A stretch of DNA of 55,164 bases from Clostridiaceae bacterium (lineage in GTDB: Bacteria > Bacillota > Clostridia > Saccharofermentanales > DTU023). Each line of letters opens with the position of its first letter. Position 1 is the first letter of the stretch. The position numbers and the translations under genes were made by a program. Under the pieces are notes generated by a model that saw only the letters and a list, made by a program, of their open reading frames with translations, was not told where the DNA came from and searched no databases. Positions 1 to 55,164 of this stretch are shown here, in pieces. The DNA lies in assembly GCA_012519085.1 (NCBI GenBank), contig JAAYQX010000039.1, forward strand, positions 1-55,164, written 5' to 3'.

Positions 1-52
1 ATCGATCACTAGTACCTGAAACTAGCGCGTCTGCCAATTCCGCCATTTCCGC
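1..52 (-). tRNA. tRNA-Leu (anticodon CAG), truncated by window start
   Basis: Reverse complement reads GCGGAAATGGCGGAATTGGCAGACGCGCTAGTTTCAGGTACTAGTGATCGAT: Leu-type D-arm, anticodon stem CTAGT/ACTAG with loop TTCAGGT. Confidence 0.85.
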
Positions 53-127
53 ATTAGCAGAGTTATGATATCCCAAGGGTGGTAAAATTGCAAGCCGTCC
101 ACTATACTTTTCTTAAAGTCTATATTT

Positions 128-1558
128 ATGAGGGATTATACAGTGCGTCACTATTGCGAGCAAGATTTTTACAACTGGGTCCGAGATAAAAAAATTGCGG
201 TAGTCGGAGCCGGAATCAGTAATCGGCCGTTAATTTCATGGCTTTATCGGATGACACCAAAGATCACCGTATTTGATCAAATGACAGCTGATAATCCGCG
301 TCTGAAAGATATTCAAGATAAATTTGCCGCAGAAGGTTTGGATCTTGAATGGTCGATCGGCAATAATTATCTTGATAAACTACATGGTTTTGATCTCATT
401 TTCAGAACGCCAATTATGAGACCTGATCATCCTGCATTATTGCAAGCTGCAGTGGAGGGATCAATCATCACTTCAGAAATGTCGGTTTTCCTATCTCTAT
501 GTCCTGCCCATGTTACGGGCATAACAGGGAGTGATGGCAAAACTACTACGACGACTCTGATTGGAGAACTGTATGAAGCTGCAGGTAGAAAGGTGTGGGT
601 TGGCGGCAATATTGGTACGCCGCTACTGGATAAAGTAAATCAGATCGGAATTGAGGATGAAGTTGTAGTCGAGCTTTCCAGTTTCCAACTATTTGACCTG
701 GTTCCGTATATTGATACTGCTGTTGTTACGAATATTTCACCTAATCACCTCGATATTCATACTGATTACGAAGAGTATATTTATGCTAAGCAAAATATTT
801 TTAAAGCACAGCGCCCATTTGATCGTCTGGTACTTAACTATGCCAACCGGCAGTCGCGTGCTTTTGCCAAGCAGACCAGAAGCGAAGTAGTTTGGTTCAA
901 TCGCAAAGAATCTTATACCGGCCTTAATATCTGGTACTCCGGACAGACTATTTTATCGCAGCGCGGACAAGAAGATAGCAAAGCATTACTCAAAATTGAG
1001 GATATTGTCTTACCGGGACGTTTTAACATTGATAATTATATGGCAGCATGGGCAGCTGTCGCGGACCGGATTGATGCTAAGTATCTACAAGAAGTTGCCA
1101 CTAAATTTAAGGGCGTACCGCATCGGCTGGAATTGGTAAGAGAACACAACGGAGTGCGCTGGTACAATAGTTCTATTGACAGTACACCAACTCGCACTAC
1201 CACAACATTGGAGACTTTGTATGAGCAAGGACGTCCTATTATTTTAGTCTGCGGTGGACGTGATAAAGATCTGGACTATTCAGAAGTAGGACGGATGATT
1301 GCTAAAACTGTGTCTCAGATCATTTTCTGTGGTGAAAACTTCCCCCTGATTAGTGCGGCGATTATGGACGCAGGTAAAACAGCAGAGCAGCTGCCAATGT
1401 TTGAAACAAAAAATTATGAAGAGGCAGTCACTCTAGCGGCAAAAATTGCGAAGCCCGGAGAGTCTGTATTGTTATCACCAACAGGGACCAGCTTTGATCA
1501 GTTCTTCAATTTTGAAGAAAGGGGAGAAGTATTCCGTCATCTGGTTCTGAATTTATAA
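128..1558 (+). CDS. murD: UDP-N-acetylmuramoylalanine--D-glutamate ligase
   Basis: GSDGKTTTTTLIGE P-loop, Mur ligase central and C-terminal motifs (HRLELVREHNGVRWYNSSIDSTPTRT). Confidence 0.93.
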   Translation: MRDYTVRHYCEQDFYNWVRDKKIAVVGAGISNRPLISWLYRMTPKITVFDQMTADNPRLKDIQDKFAAEGLDLEWSIGNNYLDKLHGFDLIFRTPIMRPDHPALLQAAVEGSIITSEMSVFLSLCPAHVTGITGSDGKTTTTTLIGELYEAAGRKVWVGGNIGTPLLDKVNQIGIEDEVVVELSSFQLFDLVPYIDTAVVTNISPNHLDIHTDYEEYIYAKQNIFKAQRPFDRLVLNYANRQSRAFAKQTRSEVVWFNRKESYTGLNIWYSGQTILSQRGQEDSKALLKIEDIVLPGRFNIDNYMAAWAAVADRIDAKYLQEVATKFKGVPHRLELVREHNGVRWYNSSIDSTPTRTTTTLETLYEQGRPIILVCGGRDKDLDYSEVGRMIAKTVSQIIFCGENFPLISAAIMDAGKTAEQLPMFETKNYEEAVTLAAKIAKPGESVLLSPTGTSFDQFFNFEERGEVFRHLVLNL

Positions 1559-1563
1559 GCGAA

Positions 1564-2889
1564 ATGTCAATGAGTATAATAGCAGCTGAGCATTTTCCAC
1601 AGAAAGTTCTTAAACTGATAAGTCTGCTGGAAGCAGAGGGTTATGAAACTTGGCTGGTGGGCGGAGCAGTAAGAAATGCTCTGTTGGGCAAAGCTACTGA
1701 TGATTTTGATTTGACAACGGCAGCACTGCCGGACCAGTTCTGCAATATCTTATCCGAGGCAGGATATGATGTAATTCCTACCGGTTGGCAATTTGGTACA
1801 GCTACTGTCTGTTTGGACAGACGACTCAAATGTGAGATTACAACCTTCCGCCAGGAATCTGATTATAGTGATTTTAGACATCCGGACAGGGTGAGCTATT
1901 CAAATAGCTTATCCCAAGATCTCAAGCGCAGAGATTTCACCATCAATGCGATAGCTTGGCATCCGGTCCGCGGGCTTTTAGATGAGACCGGCGGAGTAGC
2001 TGATCTCATGGCCGGAGTCATTCAAACGGTAGGCAAACCTGAGGAAAGATTTGCGGAAGATCCTTTGCGAATTCTGCGTGCATTAAGATTTGCTGCAGCC
2101 TTAGATTTTGACATAGAGAATGTCACCGGATCAGCCATGTACCAATATAGATATAATCTGCAAAGAATTGCCAGGGAACGTATTGCCATTGAATGGAATC
2201 AAATATTACTTGGCTCAAGATGGTTTGAGACTGTACAGGCAAATAAAGAGATAATTTCTGTTTTTATTCCTTATATCAGCCGTCTTGACAAGCAGACATG
2301 CTGCCGATGGGTTCAAGAGCAAGAAAATATCATTTCTATTGCAAAAACATTGGATCAGCAGACATTGTTGCAGATGATTATTCTGGCAGAAAAGAGCGAA
2401 GCCTCCAGAGAAGAATTTATGACTGTGCTAATTGATTTACATTATAGTAAACAATTTCGCCAAACTGCTCTGGCGCTATTCTCTCTGATTCTCGATATAA
2501 AAAAATTAAAATTCCCTGATAATATTGTTTATTTCCAGCCGGAAGAACGCCAATTGACGCATAAGATCTTAATGAATTACGGAGTCAATAATATAAGATT
2601 GTTTCTCATCTGTGCCCCCTACTTCACTAGCATTAGTAGACACAAGCGCGAGTGTTTTTCCCGTCTATTTAATAGTTTTATGTCAGAAGATTTACCAATT
2701 TTGGTTTCTGATCTTAAAATCAATGGCAACGAAATTATGCAGATGCTGGACCTTGAACAGGGTAGACAGATAGGTGATTTATTAAACAGATTACTCCTCG
2801 AAGTTGTTTCCGGCAGAGTGCCCAATGAGCGGTCCAGCCAAATACATTGGCTCCAAAGTCAAAAGGAGACAGAAGATACCCTAGTCTAA
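1564..2889 (+). CDS. cca: CCA tRNA nucleotidyltransferase / polyA polymerase family
   Basis: LVGGAVRNALLGKATDDFDLTT, RRDFTINAIAW, EDPLRILRALRFAA motifs. Confidence 0.9.
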   Translation: MSMSIIAAEHFPQKVLKLISLLEAEGYETWLVGGAVRNALLGKATDDFDLTTAALPDQFCNILSEAGYDVIPTGWQFGTATVCLDRRLKCEITTFRQESDYSDFRHPDRVSYSNSLSQDLKRRDFTINAIAWHPVRGLLDETGGVADLMAGVIQTVGKPEERFAEDPLRILRALRFAAALDFDIENVTGSAMYQYRYNLQRIARERIAIEWNQILLGSRWFETVQANKEIISVFIPYISRLDKQTCCRWVQEQENIISIAKTLDQQTLLQMIILAEKSEASREEFMTVLIDLHYSKQFRQTALALFSLILDIKKLKFPDNIVYFQPEERQLTHKILMNYGVNNIRLFLICAPYFTSISRHKRECFSRLFNSFMSEDLPILVSDLKINGNEIMQMLDLEQGRQIGDLLNRLLLEVVSGRVPNERSSQIHWLQSQKETEDTLV

Positions 2890-2955
2890 AAGATCTTTAT
2901 TTGCTTACAATTTATAAATGAAAAAAACAACAGTTTGATGATCGTTCATAATATA

Positions 2956-2983
2956 TTGTCACGAGCTTATTATATGCTATAAT
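2956..2983 (+). promoter_or_regulatory. sigma70-type promoter for rpsO (TTGTCA-16-TATAAT)
   Basis: -35 TTGTCA 2956-2961, -10 TATAAT 2978-2983, upstream of rpsO leader. Confidence 0.7.
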
Positions 2984-3057
2984 ACTTGGAGCTTCCTGTA
3001 CTCGGTTGACAGGTATGTCCGACCGTCTACTGGGTTCAAGGAATATTAGGAGGTTTT

Positions 3058-3321
3058 ATGGACAAAAAAGTAAAGAAAGAAATCATGGAGAGCTATGCTA
3101 CTCATGAGAATGATACCGGCTCTCCTGAAGTTCAGATTGCATTGTTGACGTATCGGATTAATCATCTAACAGAACATTTGAAAGAACATGAAAATGATCA
3201 CCATTCAAGACGTGGGCTGTTGATGATGGTAGGTAAAAGACGTGGTTTGTTAGACTATCTTGCTAGCAAAGACATCGAAAAATATCGTCAATTAATTGCC
3301 AGACTGAATATCAGAAAGTAA
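3058..3321 (+). CDS. rpsO: 30S ribosomal protein S15
   Basis: Conserved S15 sequence ([48 protein letters not shown]); SD aggagg. Confidence 0.97.
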
Positions 3322-3325
3322 TGAT

Positions 3326-3355
3326 AGCCGGCGCGTATACGCCGGCTTTCCCTTA
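3326..3355 (+). terminator. Hairpin/terminator after rpsO
   Basis: AGCCGGCG-cgtata-CGCCGGCT followed by ttcccttactt. Confidence 0.6.
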
Positions 3356-3370
3356 CTTTAGTTAATGGGA

Positions 3371-3472
3371 CAACATGAATGTAGGACGTAGATTGTGCAT
3401 CGGTTCTAGCTGGGATGTGTCGGATTCTGTCTTAATGGCACCGGTGCAGAATCTACCTACTACATCTTGTTG
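3371..3472 (+). promoter_or_regulatory. Long imperfect hairpin in pnp 5' leader
   Basis: CAACATGA/TCTTGTTG, GTAG/CTAC and GTAGATTGTGCATCGGT/ACCGGTGCAGAATCTAC arms pair in nested order (3371-3404 with 3440-3472). Confidence 0.7.
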
Positions 3473-3513
3473 ATCAATAATTTTCTGCGACATTTTGAAG
3501 AGAGGAAAATTGA

Positions 3514-5835
3514 ATGACAAAAAGAATTTTTGAATACGACTTAAATGGTCGTAAATTACTGCTGGAAACGGGAGAGCTTGCTCAATTTGCTAATGGTGCT
3601 GTATTGGTGCGTTATGGTGACACGACAATTCTGTCGACCGTAACTGCAACTGACTCACCGCGCGATGGTATTGACTACTTTCCCCTCTCCGTGGATTATG
3701 AAGAAAAAATGTATGCGGTGGGCAAAATACCAGGTGGCTATTTAAAACGTGAAGGACGGCCATCAGAAAATGCAATCCTCATAGCACGATCCGTGGATAG
3801 ACCGATTAGACCTTTATTTCCTGCTGATTTGCGCAATGATGTTGTGGTCAGCAATCTTGCTCTGTCTATCGACCATGACAATTCCCCGCAGGTAGCAGCC
3901 TTAATTGGTACTGCAGCTGCCATCATGATTTCTGACATTCCCTGGGAAGGTCCTGTAGCGGGAGTACAGGTGGGATTGGTTGAAGGCGAGATTATTGTTA
4001 ATCCCAACCTGGAGCAGTCTGAATCCAGTATCTTGGATCTTTTTATAGCAGGCACTAAAGAAAAAGTATGTATGATTGAGGCCGGAGCCTGCGAAGTTTC
4101 TGAAGCAGATATGCTGCAGGCCATCATTAAGGGTCATCAGGAGATCATTGGAATCTGTGATTTGCTGCAGACAATGCAAGATGAAATAGGCAAGGAAAAA
4201 TTTGCCTATGAGTCTGTTGCTGTTCCTGAGGAAGTTATGGCAGAGAGCAGGGGATACCTCTGGGACAAGATGAGAACTGCTGTTTTGAGCCCCGATAAAG
4301 CTGTGAGAGATCTTAACCTCAATAAATTGAAAGAAGAGCTGGAAGAATACTTGGTTTCGCTCAATGAGGATTGGGCAGTCTGGACTTCAGATGCCCTTGA
4401 TGCTGTGCAAAAAGATGTTGTACGAGACTACCTGTTTAGAGAAAAACGCAGAGTAGATGGCCGGGCACTAGATGAGATACGACCACTCTCAGCCCAGGTA
4501 GATATAATTCCCCGAGTTCACGGCAGTGGCCTATTTGAACGTGGGCAGACACAAGTTTTAACGATTTGCACATTGGGTACTCCATCTGATGCTCAGCGTT
4601 TGGATGGTACAACAACTCAGGATAGAAAACGATATATCCATCATTATAATTTTCCGTCTTATAGTGTTGGTGAAGCCAGACCCAATCGCTCACCGGGTAG
4701 ACGAGAAATTGGTCACGGTGCCTTGGCTGAACGTGCCCTATTACCCGTATTGCCGTCTGAAGAGGATTTTCCCTATTCTATTCGCAATGTTTCTGAAATT
4801 ACGATGTCCAATGGCTCTACCTCACAGGGTTCAGTCTGTTCTTCAACCTTGGCCTTGATGGCTGCCGGCGTTCCGATTACCAAGCCGGTGGCGGGCATAT
4901 CCAGTGGCTTGATTGTAAATGAAGCGGACGAAAATGATTATCTGGTCTTTGTTGACATTCAAGGAATCGAGGACTTCTTTGGTGATATGGATTTTAAGGT
5001 AGCGGGTACCAAGGACGGTATTACAGCTATCCAAGTGGATATTAAAATTGATGGGCTTAGCTATGATATTATTCGGGACGCTCTGGAGATTACGCGACAG
5101 GGCAGATATAAGATTATTGATGAAGTAATTCTACCTACAATTTCGGAACCCAGAGCAGAACTTTCAGAATGGGCGCCAAAAATAGAGATCATTGACATTC
5201 CATCAGATAAAATACGTGAAGTCATTGGTTCAGGCGGTAAAGTAATTCGCCGTATAACTGAAGAGACTGACACTGAGATTGATATTGAAGAGGATGGTCC
5301 GGTCGGACATGTGTACATATCATCTCCAAATCAACAAAATGCTGCTGAAGCAATTAAATTGATTAAAGCCATAGCGCTTGACCCTGAACCGGGTGCGGAA
5401 TTTGAAGGGGTAGTAACCAGACTGATGCCCTTTGGAGCCTTCGTGGAAATCGCGCCTGGCAGAGAAGGTTTGGTGCATATTTCTAAGATGTCCTGGCAGA
5501 GGATTGAGCGTGTGGAGGATGCTGTAGAACCGGGACAATCAGTAAGAGTGGTTGTGACTGAGATCGATTCACAAGGCAGGCTTAATCTTTCGATGCGCGA
5601 TCTGATGGAAAAACCGGAAAACACAGATTCTGATAATGAAGAAGGTGGCAGACGCCGTGACAGACGAGATAGCAGCAGATCCAATGCCGGTGGCGGCAGG
5701 ACTAAAAATGCTTCAGACAGAAGAACAGGTGATAGAAGAGATAGGCGTTATTCTTCTGATCGTGAAGCCGATTCCGGTCGGAAATCCTCAAGCCGCCGAG
5801 AGCGTTCAAAACCTAGAAATCAAAGAGATTTTTGA
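3514..5835 (+). CDS. pnp: Polyribonucleotide nucleotidyltransferase (PNPase) with Arg/Ser-rich C-terminal tail
   Basis: RNase PH domains, KH (IIDIPSDKIREVIGSGGKVIRRITEET) and S1 (FEGVVTRLMPFGAFVEIAPGREGLVHISKMS) motifs. Confidence 0.97.
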   Translation: MTKRIFEYDLNGRKLLLETGELAQFANGAVLVRYGDTTILSTVTATDSPRDGIDYFPLSVDYEEKMYAVGKIPGGYLKREGRPSENAILIARSVDRPIRPLFPADLRNDVVVSNLALSIDHDNSPQVAALIGTAAAIMISDIPWEGPVAGVQVGLVEGEIIVNPNLEQSESSILDLFIAGTKEKVCMIEAGACEVSEADMLQAIIKGHQEIIGICDLLQTMQDEIGKEKFAYESVAVPEEVMAESRGYLWDKMRTAVLSPDKAVRDLNLNKLKEELEEYLVSLNEDWAVWTSDALDAVQKDVVRDYLFREKRRVDGRALDEIRPLSAQVDIIPRVHGSGLFERGQTQVLTICTLGTPSDAQRLDGTTTQDRKRYIHHYNFPSYSVGEARPNRSPGRREIGHGALAERALLPVLPSEEDFPYSIRNVSEITMSNGSTSQGSVCSSTLALMAAGVPITKPVAGISSGLIVNEADENDYLVFVDIQGIEDFFGDMDFKVAGTKDGITAIQVDIKIDGLSYDIIRDALEITRQGRYKIIDEVILPTISEPRAELSEWAPKIEIIDIPSDKIREVIGSGGKVIRRITEETDTEIDIEEDGPVGHVYISSPNQQNAAEAIKLIKAIALDPEPGAEFEGVVTRLMPFGAFVEIAPGREGLVHISKMSWQRIERVEDAVEPGQSVRVVVTEIDSQGRLNLSMRDLMEKPENTDSDNEEGGRRRDRRDSSRSNAGGGRTKNASDRRTGDRRDRRYSSDREADSGRKSSSRRERSKPRNQRDF

Positions 5836-5875
5836 GTTCTTTTGTATTTTAAATACCAAGAATATAGCTATTGAC

Positions 5876-5912
5876 AGAGGTTGCTCCGAAATGGGAACAA
5901 CCTCTACTTTGT
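5876..5912 (+). terminator. Putative terminator after pnp
   Basis: AGAGGTTG...CAACCTCT hairpin followed by actttgttc. Confidence 0.5.
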
Positions 5913-5939
5913 TCAAAAATTTGGATTCCGAGTTTTCTC

Positions 5940-6710
5940 CTATTCCCAATCTATTTCATTATGATATAGCGCTAGTACTTCATCCTTACAGAGTGACTTT
6001 TTCTCATCGCCTCTGACATCAGCTACAATGCGGCCACGATTCAACATGATCAATCTACTACCATATTTAATTGCAGCATCGACATTATGCGTGACCATAA
6101 GTGTGGTTTGCCCATGCTGTTTGACAATGCGGTCTGTCATTTCCGATACAATTTGACTGGTTGCAGGATCAAGTGCTGCCGTATGTTCGTCAAGCAAAAG
6201 CAGGCGCGGTTTTTTTAATGTTGCCATTAAAAGTGTCAATACTTGTCTTTGTCCGCCGGAGAGAACTCCTACCGGCGCGGAGAGTCGATTCTCCAAACCT
6301 AGGCCCAGATCTGCCAGGGCGTTCCTGAAGTTAATTTTAGCTTGGTGAGAAACGCCGCGACGCAAAGTGATTTTTTCTCCACGCCGGGAAGCAATTGCCA
6401 AATTTTCCTGAATGGAGAGATTTTCCGCAGTTCCGCTTTTAGGATCCTGAAAAACTCGCCCAATGTCAGCAGCCAGTTTGCGTGGCGATTGCTTCAGTAC
6501 ATTCTGACCGCAGAATTCTATTTCTCCCTCGTCAGGACGCTCAATCCCGGCAATTAAATTCAAAAGAGTTGACTTTCCTGTGCCGTTACTGCCTAGGATA
6601 GATATAAATTCTCCCTCTTCGACATAAAAGGTCAAGTCGGTCAAAACAGCAGTTTCATTTACTGTCTGAGGGCAAAAGGTTTTTTTGATGGAATCAAGTT
6701 TGAGCAACAT
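5940..6710 (-). CDS. ABC transporter ATPase (TrpZ-like component of an ABC_sub_bind importer)
   Basis: Walker A GSNGTGKSTLL, signature LSGGQRQ, Walker B LLLLDEHTAALDP; adjacent permease and SBP. Confidence 0.9.
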   Translation of the reverse strand: MLLKLDSIKKTFCPQTVNETAVLTDLTFYVEEGEFISILGSNGTGKSTLLNLIAGIERPDEGEIEFCGQNVLKQSPRKLAADIGRVFQDPKSGTAENLSIQENLAIASRRGEKITLRRGVSHQAKINFRNALADLGLGLENRLSAPVGVLSGGQRQVLTLLMATLKKPRLLLLDEHTAALDPATSQIVSEMTDRIVKQHGQTTLMVTHNVDAAIKYGSRLIMLNRGRIVADVRGDEKKSLCKDEVLALYHNEIDWE

Positions 6711-7590
6711 AAGATTTTCCCTTTCTGGAGTTATTATCTTGGGTACGATGGCCTAACCAGAGCACGATGGCAAGTACGATCGCAGAATAGAGCTTGATAT
6801 CCTGCGGATTGACACCAAGATATAGCACGGCATCAATTACGACCCGATAGATGACTGCACCGAATACGACTGCCAGCAATGAACGTGAGAGGGAAGATGT
6901 TCCTAACAAGCGTTCACCGATAATTATCGAGGCCAGTCCGATCACTATAGTTCCAATTCCCATTCCAACGTCGGCATAACCATAATTCTGTGCGAGTAGA
7001 GCACCAGACAGTGCGATGATTCCATTAGACAGGGCATAACCAATTATCTTCATGGAATCTGTAGCGATTGCATTAGCAACCGCCATAACTTCATTGGCAC
7101 CGGTTGCCCGCAAGGCCAAGCCCAATTCGCTTTTAAGAAATAGTATTAGCATCAATGTAATAATCAAAGTGACCGTAATCCCAAGAATCAGTGCTGCAAC
7201 ATTTCGATCGTCTATTATAGTGCGCAACTGTGAGATGACTGTTTCCTTACCCAGTAATGTTATATTCGGCGCGCCAAGAACTCGCAGATTAATCGAATAA
7301 AGCCCTGTTAATATGAGTATTCCTGTCAGCAAACCGGGAATTTTCATCTTGGTGTGGAGAAATCCTGCTAAAATTCCGGTGATCATTCCCGCTGCCAGAC
7401 TCAAAACAATTGCCAGCCAGGGAGATAATCCGGCCGCAATCGCTCTGGCAGCAACGACTGCGCCCAATGGGAATGTGCCTTCTGCGGACAAATCAGCGAT
7501 GTCGAGTATGCGATACATAATATATACCCCTATCGCCATCACTGCCCAAAGAAAACCTTGAGATATTGATGAGAGGATAATGTTCAGCAT
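6694..7590 (-). CDS. ABC transporter permease (TrpY-like / BPD_transp_2 type)
   Basis: Polytopic membrane protein (AVMAIGVYIMYRILDIADLSAEGTFPLGA...), operonic with SBP and ATPase. Confidence 0.88.
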   Translation of the reverse strand: MLNIILSSISQGFLWAVMAIGVYIMYRILDIADLSAEGTFPLGAVVAARAIAAGLSPWLAIVLSLAAGMITGILAGFLHTKMKIPGLLTGILILTGLYSINLRVLGAPNITLLGKETVISQLRTIIDDRNVAALILGITVTLIITLMLILFLKSELGLALRATGANEVMAVANAIATDSMKIIGYALSNGIIALSGALLAQNYGYADVGMGIGTIVIGLASIIIGERLLGTSSLSRSLLAVVFGAVIYRVVIDAVLYLGVNPQDIKLYSAIVLAIVLWLGHRTQDNNSRKGKSYVAQT

Positions 7591-7601
7591 TTATAATCTC
7601 C

Positions 7602-8657
7602 TTATGGAATTGTTATTGAATTCGGATCGATTCCGATCGCAACTGCATATTCTTGGTTAACGAATAATTCCAGATTATCAGCAAAACCTACAGCTATCTC
7701 AGAGGCTTTCTTCTCTCCAGTCAGAATTTTCAAAGCCTGGTCAGCAGTTTGCCTACCCAAGTCATAATAGCTGATACCGATAGTTGCAATACCGCCAACT
7801 TCAGCTTGATCAATAGATCCCGTAACAATAGGAATACCGGCTTCTTGCGCAATCATGCCACTTGCTGCAGCTGTACTGGCCATTGTATTGTCGGTAGGTA
7901 TGTAGATGCCATCGACTTTGGTTACCAATGTTGTCATTGCCTGCTGGACATCATTTGTAGATGCAACTGTGACTGCAACAACTTTCTTGCCTGCTTTCTC
8001 AATCTGAGCTTCTGCCTCTGCTGCCTGCACAACGGAGTTAGGCTCGGCAGCGTTATAAATCAGGCCGATATTTGACATTTCTTTCAATGAGAGCAGAAGA
8101 TCAATCTGGCGGCCGACAGGAGCTTGATCACTGGTACCTGTAACTTCGCGTCCGGGTTTTTCCAGTGCTTCGACTAATCCTGCATCTATGGGGTCGGTAA
8201 CTGCTGTGAAGAGAACCGGAATCTTTGGAGATAAACCTACTACTGTTTGCGCTGCAGGTGTGGTAATAGCCAGAACCAAGTCGCATTCGCGCAAAAGCTT
8301 TTCCGCCATGCTCTTTAGATTGGCCTGTTCACCGAAAGCGTTCTGCATAACTACAGAGACATTTTCGCCATCACGATAGCCGGCTTCTGCCAGGCGGTCG
8401 ATAAAGCCTGAACAAGCAGAATCAAGTGATTCGTGAGCCATGAATTGTAGGATGCCGATTTTAATTATTTTGTTGTCAGTAACGGCGGCGCCAGTGCCAT
8501 CCGCAGCCGTACCGGCTTGTTCCGCACCCTCATTTTGCGAGTTGATCTCTCGACTCTGATCTTGCTCTTGAGAGTACACTTTGCTCGCGGACCGGGTACA
8601 ACCGGCTAGCAATGCCAGTGTAATTAGTAAGGAAATCAGGACTAAGTGCTTTTTCAT
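7602..8657 (-). CDS. ABC transporter substrate-binding lipoprotein (ABC_sub_bind / TrpX-like family)
   Basis: Lipobox LALLAGC; IKIGILQFMAHESLDSACSGFIDRLAEAGY pattern of the family. Start set to the ATG at 8657 (MKKHLVLISL, SD aagggagg); the longer ORF runs back into the attenuator. Confidence 0.88.
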   Translation of the reverse strand: MKKHLVLISLLITLALLAGCTRSASKVYSQEQDQSREINSQNEGAEQAGTAADGTGAAVTDNKIIKIGILQFMAHESLDSACSGFIDRLAEAGYRDGENVSVVMQNAFGEQANLKSMAEKLLRECDLVLAITTPAAQTVVGLSPKIPVLFTAVTDPIDAGLVEALEKPGREVTGTSDQAPVGRQIDLLLSLKEMSNIGLIYNAAEPNSVVQAAEAEAQIEKAGKKVVAVTVASTNDVQQAMTTLVTKVDGIYIPTDNTMASTAAASGMIAQEAGIPIVTGSIDQAEVGGIATIGISYYDLGRQTADQALKILTGEKKASEIAVGFADNLELFVNQEYAVAIGIDPNSITIP

Positions 8658-8677
8658 ATTTTCCTCCCTTGCGGAGA

Positions 8678-8713
8678 ATAAAAACCGCCCGGTCATTTTC
8701 ATTGACCGGGCGG
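8678..8713 (-). terminator. Intrinsic terminator (attenuator) upstream of the TrpX-like operon
   Basis: Minus strand CCGCCCGGTCA-atgaaaa-... -TGACCGGGCGG (11 bp) followed by TTTTTATT. Confidence 0.93.
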
Positions 8714-8817
8714 GTGATAGCTTGATCCCTTCCGGTCTCCCGGAAGGCTGGTTTTTAGCCACCGGGATGCTAGACGTGCGTCTGCATCCCGAGTGAACCC
8801 GACTACAGACGTCGTCT
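8702..8817 (-). promoter_or_regulatory. Multi-hairpin attenuator leader (alternating stems A-E plus terminator)
   Basis: A: 8817-8806/8784-8772; B: 8791-8780/8775-8763; C: 8766-8758/8748-8739; D: 8747-8740/8735-8728 (GAGA loop); E: 8737-8727/8714-8704; each overlaps the next. Confidence 0.85.
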
Positions 8818-8859
8818 CAGGTAGCAAAAAAAGTTGAAGTTGCTGGATCGTTGTCTCAT
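8803..8859 (-). CDS. Attenuator leader peptide MRQRSSNFNFFCYLRRRL
   Basis: SD AGGAG then ATG AGA CAA CGA TCC AGC AAC TTC AAC TTT TTT TGC TAC CTG AGA CGA CGT CTG TAG; lies between promoter and terminator of the ABC operon. Confidence 0.88.
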   Translation of the reverse strand: MRQRSSNFNFFCYLRRRL

Positions 8860-8885
8860 AGGGTTCTCCTCTTGTATTGCCGATT

Positions 8886-8914
8886 ATCGTACATATGCAA
8901 ACAAAAAAGGTCAA
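8886..8914 (-). promoter_or_regulatory. Promoter for the TrpX-like operon leader
   Basis: Minus strand TTGACC (8914-8909), 17 nt spacer, TACGAT (8891-8886). Confidence 0.7.
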
Positions 8915-9059
8915 GTATTATTGAATCGAATCAACGTAATGTATAAAAGTGCACTAAATTTAGAAGGTAATTCAGGTGCAATTACCTATATCAACTATCT
9001 ATAATGATCCAATACTGATAAAATGGCTTCACGCAAAATTGTTCATTTGGAGGATTGTG

Positions 9060-10025
9060 ATGCAAATTAGTGCTCAAGAGCTGATAATGCGGTACTTAGA
9101 TGTTTATGCTAAGGAGTGGCCGGAGGAAGTTCGTACAGAAGAAAGAGATAGATTGGCGCGCGAAATTCAGGAGCTGTATCAGACTAAGCTTGCTCAAGGA
9201 GTACATGAACTGAAAGCCATAGAAGATGTTCTCAATGAACTGGGAGATCCGCAGGAATTGGCAGCTAAAGAAGCGGGAAGAAACAAAGGTTTGCTGAGAG
9301 GAATTTACTATAAATCTTTTGTGCGCACTCTGCCTGCTATTCTCTGGGCTACAACTTCTATTTACCTGATTATTGCCATAGCTTTTTTTGCGGTAACTTT
9401 AAACAGCGGTATGGAGAAAATAGTCTTCCTGAGAGAATACGATATTGTTGAAGCAACTATATATGCATCTCTAATTACATTCATTGTGTATCTGGTGATG
9501 GACAAGACGCAGATACCTATTAAGGGTCAGGGATGGACTGTAGCTGATTTAATGCCAAGCCGGACAGACAAGTATCGGATCTCCAGAGTTAAAACTGCGA
9601 TCTCCTTGCTCATCAATGCTTTTGCCATGATCTTACTAATATATCTACCGGAGCTTTTAGGTCGAATTACTTCCTCTTCTGCTTCTGATTTTATTTCTGA
9701 GGTGTTAGTGCAAGCAAATCCGAACTGGCAGAGTTTGCGGCCATGGATTATGATCTTTTTTAGTGTAATAATTGTCGAATCAATCGTGCGTCTGATACAT
9801 CCCTGCTGGGATAAGTTGATATTTGCAACCAATATTGTGACGAATCTGTTGGCTTTTGGTTCAGCGGCACTCTTCTTCCTTAATGTTGTAAAAATAACAG
9901 TTGTTAAAACATATATCAGCGCCATGAATCAGAAAGTATCAGCAATCACTGTAATTAGCTTATTTGCCATTGTATTGGTCCTAGACACCTGGACTGTATA
10001 TCAGAAGACCCTAAGAGATGATTAG
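9060..10025 (+). CDS. HAAS/DUF1700-like integral membrane protein
   Basis: N-terminal MQISAQELIMRYLDVYAKEWPEEVRTEERDRLAREIQELYQ...ALNELGDPQELA-type signature followed by multiple TM helices; SD ggagg before ATG at 9060. Confidence 0.65.
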   Translation: MQISAQELIMRYLDVYAKEWPEEVRTEERDRLAREIQELYQTKLAQGVHELKAIEDVLNELGDPQELAAKEAGRNKGLLRGIYYKSFVRTLPAILWATTSIYLIIAIAFFAVTLNSGMEKIVFLREYDIVEATIYASLITFIVYLVMDKTQIPIKGQGWTVADLMPSRTDKYRISRVKTAISLLINAFAMILLIYLPELLGRITSSSASDFISEVLVQANPNWQSLRPWIMIFFSVIIVESIVRLIHPCWDKLIFATNIVTNLLAFGSAALFFLNVVKITVVKTYISAMNQKVSAITVISLFAIVLVLDTWTVYQKTLRDD

Positions 10026-10070
10026 AACAGAGAGGATTAGCAATATCCCGCTCAGACCTTACGACACGAA

Positions 10071-10937
10071 TTATCTATAGTGTAAATAATCAAGAAACCG
10101 CTTGACTGCCAGAGAAGCGGTTTTCTTGTCCTTAAGGACAAGCCCGATGTCACGTGAAGCAGGAACATCAAGCTCCTTGATGACTATCCGATAGGGAACA
10201 CGTTTCAGTACTAATTGTGGCAGGACACTGATACCCAGGCCGCTTTCAACCATAGACATGATGGCGTAATCGTCCCAGGTGGTGAAGAATATTTTCGGCG
10301 TCAAACCGTAACTTTCAAATATTTCAGTAATTTCAGCCTTAGGACCTTTTTCCAAGAGCAAGAAAGGGTAGTCGCAGAGAGCAGCTACCGGGACCTTGTT
10401 GAGTTCTGTCAGAGGATGTCCTTCGGGTAAAATAGCCAGATTCTTATCCTGATCGAGAAAAATGGTCTCTAGATCCGGGAGTGTGGGCAGGCGAGTGAAA
10501 CCACAATCTACTGAACCGTCGGATACCCACTCGCCAATCTCGCTATAGTCTCCCAGGAATAGCTCATAGTCAATATTCGGATAGTCTTTCTGGAATTCCT
10601 TGATGATATTTGGCAGCCAATGTGTAGCGACACTGGTCAAGGCTGCAATACGAATCAGACCGGCTTGCAGGTCGCTCAACTCATCAACTTGCATTTGCAA
10701 TTTGTTGTAGGCAGCACAGAGATTTTTGGCATAAGGCAGCAGTTGCATTCCATCTGAGGTCAGGTGAACTCCGGCTCTGCTTCGCTCCATTAGAGCAATG
10801 CCCCATTCCTTTTCCAGGTCGTTAATCATCCTGCTAATACCGGATTGTGAATAATTAAGTGCAGCAGCAGCTTTGGTAAAGCTGCCGGTTTCTACAGTTT
10901 TGATAAAAGCCATGTATTTCAATATATTCGTATCCAT
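10071..10937 (-). CDS. LysR-family transcriptional regulator
   Basis: N-terminal HTH (FIKTVETGSFTKAAAALNYSQSGISRMINDLEKEWGIALMERSRAGVHLT) and effector domain. Confidence 0.93.
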   Translation of the reverse strand: MDTNILKYMAFIKTVETGSFTKAAAALNYSQSGISRMINDLEKEWGIALMERSRAGVHLTSDGMQLLPYAKNLCAAYNKLQMQVDELSDLQAGLIRIAALTSVATHWLPNIIKEFQKDYPNIDYELFLGDYSEIGEWVSDGSVDCGFTRLPTLPDLETIFLDQDKNLAILPEGHPLTELNKVPVAALCDYPFLLLEKGPKAEITEIFESYGLTPKIFFTTWDDYAIMSMVESGLGISVLPQLVLKRVPYRIVIKELDVPASRDIGLVLKDKKTASLAVKRFLDYLHYR

Positions 10938-11087
10938 TAGAAAATCCTTTCATCTGGAATCATCATATATTACATGATAAACATTCGCTATTGTAATTGC
11001 TAGTAATATTCTATAATAATTTTACTAAATTAGAAATTATGGCTGTGAGATTATCAACCTTTACGAGAAAGCGACACCACAACTGCA

Positions 11088-11143
11088 TAAAAAAAGCAAA
11101 CATGCCCTTGTAAAACTGCAATTTCCTCCAAGGGCATTTTGCT
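11088..11143 (-). terminator. Terminator downstream of tRNA-Pro
   Basis: Minus strand GCAAAATGCCCTTG...CAAGGGCATGTTTGC then a T run. Confidence 0.8.
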
Positions 11144-11146
11144 TGG

Positions 11147-11219
11147 TCGGAGTGACAAGACTTGAACTTGCGACCTCTTGGTCCCGAACCAAGCGCTCTA
11201 CCACCTGAGCCACACCCCG
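11147..11219 (-). tRNA. tRNA-Pro (anticodon CGG)
   Basis: Minus strand CGGGGTGTGGCTCAGGTGGTAGAGCGCTTGGTTCGGGACCAAGAGGTCGCAAGTTCAAGTCTTGTCACTCCGA; acceptor CGGGGTG/CACTCCG, anticodon loop TTCGGGA. Confidence 0.95.
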
Positions 11220-11337
11220 ATTTCTATGGAATTGTACTGTTTTAAGAGCATTCTGTCAATCAACAGGACTGCCCGACGTAAGTTCCGGTCCGGTTCATCA
11301 CCCGGTGTATCCCGGCGTTAATCAAGATACAGTGGGA

Positions 11338-12879
11338 TTATTCATTAATGGGCCGCAAGAGTTTCTGGGCATTTTCCATTTCAAGATTAAGAAGATAATC
11401 CTTTATATCTACGCCGCCGCTGAAACCAACCAGATTGCTGTCTTTACCGATAACCCTATGACAAGGAATTATTAAAGGCAGGGGATTGGCAGCACAGGCA
11501 TTGCCAACCGCTCTGGCATAGTTCTGATGGTTCTCAGTTGCCGGTACAACCCTGGCAGCGATCTGCTCATAAGTGGCGGTACTGCCATAGGGGATAGCCA
11601 TAATTTCCTGCCAAACTCGGCGCTGAAATTTAGTCGAGTGTAGTAGTTCATATTGAATTGAAGGTGATGCGACGTTTCCGGATAAATAATTCAGCAAATC
11701 ATTGCCGGCTTGTATTAAATAATCTCGATTTAGCTCGCCGGCATATATTGTCTGATCAGCATTCAATATAATCGGCCTGCCATTATTGTCGGCCAAACCT
11801 AAGTGTTCAGCAGCAGAAAGGAGATCAGAGTCAGTCAGGATTTCGTCCGTACGCCAAAAAGAGATGCCTACCACCTTGTCCTCTGTTGCCAATGCTTTGA
11901 GAACCAAGTAACCAAAAGATCGGAAAGGAATAAAGGCTGTTGCTAAACCTGTGCGATCCGGTCGAAACAAGGTTTTGCAATGGGCCGGAAAATGCTGCCC
12001 GCATCTGGTGCCCAATATCGCTGAGACTTTTTCCGAGTTCACCAGTTCTTGCTCGGAAATGACTTCTAATCTGTAAAACTCAGGATTAATATTAAGAACC
12101 TGATCAATTATTGATTCACAATCAGACTGTGTCAGGGAGTGGGGTGTCTGCCAACTAAGACAGACTAAGTCACTATTCAATACAGGTTGAACTGCCCGTA
12201 CCAAACCGATTACATCGCCCCGGTCCAGTATTGAATAAAGAAGACTGCCACCGTCGGCTTGATTCCAGATCCTAAACAATGAGCGCAGTTGTTTCGCTGT
12301 AGTCGGCAGACCAATCAGACCTAGTTTGGCCAACTGTGAGACATCGCTAAGGACTAATCTGCGTATTGTCAGCTTTCTAATATGCTCATAGTTGATATAG
12401 CGATATCTGAGACCTTTTTCTTCTTGCCAGGGTCCTATATTAGATCGATGCCAATTCTCAGATCCGGTCAGATCAGGGAAGTAGCTGTCGGCAGTAAATT
12501 CTGTATCAATCTCAGTTAAAAGAATCTCATCACAGTAAGGGAGCAATTGCTCATAAACACTTGCCCCCCCAATAATATAAATAGTTTTCTCTGCAAACTG
12601 CAATTTTAATTCCTGTAACAGTGCCAATAATTCTGGCAGGTTGTGAACAATTAAAGCCGGAGGTGCAGAGAAATCTTTATCCGTGGTCAAAATCAGGTTA
12701 AGACGATTTTTTAGGGGCTGTGCAGCGGGAAAAGTAGCAAGGGATTTGCGGCCATAGACCACAATATTGTTGGTAGTAATTGCTTGGAAGCGCTTTAAAT
12801 CGCCCCTGATATGCACCAAAAGGTCGCCCTCAAAGCCAATTCCCCAGTTGCGATCACAAGCTACTACTATTTTCATCAT
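11338..12879 (-). CDS. Fusion: dihydrofolate reductase - middle domain (GNAT-like?) - methylated-DNA--protein cysteine methyltransferase
   Basis: N-term DHFR (IVVACDRNWGIGFEGDLLVHIRGDLKRFQ, YIIGGASVYEQLLPYCDEILLTEI); C-term Ogt (FQRRVWQEIMAIPYGSTATYEQIA...NPLPLIIPCHRVIGKD). Confidence 0.88.
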   Translation of the reverse strand: MMKIVVACDRNWGIGFEGDLLVHIRGDLKRFQAITTNNIVVYGRKSLATFPAAQPLKNRLNLILTTDKDFSAPPALIVHNLPELLALLQELKLQFAEKTIYIIGGASVYEQLLPYCDEILLTEIDTEFTADSYFPDLTGSENWHRSNIGPWQEEKGLRYRYINYEHIRKLTIRRLVLSDVSQLAKLGLIGLPTTAKQLRSLFRIWNQADGGSLLYSILDRGDVIGLVRAVQPVLNSDLVCLSWQTPHSLTQSDCESIIDQVLNINPEFYRLEVISEQELVNSEKVSAILGTRCGQHFPAHCKTLFRPDRTGLATAFIPFRSFGYLVLKALATEDKVVGISFWRTDEILTDSDLLSAAEHLGLADNNGRPIILNADQTIYAGELNRDYLIQAGNDLLNYLSGNVASPSIQYELLHSTKFQRRVWQEIMAIPYGSTATYEQIAARVVPATENHQNYARAVGNACAANPLPLIIPCHRVIGKDSNLVGFSGGVDIKDYLLNLEMENAQKLLRPINE

Positions 12880-12898
12880 CTCTCCCTAAGCTTGATTT

Positions 12899-13729
12899 TT
12901 ATTCGGCGATCGGAAAGGCACCGATCTTGTCGCCATGTTGATAATTTTCAACCTCGAAGCTGTCAATGGTAAAGTCATAAAAATCTTTAATTGCAGGATC
13001 AATTTTGAATACAGGGGCAGTAAAAGCAGGGCGGGATATAACCTTTTCAACCAGCTCGATATGTCGGTCGTAAATATGGGCATCCGCAATGACATGGATA
13101 AACTCACCGGGTTTGAATCCTGTAACTTGAGCAAACATCATTACCAAGGCGGAATACTGGACTACGTTCCAGTTATTGGCAGCTAGCATATCCTGCGATC
13201 TTTGATTAAGAATTGCATTGAGCTTGTCGCCTTCGACATTAAATGTCATGCTCCAGGCACAGGGATATAGTGCCATCTGATGCAGATCTGCGAAATTAAA
13301 TAGACTGGTTAACATACGACGGCTGGATGGAGTATGTTTTAACTCCCACAGGATACGATCAACCTGATCGAATTCTCCCTCAGGGTAGATATGTTTTTGT
13401 CCCAGCTGGTAACCATAAGCCTTGCCGATCGTACCATCAGGCATTTCCCATTGATCCCAGATTTTACTGCCGAGCTCAGCAATAATATTGGATTTTTTCT
13501 GCCAAATCCAGAGAATCTCGCGCAAGGCCGCTTTCCAATTAATCGGTCGTAAAGTAAGAAGCGGAAACTCTTTACTCAGATCATAGCGATTGACAAGACC
13601 GAATTTCTTGATTGAATAGGCAGGAGTGCCGTCCTGCCAGCGAGGCCTGATAACTGTACCCTCATTACTAATGCCTTCGTCTAGAATAGTTCTGCAGTTT
13701 TCAATAAAAATTTTGTCAGCATAACTCAT
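12899..13729 (-). CDS. thyA: Thymidylate synthase
   Basis: Active-site LYPCAWSMTF, LNQRSQDMLAANNWNVVQYSAL motif. Confidence 0.96.
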   Translation of the reverse strand: MSYADKIFIENCRTILDEGISNEGTVIRPRWQDGTPAYSIKKFGLVNRYDLSKEFPLLTLRPINWKAALREILWIWQKKSNIIAELGSKIWDQWEMPDGTIGKAYGYQLGQKHIYPEGEFDQVDRILWELKHTPSSRRMLTSLFNFADLHQMALYPCAWSMTFNVEGDKLNAILNQRSQDMLAANNWNVVQYSALVMMFAQVTGFKPGEFIHVIADAHIYDRHIELVEKVISRPAFTAPVFKIDPAIKDFYDFTIDSFEVENYQHGDKIGAFPIAE

Positions 13730-13817
13730 AGTTTATACCTGCAACTTTACTCCCTTTACAGTCATTTTCTTTTAATGATATGATTGGCATATCTGAATAT
13801 GTACTGGAGGGTATATA

Positions 13818-14159
13818 ATGACTTTTAGTTTACAATATTGTGCGCTCAATAGCCAGTCGGGCACAGGCAGCATGTTGGGTATGATCGCCCCCTTTGTACT
13901 ACTTTTTGTAGTGATGTATTTTCTGATGATCAGGCCACAAAAGAAAAAAGAGAAACAGCTGAAAGAGCAACTTGATGCTATGAGGGTAGGAGATAATGTG
14001 TTCACTATTGGCGGGATTGTTGGTCGTATTGCCAGCATTGCTGATGATGAAGTGACGATTTATACCAGCGTAGCCAATACCATGATGACCTTTAAGAAAA
14101 GTGCCATTGCCAGTGTATCCAGACCTGTATTGGAAACTGAGGATGAGGAAGAAAAGTAG
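13818..14159 (+). CDS. yajC: Preprotein translocase subunit YajC
   Basis: MYFLMIRPQKKKEKQLKEQLDAMRVGDNVFTIGGIVGRI. Confidence 0.93.
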   Translation: MTFSLQYCALNSQSGTGSMLGMIAPFVLLFVVMYFLMIRPQKKKEKQLKEQLDAMRVGDNVFTIGGIVGRIASIADDEVTIYTSVANTMMTFKKSAIASVSRPVLETEDEEEK

Positions 14160-14167
14160 GTAGCACA

Positions 14168-14320
14168 ATGAAATATATTAAGACAATTCAGAATAAAACT
14201 AAACTGTCGAGCAAAGACGGCAAAGCCTGCGGCGAGTGTCAGACTTCATGCCAATCAGCATGCAAGACCTCCTGCACTGTAGCGAACCAACCTTGTGAAA
14301 AGAGGGATACTCAGGATTGA
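14168..14320 (+). CDS. SCIFF ranthipeptide precursor (50 aa, six Cys)
   Basis: MKYIKTIQNKTKLSSKDGKACGECQTSCQSACKTSCTVANQPCEKRDTQD; matches SCIFF family pattern (CxxC QTSCQSACKTSCTVANQ C). Absent from the ORF track because it is short. Confidence 0.96.
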   Translation: MKYIKTIQNKTKLSSKDGKACGECQTSCQSACKTSCTVANQPCEKRDTQD

Positions 14321-15696
14321 CCCATACTTTCCGATTCAATGGTGAGTTTTTTGCCTATGACAGCGAAAGCGGCGCCTTCCATCACTTAGATGAAGCCGCT
14401 TTTTTGCTTATTCAGGCTTATCAGGCTAATGATTCGCAAATGCCGGATCGGCCCGGAGATTATGTTCCGGAGTTGCCAGCTGAGGAAGTGACTGTTTTAT
14501 GCTCTGAGATAGAGCAACTGATGGAAGCCGGTGAACTTTTTGCCGAAGGCGTCAAGATTAGTGCTGATCAATTATATCCGGATGGCGTAGTGCTCAAGGC
14601 TATGTGTCTGATTATTTGTCAGGCTTGTGACCTAAGATGCAGATATTGTTTTGCGGCAGACGGTACCTATGGCGATTCAGAGCAGAGCATGATGAGCTAT
14701 GAGACGGGAAAGCAGGCAATCGATTTTCTCATCGCTAAATCGGCAGACAGAAGAAATTTAGATCTGGATTTTTTTGGCGGTGAGCCACTGCTTAACTGGA
14801 ATGTAGTTAAGAAACTGGCAATATATGCCGGACAAGCCGGTTTAGCTGCAGGTAAGAATATCAGATTGACTTTGACTACTAATGCAACCTCTTTGGATGC
14901 TGACAAAACCTCTTTTATTAATAAACATTTTAAAAATGTGGTGTTATCGCTCGACGGCAGGCGGGAAGTGAATGACCGCATGCGTCTTGATGCCAAAGGG
15001 AATGGCTCCTATGATAAGGTGGCTCCGAAGATTCGCGATTTTATTGTTGAAAGAGCAGGACAGGAGTATTATGTCCGCGGCACTTTCACCAGATATAATT
15101 TAGATTTTACTGCTGACGCTCTTCATCTGGCAGAGTTTGGCCATAATATTTCTTTAGAACCTGTTATTTCAGCTCCCGGCTGTGATTACGGGATCAGTAT
15201 GGAAGATATTCCTGCTATTGAAACAGAGTATGAAAAGCTGGCTCTGGCTATCGATGAGATTGATAGCCAGGGTAAAGACATCAATTATTTTCATTTTGCA
15301 TTGGATCTCACCGGTGGTCCTTGCCTATACAAGAGACTTAAGGGCTGTGGTGTTGGTTTGGAATATTGTGCCATTGCGGCCAATGGGGATATCTATCCCT
15401 GCCATCAACTGGTGGGTGAGCAGAAATATCGACTGGGTTCTGTCTACAATGAACGACGTGATCTGAAACGGTCTGTTCAAGAAGATTTCTATCGCTTTTT
15501 ATTGTCTGATCAAGAGCCGTGTTCAAGCTGCTGGGCACGATATCATTGTGGTGGCGGTTGCGCGGCAGATGTTCTTCATGTCAATGGCGATCTCACCGGC
15601 GTGAACGAAATCAGTTGCCGCTTGATGAAGAAAAGACTTGAGTGTGCGCTCTGGCTTGCGTATAGAAAAAGAGTCCGCAGAGAGGGAAAGCTCTGA
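14317..15696 (+). CDS. SCIFF maturase: radical SAM/SPASM thioether-forming peptide maturase
   Basis: Radical SAM CQACDLRCRYCFA, SPASM Cys-rich C-terminus (CAIAANGDIYPCHQLVG...CSSCWARYHCGGGCAAD); TTG start overlaps stop of the precursor. Confidence 0.95.
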   Translation: MTHTFRFNGEFFAYDSESGAFHHLDEAAFLLIQAYQANDSQMPDRPGDYVPELPAEEVTVLCSEIEQLMEAGELFAEGVKISADQLYPDGVVLKAMCLIICQACDLRCRYCFAADGTYGDSEQSMMSYETGKQAIDFLIAKSADRRNLDLDFFGGEPLLNWNVVKKLAIYAGQAGLAAGKNIRLTLTTNATSLDADKTSFINKHFKNVVLSLDGRREVNDRMRLDAKGNGSYDKVAPKIRDFIVERAGQEYYVRGTFTRYNLDFTADALHLAEFGHNISLEPVISAPGCDYGISMEDIPAIETEYEKLALAIDEIDSQGKDINYFHFALDLTGGPCLYKRLKGCGVGLEYCAIAANGDIYPCHQLVGEQKYRLGSVYNERRDLKRSVQEDFYRFLLSDQEPCSSCWARYHCGGGCAADVLHVNGDLTGVNEISCRLMKKRLECALWLAYRKRVRREGKL

Positions 15697-15750
15697 TTTG
15701 AAGCGAATCTATCAATAAGCAAATGTTGAAATGAGATTGGTGGAAGCTTT

Positions 15751-17583
15751 TTGGCAGGACTGATCCCTGAAAATTTAATCACTGAGGTATTAGCCAGAAC
15801 AGATATTGTTGATCTGGTTTCTGCTTATGTGCCACTTGAAAAAAAGAGTTCTGCCAATCTTTTTGGACTCTGCCCTTTTCACGAGGAAGAAACCCCTTCT
15901 TTTAGCGTGGCGCCCAGGAAACAGATATTCTATTGTTTCGGCTGTCATAAAGGTGGCAACGCCATTAAATTTATTCAAGAAATTGAGCATTTATCTTTCC
16001 CGGACGCAGTGCGTTTCCTGGCTAAACGTGTCAATCTTGAAATACCGGAAAGTGATGATCCTCAACTGATTGAAAGGCAGCGCGTAAGGAAGAGATTGCT
16101 GGCTATTATGTTGGATGCAGCACGATTCTACTATACTAAGCTGCTGGATGAGGAGGGGCTTAAGGCCAGATTCTATCTGGAGCAAAGATCAATTCATCAA
16201 TCTGTTGCTAAGAGATTTGGCTTAGGCTTTGCGCCGGCAGCCTGGGATCAGCTTTGTCAGCATCTGCAAAGCAAAGGATATACGCAAGAGGAAATGCTGG
16301 CGTCAGGCTTGGCTATATACAGCAGACAGAAAACATTAATTGACTTTTTCCGCAACCGAATTACTTTTCCAATCTTTGATATTCGAGGCAATCTTATTGC
16401 TTTCGGCGGACGCGCTTTAGATGAATCAGGTCCTAAGTATTTGAATACCAATGAAACTGCAATTTACCATAAGGGTAAGCATTTGTACGGTCTTAATTTT
16501 GCTAAGTCCAGCCAGTCAGACAGGATAATTATAGTTGAAGGATATTTTGATGTAATAAGTCTATATTTGGCGGGGATTGATTATGCTGCAGCTACACTGG
16601 GTACCGCTCTGACTTCTGCCCAGGTCAATTTGTTAAAAAGGCATACCAATCGTGTCATTACCTGTTTTGATGCGGATCGGGCAGGTAGAAATGCCACATC
16701 AAAAGCTACTGCGTTACTGGAAAGAGCCGGAATAGAAGTATCAGTACTGCTTATTCCTGAAAATAAGGATCCGGATGATTATATCCGTGTCTATGGACCT
16801 GCCAGATTCAAGGCCTTATTGGATAATATGATGGAACCATTGGCCTTTGAGCTGGAAATGATTAGGCAAGAATCCTTATCCGAGGATGGAGCTTTACAAA
16901 TCCTGAGCTATCAAAATCTGGCTTGTAATCTGCTTGCTAAAGAAAAAAACGCTATACTGCGCGAGATTTATGCTGCCAAAGTAGCTGCAGAAATAGGCAC
17001 AACAACAAAGGCTGTTATGACTGAAATCGCTAGGAGGCGTAATGCCGATCTCAATAGTCAGGATGGCAGAACTCCGGAGGAGGGAACAATCTCAAGTGCC
17101 GGAGCAAGAGCAAAGGATATCTCCACTGCCAGAGAGGATGAGATACAATTAATTATTTTGCTAAGTGAATTTAATGGTTTGTTGTCTGAACTCGATTTTG
17201 TAATCGAGCCTGAAGATTTTTCGGCAGGTCTGTTGCGAAAAGTTGCAAGCAAGCTTTTAGCTGCCGGCAAAGATGGATCTTTTTCGACTGCTAATCTACC
17301 GGGAATTATCGAGGAATCCAGTGCTGGTGACAGTGACCGCGATCTCGCTAATTCCTTGATGGAAGCCAGTATGAATTCTATTGAATTAACTGGTATGCGG
17401 CAAAAGAGAGCTGCCATAGGACGTTTATTCCATCGTCTGAGATCAGAGAGATTTGACAGAGAGGGCGAAGCACTGCTTGCTCAAGCCAAAGCTGCTGCCA
17501 GTGCCTCTGAAAGAACAGAATATCTAGCCAAATATAAGGAATTGCAAACTCAGGGGATCAAATGGAAACAAAAATTATATTGA
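15751..17583 (+). CDS. dnaG: DNA primase
   Basis: Zn finger CPFHEEETPSFSVAPRKQIFYCFGC; TOPRIM IIVEGYFDVISL; TTG start. Confidence 0.97.
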   Translation: MAGLIPENLITEVLARTDIVDLVSAYVPLEKKSSANLFGLCPFHEEETPSFSVAPRKQIFYCFGCHKGGNAIKFIQEIEHLSFPDAVRFLAKRVNLEIPESDDPQLIERQRVRKRLLAIMLDAARFYYTKLLDEEGLKARFYLEQRSIHQSVAKRFGLGFAPAAWDQLCQHLQSKGYTQEEMLASGLAIYSRQKTLIDFFRNRITFPIFDIRGNLIAFGGRALDESGPKYLNTNETAIYHKGKHLYGLNFAKSSQSDRIIIVEGYFDVISLYLAGIDYAAATLGTALTSAQVNLLKRHTNRVITCFDADRAGRNATSKATALLERAGIEVSVLLIPENKDPDDYIRVYGPARFKALLDNMMEPLAFELEMIRQESLSEDGALQILSYQNLACNLLAKEKNAILREIYAAKVAAEIGTTTKAVMTEIARRRNADLNSQDGRTPEEGTISSAGARAKDISTAREDEIQLIILLSEFNGLLSELDFVIEPEDFSAGLLRKVASKLLAAGKDGSFSTANLPGIIEESSAGDSDRDLANSLMEASMNSIELTGMRQKRAAIGRLFHRLRSERFDREGEALLAQAKAAASASERTEYLAKYKELQTQGIKWKQKLY

Positions 17584-17614
17584 TTAATTATTTCAATTTA
17601 TTAAGGAGAATCAG

Positions 17615-19168
17615 ATGAGCAAAAATGAAAAAACGGATATCGCTGATAAAAATCTCGACCGGAAAGCCGAGAATAAGAAGACTGTTGTCCCAAAAGCTAG
17701 CCGCAGTAAAGCTGAAAAACCCCAAATTACAGCTGAGTCCAAAAGAAAAGTAGCAACAGATAAAAAAGCTGCCACAGCAAAAAAAACTGTGAAAAGTAAG
17801 GTCGAACCACAGACTATGGTTGATGAAGTGGAATTACCTCTTGAAGTTGACGAACAGAGTTTAGCAGCGGCTGAAGTGGAAGTCCAGAACTTAGATGAAT
17901 ATGAGAATGATCCGGGAGCAGAGGACTTTCTTGATGAGGACAAAACTATTGACGAATTTGAAGCAGCGGAAGATGAAGAGATAGACGTTGATATGTTTGA
18001 TGATATTTCTGATGATGCTGATGATAGTATTGAAGAAGACATTTTTGACTTGAGTGATGATGAGCTTGATGAAGATGATCTTGATATTGATGATGTACCC
18101 ATGTCTGATCTTGATATGTCCGTTTTGCGCCCATTAATTACCAAAGGCAGAGCAAACAAAAAAATTCTTAAGCAAGATGATGTGCTTGATTATTTGGAAC
18201 GCATAAAATTTGAGGAAGACCGTCTGGATGAGATTATCGAAGGACTGGAGCGGGCCGGTATTGAGATCATAGATGAAAAAGAAGAAGCAGAGAGAGAGCG
18301 CGATCGCAATAAAAAAGCAGAAGCTTTTAATGATTCTATGCTGGTAGACGACCCGGTTCGCATGTATCTTAAAGAAATTGGCAAAGTTGATCTGCTGACA
18401 GCCGAGAAGGAGAGAGAGCTGGCAATCCGTATGGAGGCCGGCGATGAATTTGCCAAACAGCATTTGACGGAAGCAAATTTACGTTTAGTAGTAAGCATTG
18501 CCAAACGATATACGGGCAGAGGCATGCAATTTCTGGATTTGATTCAGGAAGGTAATCTCGGTTTGATCAAGGCTGTGGACAAATTCGATTACACCAAAGG
18601 CTTTAAGTTCAGTACCTATGCTACCTGGTGGATTCGTCAGGCCATTACCAGGGCCATAGCTGATCAAGCCAGAACAATTCGTATACCTGTCCATATGGTA
18701 GAAACTATCAACAAACTGATTCGCATTCAACGACAATTATTACAAGAACTAGGCAGGGAGCCTGAGATAGAAGAGATTGCCAACGAGATGGATATTACAC
18801 CGGAAAAAGTAAGAGAAATTATGAAAAAATCTCAAGAGCCGGTTTCCTTGGAGAAGCCGATTGGCGAAGAGGAAGATAGTCATCTGGGAGATTTCATACC
18901 TGATGATGATGCACCATCTCCGGCTGACCAGGCAGCTTTTACTCTATTGAAAGAACAGCTGCTGGAGGTATTAAAAGGACTGACCCCAAGGGAAGAGAAG
19001 GTTTTGCGCCTGCGTTTCGGTCTTGATGATGGTCGTCAACGAACCTTGGAAGAAGTCGGTCGCGAATTTAATGTTACACGCGAAAGGATCAGGCAAATAG
19101 AAGCAAAAGCATTAAGGAAGATGAGGCATCCCAGTCGCAGTAAAAAGCTGAGGGAGTACCTTGACTAA
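17615..19168 (+). CDS. rpoD: RNA polymerase primary sigma factor (RpoD/SigA) with long acidic N-terminus
   Basis: Region 2 ([57 protein letters not shown]) and region 4. Confidence 0.97.
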
Positions 19169-19859
19169 AAAAAACTTAGTCCCCAAATTGGACCGCAGAC
19201 TACAATATATTGCTAATGCTGTAGGATATTGCCGGAGAGTGATTGATATTGGCACAGATCATGCTCTGCTGCCTTTAGCACTAGCTTGCCAGAATAGATG
19301 CGAGGAGATAATTGCTATTGATATTAGTAGTGATGCCTGTGATCGTGCACGAAAAAATATTTTGCGGGCAGGCGCTGAAAATCGCATCAGACTAATACAT
19401 AGTGCGGGACTTAAAGGAGTGACTGTCAGTGCGGCTGATACTATTGTATTGGCTGGACTGGGAGGCAAAGAAATTATTTCTATTCTTTCTGATGCTTTGC
19501 CACTGCCTGAGGGAGTAAAGCTTGTTATCCAAGCGCAAAGTGATCTGGTACAAGTGCGTAAGTTTTTGCAGACTAATAAATGGATGCTTTTGACTGAGGA
19601 TGTCGTGGCAGCAAAAGCATATCCTTATGTGATTATTTCTGCGCTAACTGAAGCAGTGGAATATGAATTATCCGCAGTTGAGTTGGCATTGGGCCCATTA
19701 TTGATGCAGAGATGGCAGAGACAGGAGCCAACGCAAGCTGAACTCATGTTGTTAAAGCGTGAATTGAGATATCGAGCCAAGATGCTTTGCCCTTCTGCTG
19801 TCGATCAGAAAATTACTGCATATCTAAACCGATTATTAAAAAATGATGTACATTGTTAA
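19161..19859 (+). CDS. trmK: tRNA (adenine22-N1)-methyltransferase TrmK
   Basis: [28 protein letters not shown]; location directly after rpoD is typical. Confidence 0.88.
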
Positions 19860-19903
19860 CATATGCATCTTTACGTTGCCCGTAGATTAAGTATAATATA
19901 AAA

Positions 19904-20246
19904 GCTTTCGAGTATACTGGACAGTCGCCGCACCGAAGCGAAAGTAAAGTGCGGAGGAAAGTCCGGGCTCCCAGGATCAGGGCGCCGGGTAACTCCCGGT
20001 AAAGGTGACTTTAAGGAAAGTGCAACAGAAAGGATACCGCCTAAAAAGGCAAGGGTGAAAGGGTGAGGTAAGAGCTCACCGGCAGTCTGGTAACTGACTG
20101 GCTTTGTAAACCCCGTCTGGAGCAACACCGTGGTGGGATAATGGAGATCCGCAGTCCCAAGGAGGTGGCTCGAGCCTGTTGGAGACAATGGGCCAAGATA
20201 GATGACTGTTCTCGACAGAACCCGGCTTATAGGTATACTCGAAAGC
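19904..20246 (+). ncRNA. rnpB: RNase P RNA (type A-like)
   Basis: GGAGGAAAGTCCGGGCTCC, ...ACAGAAA...ACCGCC, GGGTGAAAGGGTGAGGTAAGAGCTCACC, ...CGACAGAACCCGGCTTA; P1 GCTTTCGAGTATAC/GTATACTCGAAAGC closes the ends. Confidence 0.95.
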
Positions 20247-20261
20247 ATATTGGAGGACAAA

Positions 20262-21434
20262 ATGACTTCTGAAGCTTATCTGTCGCGCGGGGTCTCTCCG
20301 ACCAAGGATGATGTGAAAGCTGCAATTTCACAACAAGATCCCGGATTATTTCCCGGTTCATTTTGCAAAATTATCCCTGATCCGGCAGGGGATCCGGAGT
20401 GGTGTGCTGCGTTCCACGCTGACGGTGCCGGCACCAAGTCAGCTCTAGCCTATTTAATGTATCGTGAAACCGGTGATTGTACCTGGTTTGAAGGGATTGC
20501 CCAAGATTCTTTAGTAATGAATTCTGATGATCTATTGGCAATTGGTGCAACAGGGCCTTTTTTACTGTCGAATACTATTGGCAGAAATGCTCATCGCATT
20601 CCCGGCGCTGTTTTAGCCAGCATAATCTCCGGATATGACAAAGCAATCTTACGTCTGGCTGAATATGGAGTGAAAATACTAATGACCGGAGGTGAGACGG
20701 CTGATGTTGGCGATCTGGTTAGAACAGTTATCTGCGACAGCACTATGATGGCGAGATTGCCTCGTAATGAAGTGATTAATACAGGTGAGATCATATCCGG
20801 ACTGGACATTATTGGGCTGTCATCGACCGGCAGGGCAGTGTATGAAGAACAAGAAAATTCCGGCCTTTCCTCTAATGGTTTAACTGCAGCCAGACATCTG
20901 CTTCTGCATCATGTCTATGCTGAGAAATACCCCGAATCTTATTCTGAAACAATATCTGACGATAAAGTATATACGGGTTCATATCTACTTGAAGATAAAT
21001 TGCCCGGTAGTAACTTAAGTATTGGAGAGGCTCTATTATCGCCTACCAGATCTTATCTGCCGCCGGTAAATGAAATGTTGAAGACACATCGTGAAAATAT
21101 CCTTGGCATTATTCATTGCACTGGCGGCGGACAGGTAAAGTGCATTGATTTTGCCCAAGGTATCCGGTATGTCAAGAATAATCTGTTTCCAATGCCGGCC
21201 TTATTTAAAGCCATTCTTGATACCGGTCAGATTAGCGAGAAGGAAATGTACCAGGTCTTTAATATGGGTCACCGTATGGAAATCTATTGCAATCCGACTA
21301 TTTCGGCTGATCTGATGGCAATTGCATCTAAGTATCATGTTGAGGCACAAATCATTGGGCGGACAGAAGCATGCGCCGGGGATTACAATGAAGTTGTGAT
21401 TGGCAGCTTTTCATGGCGTAAGAATCTAAAATAA
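20262..21434 (+). CDS. PurM-like (AIR synthase-related) protein
   Basis: FHADGAGTKSALAYLMY...GIAQDSLVMNSDDLLAIGATGPFLLSNTIGRN, TGGETADVGDL; SD ggagg at 20252, ATG 20262. Confidence 0.82.
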   Translation: MTSEAYLSRGVSPTKDDVKAAISQQDPGLFPGSFCKIIPDPAGDPEWCAAFHADGAGTKSALAYLMYRETGDCTWFEGIAQDSLVMNSDDLLAIGATGPFLLSNTIGRNAHRIPGAVLASIISGYDKAILRLAEYGVKILMTGGETADVGDLVRTVICDSTMMARLPRNEVINTGEIISGLDIIGLSSTGRAVYEEQENSGLSSNGLTAARHLLLHHVYAEKYPESYSETISDDKVYTGSYLLEDKLPGSNLSIGEALLSPTRSYLPPVNEMLKTHRENILGIIHCTGGGQVKCIDFAQGIRYVKNNLFPMPALFKAILDTGQISEKEMYQVFNMGHRMEIYCNPTISADLMAIASKYHVEAQIIGRTEACAGDYNEVVIGSFSWRKNLK

Positions 21435-21592
21435 CAAATAATCCGATTGATCGGGACAATCCTGCCGGATTCGTGTATTATAAGCAGTACAGCTATTATT
21501 TTTCTTCATTATGCATATAGGGGTTTGGGATCTGCCTCAAATATATTAAAATAAAAATCTAGCTGATGACTTAGATATATTAGAGGAATTCA

Positions 21593-21643
21593 ATGGCTGT
21601 CAATCGGTATGTGCCCGATAATGCGCAAATAGATAAATTGTGA
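21593..21643 (+). CDS. Possible 16-aa upstream ORF (MAVNRYVPDNAQIDKL)
   Basis: GAGG 7 nt before ATG; stop TGA overlaps the SD (gagga) of the YtxH gene. Confidence 0.35.
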   Translation: MAVNRYVPDNAQIDKL

Positions 21644-21653
21644 GGACAAAAAC

Positions 21654-21977
21654 ATGACAAGAGGACTAAAAGATTATTTTGGCGTGACTGATAAGTCAAA
21701 TGTTTGCAAGGGAACACTCCTGGGGCTATTGGGTGGAGTAATTATTGGCGGGGTAACAGCCTTACTGCTGGCACCACAATCAGGACAGGAAACACGGGCT
21801 GATCTTAAAGCAGGATTTGAAGTCGGTGTAGAGAAAGCCCGTGAATTTGGTGGCAAAGCTGCTGCAACGGCTAAAGAGAAATTCGAGGAAGTCAAGACCA
21901 AGCTGAGTAAGGATGCTGCTGATGTTGCCGAAGACGTTGCAGATGAGGCAGCTAAAGAAGCGAAAGCAAAGGCTTAA
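21654..21977 (+). CDS. YtxH-domain protein
   Basis: GLLGGVIIGGVTALLLAPQSGQETRADLKAG motif. Confidence 0.85.
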   Translation: MTRGLKDYFGVTDKSNVCKGTLLGLLGGVIIGGVTALLLAPQSGQETRADLKAGFEVGVEKAREFGGKAAATAKEKFEEVKTKLSKDAADVAEDVADEAAKEAKAKA

Positions 21978-22050
21978 GCAATCTGCCACAGACTTTAGAC
22001 CTATCGCTCTCTGGCCTCAAATTGAGTAGATAATAGATTAGGAGATTAGT

Positions 22051-22590
22051 ATGCAATACCTAGTATATCTTGCTGTGACAGTTAACCTGACAGATTTGTT
22101 GCTAGCGCTATTAATTCTTTGCGGTGCAGCAGCATTGGTAGCTCTGGCAGTGCTCCTGATCCGAGCTGCTCAAACTGTCAAAGAAACACATAATTTGCTT
22201 AAGGAAAACAAAATCGCTTTGACCGATACTATCCAACAATTGCCCGATCTGCTCGAAAAGGTTGATGCGATCGTCGAAGATGTTTCTCTGATTACAGAAC
22301 AAGCAGGTGACACTATACCTGCAATTCTTGAAGATGTAGAAGTAGTCAGTGGAGCGGCAGCCGATGTTGTAGATACTGTAGGCTCTGCAACGATTGGTAT
22401 CGTTGACTCTGTTCAGTCTTTCTTCTCCCGCAAAAGCAAAAGAAAATCCTCGAGAAGTACTATTCAGCAGGTCATTGCCGCTGTTAATGCAGTGAAGAGA
22501 ATATCTGCTATCTTAAAGAAAGTAGGCGGCAAGAAGAAAGCTAACAAGAAAACCAAGAAGGGCAAGAAAGATAAAAAAACCTTTTTCTAA
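22051..22590 (+). CDS. DUF948-like membrane-anchored protein with Lys-rich C-terminus
   Basis: N-terminal TM helix, coiled coil, KKKANKKTKKGKKDKKTFF tail; next to YtxH. Confidence 0.55.
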   Translation: MQYLVYLAVTVNLTDLLLALLILCGAAALVALAVLLIRAAQTVKETHNLLKENKIALTDTIQQLPDLLEKVDAIVEDVSLITEQAGDTIPAILEDVEVVSGAAADVVDTVGSATIGIVDSVQSFFSRKSKRKSSRSTIQQVIAAVNAVKRISAILKKVGGKKKANKKTKKGKKDKKTFF

Positions 22591-22615
22591 ATTTGTTTTG
22601 ATGATGCATGTATTA

Positions 22616-22644
22616 AGCGACTATAAAATGTAGTCGCTTTTTCA
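22616..22644 (+). terminator. Intrinsic terminator
   Basis: AGCGACTA-taaaatg-TAGTCGCT followed by TTTTTCATT. Confidence 0.88.
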
Positions 22645-22700
22645 TTCATGTGAAATATCTGAAGTGTTATACTTAATAAAGCTGTAAGGTAGGAGAAATT

Positions 22701-25700
22701 ATGCCTGATCGCAGTTTAAAATCTAAACATGATTTAACCAGACAGGCAGACCGCAGCTATGCGGTAATGTCTTTCTTCCTGCCGTTTCTGATTTTATCGA
22801 TTGCTTACGCCAGCAGAGCAATTTTTCCCTTTGGTGATAAACATATTTTAACTGTTGATCTTTATCATCAATATGCGCCCTTTCTGGCTGAGCTACGGAC
22901 GAAAATCCTTAGTGGCGGCAGTTTATTTTACAGTTTTGCCGGTGGATTGGGAGTTAATTTCTATGCTCTATTTGCATATTATCTAGCCAGTCCATTAAAT
23001 TTAATTCTGCTGCTCTTTCCGGCGGCATTCCTGACGGAAGGAATCTTGCTGCTGACTCTAATTAAACTGTCTCTAGCCGGTTTCACTTTTAATATATTTC
23101 TTAGAAAAACTTTCCGGAAGCATGGTCCGCTGGCTGTTGGCTTTTCAACCATGTATGCTGTTTCTTCCTATGTGATTGCTTATGGTTGGAATATCATGTG
23201 GCTTGATTCCTTATATGTGGCACCTTTGGTAATTCTGGGTCTGGTTTACTTGATCAGGGATCGCAAATTCTGGCTTTATACTTTGAGTCTAGCCTATCTG
23301 TTATTTGTCAATTTCTATATGGCCTGGTTTGTGTGCCTGATGACAGCATTATTGTACTTTCCGTTCCTGTTTCGCTTTACACCGGATCATAACCCGTTGC
23401 TAAAATTGCTAACCACAGTAAAAACTATATTTTTTACTGCACTGGGTGTAGGTCTTTCTGCTTTCATGCTCTGGCCAACTTATCTGGCTCTGCAAGTTAC
23501 ATCTGCAGCCAATGATACTTTTCCGACTGCAGTGGAGAAAGTTGCCACCTTGTTTGACTATTTCGGCCAGCATCTCTTGCTGGTTGAACCTACAGTTCGC
23601 AGCGGTTTCCCTAATCTGTATTCGGGGATTCTGGTTTTGCTCCTATTGCCCATTGCTTTTCTGAACTCAAGGGTTAAATTAAGAGACCGCGTGCTTGGTC
23701 TGTCAGTCATTGCCCTGATGGTTTTAAGTTTCAGTACCAATATACTCAACTTTATCTGGCATGGGTTTCATTATCCCAATCAGCTGCCCTATCGAAATTC
23801 ATTTGTTTATATCTTTGTTATCCTGACCTTTCTCTATGAGGCTCTTCCAGGCATTAGACAGCTAAAACGAGAGACGATTTTCGGCTTTTCATTTACTTTG
23901 ATTGCATTGATTATTGTGGTTGAGAAGATGGGTGAAAATAAAGCTTCAAGCTACGGCGCTTTAATCAGCATTGTTTTTATTCTGCTGTACACATTCGTTT
24001 TTATCCGTTTGCTGGACGCCGAGCAGAGCAAGAGACCGGTGACTCTTTTGCTACTTGCCGCAATAATTGTAGAGTTAATTTTTTCAACTTGTACCGGTAT
24101 CTACTATCTGGACAAAAATGAATATTTTGGCAGCAGGGACGGTTATGCCAGCGGAACGGTAGCGGAATCGGTGCGGGCTGCTGCCATACAGCTGGAGGAT
24201 TTTACTGAGGATACATCTTTTTTCCGCACTGAGGTCTACCCGGCTAAAACCTCTAATGATCCTTTCCTGTATGGCCTAAAAGGGCTAACTCTTTTTGCTT
24301 CAACTTCACCGGAAAAGCCGGTTCGGTTTTTTAAAGAACTAGGATTGTTCAGCAATGGCATTAACAGTTATAAATATGACGGGTCAAATATTGTCCTTGA
24401 TAGTTTGTTCGGTATCCGCTATCTGATCTTGCGCAACAAGGATTACTGGCAGGATGCCAATAGATACTTGGTTTTATCTAATGATGATGTTGAAGCTTTG
24501 GAAAATCCTTATGCTTTGAACCTGGGATACAAGGTATCTCCTGATGTTCTGTATTATGACAGTGCCGGCGAAAATCCGCTCGACAATCAAAATCGTTTGT
24601 TGCGCGCCATGGATCCGGAGTTTTCAGATGTTTTCGTTGCAGTGCCCCTTGAGATCGAATCAGCACTGCAAGGGGATATTGATTTTTATGGCGAATCAGA
24701 TAATATCTTCAGTTTTGAAAAAAATTCAGATGACAGCACTCCGACTTATACTTTCTTGCTAACAGCAGTAGAGTCAGGCACTTATAATCTGGCCTTTGAT
24801 ATGAGAGGTCACCGTACTTCCTCAGGGAAGATTACGGTAGAGGACAGAAGCTTTAATTTTTCCGCCAAGGCAATTGGTAATGCAGAAGTTGGCTATCTCG
24901 AGGCAGGACAGACCGCTAATATTGAGATCAGCCTCAGTGCCAAAACAGAAAAATCAGGGGAAATTGAATTATATGCTGCTAAATTGGATCAAGAAGCATT
25001 TACCGCCGCCTTCCACCGTTTGCAAGAGACGCAACTTGACTTGACATATTTCTCTGATGCTTATTTCAGAGGTAAGATTGCGATGCCCGAAGCGGGGGTA
25101 CTTTTGTTGACTATTCCTCATGATCGCGGCTGGACAGCAGAAGTAGACGGCAAGCCTCAGGCTGTTCTAACAATTAATGATTCTCTAATGGCATTGGAGC
25201 TGGAAGCAGGCGAGCATACTGTTGAAATGAGCTTCTTGCCCTATGGCTTTAGAGACGGCGCTACTATTACTCTAATTGCTCTGGCTATTCTGTTGATAAT
25301 AGCTTTGATTAAATTAATAATTTTTATTTTACGACGCCGCAAATCCGAACGTGAGCAGATGCCATTAGCTTCTGCTACTGTACAAAATTCAACTTTGAGT
25401 ACTGATCAGATGAGTACTGATCAGATATTGAAAAATGAAACTAATTTTATTTCTGACAAGGGGAACAATATGAAAAAGATTCGCTTCTATTATTGTGATG
25501 CCTGTGCTAATCTCGTTGTTCTATTGAATGAAGGAGCAGGTGAGCTTATATGTTGTGATGAGCCTATGGAGCTTCTCGAGGCCAAGACAAGCACTGATGA
25601 TGTTCTTGACTATGTACCTTCAGTAGAAAAAACGGACCGTGGCATCATTGTTAAAGTCAGAACAGATCACGAGCAAGCTGCTGATGGTGTAATTACTTGG

Positions 25701-25844
25701 GTTGCTGTGGTACAAGGCAATCGTTATCAGATCTGTTTCCCTGACCAGGATGAAGTTGATATCGAATTTATACTCAAAGATGAACCTGCTGAAGTGTATG
25801 AATTTTGTACAGTTCACGGCTTGTGGAAGATTCGGATAGATTAG
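22701..25844 (+). CDS. YfhO-family membrane protein fused in frame to desulfoferrodoxin (superoxide reductase)
   Basis: N-term polytopic YfhO-like (DLYHQYAPFLAELRTKILSGGSLFYSFAGGLGVNFYALFAYYLASPLNL); C-term from 25470 MKKIRFYYCDACANLVVLLNEGAGELICCDEPMELLEA...EFCTVHGLWKI. Confidence 0.88.
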   Translation: MPDRSLKSKHDLTRQADRSYAVMSFFLPFLILSIAYASRAIFPFGDKHILTVDLYHQYAPFLAELRTKILSGGSLFYSFAGGLGVNFYALFAYYLASPLNLILLLFPAAFLTEGILLLTLIKLSLAGFTFNIFLRKTFRKHGPLAVGFSTMYAVSSYVIAYGWNIMWLDSLYVAPLVILGLVYLIRDRKFWLYTLSLAYLLFVNFYMAWFVCLMTALLYFPFLFRFTPDHNPLLKLLTTVKTIFFTALGVGLSAFMLWPTYLALQVTSAANDTFPTAVEKVATLFDYFGQHLLLVEPTVRSGFPNLYSGILVLLLLPIAFLNSRVKLRDRVLGLSVIALMVLSFSTNILNFIWHGFHYPNQLPYRNSFVYIFVILTFLYEALPGIRQLKRETIFGFSFTLIALIIVVEKMGENKASSYGALISIVFILLYTFVFIRLLDAEQSKRPVTLLLLAAIIVELIFSTCTGIYYLDKNEYFGSRDGYASGTVAESVRAAAIQLEDFTEDTSFFRTEVYPAKTSNDPFLYGLKGLTLFASTSPEKPVRFFKELGLFSNGINSYKYDGSNIVLDSLFGIRYLILRNKDYWQDANRYLVLSNDDVEALENPYALNLGYKVSPDVLYYDSAGENPLDNQNRLLRAMDPEFSDVFVAVPLEIESALQGDIDFYGESDNIFSFEKNSDDSTPTYTFLLTAVESGTYNLAFDMRGHRTSSGKITVEDRSFNFSAKAIGNAEVGYLEAGQTANIEISLSAKTEKSGEIELYAAKLDQEAFTAAFHRLQETQLDLTYFSDAYFRGKIAMPEAGVLLLTIPHDRGWTAEVDGKPQAVLTINDSLMALELEAGEHTVEMSFLPYGFRDGATITLIALAILLIIALIKLIIFILRRRKSEREQMPLASATVQNSTLSTDQMSTDQILKNETNFISDKGNNMKKIRFYYCDACANLVVLLNEGAGELICCDEPMELLEAKTSTDDVLDYVPSVEKTDRGIIVKVRTDHEQAADGVITWVAVVQGNRYQICFPDQDEVDIEFILKDEPAEVYEFCTVHGLWKIRID
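25396..25425 (+). repeat. Perfect 15-bp tandem repeat (x2) in the YfhO-Dfx linker
   Basis: tgagtactgatcaga tgagtactgatcaga. Confidence 0.95.
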
Positions 25845-25871
25845 GCTGAGGTTAAAAATAGAGGGTGCTGT

Positions 25872-26366
25872 ATGAAGAGAACGGATTATATTTCATGGGA
25901 TGATTATTTCCTCGGCGTCGCTCTACTGGCTGCCAGACGGAGCAAGGATCCCGGCACACAGGTGGGGGCATGCATTGTATCGCCACAGAATAAAATTGTC
26001 AGTATCGGCTATAATGGCATGCCATATGGTTGCAGTGATGATGAATTCCCTTGGAGCCGCAGCGGAGATACGCTAGAAACAAAATATCTCTATGTCTGCC
26101 ATGCAGAATTAAACGCCATTTTGAACGCCTCCGGCCGTGACTTGCATGGTTGCCGCATCTATGTGCCTTTATTTCCCTGTAATGAATGTGCTAAAGCTAT
26201 CATTCAATCCGGTATTACAAAAGTACTGTATTTATCGGATAAATACAGTGAAACGGATATTGTCATCGCTTCTAAACGGATGCTGATGTCAGCTGGTGTA
26301 GAGCTGGTTAAGTTGGAGCCTGAGCTAGAGGAGATCTGCATTTCTTTCAAGGCAGAGGATGTGTAG
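25872..26366 (+). CDS. comEB: dCMP deaminase (ComEB family)
   Basis: CHAELNAILNASG, PLFPCNECAKAIIQSGI zinc motifs. Confidence 0.9.
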   Translation: MKRTDYISWDDYFLGVALLAARRSKDPGTQVGACIVSPQNKIVSIGYNGMPYGCSDDEFPWSRSGDTLETKYLYVCHAELNAILNASGRDLHGCRIYVPLFPCNECAKAIIQSGITKVLYLSDKYSETDIVIASKRMLMSAGVELVKLEPELEEICISFKAEDV

Positions 26367-27081
26367 CAATATTACAATTGCCTGTCAGCCGTTTTAATTC
26401 ATTTAATTCTTTATAAGTCAAATAGCGCCAGGTACCCGGCTGCAGATTGCCTAGATTAATATGCATGATTCTGATCCGCTTTAAGGAGACAACCTCAAAG
26501 CCTAGATATTCACACATGCGGCGGATCTGACGGTTTAAGCCTTGGGTCAAAATTATGCGAAAAGCGTTTTTGCCTAAGCGTTTGGTTTTACTGAATTTTG
26601 TGATCTGTCCTAGAATCGGAACGCCGTTTTGCAGCTGCCAGAGCTCTTCATCGCTTATTGCTTTATCGACAACAACCTCATATTCTTTTTCATGTTTGTT
26701 CTCTGCTCGCAAAATAGGATTAACCATTGACCCATCATTGGTCAGCAAGATCAGACCTTCCGACATTCTGTCTAATCTGCCGATCGGGAAGATCCGCTGT
26801 GGGTAATTGATATAATCAATGATATTATCTTTTCTTCTCCTATCGGTAGTGGTAGTAATGCCGATAGGTTTGTAAAAGGCCAGATACACTAGCCGATTTT
26901 GCTCCAGGGGAACAATGGTTTTGCCGCCAATCTTGACAATATCCATAGCACCGACCAGATCGCCAATTTTGGCAAGCTCGTCGTTGAGCTGAACTCGCCC
27001 TGCCTCAATCAATTTGTCTGCCTCACGCCTGCTGCAGTATCCTGCAGCGGAGATATATCTGTTAATTCTAATCTTGCTCAT
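26347..27081 (-). CDS. rluB: RluB/RsuA-family 23S/16S rRNA pseudouridine synthase
   Basis: S4 domain IRINRYISAAGYCSRREADKLI; FPIGRLDRMSEGLILLTNDG; LTQGLNRQIRRMCEYLG. Confidence 0.9.
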   Translation of the reverse strand: MSKIRINRYISAAGYCSRREADKLIEAGRVQLNDELAKIGDLVGAMDIVKIGGKTIVPLEQNRLVYLAFYKPIGITTTTDRRRKDNIIDYINYPQRIFPIGRLDRMSEGLILLTNDGSMVNPILRAENKHEKEYEVVVDKAISDEELWQLQNGVPILGQITKFSKTKRLGKNAFRIILTQGLNRQIRRMCEYLGFEVVSLKRIRIMHINLGNLQPGTWRYLTYKELNELKRLTGNCNIATHPLP

Positions 27082-29080
27082 CGTTGGAACTCTTGTTTTT
27101 GAATAGAGACTTGATGGTATCTGACAGTGACAGATCCTTAGTGTCCGTCTCGGTACTAATTATGGCCTGATCACTGCTATGTTCGGACTCAGAGACGCCG
27201 GCTGGATTGATAATGTCTTCGTCAATACCGTTGATGACTAATTCGTGGTCGTCAGGAGTACAGGAAAATACTTCCTTCAAGTTTTGCTGGGAATTCATTA
27301 TTGTGTCTGCGTAGGGAATTAAGAGACGAAAATCCGCTCCCTGGCCAGGCTCGCTGTGTACATCCAGGTCGTGTCCCATATGGACTGCCAGTTCTTTAGC
27401 GATCGAAAGACCAAGACCGGTTCCGGGTTGAGCATGGGCGCGATCAGCCTTAAAAAAGCGGTCGAATACATGATCGATATCTTCGCCTTTGATGCCGGGC
27501 CCTGAATTATGGACAATGATGGCCAAATGCTGTTCCTGATCGCGGACTTTAATGACAATTTTGCCTTCTTCCGGTGTATATTTGATTGCATTATCAAGCA
27601 GAATAACCAGAATTTGTTCTACCCGATCAGGATTGCCCCAAAGTGAGGGAATTTCATTTAGAGGTTGTTCATTTTCCAAGCTCAGGGTAAGATTGCTCTC
27701 CTCAGCGGCAAGTTGGAATCTGAAGATCAAATCGGACAGCATGCGATCGATTGTGAAGGCCTGTTGCTTAATAATCGCTTCCCCGGTCTGAATCCTTGAG
27801 AGTTCGAGCATATCATTGATTAGGCGCGACAAACGATGTGTTTCCCGCATTAGAATTTCGTAGTAACGTTGCCGGTCGCTGTCTGACTTGACCATACCTT
27901 CGCTGAGAGGTTCGAGCAATCCTCGCATGGCGGTAAGGGGAGTGCGCAACTCGTGAGAAACATTGGCGATATAGTCTCTTCTAGTCATTTCCAGGCGCTC
28001 AGTCTCTGTTATATCTCTAAAGAGACCGACGGCGCCGTCAACAATATGCTGATCTGTTTCCAATGGTGTAATGATACAATCGATTTGACGATGATCTTTT
28101 GATATTACTACATGAGTGGTCTTACAGGTTTCCATGGCCTGGCTGAAGAAATTGTCCAGCCGGGAAGTGCGCAGAAAACCATCGGGAGATAAGCCCCTTA
28201 AATCAGGGCCTTTAATGCCAAAAACCGACCAAACTGCAGTATTGGAATGTGTTACCAAACCGTTGCGGTCAGTGGCAATGATTCCTTCCTGTATGCCATC
28301 CAGTATCTGACGCAGGCGATTGCGTTCGACTCGCAGATCAGAGAAAGCCTGAGAAAGCTGTGAAGATAGCCGATTCATGGCTCGACTGAGGTCACCGATT
28401 TCTCCTGCTTCTTTGTCGTCTGCTCTTTGTGTAAAGTCACCGGCGGAAATTGCTATTGCAACATTCCTGATCGATTGTAGAGGGCGTACAATACGGAAAG
28501 CCGCGATCAGGACCGGTACTGTCATAATCAGCAAAACGACCAAGGAAGAAAACAACAAGGCCAAATTTAAACTGAGAATACTGGCATTCATTTCCTGCAT
28601 GGGATGAACCGCTACGACAGTTCCATAGCGGAAACCCTCCGCTCTAATCGGTACGGCAACAAAAATCAGAGAGCCCTTAATATCCGGAACCCGTTCAATA
28701 CGCGATTTGACTTCTTCATCGGAATCCAACATCTGCAGATGGGATTCATATACATGTTTAAGTAAAGCATCTCTGGCTTGCTCAGATTCAAACTTGATTT
28801 CCGTGTGAAGCTTAATACCTTGCTGATCAACTAAAAAGATCCAGTTACCAAATAGAGCGTAGGACATGGAGACAGTTTCGCTGACAAAAGGGTCATAACG
28901 GGTAGTACCGGCAACTCGGCGCGAAATGACATCAATACGCGGAGTGATTTCTTTAACTTTGATGCGGGTGAAAACCGGTTGGGCTATAAAAGAATAAAAG
29001 ACAGCCGTCAGAGCAGTCCAAAGTATGACTGCCACCACTAGCAGAATAAAAAATCTACGTACTAAGAAACTGTTTTTCAT
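27068..29080 (-). CDS. Sensor histidine kinase (WalK/PhoR-like: HAMP, PAS, HisKA, HATPase)
   Basis: YIANVSHELRTPLTAMRGLLEPL H-box; NAIKYTPEEG; GTGLGLSIAKELAVHMG. Confidence 0.92.
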   Translation of the reverse strand: MKNSFLVRRFFILLVVAVILWTALTAVFYSFIAQPVFTRIKVKEITPRIDVISRRVAGTTRYDPFVSETVSMSYALFGNWIFLVDQQGIKLHTEIKFESEQARDALLKHVYESHLQMLDSDEEVKSRIERVPDIKGSLIFVAVPIRAEGFRYGTVVAVHPMQEMNASILSLNLALLFSSLVVLLIMTVPVLIAAFRIVRPLQSIRNVAIAISAGDFTQRADDKEAGEIGDLSRAMNRLSSQLSQAFSDLRVERNRLRQILDGIQEGIIATDRNGLVTHSNTAVWSVFGIKGPDLRGLSPDGFLRTSRLDNFFSQAMETCKTTHVVISKDHRQIDCIITPLETDQHIVDGAVGLFRDITETERLEMTRRDYIANVSHELRTPLTAMRGLLEPLSEGMVKSDSDRQRYYEILMRETHRLSRLINDMLELSRIQTGEAIIKQQAFTIDRMLSDLIFRFQLAAEESNLTLSLENEQPLNEIPSLWGNPDRVEQILVILLDNAIKYTPEEGKIVIKVRDQEQHLAIIVHNSGPGIKGEDIDHVFDRFFKADRAHAQPGTGLGLSIAKELAVHMGHDLDVHSEPGQGADFRLLIPYADTIMNSQQNLKEVFSCTPDDHELVINGIDEDIINPAGVSESEHSSDQAIISTETDTKDLSLSDTIKSLFKNKSSNDEQD

Positions 29081-29766
29081 TTTTCAGCTTCGAATTTGTA
29101 GCCTACGCCATATACTGTTATCAGACCGTATTTGGCATCAGACTGATCAATCTTCTGGCGGATGCGCTTAATATGAGTATCGACGGTTCTGGTATCGCCA
29201 AAATAATCATAACCCCAGACTTTGGATAGTATCTGCTCGCGGTCCATGACTTGCCCCGCGTGCGAAGCCAGGAGATAGAGTATTTCTACTTCCTTAGGTG
29301 TGAACGCTACATTCTCGCCTTTGACTTTGACCTGATAATTATCAAGGCTGATTTCCAAACCTTCAAAGCGCAATATAGAAGATGCCGGTCCAGTGTCATT
29401 GTCGTGAAAACGGCGCAGGACTGCTTTGATCCTGGCAATGACTTCGCGCGGACTGAAGGGCTTGACAATATAGTCATCAGCGCCCAGCTCCAAACCCAGA
29501 ACACGGTCAATTTCTTCGCCTCTGGCGGTCAGCATGATAACCGGGACATTAGATTTTTTTCGAATCTCGCGACAGACATCCATGCCGGACATTTTGGGCA
29601 TCATCAAATCAAGAATAATCAGATCCGGTTTCTCGCTTTCCCATAATTTGAGGGCTTCCAGGCCATCAAAAGCAGAGATATGGGTATAGTTTTCGGCGTC
29701 AAGATAGATAATTAAAGATTCATGCACGACAGGATCGTCGTCGCAAATGAGAATATGCGGTGTCAT
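29077..29766 (-). CDS. OmpR-family response regulator
   Basis: Receiver (LIILDLMMPKMSGMDVCREIRKK) plus winged helix (VWGYDYFGDTRTVDTHIKRIRQKI). Confidence 0.94.
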   Translation of the reverse strand: MTPHILICDDDPVVHESLIIYLDAENYTHISAFDGLEALKLWESEKPDLIILDLMMPKMSGMDVCREIRKKSNVPVIMLTARGEEIDRVLGLELGADDYIVKPFSPREVIARIKAVLRRFHDNDTGPASSILRFEGLEISLDNYQVKVKGENVAFTPKEVEILYLLASHAGQVMDREQILSKVWGYDYFGDTRTVDTHIKRIRQKIDQSDAKYGLITVYGVGYKFEAEK

Positions 29767-29839
29767 AGCTGTCCTCCTGATTCATCTATTATACTGTATA
29801 ATTGTTAGCATTACAGTTACTATACTGGTGCAAAAGGCG

Positions 29840-30604
29840 ATGAAATCAAATAATTCTCCATTAATCATATACGAAGATAATCATGTGCTGGCGGCGGTCA
29901 AAAAGCCCGGTGTGCTGTCACAGGCGGATGCCACCGGCAGGCCCGATATGGTAAATCTAATCAAGGATTATCTTGTTAAGTCCAGAGCAAAACCCGGAAA
30001 GGCCTGGTTGGGGTTGGTGCACCGCCTCGATCAGCCGGCGAGCGGACTGATGATTTTTGCTCTTACCTCTAAAGCGGCAGGTAGATTGTCGGAGGCTTTT
30101 AGAAATAATCTTGTCGGCAAATATTACCTGGCTCTAGTCAAAGGGAAGCCACAAGAAATGGAGGGTGAGTTCCGCGATTATCTATCTCCTGATAAAATTG
30201 ACGGCCGTTATTATGCTGTCGATTCTTTAAGAGGAAAGAAAGCAGTGCTTAATTATAAGGTATTGTTTTCGCTTACTGTCGCAAATGAGAGTCTGTCTTT
30301 TGTTCTAATCGAGCTTATAACCGGACGCCCGCACCAGATTCGGGTTCAGTTTTATTTGCGCAACCTACCTTTATTAGGTGATCGACGCTATGGTCAAGGC
30401 TCGGATCTGGATCAAATGGTGCCGACTCTGGCCCTTCACAGTTACCGGATGGATTTTGTTCATCCGGTGCAAAAGGAAAGCATTTCCTTGACAGCTCCTT
30501 TGCATTTAGAAGGCGAAAACTTGAACCCGTCTTTTGATGTAATTGGCAGATCATTACACTATCCGCAAATTAACTACCAGATTGATCTCATGGCTGCTAA
30601 ATAA
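29840..30604 (+). CDS. RluA/RluD-family pseudouridine synthase
   Basis: GLVHRLDQPASGLMIFALTSKAAGRLSEAFR; GRPHQIRVQ. Confidence 0.92.
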   Translation: MKSNNSPLIIYEDNHVLAAVKKPGVLSQADATGRPDMVNLIKDYLVKSRAKPGKAWLGLVHRLDQPASGLMIFALTSKAAGRLSEAFRNNLVGKYYLALVKGKPQEMEGEFRDYLSPDKIDGRYYAVDSLRGKKAVLNYKVLFSLTVANESLSFVLIELITGRPHQIRVQFYLRNLPLLGDRRYGQGSDLDQMVPTLALHSYRMDFVHPVQKESISLTAPLHLEGENLNPSFDVIGRSLHYPQINYQIDLMAAK

Positions 30605-30685
30605 GTAGTTGACAGGTTGACTGTCGGTCGGTTAAAAAATTTAATGTTGCAATCTAATCTGTCAGTCAAAGCATTGGAGGATAAA

Positions 30686-30715
30686 TTGACAGATTATCGG
30701 CACTATGTTTACAAT
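30686..30715 (+). promoter_or_regulatory. Promoter for tRNA-Pro
   Basis: TTGACA (30686) - 18 nt - TACAAT (30710). Confidence 0.7.
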
Positions 30716-30728
30716 GGCGTTGTTTCGT

Positions 30729-30804
30729 CGAGGTGTAGCGCAGCTGGTAGCGCGCTTGCTTTGGGAGCAAGATGTCGGGGGTTCGAGTCCCTTCACCTCG
30801 ACCA
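30729..30804 (+). tRNA. tRNA-Pro (anticodon TGG), CCA encoded
   Basis: CGAGGTGTAGCGCAGCTGGTAGCGCGCTTGCTTTGGGAGCAAGATGTCGGGGGTTCGAGTCCCTTCACCTCGACCA. Confidence 0.97.
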
Positions 30805-30809
30805 CGAAC

Positions 30810-30840
30810 CCCGTAGGTTTTACATGCCTACGGGTTTTGT
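30810..30840 (+). terminator. Terminator after tRNA-Pro
   Basis: CCCGTAGG-ttttacatg-CCTACGGG-TTTTG. Confidence 0.8.
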
Positions 30841-30884
30841 ATGTACATACATGAGTTATTAATAGTTGACAGTTGAGGAAAAAG

Positions 30885-31556
30885 ATGGATAAATTTTTGA
30901 CAACAAAAGCATTGTTCCCTCATGGATATGGTGCGGCGGAAGAGCTTCTGAATAATTCGGAATATCCTTGGGAAATCCTGAAAGATATTGGTAGTTTTAT
31001 TGAAGCTTTAGGCAATAAGTTGCCGGAGTCGGACTATATCAGACATCCCGGCAATGTTTGGATAGCCAGATCTGCTACCATCGCCCAGTCAGCTTTTTTG
31101 GGTACAAATATCATTGTAGGTCCGGGAACTGTAATCAGACATTGTGCTTTTCTACGGGGCAATGCTCTTATTGGCAATAATTGTGTCGTGGGCAACTCGA
31201 CTGAAATAAAAAACTCAATCTTAATTGAAGAGGTAGAAACACCTCATTTTAACTATATCGGCGATTCGATTCTAGGCTATGGAACCCATCTGGGCGCAGG
31301 AGTGATTACATCAAATATAAAGTCGGATAGGACGAATGTGGAAATCCGAGCGTCTGACGACCGCATCAAAACAGAACTGAGGAAGATGGGAGCTATAATC
31401 GGCGATCTGGTAGAAATCGGCTGCAACGCTGTACTTAATCCCGGCACTGTAATAGGTGTAGGTAGCAGAATTTATCCCCTAACAATGGTGCGAGGATATG
31501 TGCCATCTCATTCGATCCTAAAACAAGATGGCACGCTATTGGCAATTAAGGCCTAG
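30885..31556 (+). CDS. Left-handed beta-helix (hexapeptide) nucleotidyltransferase/acyltransferase-like protein, GlmU C-terminal-like
   Basis: Hexapeptide repeats (SATIAQSAFLGTNIIVGPGTVIRHCAFLRGNALIGNNCVVGNSTEIKNSI). Confidence 0.8.
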   Translation: MDKFLTTKALFPHGYGAAEELLNNSEYPWEILKDIGSFIEALGNKLPESDYIRHPGNVWIARSATIAQSAFLGTNIIVGPGTVIRHCAFLRGNALIGNNCVVGNSTEIKNSILIEEVETPHFNYIGDSILGYGTHLGAGVITSNIKSDRTNVEIRASDDRIKTELRKMGAIIGDLVEIGCNAVLNPGTVIGVGSRIYPLTMVRGYVPSHSILKQDGTLLAIKA

Positions 31557-31704
31557 TCTCTTCTCTTTAAGGCTGCGACGACATTTATTGCTGGGAAATG
31601 ATACTGCTTTCAGAATCATTTATTGCTGAATAGGGGTCTGTTGAGTCAAAAATAGGAGCGAGTCGTGTCGTGTTTGCAAAAAAGAAATACCTATAATATA
31701 CTTC

Positions 31705-31872
31705 CCGTAACAGGTGTCCCTGTTTTAAAAGGGACTTAAAAAGGAAGTTGGGTGTAAGTCCCACGCGGAGCCGCCGCTGTAATTGGGGAGCAGACGCAAC
31801 TATGTCACTGGCCCTAGGCTGGGAAGACTGCTGATGCTATTATCCATGAGCCAGAAGACTTGCCTGTATAGT
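31705..31872 (+). promoter_or_regulatory. Cobalamin riboswitch
   Basis: acaggtgtccc...ggtgtaagtcccacgcggagccgccgctgtaa...gtcactggcc...gctgggaagac...ccatgagccagaagacttgcctgt, including B12-box-like GCCACTG/GAGCCAGAAGACC core. Confidence 0.93.
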
Positions 31873-31910
31873 TGCTTTGGGTTCTCTGCGGATCTTTGGA
31901 GAAAAGCGAC

Positions 31911-31983
31911 GCTGAACATGTAGTGGCAAAAACGGGCTATTACTGCACAAGAATGCAGTAGTAGCCCGTTTTCTGTGTTCAGC
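31911..31983 (+). terminator. Riboswitch expression platform hairpin
   Basis: AACGGGCTATTACTGCA-caagaa-TGCAGTAGTAGCCCGTT (31931-31970), TTTT tract, plus outer GCTGAACA/TGTTCAGC helix. Confidence 0.8.
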
Positions 31984-32084
31984 AGACCGCAAGACAGCTT
32001 TGTGACAGCTGTATTGTCTTGTTCCTCCTGTATGGTCGGCCTGAGGACCCTAATATAGAACGAACAAAGGAGGTTCAAAACATC

Positions 32085-33803
32085 ATGCGTTTAGCAAAGA
32101 AGAAGTTTCGTTTATTAGCCCTACTTTTAATTTTAGTTATGGCGTTCAGTTTGGTGGGCTGTGATAAGGGCAAGACCACTGACAGCAGCGGGGCTAAAAT
32201 CACATCCGCAGATGAGGCGGAAGAGACATCCACATCCGCAGATGAGGCGGAAAAGGCATCCACATCTGTCACAGAAAAGCAGCAGGTTCAAGAAACCAAA
32301 ACATCAGAGACAGAGGAACCTAGCCACACAGCAGAGGATATGATCGTCATAGCCGGTGCTCGGAATCTGGTGCCCGGCTTGGAGGATGTCTACTACTCAA
32401 ATAACCGTCTAGGTACCTGGGAGGGTCTCATTTCCATTGACGAAAATGGCGAGCCTCTTGGCGTGTTGGCCGAGAGTTGGGAACGTAATGAGGATGCTAC
32501 GGTTTGGACTTTCCATCTTCGCCAGGGCGTCAAATTTCAAAATGGAGAAGATTTCAACGCTGATGTGGTGGTGGAGAACTTTAAGCGCTACCAACTAATG
32601 GAAACCGGCACTTCTGGTTTCACAACCTTTAAGGTTCACGAACTCTATCCTGGCCTCATTGGTTGTGAGAAAGTAGATGACTACACTGTTGAGGTTAGCT
32701 TTACGGAGTCCATTCCCCGGCTATTGTTCAACATGAAAGACTTTGCTAGCTGTATATTCTATCCTGGGTCTTGGGACACCACCACTGGTTATTTCACGGA
32801 ACAGCCTGTAGGCACTGGCGCCTACATGATCAAGGAGATCAAGGAAGATGAGTACGTTATTCTAGAAGCTTTTGCGGACTACTGGAAGGGCCCTGCCAAG
32901 ACCAAGTATATCCAAGTTCGAACCATTGCTGACCCTCAGACCAGATATGCTGCCCTGGACAGCGAGGAGATCATGGGTGTTCTAGACCTTGGCGCCATGC
33001 CTGCTGCCCTAGCTGATGAGCTGCTGAAAGATGAGCGTTTTGCTATGGCCTCCCACACGTCTACCATTACTCATATGATGCTTCTCAAGGGAGAAGGCAC
33101 GAAGTTTTCAGACAAGCGACTCCGCCAGGCTGTGAGTATGGCTATTGACCGCCAGATGATTGTAGACCAACTGTGGAATGGCTACGCTAAGCCTACACAG
33201 AACCTTATCAACCGCATGTGTCCTGATTGGGTGGAATTGCCGGTCATTTACGATATGGATCAAGCTAAAGAACTAGCAAAAGAAGTTCTAGGTGAGGAGC
33301 GCATACCATTAGAAATGTACACCCGATCCCTGTATTTAGACCGTGGCCCCTATAAGGAAATGATGGAGTATATTCAAGCCCAAATCGCTCAACTCGGTAT
33401 TGATGCCACTGTCAACATCATCGACTCAGCTACCTATAAAGAAATGTCCGCTGCAGGCGAGCTTGGTGCCAACTTTATGACACATGGTATGTCCAATCTC
33501 AATGCTTACCACTTTTTGGATATATATATGAGCAGTGAGGGAACTTACAACAAGGCCCAGCACCTAGCTTATAGCAATCCTAAAGTAGATGAGTTGCTGG
33601 CAGAAATGAAGACTACGCTGGATGATGACCGCTTCCATGAGTTGGCGGTAGAGTTACAGGAAATTGCGAACGAAGAGTTGCCCATCCTGCCTCTGTTCTA
33701 CGATACTAGCAATCTAATTTACAACAAGAAACAGATCACCGGCTATGAAGACTTTACTCATATGCTCGACTTAAGCCACCTAGCCTGGGTGGATGCGGAA
33801 TAA
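32085..33803 (+). CDS. Nik/Opp-type (family 5) substrate-binding lipoprotein
   Basis: Lipobox [50 protein letters not shown] motif. Confidence 0.92.
32201..32260 (+). repeat. 30-bp tandem duplication (x2, two mismatches) in the lipoprotein linker
   Basis: cacatccgcagatgaggcggaagagacatc / cacatccgcagatgaggcggaaaaggcatc. Confidence 0.93.
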
Positions 33804-33820
33804 CGTTTTTTCCATTAGCA

Positions 33821-33853
33821 GACGGCGCCGGAAGCCTCCGTTTCGGCGCCGTC
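33821..33853 (+). other. Intercistronic stem-loop between SBP and permease genes
   Basis: GACGGCGCCG-gaagcctccgttt-CGGCGCCGTC, no T tract. Confidence 0.85.
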
Positions 33854-33874
33854 ACTTAAGCTAGGAGGTTTTCT

Positions 33875-34825
33875 GTGAACGATACGCTCCGATATATCAT
33901 GACAAAGATTTTTTTGGCAATTCCAATATTAATTGGTATCACTCTCTTAGCTTTTGGTTTGGGTCTAATTGCACGGGGAGATCCGGCTCTCGCTCGATTG
34001 ACTGTCGATCCCGATTACATTCCCACGGAGGAGGAAGTTCAGGCGCTGCGGGAAGAGATGGGTCTTACTGATCCGATCTTCATTCAGTACGGTCGCTGGA
34101 TTTCAGGGGTGGTCAAGGGCGATCTGGGTGAATCATATCTTGACGATAAGCCAGTTCTGAGTGAGATGCTTCGCCTGTTGCCAAACACACTGCTACTTAG
34201 CTTTATGTCCTTAACGCTCATTGTAGTGCTGGGTCTTCTTGGTGGAATTCTGTTAGTAGTATTTCAAGATAGGCTCTTTGATGTTATAGGAAGGATTCTA
34301 TCAATTTTCATAATGTCTGTGCCTGGATTTTGTTTGGCATATTTTATGATCTGGGTCTTTGCCCAAAAGCTAAAACTATTGCCCACCAGCGGCACAGAGC
34401 CTATGACAGCCTTCATCATGCCGTGCTTAGCTTTGGCTTTAAGCTCTGCCTGCTTAGTGGCCCGGCTGCTCCGTTCTTCTATTTTGGGAGAACTTGTGCA
34501 GGATTATGCCCTCACAGCGCGAGCTAAGGGTCTTCGGAAAAGCCAACTTGTTTTTAGGCATACCCTGCGTAACGCACTGACGCCATCAGTTACTCATATT
34601 GCCAATGTTTTTGGTGGTTTCCTCGGGGGATCCATGATTACGGAATCTATCTTTTCTATTCCCGGAATCGGCACCTATGCCTTGACGGCAATCAACAACC
34701 GTGACTATACCGCTATCCAAGGGTATGTGCTCTTTACTGGATTTGCCTTTGTCTTGGTTTGCCTGTTGTCGGACCTCATTTGCTCGTATCTCAACCCGCA
34801 AATCAGATTGGGGAGACGAGTATGA
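33875..34825 (+). CDS. Nik/Dpp-type ABC permease (NikB-like)
   Basis: BPD_transp_1 sequence; LRNALTPSVTHIANVFGGFLGGSMITESIFSIPGIG. Confidence 0.9.
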   Translation: MNDTLRYIMTKIFLAIPILIGITLLAFGLGLIARGDPALARLTVDPDYIPTEEEVQALREEMGLTDPIFIQYGRWISGVVKGDLGESYLDDKPVLSEMLRLLPNTLLLSFMSLTLIVVLGLLGGILLVVFQDRLFDVIGRILSIFIMSVPGFCLAYFMIWVFAQKLKLLPTSGTEPMTAFIMPCLALALSSACLVARLLRSSILGELVQDYALTARAKGLRKSQLVFRHTLRNALTPSVTHIANVFGGFLGGSMITESIFSIPGIGTYALTAINNRDYTAIQGYVLFTGFAFVLVCLLSDLICSYLNPQIRLGRRV

Positions 34826-35640
34826 AAAAATTTCTTTTTTATTGTGCATTAACAATACTGATAGCCTTCATCTTCATCGGCATTTTTGCCGATCTCATTG
34901 CGCCAATGGATCCAGATGCCATAAATATGGCCAACTCCTTGGCATCTCCATCAGCTGAACATTTGCTGGGCACAGATCACTTGGGCAGAGACCTGCTGAG
35001 CCGTCTCATTTACGGTAGCCGTTCCTCGGTCTTTATTGCTTTTTTTGCCACCGGCTGCACACTGTTACTGGGTCTTACAATCGGACTGGTTTCTGGTTAT
35101 TTTGGCGGTTGGGCGGATCAATTGATCCAGGGCGTTGTTAATATTTTTCAAGGTATACCCAGTACGGCCTTTGTGGTGGCTGTCTTAGGGCTTCTGGGAC
35201 CAGGAATTAAAAGCTTGTTGATTGCGATTGTGGTTAGCTCTTGGGCCAGATTTTCCCGTGTAGTTCGTAACCAGGTTTTGGGAATACGCGAAATGCACTA
35301 TATTGAAGGTGCCAGAGCCATGGGCGGTAGTAACTTATACATCATCCGACGGCACGTGTTACCCAATATTTTGTTACCGCTGCTGGTGCTTATTGCTACG
35401 CGTATAGGGTCTACCGTCCTTACTGTAGCTGCCATGAGTTTTCTTGGGCTGGGTTTGCGTGCTCCTGCTTCAGACTGGGGAATTATGATCAACGATGCCA
35501 AACTCTATTTTGTTAACGACTTTCGCGTTTTACTAGCCCCAGCAACCTGTTTAACCCTATTTTGCCTCAGTATTAATTTAATTGCTGATTATCTCCGAGA
35601 CCACTTGGATAACGATGCTGACACTGCTCGGATATTATAA
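34822..35640 (+). CDS. Nik/Dpp-type ABC permease (NikC-like)
   Basis: HLLGTDHLGRDLLSRLIYGSRSSVFIAF; EGARAMGGSNLYIIRRHVLPNILLPLLVL. Confidence 0.9.
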   Translation: MKKFLFYCALTILIAFIFIGIFADLIAPMDPDAINMANSLASPSAEHLLGTDHLGRDLLSRLIYGSRSSVFIAFFATGCTLLLGLTIGLVSGYFGGWADQLIQGVVNIFQGIPSTAFVVAVLGLLGPGIKSLLIAIVVSSWARFSRVVRNQVLGIREMHYIEGARAMGGSNLYIIRRHVLPNILLPLLVLIATRIGSTVLTVAAMSFLGLGLRAPASDWGIMINDAKLYFVNDFRVLLAPATCLTLFCLSINLIADYLRDHLDNDADTARIL

Positions 35641-35653
35641 GGGGAGGCATAGG

Positions 35654-36586
35654 ATGGATATTAGAGTGGAAGATTTGTATGTCCGTTTTGCCACTTTATC
35701 TGGTGATATTGAAGCTGTAAACCACGTGGATCTCACGTTTTCTCAGGATCAAATCACAGGTCTTATTGGTGAGAGTGGAAGCGGTAAGTCTGTCTTGGGC
35801 CTTACCATCATGGGCTTGCTTCAATCTAATGCTACTGTGGAAGGTCGGATTTTTTTGGGTGAGCGGGAGTTGATTTCCCTTAGCGAAAAGGATCTATGTG
35901 CAATCAGAGGACGAGAGATCGCCCTCGTAGCCCAGAATCCGGCTACGTCCCTTAATCCCAGTCAAAAGGTGGGGCGACAAATTGAGGAGGTCTTTCGTCT
36001 AGCTGGAGAAGGTAAGGTGGACAGCACTCGTCGTACGCATGAGCTATTAGAACGCATGGGTTTTTCTGATTCTGAGAGAGTGATGCATTCTTACCCTTTT
36101 GAACTCTCTGGCGGAATGTGTCAGCGTATATTGACTGCCATTGCTGTGGCAGCACACCCTCGCTGGATTATCGCGGATGAGCCGACTAAGGGGCTGGATG
36201 CTGTGGTGCGAAATCAGGTCTATGATACTTTTTGTATGGTCAAAGAACAATATAACGTAAGCCTTATAGTAATAACCCATGACTTATTGTTGGCGCGGAA
36301 GTTTTGTGATCAGATAGTTGTTTTGTACAGTGGTCGTGTATTGGAAATAAATACTGCCCAAGCCATATTTAATAATCCTCGCCATCCGTACACTCAAGGC
36401 TTGATCGCTTCGTTGCCCCACCTAGGTATGCGTCCTATGCCGGGTTTTTCTGCTGCTTTTACCGACCAACCTTCCGGCTGTGTTTTCCATCCAAGGTGTC
36501 CCTATATTGACGAAGACTGCAGAAAAATAGAACCTAAATTGATTCCAGTTGAAGAGGGGAGTGTGCGTTGTCATCGCTATTCTTGA
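35654..36586 (+). CDS. Nik/Opp-type ABC ATPase (NikD/OppD-like)
   Basis: GESGSGKSVLGLTIMGLL; FELSGGMCQRILTAIAVAAHPRWIIADEPTKGLDAVV; C-terminal Opp C (CVFHPRCPYIDEDCR). Confidence 0.92.
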   Translation: MDIRVEDLYVRFATLSGDIEAVNHVDLTFSQDQITGLIGESGSGKSVLGLTIMGLLQSNATVEGRIFLGERELISLSEKDLCAIRGREIALVAQNPATSLNPSQKVGRQIEEVFRLAGEGKVDSTRRTHELLERMGFSDSERVMHSYPFELSGGMCQRILTAIAVAAHPRWIIADEPTKGLDAVVRNQVYDTFCMVKEQYNVSLIVITHDLLLARKFCDQIVVLYSGRVLEINTAQAIFNNPRHPYTQGLIASLPHLGMRPMPGFSAAFTDQPSGCVFHPRCPYIDEDCRKIEPKLIPVEEGSVRCHRYS

Positions 36587-37349
36587 AGTGAAAAATCTGT
36601 CCAAAACTTTTCGCGCTAGCCGGCTCGGCGGAAAGGCCCACCGGGCGGTTGAGAACGTTTCTTTTGCTATACCTGCTGGCCAGACATACGGCTTGATGGG
36701 GGAGTCCGGTTGTGGTAAATCTACGATCGGACGAATGATTGTCCGGCTTATTCCGGCTACGAAGGGTCAAGTATTCTTTAGGGGTGCTGACCTTCTAGCC
36801 ATAAAACAGCGAGCTTTCCGTCCGTACCGACGCCGTATCCAGATGCTCTTCCAGCATCCTAGTACTTCGCTCAACCCTCGTATGACAGTGCTGGATAGCT
36901 TGCGAGAGCCCTTTCTCCTTCATGACCTACCTGGACGCGACTGTATGGATGATAGGATTAGAGAGCATATCGAGTCTTTTGGACTTCAGAGTGAACTACT
37001 GGAGCGGCGGACCTCTCAAGTTAGCGGCGGTCAAATCCAACGCATTGTGCTAGCCCGCATTATGCTGCTGGAACCGGAGTTTATTGTGCTAGACGAACCT
37101 ACTTCCATGCTGGATGTCTCTGTGCAGGCTCAGATGATGTTTCTGCTACAAGAACTTCAGGAGCGAAGTGGCGTCTCCTACCTGCTTATCTCCCATGACT
37201 TAGATCTTATTCGGCGGTGTAGCCATCGTATTGGAATTATGAAAGAGGGGCGGCTTGTTGAACAGAATGAGACAGAGGCATTGTTCGGCGCTCCCAAACA
37301 GGCCTATACGCAAGAACTGATTTATAATTTTGAATGTATGAAAAATTAG
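36549..37349 (+). CDS. Nik/Opp-type ABC ATPase (NikE/OppF-like); exact start uncertain (TTG 36549 or GTG 36561)
   Basis: GESGCGKSTIGRMIVRLI; SGGQIQRIVLARIMLLEPEFIVLDEPTSMLDVSVQ. Confidence 0.88.
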   Translation: MKRGVCVVIAILEVKNLSKTFRASRLGGKAHRAVENVSFAIPAGQTYGLMGESGCGKSTIGRMIVRLIPATKGQVFFRGADLLAIKQRAFRPYRRRIQMLFQHPSTSLNPRMTVLDSLREPFLLHDLPGRDCMDDRIREHIESFGLQSELLERRTSQVSGGQIQRIVLARIMLLEPEFIVLDEPTSMLDVSVQAQMMFLLQELQERSGVSYLLISHDLDLIRRCSHRIGIMKEGRLVEQNETEALFGAPKQAYTQELIYNFECMKN

Positions 37350-37457
37350 TACAAGCAGTACTTCTACCAAGACTGATCCTGCCTAGACAAGGCGAAGACG
37401 TGTTGTTCCGGTTCGTTGCTCCGCAGTTTAATAAATAAATGCTGTTGAAAGTAGGGG

Positions 37458-37486
37458 TTGACAGTAGGGCAAGTTAAAGCTAGAAT
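37458..37486 (+). promoter_or_regulatory. Promoter of the met leader
   Basis: TTGACA (37458-37463) - 17 nt - TAGAAT (37481-37486). Confidence 0.8.
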
Positions 37487-37526
37487 TGCCAAATAGTTGA
37501 GAATATATTCAAGAAAGGGAGCTGAG

Positions 37527-37622
37527 ATGACCGTGTTGAATCTGAAATCTGATCTTGTTCCGGCTATGTCCAGAGCTATGATGATGCCCGGCCATGTCTT
37601 CGCTTCCTTCTTCATGTTATAA
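37527..37622 (+). CDS. Met-rich attenuator leader peptide MTVLNLKSDLVPAMSRAMMMPGHVFASFFML
   Basis: SD gggag then ATG; internal Met at codons 14, 18, 19, 20, 30; stop 26 nt before the terminator stem; directly upstream of metN. Confidence 0.85.
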   Translation: MTVLNLKSDLVPAMSRAMMMPGHVFASFFML

Positions 37623-37647
37623 GTCGGAATAGATCCGGTCTGTGGGA

Positions 37648-37675
37648 GGGAAGCGAATGCTTCCCTTTTTGTTTT
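37648..37675 (+). terminator. Intrinsic terminator (attenuator) upstream of metN
   Basis: GGGAAGC-gaat-GCTTCCC-TTTTTGTTTTG. Confidence 0.92.
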
Positions 37676-37749
37676 GTTCAAAAATAGCGGCTATCGGGGT
37701 CAGAATAGCCGGGAATTGGCAGAAAGAATAATGTTTCGAAGGAGAAGAG

Positions 37750-38814
37750 ATGCTGGAGTTAAGAGAAATAAATAAAAGCTTCCAAACACCGGAGGGTGAT
37801 ATTGAGGCTGTTAAGAATGTGTCTTTTAGAGTGGAGCCAGGTGAGATATATGGCTTGATCGGCTTATCCGGAGCAGGGAAATCGACCTTAATTCGCTGCA
37901 TTAATATGCTAGAGAGGCCGGATAGCGGCAAGGTTTTTTTTGAGGGTGTGGATTTGACATTGCTTTCTCCGCCAGAGCTGAGAGCAAAGAGACAGCAGAT
38001 TGGTATGATATTCCAGCATTTTAATCTTTTTGCTCAGAAAACAGTAAGGGATAATATTTCCTATCCTCTGGAGCTGCAAGGTAAGAGTAAAGCAGAAATT
38101 GCTCACAGAGTTGAAGAGCTTCTGGGTTTTGTGGAGCTCTCGGATAAGGTTAAGGCCTATCCGTCCGAGCTGTCCGGCGGGCAAAAACAAAGAGTTGCGA
38201 TTGCCCGTGCTTTGGCAACTTCCCCTAAATTACTGCTGTCGGATGAGGGTACTTCTGCTCTTGACCCGGCAACTTCAATCCTGATTTTAGATTTACTGCG
38301 CAAGACGGTTGATGAACTTAAGATCTCCATAGTGATGATTACGCATCAAATGGAGGTTGCCCGCCGTATCTGTGACCGCATTGCTGTGATGGAAGACGGA
38401 CAGATTATTGAGGAAAATACGGTAAGAGAGCTGTTCTTAGAGCCCAAGCATCCGCGGACGGTGGCTCTGATCCGTAGTCTGGACGAGGAGAGACCGCTCT
38501 CGCAATTGGGCGCCTTCGTCAAAGCCAATGTTTATAGACTGGGCTTCTCCGGTAGCGAGGTGGCCAGACCGTTGATTTCTGAACTGTCCAGAAAGTTTGA
38601 GTTGGACATCAATTTGTTGGCAGGCGATATCAATATTCTGCAGGATGAGCAGCTGGGCTGGTTGGCAGTGTCTTTTAGCGAGGAAGATCCGGCCAAAATC
38701 GCTGAGGCGCTCGCTTATTTGCGTTCAATGAATGTGCATATTAAGAAGATTGAGGCGGAAGACGGCGAGGAGCTGCTTGCCTCTCAAACTAATTCGATAG
38801 TCGGGGGGAGGTGA
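37750..38814 (+). CDS. metN: Methionine ABC transporter ATPase MetN
   Basis: GLSGAGKSTLIRCINMLERP; LSGGQKQRVAIARALAT; C-terminal NIL domain. Confidence 0.94.
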   Translation: MLELREINKSFQTPEGDIEAVKNVSFRVEPGEIYGLIGLSGAGKSTLIRCINMLERPDSGKVFFEGVDLTLLSPPELRAKRQQIGMIFQHFNLFAQKTVRDNISYPLELQGKSKAEIAHRVEELLGFVELSDKVKAYPSELSGGQKQRVAIARALATSPKLLLSDEGTSALDPATSILILDLLRKTVDELKISIVMITHQMEVARRICDRIAVMEDGQIIEENTVRELFLEPKHPRTVALIRSLDEERPLSQLGAFVKANVYRLGFSGSEVARPLISELSRKFELDINLLAGDINILQDEQLGWLAVSFSEEDPAKIAEALAYLRSMNVHIKKIEAEDGEELLASQTNSIVGGR

Positions 38815-39458
38815 TAATAATGGGTGATTATTTACAAGGCTTAAACGAAACCCTAGTTATGGTGGGGGTGTCCAGCTTCTTTTCAATTGCAATCGGACTT
38901 CCTCTGGGCATTGTGCTGGTTTTGACCCATCCGGACGGAATTGCTTCCCGGCCGAGACTGTATCGAATAATGGATGTCATTATTAATTTGTTCCGTTCGT
39001 TTCCGTTCATTATTCTGATTGTGGTCTTTAGGCCCTTGTCAGAGCTTCTGACAGGCCGTTCTTCCGGCACACCGGCTATGACGGTATCGTTGACACTATC
39101 AGCAATCCCTTTCATTGCGCGGATTATGGAGACCAGTATCAATGAGGTAGGAACGGGTGTGATTGAGGCAGCTCTGGCGATGGGTACGTCTATACCCAGG
39201 CTGATCACTAAAGTATTAGTGCCGGAATCTTTGCCGGCCCTGATCAAAGGTATGACCACAACCGTCATCAATATTATCGGTTATTCGGCTATGGCCGGCG
39301 TGGTTGGCGGCGGCGGGTTAGGCGATCTGGCTATACGCTGGGGTTTGTATAATCGCCATACAGAGAAGCTGGTGGTTGCAGTTCTTATGATCGTAGCCCT
39401 AGTGCAAATAGTTCAACTGCTTGGTAACGCTCTCAGCAGAGCGATTGACCATAGATAG
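38811..39458 (+). CDS. metI: Methionine ABC transporter permease MetI
   Basis: LNETLVMVGVSSFFSIAIGLPLGIVLV; SAMAGVVGGGGLGDLAIRWGLYNR. Confidence 0.94.
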   Translation: MIIMGDYLQGLNETLVMVGVSSFFSIAIGLPLGIVLVLTHPDGIASRPRLYRIMDVIINLFRSFPFIILIVVFRPLSELLTGRSSGTPAMTVSLTLSAIPFIARIMETSINEVGTGVIEAALAMGTSIPRLITKVLVPESLPALIKGMTTTVINIIGYSAMAGVVGGGGLGDLAIRWGLYNRHTEKLVVAVLMIVALVQIVQLLGNALSRAIDHR

Positions 39459-39512
39459 AAATTAAGGTCTGAGCTTGTCAGACAAAATACTTATTATTGT
39501 GAGGTAGAAAAA

Positions 39513-40349
39513 ATGAAAAAGAAAAATGTTTTGATTTTGGTATTGGTATTCATCCTGGTTTTTACGGCAGTGATAGGTGCTTCCTGCGGCAAAAAAGAAA
39601 CCAAAGAAGATGAGATTGTGATCGGTGTTTCACCATCCCCTCATGCTGATATTGTCAAGCAGGTGGTGGAAGATCTGCAAAAAGATGGTGTCAAAGTTAC
39701 GATTAAAGAGTATTCGGACTATGTCCAGCCCAATATCGATCTGGCAGAAAAAGAGATTGATGCCAATTTCTTCCAACATATTCCGTATTTTGAGGAATTT
39801 ATTGCTGAGCGCGATTTGAAACTGTCCAATCTGGGCGGTATTCATATTGAGCCAATGGGTATTTATTCCAAAAACATCAAATCTTTGGAAGAGTTGAAAG
39901 ACGGCGATGAGGTCATGATTCCTAACGATACCACGAACTGCGGCCGCGCCCTATTGCTGCTGCAAGCTCAAGGTCTGATTAAGCTTGGTGTCGATAGTGT
40001 AACTGCTACGGAAAAAGATGTGACGGAGAATCGTCTGAACCTAAAATTTACAGCTTTAGAGGCTGCAGCAATCCCGACGGTCTATGGTGATGCCGCGATT
40101 GCAGTTATTAACGGTAATTATGCTATCCAGCACGGTCTGAATCCGGTCAAGGACGCGCTAGCCATTGAGGGTGCTGAATCGCCCTATGTCAATATTATTG
40201 CTGTTCGCACCGAGGAACTTGAGGCTGAGAAATTTCAGAAGCTGATTGCTGCACTGCAGACGGAAAAAGTGAAGAAATTTATTGAAGAGACCTATGATGG
40301 TTCTGTGGTGCCTGCCTTTACCAATGCCAAGGGTGAAAAGGTAGATTAG
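39513..40349 (+). CDS. metQ: Methionine ABC transporter substrate-binding lipoprotein MetQ
   Basis: NLPA family: VIGVSPSPHADIVKQV...EKEIDANFFQHIPYFEEF...MIPNDTTNCGRALLLLQAQGLIKL. Confidence 0.94.
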   Translation: MKKKNVLILVLVFILVFTAVIGASCGKKETKEDEIVIGVSPSPHADIVKQVVEDLQKDGVKVTIKEYSDYVQPNIDLAEKEIDANFFQHIPYFEEFIAERDLKLSNLGGIHIEPMGIYSKNIKSLEELKDGDEVMIPNDTTNCGRALLLLQAQGLIKLGVDSVTATEKDVTENRLNLKFTALEAAAIPTVYGDAAIAVINGNYAIQHGLNPVKDALAIEGAESPYVNIIAVRTEELEAEKFQKLIAALQTEKVKKFIEETYDGSVVPAFTNAKGEKVD

Positions 40350-40505
40350 GCTTGAATTAAGTATTTTTATAGAAAAGAAATTAGAGGTTTAGAGTATCTG
40401 GGCTGACAAATTTATAAATGTGATCTGATTTGCCATGGCTTATGCGAATATTTATAATTAGCTGAATATACTATAACTCATATATAGTTCGGGAAAGGCG
40501 TAGAA

Positions 40506-43500
40506 ATGGCGAAACGATCATTTGCCAAAGTCGGGGTCAAGGGCAAGCCTGGCACGATTGTTGTGATAATGATTCTGGTCATCCTGCTGAGCCTGGTGGC
40601 GATCTTCGGTATCAGGCTTGGCGGGGAGACTCAAATTAAAGGCGCCCGGGATATTCGTTTTGGTATTGATATCAGAGGTGGGGTAGAGGCAATCTTTACC
40701 CCACAAGGCTTTGAGGGCAAGCCTACTGCGGAGCAGATGGATGCTGCCAGCCGTATCATCAACCAGAGGTTGGATAATCGGCAGATCCTGGACCGTGATG
40801 TAATAGTCGGACGTGACAGCGACCGGATAATTGTGCGCTTCCCCTGGAAAGCTGACGAAGCAGACTTCAATCCGGAAGAGGCGTTGCAAGAACTGGGCGA
40901 GATGGCTCTTCTGACTTTCCGTGAGCCCGACGGCACCGTAGCCCTGACCGGAGCCGATGTTAAGCAAGCTCGTTTCGGTGTGGATCCCAATAGCCGCAGT
41001 CCGGTTGTTCTGCTGGAGCTGCAAGAACAGGGGCGAGAAAAATTTGCTGAGGTAACCACCCGCTTGGCGGTCAATCAGGAAGTTCTGGCTATTTATATGG
41101 ATGACCAGGTGATCAGCCTTCCATCTGTAAGAGTGCCGATTCTCGATGGACAAGCCGAGATCTCCGGCAATTTTACTACCGAATCTGCCTCAGAACTGGC
41201 GCAGACTATTAATGCCGGCGCCTTGCCTTTTGCACTTAAAGCGACCAGTTCATCTACTATTAGTCCCAGCCTGGGTCAGGATTCACTCAAAGTAATGGTG
41301 ATAAGTGGCATTATAGCCTTGCTGCTTCTCAGCATTTTTATGCTATTGTATTATCGTTTGACCGGTTTTGTTGCCTGTCTGTCTCTCTACACGCAGGTTG
41401 CCGGCATTTTACTGGCTATTTCCGTCCCGCAACAAACTCTGACCTTGCAAGGTATTGCCGGCATTATTCTCTCGATCGGCATGGGTGTAGATGCCAATGT
41501 CATTATATCGGAGCGTATCAAAGAAGAGCTTAATGCCGGCTATAATCTGCCCGTTGCACTCAGTAATGGCTTTACCAGAGCATTCTCATCAGTCTTTGAT
41601 GGCAATGTGACGGTAGCAATTGCTGCTGCCATGCTGATGTTTTTCGGTTCAGGCACTACCTTGTCTTTCGGCTATTCACTGTTGGTGGGAGTAATCATGA
41701 ACGGGATCACCGGCGTTTGGATGACTAGACTGATGATTGGTTCTTTAGCCAGCAACAAGTATTTCCAAAATCCTTGGCTCTATGGCAAGCGCAAAACAGA
41801 TAGTAAATCTGACAGAGAGCCCTATGATTACTGTGGGCATGTGCATATTTTTGCGCTTTTATCCTCTGTGCTGATTGTGGCAGGTGTTGTTGTATCGGCA
41901 GTTAGAGGTGTCAATCTGGATATTGATTTCCGCGGTGGCAGTATTATCAATTATGCTTATGAGGGCCAGATAGATCCGGAAGAGGCCAGTTCATTGTTAA
42001 AAACTGAACTTGACCAGGAAGTTAGCGCCCAGACAATAGTGTCCCGGGCCGATAGCAGGACAGAAATCTCTTTCAATATTGCCGGCAATCAGTCTTTAAC
42101 TCCTGAACAACTGGACCATGTAACCAGGGCACTGGAGCAAGCATATCCGAATGCCAATGTCAGGCTTTCCTCTTCACAGTTGGTTGATCCTCTGATCGGC
42201 AAGGAAATGCTATTAAATGGCCTTAAGGCCATGGTGCTGGCTTCACTCCTGATAATTATCTATATTTGGTTCTCATTCCGAAGTATGTCCGGTCCGTCCG
42301 CCGGAGTGATGGCTTTGTTAGCTCTATTGCACGATATTCTAACTGTATTTTTCTTTGTTGTTTTGATCGGCAATGCTATTAACGAAACCATCATCGCAGT
42401 GGTTCTCACTATTTTGGGCTGGTCAATCAATGATACGATTGTGGTCTATGATCGCATCCGTGAAAATATTCGTCTGACCGGCGGCACAGTTCCTCTGGAT
42501 GAACTGGTAAATAAATCGATTCGCCAATCACTGTCACGGTCCATAAATACTTCGATAGCAACGTTCCTGGCAGTCGCTGTAGCCTTTATCTTCGGTCAGC
42601 TCTACGGCCTGTCCAGTATTACTGAATTTGCCTTACCCATGATGTTTGGAATTGCTGCCGGCACCTACTCATCGCTCTTTCTGTCCAGTCCATTATGGGT
42701 GCGCTGGAAACAAAGAGGGGGGCGCACCGGTTACCATGCCGGAGCCAATGCTGTGGCCTTGCTGTTGGCACTGCTCACGGCTATCAGTCTGATTAATTTA
42801 CCGGCTAGGCCTGTTCTAGCTGCAGGTGAGGCTGTAATTACCACTACTGCGCAAGTTGACGAAAGTGAACTCGGAGACGAAAGTGAAATTGAAGACGAAA
42901 GTGAACTTGCAGCCGAAGCGGCTGATTCTGAAACCGAAATCGAAACCGAAGCAACAATTGCGACATCGGTAGCCGAAGCCCCTGACAGTAAGATAGATGA
43001 AACAGATGAAATAGAAGAAGTAAAAGAAATTAGTGATTATTGGCCGCAGCTCGAAGACATTAAGGCAAAAGCTTACTTAGTTCTTGATGCTGGAACCGGG
43101 GAAGTTATTATCGATCACAACGGCTATAAGCGGCTGCCTATGGCAAGTACTACCAAGATCCTAACGGCGCTTACAGTGCTCAATCTGCCGGATTTTGATC
43201 TTGACAGGATGGTGACAGTCTCGCCGGAGGCGACACAGCTGCCATCGTCTGTATCAGCACGGGCGGGTGTGGTGGCCGGCGAGCAGATAAGTACTGAGGA
43301 ATGTCTATATGCCCTGATGGTACATTCGGCCAATGATTGCGCTAATGTACTGGCAGAGAACTATTCTCCTTTAAAGCAAGGAACGGCTGTGGAGAAACGA
43401 AATGCATTTTGTACCCTAGCTAACGAACTTGCCCATAAATTAGGCGCTAAAAATACAGCCATAACTAATCCCAGCGGCTTTACTCAAGGTGACCATTATT

Positions 43501-44243
43501 CAACAGCTTATGATCTGGCATTGCTGTCCCAAGCAGGCTTAAAAAATGAAATGTTTCACAAACTGGTAACAACCAGTGTTTACCGCATGCCGGCCAACAG
43601 CAAACATCCGGTTGCAGGATGGAAGATACTCCACAACACTAATAAACTGGTTTTGGCCTCTCCGGAATTATACGGCTCAAGTCGCTTCAAGAGCTATGAT
43701 GGCGTCAAAACAGGTACAACCAGCCGGGCCGGCTATTGTCTGGTCGGTGCCGGAACAACTCATGATGACCGTCTGCTGATTGGCGTTATCCTCGGCGCAG
43801 AACTGAAATGTGAGGGTCATCCGCTGGGCATTGATGTTCTGATGCGGTCTTTGCTGGAAGCAGGAGCAGAAAAGCTGGGTGTTGTTCCGCAGGGACAAGA
43901 TGCGGGCAATCGCGGCCAGGCCTATTCCGGCTATCGGCCGACCTCTGGCGATCCCGGCTGGCCGACAGCGACCAGCCATTCAACATATCCGGCGAGCGAT
44001 ATTGTTAATAGCCAAGAAACAATTACTGATAATCCAGATGCAGAACCTGAACCTGTATCGACAGCAGTGGAAAATGAAAATGTGCCGACAATCAACGTGG
44101 AGCTTGCTAAGGACAGTTCCGGATTTAGTTTATCATCGCTAAGCTGGGTTTTATTTTCTCTGCTGATTATCGGTCTGATTATTGTACTCATATTTTTAGG
44201 ACGTAGCATCAGAAGAGATAATCAACGCCGGCGCAGGAGATAA
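40506..44243 (+). CDS. SecD-SecF fused in frame to a D-alanyl-D-alanine carboxypeptidase (peptidase S11)
   Basis: SecD (FGIDIRGGVEAIFTP...GIAGIILSIGMGVDANVIISERIKEEL), SecF (LDIDFRGGSIINY...GWSINDTIVVYDRIREN), then S11 motifs STTK (MASTTKILTALTVL), SAN (HSANDC), KTG (DGVKTGTTSRAG) and C-terminal TM anchor. Confidence 0.93.
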   Translation: MAKRSFAKVGVKGKPGTIVVIMILVILLSLVAIFGIRLGGETQIKGARDIRFGIDIRGGVEAIFTPQGFEGKPTAEQMDAASRIINQRLDNRQILDRDVIVGRDSDRIIVRFPWKADEADFNPEEALQELGEMALLTFREPDGTVALTGADVKQARFGVDPNSRSPVVLLELQEQGREKFAEVTTRLAVNQEVLAIYMDDQVISLPSVRVPILDGQAEISGNFTTESASELAQTINAGALPFALKATSSSTISPSLGQDSLKVMVISGIIALLLLSIFMLLYYRLTGFVACLSLYTQVAGILLAISVPQQTLTLQGIAGIILSIGMGVDANVIISERIKEELNAGYNLPVALSNGFTRAFSSVFDGNVTVAIAAAMLMFFGSGTTLSFGYSLLVGVIMNGITGVWMTRLMIGSLASNKYFQNPWLYGKRKTDSKSDREPYDYCGHVHIFALLSSVLIVAGVVVSAVRGVNLDIDFRGGSIINYAYEGQIDPEEASSLLKTELDQEVSAQTIVSRADSRTEISFNIAGNQSLTPEQLDHVTRALEQAYPNANVRLSSSQLVDPLIGKEMLLNGLKAMVLASLLIIIYIWFSFRSMSGPSAGVMALLALLHDILTVFFFVVLIGNAINETIIAVVLTILGWSINDTIVVYDRIRENIRLTGGTVPLDELVNKSIRQSLSRSINTSIATFLAVAVAFIFGQLYGLSSITEFALPMMFGIAAGTYSSLFLSSPLWVRWKQRGGRTGYHAGANAVALLLALLTAISLINLPARPVLAAGEAVITTTAQVDESELGDESEIEDESELAAEAADSETEIETEATIATSVAEAPDSKIDETDEIEEVKEISDYWPQLEDIKAKAYLVLDAGTGEVIIDHNGYKRLPMASTTKILTALTVLNLPDFDLDRMVTVSPEATQLPSSVSARAGVVAGEQISTEECLYALMVHSANDCANVLAENYSPLKQGTAVEKRNAFCTLANELAHKLGAKNTAITNPSGFTQGDHYSTAYDLALLSQAGLKNEMFHKLVTTSVYRMPANSKHPVAGWKILHNTNKLVLASPELYGSSRFKSYDGVKTGTTSRAGYCLVGAGTTHDDRLLIGVILGAELKCEGHPLGIDVLMRSLLEAGAEKLGVVPQGQDAGNRGQAYSGYRPTSGDPGWPTATSHSTYPASDIVNSQETITDNPDAEPEPVSTAVENENVPTINVELAKDSSGFSLSSLSWVLFSLLIIGLIIVLIFLGRSIRRDNQRRRRR
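42858..42911 (+). repeat. Three 18-bp imperfect tandem repeats in the SecDF-carboxypeptidase linker
   Basis: gacgaaagtgaactcgga / gacgaaagtgaaattgaa / gacgaaagtgaacttgca. Confidence 0.9.
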
Positions 44244-44322
44244 TTCACTAACGAGTATTCAAGAGCATTTGGCGTAAAAACAATAAAATCTGCAGCTTTC
44301 GTTAAATAATTTGATTTGCAGC

Positions 44323-44351
44323 TTGACAAGCGAATTATTGCCTGTTAACAT
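44323..44351 (+). promoter_or_regulatory. Promoter for rplM-rpsI
   Basis: TTGACA - 17 nt - TAACAT. Confidence 0.75.
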
Positions 44352-44353
44352 AG

Positions 44354-44405
44354 CGAAGCGTGTTTAAACACGCCTGGAGCAAGACTCCGGCTAGATTGAT
44401 AGGGA
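44354..44405 (+). promoter_or_regulatory. Putative L13 ribosomal protein leader
   Basis: Short structured leader: GCGTGTTTAAACACGC and CTGGAGcaagaCTCCGG hairpins immediately before the rplM SD. Confidence 0.6.
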
Positions 44406-44412
44406 GGATTCC

Positions 44413-44841
44413 ATGAAGACATATTTTGCCAAAGAAGGCGAAGTCGAGCGCAAATGGTATGTGGTTGATGCCGAGGGGAAAACCCTGGGCCGTCTTGCCA
44501 CTGCTATCGCAAGTATTTTGCGTGGCAAGCACAAAGCCGAATTTACGCCTTTTGTTGATACAGGCGATTTTGTAATCGTCATCAACGCAGCCAAGGTAGC
44601 CGTGACCGGCAATAAGGAACAGCAAAAGATCTATCGCCGCCATTCCGGTTATCCGGGCGGCCTGAAAGAGATTCCTTATAAACGAGTGATGGCCACTCAT
44701 CCGGAACGGATTCTTGAACATGCAATCAAAGGCATGCTGCCTAAGAACACACTGGGTCGTCAGATGTATCGCAAACTAAAAGTGTACGCCGGGCCTGAGC
44801 ATCCGCATGCTGCACAGCAGCCAGAGAGCATTGAGCTTTGA
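44413..44841 (+). CDS. rplM: 50S ribosomal protein L13
   Basis: [31 protein letters not shown]. Confidence 0.97.
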
Positions 44842-44862
44842 TGAGCCAGAGGGAGAATTAGA

Positions 44863-45267
44863 ATGGCAACAAATAAAAAAGATTATTTTTATGGTACAGG
44901 TCGCCGCAAGCGCTCAATCGCCCGTGTCCGCATCTATCCCGGCAAGGGTGATATTGTGATTAACGGCAAAGATATCGACGACTATCTTGAGATGGAAACC
45001 TTGCGCTATATTGTGCGTCAACCCTTAAATGAGGTGAATGCAGCCGATCAGTATTCCATCATTGTCAATGTACATGGCGGCGGCATTGCCGGTCAGGCAG
45101 GAGCCATTCGCCATGGCATTTCCCGCGCACTGGTCGAGGCGGACGAGGAGAAATACAAAACACCATTAAAACGTGCAGGTTTCTTGACCCGTGATTCCCG
45201 CGTCAAGGAGCGCAAAAAATACGGTCTTAAAAAAGCCCGCAAGGCTTCACAGTTCTCCAAGCGCTAA
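44863..45267 (+). CDS. rpsI: 30S ribosomal protein S9
   Basis: [20 protein letters not shown]...[17 protein letters not shown]. Confidence 0.97.
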
Positions 45268-45283
45268 TCTTGTTTGTTTAAAT

Positions 45284-45336
45284 GCAGACCGGGCCGGACG
45301 GTGCAGTAAGCACTGGTCGGTAGGTCTGCTTTTTAC
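45284..45336 (+). terminator. Branched terminator after rpsI
   Basis: GCAGACC...GGTCTGC enclosing GTGCagtaaGCAC, followed by TTTTT. Confidence 0.85.
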
Positions 45337-45431
45337 TGCCGCCATACCGGCTTTAATCTTTGTCTCCCACAAAAGATGCCGGTTTTGATAGAATTGTGCC
45401 AAGACGGAATAATTGATTTAAATAACAGACG

Positions 45432-45902
45432 GTGAGTTTCGTGCAGACCTTTTCTTTTATCAGTAAAACAGCGGAAGAAACCGCTGCCTGGGCGTCCAGA
45501 CTGGCCGATCTGCTGCAGGCCGGCGATGTTCTGGCTTTAGACGGCGATCTGGGTGCAGGTAAGACAACTCTCGTTTCCGGTCTGGCCCGCCGGCTTGGTG
45601 TCAAAGGCCAAGTTGCTAGCCCCACTTTCACGCTCCTGCGTGATCATGAAGCGGGCGAACGGGGAACGGCGCTGTATCATTTTGATGCCTACCGCTTGTC
45701 TGGAGTTGACGAATGGTATGAATCCGGCTTTGACGAATATATCACGGCTGATGGGATCACTGCCATTGAATGGGCACAAGTGATCCGTGAGGCTCTGCCT
45801 CCAGAGACAATCAGCATCACACTTGAGAGGCTCGGTGCGAATGAGCGCCGGATCACTGTCAACTGGTCCGATGCCAGGCCGCTGCATACAACAATATCTT
45901 AG
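45432..45902 (+). CDS. tsaE: tRNA threonylcarbamoyladenosine biosynthesis ATPase TsaE
   Basis: LDGDLGAGKTTLVSGLARRLG; VASPTFTLL; HFDAYRL; GTG start. Confidence 0.94.
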   Translation: MSFVQTFSFISKTAEETAAWASRLADLLQAGDVLALDGDLGAGKTTLVSGLARRLGVKGQVASPTFTLLRDHEAGERGTALYHFDAYRLSGVDEWYESGFDEYITADGITAIEWAQVIREALPPETISITLERLGANERRITVNWSDARPLHTTIS

Positions 45903-45911
45903 GAGGCAAAA

Positions 45912-46622
45912 ATGCTGATACTGGCATCTGATACATCAGGTAAGAGTCTCTCGGTCGCATTATGTGATGAGGAGAGCATAATTGCGGAAGCAACACTGAA
46001 TCTGGGCTACAAGCATTCAGTGACCTATCAGCCGCTGATTGCTGATCTGCTTGCGCGTTCCAACCGCCGCAAGGAAGAGATTGATCTCTTTGTCTGTGCT
46101 ACAGGGCCCGGTTCTTTTACCGGCATCCGGATTGGCATTGCCGCCGTCAAGACAATGGCCTGGGCATTAAATAAACCTGCGGTCGGTGTCTCAAGTCTGG
46201 AGGTTTTAGCGGCAGCTTTTCCTGGCAGTATGGTCTGCCCGGCTATTGATGCTCGCAGTGGGCGTGTATTCTCAGCTCTCTATGATAACGGTGATAATTT
46301 ACAGGAATTGATTATACCTGCAAATCATCAGGCGGCAGATCTATGGACTGCCATCTCACAACTCGAACTCTGTCAACACCAAATGATTGTGGTGGGCGAT
46401 GGCTTGCCAGCTGTTAAGTCAGCCTATCCTGGGGAATATCGGAGTTTGCCGAAGACGTTATGGACCGGTCCGGAGTTTTGGCCCCCCCGCGCCTCGATCC
46501 TCAGTCGGCTGGGGCTGACCAAATACCGAGACGGCGAAAGTGGCGACCCTTTAGCCCTAATGCCGCAATACCTGGCCTTGTCGCAAGCGGAGCGGATAAA
46601 AAAACAACAGGAGCAAGCGTAA
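45912..46622 (+). CDS. tsaB: tRNA threonylcarbamoyladenosine biosynthesis protein TsaB
   Basis: ILASDTSGKSLSVALCDEE; ATGPGSFTGIRIGIAAVKTMAWA. Confidence 0.94.
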   Translation: MLILASDTSGKSLSVALCDEESIIAEATLNLGYKHSVTYQPLIADLLARSNRRKEEIDLFVCATGPGSFTGIRIGIAAVKTMAWALNKPAVGVSSLEVLAAAFPGSMVCPAIDARSGRVFSALYDNGDNLQELIIPANHQAADLWTAISQLELCQHQMIVVGDGLPAVKSAYPGEYRSLPKTLWTGPEFWPPRASILSRLGLTKYRDGESGDPLALMPQYLALSQAERIKKQQEQA

Positions 46623-48983
46623 ATGGCAACGACGAGCAGGATTTTGATCCGTCCTGCACAACTCAGTGATCTGGCAGCAATCATCGATATTTACCAAGCC
46701 TCTTTTGCGCGTAGATCCGGCACTGCCAGTTTTGCTCGTGATTTGAAAGAAATTATGCTCGATAGCCCTCATGCTATGCTGTACCTGGTAGCAGTGGCAG
46801 ATGAGGAAGTTGTGGGTTTTGTTTCGGCTTATCCGCTGGATGAGATGATGGATATCTACAATCTGGCTGTCAAGCCCGAGTCTAGACGGCAGGGTATCGG
46901 AGAAAAGCTGCTGGCAGGAATTCGGTCTGCAGCGGTCGAACGTGGGATTGACCTGATAATGCTGGAAGTTGCTACTTCCAATCAGGCTGCGCTCAGACTT
47001 TACGAAAAAGCAGGTTTTATCACTTATGGTATTCGCCAGGGATATTATCAACAAACTGGAGAGGATGCTTATTTGATGCGGCTTGATCTGCCTGAAAAAT
47101 TTGATGCCAGACTGGATCTGGTTCCTGCGGAGCCTGGCGTTTACCTGATGAAAGACGCATCTGGAAGCGTCATCTATGTCGGCAAAGCCAATAATCTCAG
47201 ACAGCGTCTGATGAGCTATTTCGGCCGTCATCCGGAGGGGGATGTCCGTATCCGGGCCATGATTGCGCGCATTGCCGATTTCGAGTATTTACTTTGCAAT
47301 AATGAGTTGGAAGCTCTAATCCTGGAAGCTAATCTGATCAAAAAATTCAAGCCTCGTTATAATATTCTCTTGCGTGACGACCGCGAGTACCCCTATATTC
47401 GCATTACAATGCAGGAAACTTATCCACGCATTATGAAGTCATTCCGGGTCGAGGCGGACCTGGCGGAAGGGGCGAGGTATTTCGGTCCCTATCTCAGCGG
47501 TGATCTTTACCGAGCGCTGGCCGCCCTGCGCCGGATTTTCCCGATTAAAAGCTGTAATAGAGTCCTGCCTCGGGATATAGGTAAGGAAAGGCCCTGTCTT
47601 AACTATTATATCGGCCGCTGTATCGGGCCATGTAAGGGCGATGTTTCCGCAACAAAATACCGTGCGGTGATTGATAACGTCATCCGCTTTCTGGAGGGGA
47701 AATATTCCGAGCTCTTGCTCAATTTGGAACAGGAGATGGCTACGGCTGCCGAAGATCTGGATTTTGAACAAGCAGCCCTGCTGAGAGACCGGATTGAAGC
47801 CCTGGCCAAGCTGAAGGATAAGCAGGTCATAGTCAGCTCTGATCGACAGTCACGCGATGTGATCGGTCTGGCCAGAAATGGCAGTGAAGTCTGCCTGCAA
47901 AAGCTGGAAGTTAGGGAAGGCCGGGTGAACAGCTATGTTCAGACATTCGCCGCAGATGTTGGTGGACAAGATGCGGATTATCTGCAAGCTTTTATCGCCC
48001 AGCACTATACCAGCACCGCCCTGATCCCCAAAGAGATTCTGTTGCCGAAGGATCTCACGGAGCAGGATCTGGTCGAACAATATTTGTCGGAACTGGCTGC
48101 TCACAAAGTTGTTCTGCGCCGTCCCCAACGGGGTGCCAAAACTCGCTTACTGGATCTGGCGGCTAAAAATGCTGCTGCCGCCCTACAGCGCTACACCCTG
48201 ATGGGTGGCAAAAGCGCTACGGGGCTGGAGCTGACCCTGAAAGAACTGGCCAGATTAACCGGCAGCGAACGCGCCCTACACAGAATAGAAGCCTATGATA
48301 TTTCCAATCTCGGTGCTGCAGACCGGGCCGGATCCATGGTGGTTTTTCAAAGAGGCAGACCTGAACGGGCCTCCTACCGCCATTTCTCCATAGTATCCTT
48401 CGAAGGCATAGACGACTACTCAGCTCTATATGAAGTGTTGAGCAGACGCCTTGAGCGATTAGATGATGAAGAATTCGGGCATCGGCCTGATCTGATATTA
48501 GTCGATGGCGGCCAAGCCCATGTGGCCAAAGTCAAGCCGCTGATACCGGCGGATATTGCCGTGGCGGGAATAGTCAAAGACAAGCGTCACCGTACGAGAG
48601 GACTGGTTTTATCGAGTGGAGAGATCATTGAGCTACGTACAGAATCTGGTGACAACTATTTATTAATTGCCGAAGACGGAACGGGTGACACTCGTGCCTT
48701 GAGGATGGGAATATTGCGCCTTTTAACCGCCATTCAGGACGAGGCGCATCGCTTTGCCCGGCGGCTGAGCGGTACTAAGGCTAAAAAGCGCCATTTGCGT
48801 CTGCTCCTGGAAGATATCCCCGGAGTTGGTCCGGCAACCAGACGCAAGCTGCTGGAAAACTTTGATGGCCTGGCCGGTATTGCTGCAGCTACACTGGAGG
48901 AACTGCAGGCGGTTCCAGGTTTACCGGTTAAAACAGCGCAAGCCGTCTACGATTATTTTCACCAAGAAGGTGATCCGGCATGA
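46623..48983 (+). CDS. RimI-type N-acetyltransferase fused in frame to UvrC (excinuclease ABC subunit C)
   Basis: N-term GNAT (MDIYNLAVKPESRRQGIGEKLLAGI...ATSNQAALRLYEKAGF); from about codon 152 UvrC (PGVYLMKDASGSVIYVGKANNLRQRLMSYF; CLNYYIGRCIGPC; DLILVDGGQAHV; HhH C-term). Confidence 0.94.
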   Translation: MATTSRILIRPAQLSDLAAIIDIYQASFARRSGTASFARDLKEIMLDSPHAMLYLVAVADEEVVGFVSAYPLDEMMDIYNLAVKPESRRQGIGEKLLAGIRSAAVERGIDLIMLEVATSNQAALRLYEKAGFITYGIRQGYYQQTGEDAYLMRLDLPEKFDARLDLVPAEPGVYLMKDASGSVIYVGKANNLRQRLMSYFGRHPEGDVRIRAMIARIADFEYLLCNNELEALILEANLIKKFKPRYNILLRDDREYPYIRITMQETYPRIMKSFRVEADLAEGARYFGPYLSGDLYRALAALRRIFPIKSCNRVLPRDIGKERPCLNYYIGRCIGPCKGDVSATKYRAVIDNVIRFLEGKYSELLLNLEQEMATAAEDLDFEQAALLRDRIEALAKLKDKQVIVSSDRQSRDVIGLARNGSEVCLQKLEVREGRVNSYVQTFAADVGGQDADYLQAFIAQHYTSTALIPKEILLPKDLTEQDLVEQYLSELAAHKVVLRRPQRGAKTRLLDLAAKNAAAALQRYTLMGGKSATGLELTLKELARLTGSERALHRIEAYDISNLGAADRAGSMVVFQRGRPERASYRHFSIVSFEGIDDYSALYEVLSRRLERLDDEEFGHRPDLILVDGGQAHVAKVKPLIPADIAVAGIVKDKRHRTRGLVLSSGEIIELRTESGDNYLLIAEDGTGDTRALRMGILRLLTAIQDEAHRFARRLSGTKAKKRHLRLLLEDIPGVGPATRRKLLENFDGLAGIAAATLEELQAVPGLPVKTAQAVYDYFHQEGDPA

Positions 48984-49702
48984 AGATCTTTGCCCTAGCA
49001 GATTTGCATCTATCTTTTGCCGTCGATAAACCGATGGCAGTCTTCGGCCAACGCTGGGCGAATCACGAAGAAAAAATCCGGGATAATTGGCGACAAACGG
49101 TAGAACCTGCTGATCTGGTACTGATTCCCGGCGATATTTCTTGGGCTGCAACATTGACAGAGGCGATGCCTGATCTTAGATTTATCGATCAGCTCCCGGG
49201 CCAGAAACTGCTCCTGAAAGGCAACCATGATTACTGGTGGCAATCAATCAGCAAAATCACGCGACTTTGTCGTGATGAAGGACTTGCCAGTCTGGATTTT
49301 TTACAAAATGATGCCCGTCTGCTGCCGGACGGTACCGTAATCTGCGGCACCCGTGGCTGGCTTCTGCCTATGGACGCGGACTATTCACCGGACCAAGATG
49401 ACAAAATCCTGCGACGAGAGCTGTTGCGACTTGAAATGTCGCTGGCAGCTGCTCACAAAATCAAAGAGGCAAGCAGTCGCTTGCTAGTTATGATGCACTA
49501 TCCGCCTCTGGCTGAAAATCACGAGCAGACTGCCTTTACACAGTTGCTGGAGAAATCCGGTGTGACCGACTGTGTCTTTGGTCATATTCACCATCCTTGG
49601 ACCGGATTGCGCCTGGACAGGACCGAAATCAGAGGTATCCGATATACCCTTGTTGCCAGCGACCAGATTGGCTTTGCTCCTAAACTGCTATTTGGCGCCT
49701 GA
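48980..49702 (+). CDS. Calcineurin-like metallophosphoesterase
   Basis: ADLHLSF, IPGDISWA, KGNHDYWW, MMHYPP, FGHIHHPW motifs. Confidence 0.9.
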   Translation: MKIFALADLHLSFAVDKPMAVFGQRWANHEEKIRDNWRQTVEPADLVLIPGDISWAATLTEAMPDLRFIDQLPGQKLLLKGNHDYWWQSISKITRLCRDEGLASLDFLQNDARLLPDGTVICGTRGWLLPMDADYSPDQDDKILRRELLRLEMSLAAAHKIKEASSRLLVMMHYPPLAENHEQTAFTQLLEKSGVTDCVFGHIHHPWTGLRLDRTEIRGIRYTLVASDQIGFAPKLLFGA

Positions 49703-49802
49703 CAGCCAATTGCCGGCGGTGACAAGGTGAGGCCGCTTAATGTATAGTGATAAAAACAAGATGGTAATCTTTGATTGGGAAAAGCACTAAGGAGTAAAAG
49801 AT

Positions 49803-50690
49803 ATGGGCTATAGTATGACAGGATATGGACAGGGTGAGGCTATCCGCCCTGAACGGCGGATTATGGTTGAGATCAAATCTGTCAATAGTCGATACCGCGA
49901 CATATCATTTCGTCTACCTAGGTCATTATCTTCGCTGGAGCCACCTTTGCGAGAGCTGATCAATAAATGTGTCAACCGTGGCAAAGTTGATGTCAGAGTA
50001 GAATATGACAGCGATGCTAACTCCGGGACGCAGATTAAGCTGGATCGCGATCTGGCTCTCTCCTATCTGGCAGCCTATGCCGAACTCGAAGAATTGACTA
50101 AGCGCCTGCTGCCGGATCCGACCGGTAATCTGGCACAGATCAGCGGGCTTTTTACTGTCAGTACCCAAGAAACTGATCCCGCAGAGATTTGGCCTCAGAT
50201 TGAAGAAGCCACTGACGCTGCTCTGGACCAGTTTATGAGCATGAGAAGAAATGAAGGTGAAATGCTGTGTCGTGACCTTCGTTACAAGATTGAGCAATTG
50301 ACAGAACAGCTATCCGCTATATCGTTGCGCGCGGAAACTGTGCCGCAGGAACAAAGAGAACGTTTGCTCAAAAGAGTGGAAACCCTACTCGGTCAGGATG
50401 CGGAAGAATATTATAATGGCCAAAGGATTGCAGCCGAAATCGCCATTTTTGCTGATAAAGCTGCAATCGATGAAGAATTGGTACGCCTGGACAGCCATCT
50501 CAGACAGTTTGATTTAATGCTGGACGAGGAGGGACAGATCGGCAAAAAGTTGGACTTCCTCTGTCAAGAAATCAATCGTGAAATAAATACCATCGGATCA
50601 AAGTCTGCCGATCTGGAGATCACCGGTCTGGTTGTACAAATGAAGACAACCTTAGAGAAAATCAGAGAACAGGTGCAGAACCTGGAGTGA
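49803..50690 (+). CDS. yicC: YicC family endoribonuclease-like protein
   Basis: MTGYGQGEA...VEIKSVNSRYRDISFRLPRSLSSLEPPLRELI; EINTIGSKS. Confidence 0.93.
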   Translation: MGYSMTGYGQGEAIRPERRIMVEIKSVNSRYRDISFRLPRSLSSLEPPLRELINKCVNRGKVDVRVEYDSDANSGTQIKLDRDLALSYLAAYAELEELTKRLLPDPTGNLAQISGLFTVSTQETDPAEIWPQIEEATDAALDQFMSMRRNEGEMLCRDLRYKIEQLTEQLSAISLRAETVPQEQRERLLKRVETLLGQDAEEYYNGQRIAAEIAIFADKAAIDEELVRLDSHLRQFDLMLDEEGQIGKKLDFLCQEINREINTIGSKSADLEITGLVVQMKTTLEKIREQVQNLE

Positions 50691-50697
50691 GGTATGT

Positions 50698-50952
50698 ATG
50701 CAAGAGCTGCTTGATATCGGCTTCGGCAATTATATTTCAACAGCCCGACTGATCGCCCTGGCTACTCCTGACTCGGCTCCTGCCAGGCGTTTGATCGCCG
50801 ATGCCAGGGAGCGCAGTGCCTTAATTGATGCTACCTCTGGCCGTAAAACCAGAAGTATCTTGGTCATGGACAGCGATCATATTATCCTATCTGCTCTGGA
50901 GACTGAAGTCCTGCAGCAAAGATTTGCTGAGCAGAGTGAGAGGTGCCAATGA
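50698..50952 (+). CDS. RemA/DUF370 family regulator
   Basis: LDIGFGNYISTARLIALATPDSAPARRLIADARERSALIDATSGRKTRSILVMDSDHIILS. Confidence 0.92.
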   Translation: MQELLDIGFGNYISTARLIALATPDSAPARRLIADARERSALIDATSGRKTRSILVMDSDHIILSALETEVLQQRFAEQSERCQ

Positions 50953-51623
50953 AAAATCAACAGGATCCGACAGAACAGATGGCAGTCATGCCTGATATTA
51001 CTTCTAAGCCAAGCGGTCTGATCCTATGCCTCTCCGGCCCATCGGGCGTGGGCAAAGATACTGTGATCAGGGAGCTGCAGTCTCTACGACCGAATACCAA
51101 GCATCTCGTATCGATGACGACAAGATCGCCGCGCGGTCAGGAACAGCAAGGTGTAGACTATATTTTTGTTGCTAAAGCTGAGTTTGAAGAACTAATCCGG
51201 CAGGACGCTATTATTGAATATGATAAATATCTTGACCATTACTACGGAACACCATTGCATCCTTTGCTGGAACAAATTGAGCAGGGCAATGATGTGCTCC
51301 TCGATATAACTGTAGCGGGTTCACTGGCTGTAAAAGAAAAATTTCCCCAGGCACTGATAGTATTTTTGCTGCCGCCTTCGATTGAAGTCCTGCTGACAAG
51401 ATTGCGCTGTCGCGGTACAGAGGATGAAGCCGTGATTGCCAGACGGATTAAAGCTGCTGCGGCAGAAATCAAGCAGGCGTCTGACTTTGATTATATTATT
51501 ATTAATGATGATTTAGAGCGTAGCGTCGAGATCATCAATTCGATTTATGTTGCAAGTAGAGCAGAATCTGATTATATGGCAGCTGATATTGCACGGATTC
51601 AGGCGGAATTTGAAACTTATTGA
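50949..51623 (+). CDS. gmk: Guanylate kinase
   Basis: GPSGVGKDTVIRELQ; SMTTRSPRGQEQQGVDYIFV. Confidence 0.95.
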   Translation: MKNQQDPTEQMAVMPDITSKPSGLILCLSGPSGVGKDTVIRELQSLRPNTKHLVSMTTRSPRGQEQQGVDYIFVAKAEFEELIRQDAIIEYDKYLDHYYGTPLHPLLEQIEQGNDVLLDITVAGSLAVKEKFPQALIVFLLPPSIEVLLTRLRCRGTEDEAVIARRIKAAAAEIKQASDFDYIIINDDLERSVEIINSIYVASRAESDYMAADIARIQAEFETY

Positions 51624-51745
51624 GACATTCCTGTGGACAGTGTCCGCACAATAAGGACAAAAGCTTGCCATAGTCTTTGTTATGTGTCAATCTGCAGATA
51701 ATTGCTGACAAATTTTACTAATTGTATAGAAAGTAGGTACAGTGG

Positions 51746-52339
51746 ATGTTGAATTATCCTCCTTTGGAGAAATTACTGCCAAAAGCTGAGAATCGTTATG
51801 TCTTGGCGATGTTGGCAGCAAAAAGGGCCAGACAGATTGTAGATGGGGCTAATCCGCTGGTAGATTCCAAAACACCGAATCCGGTCACTTTAGCCTGTGA
51901 GGAGCTGGTAATGGATAAAATCCAATACCGCAAAGGCCTATATGAGCCGCATGTGCCCCTGCGACCGGAAATTGAAGCCAAACGCCTGGCAGAGGAATTG
52001 GAAGACCGGGAAAAGAGAGCTGCTGAGCTGGCTGAAGAGACCAGACGGATCATTGACCGTGACCAGCGTTTGGGTATGAAAGAAAGCGAACTGGCTGAAT
52101 TGGGAGGAGAGAGTTTCACATCCGATGATGCTGCCGCTTTAGCTCGCAGGTTAATTATGGCAGTTGAAGCCCAGGATGAAGCCGAAAGACTTGAGGCTGA
52201 ACGCAAAGCAGCGCAGTCGGATGCGGAATCTGAAGCTGCTGCCGTGGATAATATTGCGGAATCAAAAACGGAGGAGTCATCGTTATTAACTTCAACGGCT
52301 GAAGAAGAAATAAAAGAGAAAGAGGAAGAGATAGAATAA
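51746..52339 (+). CDS. rpoZ: RNA polymerase omega subunit with long acidic C-terminal extension
   Basis: [20 protein letters not shown]...[10 protein letters not shown]; position after gmk. Confidence 0.85.
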
Positions 52340-53733
52340 TGCGCAATGAAGATAAAACTATGGAAAAAATAGTTGCTTTGGCGTTTAATCGCGGTTTTGT
52401 TTATCCGGGTTCGGATATATATGGAGGCCTGGCCAATGCTTGGGATTATGGTCCCTACGGGGCGGCTTTGAAAAATGCCATCAAAGATGCCTGGTGGAAA
52501 CGCTTTGTTACCACCTGTCCGCATAATGTGGGCATTGACAGTGCTATCCTGATGAATCGTGAGGTATGGGTTGCCTCCGGCCATGTCGCGGGCTTTAGCG
52601 ATCCGCTGATTGACTGTAAGGCCTGTAAATCCAGATACAGGGTAGACAAGATGATTGAAGATTGGGCTCAGGATCAAGCCAGTGATGTCAATGTCGAGGG
52701 CTGGCCGGAAGAAAGGCTGATGGCTTTCATCGCTGAGCATGAAGTACCCTGTCCGAATTGTGGAAAACATGACTTTACCGATGTGCGCAAATTCAATTTG
52801 ATGTTTAAGACAACTCAGGGTGTGACCGAAGGCAAGGGTACTGAAATTTATCTCAGACCGGAGACAGCTCAAGGTATTTTTACTAATTTTGTCAATGTGC
52901 AGCGCACTTCGCGGCGAAAAATTCCTTTTGGTATTGCCCAGATCGGCAAGAGCTTCCGCAATGAAATTACACCGGGCAATTTTATTTTCCGCACGCGTGA
53001 ATTTGAGCAGATGGAATTGGAGTTCTTCTGTGAACCGGGTACGGATCTGGAATGGTTTGATTATTGGCGCGATTTCTCTTGGCAGTGGCTGCTGGACCTC
53101 AATCTGAAGCCGGAATATCTCCGCCTGCGCGACCACACCAAAGATGAACTATCTTTTTATTCATTGGCCACTACAGATATTGAATATCTCTATCCCTTTG
53201 GTTGGGGTGAGCTCTGGGGTATTGCCGACCGTACGGATTATGATCTAAGTCAACATATGGAGCATAGCCGTCAGGATCTTCGCTACTTTGATCCGGCCAC
53301 TAACGAAAAGTATATTCCCTATGTGGTAGAACCCTCATTGGGTGTTGATCGCCTGACTCTGGCTGTACTATGTGATGCCTATGATGAAGAGGAGCTGCCG
53401 GACGGAGACCAACGTACTGTCCTGCGTTTCCATCCTTCTCTTGCTCCGGTCAAAATTGCGATTCTGCCGCTATCGGCTAAATTGAAAGCAGAGGCTTTCC
53501 AGCTGTATGAACAAATTTTGCAGCACTATCCCTGCGAGTTTGATGAGCGCCAGTCGATTGGTAGACGCTATCGCCGTCAGGACGAAATCGGTACCCCATA
53601 TTGTGTGACTTTTGACTTTGAATCTTTAGAAGATGGACAAGTGACTATCCGTGAGAGGGACAGCATGGAGCAAATCCGTCTTCCGATGAACGAGCTTGTC
53701 TCATGGTTTGCTGGTAAATTTGATCTCCCCTGA
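52339..53733 (+). CDS. glyS: Glycyl-tRNA synthetase (dimeric, class II)
   Basis: [85 protein letters not shown]. Confidence 0.97.
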
Positions 53734-53767
53734 TGCAGGGAGCATAAATATATTTTGGGAGGTTTGC

Positions 53768-55164
53768 ATGAAAAAGTACGTCTATATGTTTAAGGAGGGC
53801 GACGCCAGTATGCGCAATCTCCTAGGGGGCAAGGGTGCCAATCTGGCTGAAATGAGTCGCCTAGGACTGCCGGTACCGCAGGGCTTTACTATTACAACGG
53901 AAGCCTGCAATGAGTACTATGCTGCCGGCGCTGAGCTCACGACGGAAATGATCGAGCAGATCTTTGCCGCCATGACCAAAATGGAAGAGATCACCGGCAA
54001 AAAATTCGGTGACCTTGAGAATCCGCTTCTGGTTTCGGTTCGCTCCGGAGCCAGAGCCTCTATGCCGGGTATGATGGATACAATTCTCAATCTCGGCTTG
54101 AATCAGGAAGTAGTTAAAGTCCTGGCTGAGAAAACCAAGAATCCTCGTTTTGCCTATGACAGTTATCGGCGCTTTATTATGATGTTCAGCGATGTTGTCA
54201 TGGAAATTGAGAGAAGTTATTTCGAAGCCAAGATGGACGAACTTAAAGAGAGAGTTGGTGTAGACAATGACACCGATCTCGATGCTGATGATATGGCAGA
54301 GCTGGCAGATACTTATCTGCGGATTTATGAAAGAATAAAAGGCAAGCCCTTTCCGGAAGATCCTAAAGAGCAGCTTTTACTGTCTATCGCAGCAGTATTC
54401 CGTTCCTGGAATAACGACCGTGCCATCTATTATCGGCGTATGCACAATCTTCCCAGCAGCTGGGGTACCGCTGTCAATGTGCAAGAGATGGTCTACGGCA
54501 ATATGGGTGATACTTCCGGCACCGGTGTGGCTTTCTCCAGAAATCCTGCTACCGGTGAGAATGTTCTTTATGGCGAGTATCTGATTAATGCTCAGGGCGA
54601 AGATGTAGTTGCCGGTGTCAGAACACCGCAATTGATCTCCCAGCTCAAGGAGCAGATGCCGGATATCTATTATGAATTCGAACGTCTGGCAGATGAACTG
54701 GAGCGGCATTACGGCGATATGCAGGATCTGGAGTTTACGATTGAAGAGGGTAAGCTCTTCATTCTCCAGACCAGAGGTGGCAAGCGTACAGCTACGGCAG
54801 CGCTGCAGGTGGCGGTTGATATGGTTGCCGAGGGCATTATCACCAAGGAGAAGGCTTTGGATAAGATCGATCCCAATTCTCTGGATACTCTGCTGCATCC
54901 GACTTTCCGACCGGAAGTCCTTAAGCAGACGCAAGCTTTAGCCGGCGGCCTGCCGGCCTCACCGGGAGCTGCTGCCGGTGAAGTGGTCTTTACCGCGGAA
55001 GAAGCTTATGAGGCACATCAGGTCGGGCGAAAAGTAATCCTGGTCCGCACTGAGACCTCCCCGGAAGATATCCAGGGTATGAATGTATCTGAGGGAATTT
55101 TAACTTCGCGCGGCGGCATGACGTCGCACGCTGCGGTGGTGGCCCGCGGTATGGGCAAATGCTG
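53768..55164 (+). CDS. ppdK: Pyruvate, phosphate dikinase (partial, runs off window end)
   Basis: MKKYVYMFKEGDASMRNLLGGKGANLAEMSRLGLPVPQGFTITTEAC; swivelling-domain TSRGGMTSHAAVVARGMGK at the end. Confidence 0.96.
   Translation, partial: MKKYVYMFKEGDASMRNLLGGKGANLAEMSRLGLPVPQGFTITTEACNEYYAAGAELTTEMIEQIFAAMTKMEEITGKKFGDLENPLLVSVRSGARASMPGMMDTILNLGLNQEVVKVLAEKTKNPRFAYDSYRRFIMMFSDVVMEIERSYFEAKMDELKERVGVDNDTDLDADDMAELADTYLRIYERIKGKPFPEDPKEQLLLSIAAVFRSWNNDRAIYYRRMHNLPSSWGTAVNVQEMVYGNMGDTSGTGVAFSRNPATGENVLYGEYLINAQGEDVVAGVRTPQLISQLKEQMPDIYYEFERLADELERHYGDMQDLEFTIEEGKLFILQTRGGKRTATAALQVAVDMVAEGIITKEKALDKIDPNSLDTLLHPTFRPEVLKQTQALAGGLPASPGAAAGEVVFTAEEAYEAHQVGRKVILVRTETSPEDIQGMNVSEGILTSRGGMTSHAAVVARGMGKC

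Follow-up and report, generated by a model that had tools for sequence, protein, structure and literature searches.

A predicted phenylalanine- and tyrosine-sensing relay attenuator upstream of a TrpX-like ABC importer and its likely relatives in Lactobacillales

Introduction

Which signal controls an importer of the TrpX-like family when the leader RNA in front of it encodes a short peptide with phenylalanine and tyrosine codons? This question is raised by a locus in a 55,164-nucleotide stretch of a Clostridiaceae bacterium (assembly GCA_012519085.1, contig JAAYQX010000039.1), which was analysed as a whole and is called the window below. In Bacillota, leader-peptide attenuation is treated as rare and T-boxes are expected. 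A first-pass annotation of the window had read the region as an attenuator in which a ribosome stalls at Phe/Tyr codons.

Results

The importer is encoded on the minus strand by three genes assigned by domain matches: a TrpX-like substrate-binding lipoprotein (PF04392, 8657-7602), an ABC permease (PF02653, 7590-6694) and an ABC ATPase (PF00005, 6710-5940). The neighbouring gene on the opposite side of the leader is a divergent ORF of 349 amino acids on the plus strand, which starts at 8976 and contains an internal ATG near 9059. Since this gene is divergent, the terminator in the leader is not the end of an upstream gene and serves the leader transcript only. Chorismate synthase and prephenate dehydrogenase were not found in the genome of the window by two family searches (the assembly is 92% complete), and both are present in 14 of 14 control genomes. 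The organism therefore probably must import aromatic amino acids. Elsewhere in the window (11338-12879, minus strand), a 513-amino-acid ORF encodes a dihydrofolate reductase (PF00186) fused to an O6-methylguanine-DNA methyltransferase domain (PF01035), and the about 250 residues between the two domains carry no domain assignment.

The whole leader occupies positions 8914-8680 of the minus strand and comprises a promoter, a Shine-Dalgarno sequence, an 18-codon ORF, six overlapping stems and a terminator. The promoter TTGACC-17-TACGAT (8914-8886, with TTGACC at 8914-8909 and TACGAT at 8891-8886), the Shine-Dalgarno sequence AGGAG (8870-8866) and the ORF (8859-8803), which encodes the peptide MRQRSSNFNFFCYLRRRL*, were read from the sequence. 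The stems join seven segments. Stem A (segments 1:2, core CGUCUG 8811-8806 with CAGACG 8784-8779) is the first antitermination stem and was located by the chain search and the ribosome model described below. Stem B (segments 2:3, 8792-8780 with 8775-8762; folding and chain search) is the first termination-side stem. It is followed by stem C (segments 3:4, 8767-8757 with 8749-8738; chain search), stem D (segments 4:5, 8747-8740 with 8735-8728; folding and chain search) and the antiterminator E (segments 5:6, 8737-8727 with 8714-8704; chain search). The last helix is the intrinsic terminator T (segments 6:7, 8713-8703 with 8695-8685; folding and chain search), which is followed by TTTTT and extends to 8680. 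The promoter, the Shine-Dalgarno sequence, the ORF, stems A to E, the terminator and its T run had all been described by the first-pass annotation and are found where it placed them; two further pairings, X and Z, were missing from its list. In the candidate stem X, which was aligned onto the window by the covariance model, the leader codons UUUUU-U-GCUACC (8831-8820) pair with GGUGGC-U-AAAAA (8763-8752). In stem Z, seen in the minimum free energy and no-ribosome structures, the Shine-Dalgarno region GAG-GA-GAACCC (8871-8861) pairs with GGGUUC-A-CUC (8800-8791) past the stop codon. The same pairing can be formed in the related leaders L002 and L003. In the absence of a ribosome, stem Z may prevent stem A from forming or turn off translation of the leader.

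The fold of the leader reaches -84.9 kcal/mol compared with -56.4 kcal/mol in shuffled sequences (z -6.3), and none of 200 shuffles is as good. The chain search looks for the best series of six helices that ends with the terminator and in which each helix shares part of its 3′ strand with the 5′ strand of its successor. Applied to the window leader, it independently recovers the six annotated stems with a score of -129.9, compared with -89.4 (sd 7.3) when the terminator is kept and the rest is shuffled (0/200). The six-stem chain beats all 200 shuffles in 22 of the 31 leaders tested; in L039, L042, L143, L151, L163, L063, L095 and L048 the test is uninformative or weak, with the D hairpin or another stem taken as the terminator. 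The relay of overlapping segments put forward in the annotation, with A, C and E on the antitermination side and B, D and T on the termination side, is supported by this excess over shuffles and by the mutual exclusion of the stems.

Genome searches revealed leaders before the same gene in two genera. The lineage sample is small: five leaders are known (the window, L002, L003, L004 and L005), three of them nearly identical in their stems and providing little covariation of their own. The L005 leader is cut at the contig end, and the comparisons use the four complete leaders. The promoter is kept in L002 (TTGACC-17-TACGAT), L003 (TTGACC-17-TATTAT) and L004 (TTGACA-17-TACGAT), as is the Shine-Dalgarno motif GGAG. 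The small ORF, whose absence from relatives had been named as a refuting observation, is present in every relative with a complete leader, and its Phe/Tyr codons are kept (MRQRSSSFNFFCYLRRRL, MLQFSGSFYFYFCYLRRRL and MTANTRTGYYYFFSFRARS). In L004, stems A, B, C, D (with one mismatch), E and T are rebuilt with different letters, and the chain score is -138.8 compared with -90.5 (sd 7.2; 0/200 shuffles). Cysteine and asparagine, mentioned in the annotation as possible further sensed amino acids, were rejected: asparagine is replaced by serine in L002, and cysteine is kept only within the genus and is missing from L004.

A scan of named genomes revealed similar leaders before related importers in Lactobacillales, for instance in Atopococcus (MLNQLNKTTQLNHFYFSYFRYCL), Schleiferilactobacillus (MRDAAITQLNNRFYYGYFR) and Enterococcus alishanensis (MTLQKHSQLNNQYYYSYFR), and in most of them the six-stem chain exceeds all shuffles. 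The covariance model R1, built from 22 Lactobacillales leaders, matches 203 of 298 Lactobacillales genomes (about two thirds), with up to six matches per genome, and 8 of 391 genomes of Clostridia, the class of the window. The window leader scores 15.7 bits against R1 (E 0.0005 when its leader alone is searched, 0.3 in 160 kb), a match that is weak but lies in the right place and on the right strand; L004 scores 21.4 bits (E 3.6e-5). Judged from these sequence matches and from the importer gene, which falls into the same clade (see the tree below), the window leader likely shares descent with the large Lactobacillales family.

The genes downstream of 101 aligned leaders include 44 aroE genes, two DAHP synthase genes (aroF), one chorismate synthase gene (aroC) and 50 recognised importers, and four are unassigned; the identities of aroE, aroF and aroC rest on a Pfam check of one example each. 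The control of a TrpX-like importer, as annotated for the window, is thus one part of a wider range, since such importers are among the regulated genes and the element also precedes aroE, aroF, aroC and other transporters. In Clostridia (L292-L301), the same leader type is located before NSS-like symporters, a LIVCS-like carrier and ABC permeases resembling that of the window, the transporters being identified by eye from sequence. The regulator therefore precedes unrelated transporter families. In the Lactobacillales peptides, TQLNN is kept ahead of the aromatic run (for example L143 1204-1260), and its ACACAAC may pair with GTGTTG between the Shine-Dalgarno sequence and the start codon.

Several other leaders lie outside this family. 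R2 matches in family f2, genus g8, of the window's order were rejected as relatives, the readable ones being a different leader before DAHP synthase. These (L283, L285 and L286) encode another Phe/Tyr leader peptide (MHSTVFTYAYFYFYFGDSDRSDLCA; MKSEVFTFAYFYFYFGNDSQSGLCA) followed by a terminator and apparently represent a shorter, independent attenuator. Leader ORFs with runs of tyrosine codons also precede TrpX-like binding proteins in L057 (Bacillales UBA3935, MTRLVVNRYYYYYYYFPRRCHEKH) and L048 (Anaerolineaceae, MKKIICVNSYYYYSTNAPGAE); the surrounding sequence differs, and they are probably independent inventions.

Covariation was assessed in the alignment of 101 leaders, which was fitted to X, A and D; B and C were not used in the fitting. 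Stems X and A together are paired in 98.8% of cells; 12 of their 21 pairs show a change on both sides in at least one leader (55 cells versus 8.2 in shuffles). For B and D the values are 92.3%, 12 of 24 pairs and 44 versus 10.8 cells, and for C 94.4%, 4 of 11 pairs and 12 versus 1.7 cells. Controls shifted by one to three columns pair in only 17-61%. RNAalifold found X and A unaided in an unfitted MAFFT alignment of the 22 leaders. The covarying stems that had been proposed as a check of the annotation are thus strong in Lactobacillales, and the relay is rebuilt with other letters there as well as in L004. In stem X of the Lactobacillales, the aromatic codons pair with the 3′ part of segment 3. 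This pairing accounts for the constancy of the Ser/Gly codon (AGC or GGC) within FSYFR and YGYYG. Stem X can be drawn in the window and is weak in the window's own ensemble.

The position of the ribosome was modelled on the assumption that the RNA is covered as far as 12 nt past the first base of the codon in the A site. For the window, stem A is predicted to form with a probability of 0.60-0.99 while the A site is on codons F8-Y13, and the probability is 0.00-0.22 when the A site is at L14 or any later position up to the stop codon, which agrees with the spacing argument of the annotation. Of the 17 leaders modelled, 16 have lost stem A when the ribosome is at the stop codon, and in 16 of the 17 (the exception is L139) its edge lies one to four codons past the last aromatic codon. 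In all 101 leaders, the last aromatic codon is separated by 8-12 nt from the start of segment 1, and the stop codon varies from 6 nt before to 5 nt after the start of segment 1 (up to 11 nt). The constant spacing between aromatic codons and segment 1, with a shifting stop, indicates that the conserved distance is the one that stalling would use. When transcription has reached segment 4, a stalled ribosome is predicted to favour A and C (probability of A 0.51 in the window and 0.55-1.00 elsewhere) and a ribosome at the stop codon B. With no ribosome, X with A is favoured in most Lactobacillales and B in the window. With the ribosome stalled at F10 of the window, A (0.51) and B (0.49) are nearly balanced, B being the more stable of the two at equilibrium as soon as segment 3 has been transcribed. 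The relay would thus need stems that form in the order of their synthesis. In a crude simulation of co-transcriptional folding, in which early helices stay locked, the outcome was inconsistent and the relay logic was not reproduced, and no weight is given to it here.

Among the 101 leaders, those before shikimate genes always contain mixed Phe/Tyr codons. Importers are preceded by mixed leaders as well, but also by leaders with Phe codons only (8) or Tyr codons only (4). E. alishanensis carries several leaders in one genome, with QYYYSYFR, RYYFSYFR and RFFFSFFR, and RWQNWRR before another paralogue. Lacticaseibacillus manihotivorans has leaders with YYYGYYG and FFTGFFG. The window leader is of the Phe/Tyr type without tryptophan codons, as the annotation stated; Trp-coding versions exist on other paralogues. 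These leaders (L063, L095, L091, L108 and L163, with NFFDWQSHVE, TFSWQTWRR, TWQNWRR and RWQNWRR) precede paralogues of the Trp type. A tree of 40 substrate-binding proteins places the 11 Trp-labelled proteins on one side and the 29 Phe/Tyr-labelled ones on the other (support 91/81), and none of 500 shuffles is equally clustered. The binding protein of the window importer falls among the Phe/Tyr-labelled paralogues, not in the Trp-regulated group. T-boxes before TrpX-like importers have, in our own reading of the specifiers, UGG (Trp) in L017, L019, L023, L028 and L029. A UAC (Tyr) specifier is read in L051 (2574-2807) and L059 (2630-2856). The doubt cast earlier on the label "tryptophan transporter" is supported by the position in the tree and by these specifiers, Trp or Tyr, in relatives. 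The family label names tryptophan alone, and the leader codons predict which of Phe, Tyr and Trp an importer carries.

Discussion

We propose, with a probability of about 0.88, that the leader works by ribosome-mediated transcription attenuation, responds to the levels of charged tRNA-Phe and tRNA-Tyr and regulates an ABC importer of aromatic amino acids. The aromatic run characteristic of such a leader ORF, whose translation is predicted, is kept in all leaders. The regulated genes (importers, aroE, aroF, aroC and NSS-like transporters) fit this reading. When Phe or Tyr is short, the ribosome would stall with its A site on codons 8-13 and leave segment 1, the last codons of the ORF, free. Stems A (1:2), C (3:4) and E (5:6) would then form, segment 6 would be consumed, no terminator would arise and the importer would be transcribed. 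With ample charged tRNA, the ribosome would reach the stop codon and cover segment 1, so that B (2:3), D (4:5) and T (6:7) would form and transcription would end. Without translation, the default state is probably off: in Lactobacillales the leader codons would pair with segment 3 in stem X and free segment 4 for D, and in the window an upstream fold including the Shine-Dalgarno region would favour B. The anatomy of the leader and its conservation are evident from the sequences; we infer the stalling, the kinetic ordering of the stems and the effect on transcription from the conserved aromatic run, the modelled switch of stems and the covariation, which agree with the proposal of the annotation that ribosomes stall at Phe/Tyr codons.

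Other explanations account for parts of these data. A chance foldability of a GC-rich intergenic region next to an ordinary terminator would suit the near identity and the scant covariation of three window-lineage leaders, yet it hardly deserves consideration given that no shuffle among 200 matches the chain, that the stems of L004 are rebuilt in other letters and that promoter and ORF are conserved; the chain test and the covariation in Lactobacillales practically refute it. It is somewhat less far-fetched, though improbable, that ribosomes on the leader ORF are stalled by the peptide they are making or by a small molecule, as happens with drug-induced leaders, and not by a shortage of Phe- or Tyr-tRNA. 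A short ORF at a fixed distance from segment 1 would look identical in that case, and TQLNN is conserved at the start of the Lactobacillales peptides. However, conservation concerns the aromatic codons, and the peptides themselves differ (FF.GFFG, YYYGYYG and YYFSYFR, with W.NW in the leaders of Trp-type paralogues), the downstream genes encode importers and the shikimate pathway, and the conserved middle Ser/Gly codon is accounted for by the pairing in X.

The element might also be a trans-acting small RNA ended by a terminator, with regulation of the next gene being secondary, since the Rfam family RF02863 (Enterococcus sRNA_2410) matches the wider family: 8 of 10 loci in one scan and 1 of 10 loci of substrate-binding proteins (SBP) in another. 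In E. faecium, Northern blots have shown this RNA, 195 nt in length, as two transcripts (PMC5593968). Two transcripts are also what premature termination would give, and a terminated leader is the expected product of attenuation. Moreover, the Rfam model begins within the conserved peptide ORF, the element lies directly before aromatic amino-acid genes on the same strand, and mutually exclusive stems that reach the terminator are a requirement of an attenuator. We therefore regard a trans-acting small RNA as very improbable, a little more so than stalling by a peptide or small molecule, and retain attenuation by Phe/Tyr-tRNA supply as the preferred reading.

Beyond the single locus, we consider it fairly probable that these leaders form a class of aromatic relay attenuators that extends across the Bacillota, has been missed or catalogued as sRNA, and precedes unrelated importers and the shikimate operon. 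In this class, the codons (Phe-only, Tyr-only, mixed or Trp) would report the substrate of the paralogue, and the leader codons would double as the default-off strand. Within the Lactobacillales, leader-peptide attenuation appears to be widely used to control the supply of aromatic amino acids.

The mechanism itself is the known, classical ribosome-mediated attenuation. The enterobacterial his, thr, phe and trp attenuators combine a short ORF, in which codons for the regulated amino acid abound, with alternative stems, an intrinsic terminator and a default-off stem that uses the coding region. The leaders described here share all of these features; they differ in a relay of three antitermination and three termination-side stems, compared with one or two in the enterobacterial leaders. 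No Rfam leader family of the enterobacterial kind was matched in Rfam scans of the window and the family loci, and the scan of the window gave nothing above chance, including no match to the T-box (RF00230) and none to RF02863 at the gathering score. A published Phe/Tyr attenuator for these genes in Lactobacillales was not found in the open-access literature, and one may exist in papers behind subscription. Within the open literature searched, neither the Phe/Tyr family and its reach nor the long relay appears to have been described.

T-box leaders of TrpX-like importers, such as the Trp T-box of S. suis trpX (PMC9382623) and those of L017, L019, L023, L028, L029, L051 and L059, likewise sense uncharged tRNA and control the same importer family; unlike the window leader, they bind the tRNA directly. 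His leader peptides reported in some Firmicutes (PMC2965389, PMC9413887) also replace T-boxes, but they contain His codons, precede his and hisS genes and occur in limited lineages. The uORFC-13-1 motif before aroF (PMC8632094) similarly has a Phe codon in a uORF ahead of a shikimate gene and is described as another motif, the distinction resting on its description. RF02863 matches this RNA at aroE, aroF, aroC and one SBP leader, beginning with the final codons of the leader ORF. The Rfam search suggested in the annotation thus gave a divided answer: part of the wider family has an Rfam entry, as an sRNA, and the window itself is unmatched. RF02863 is listed as an sRNA gene without ORF, amino-acid sensing or relay, and it misses the window and 9 of 10 SBP loci scanned. 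As an attenuator leader, an RNA filed in Rfam merely as sRNA would gain a function.
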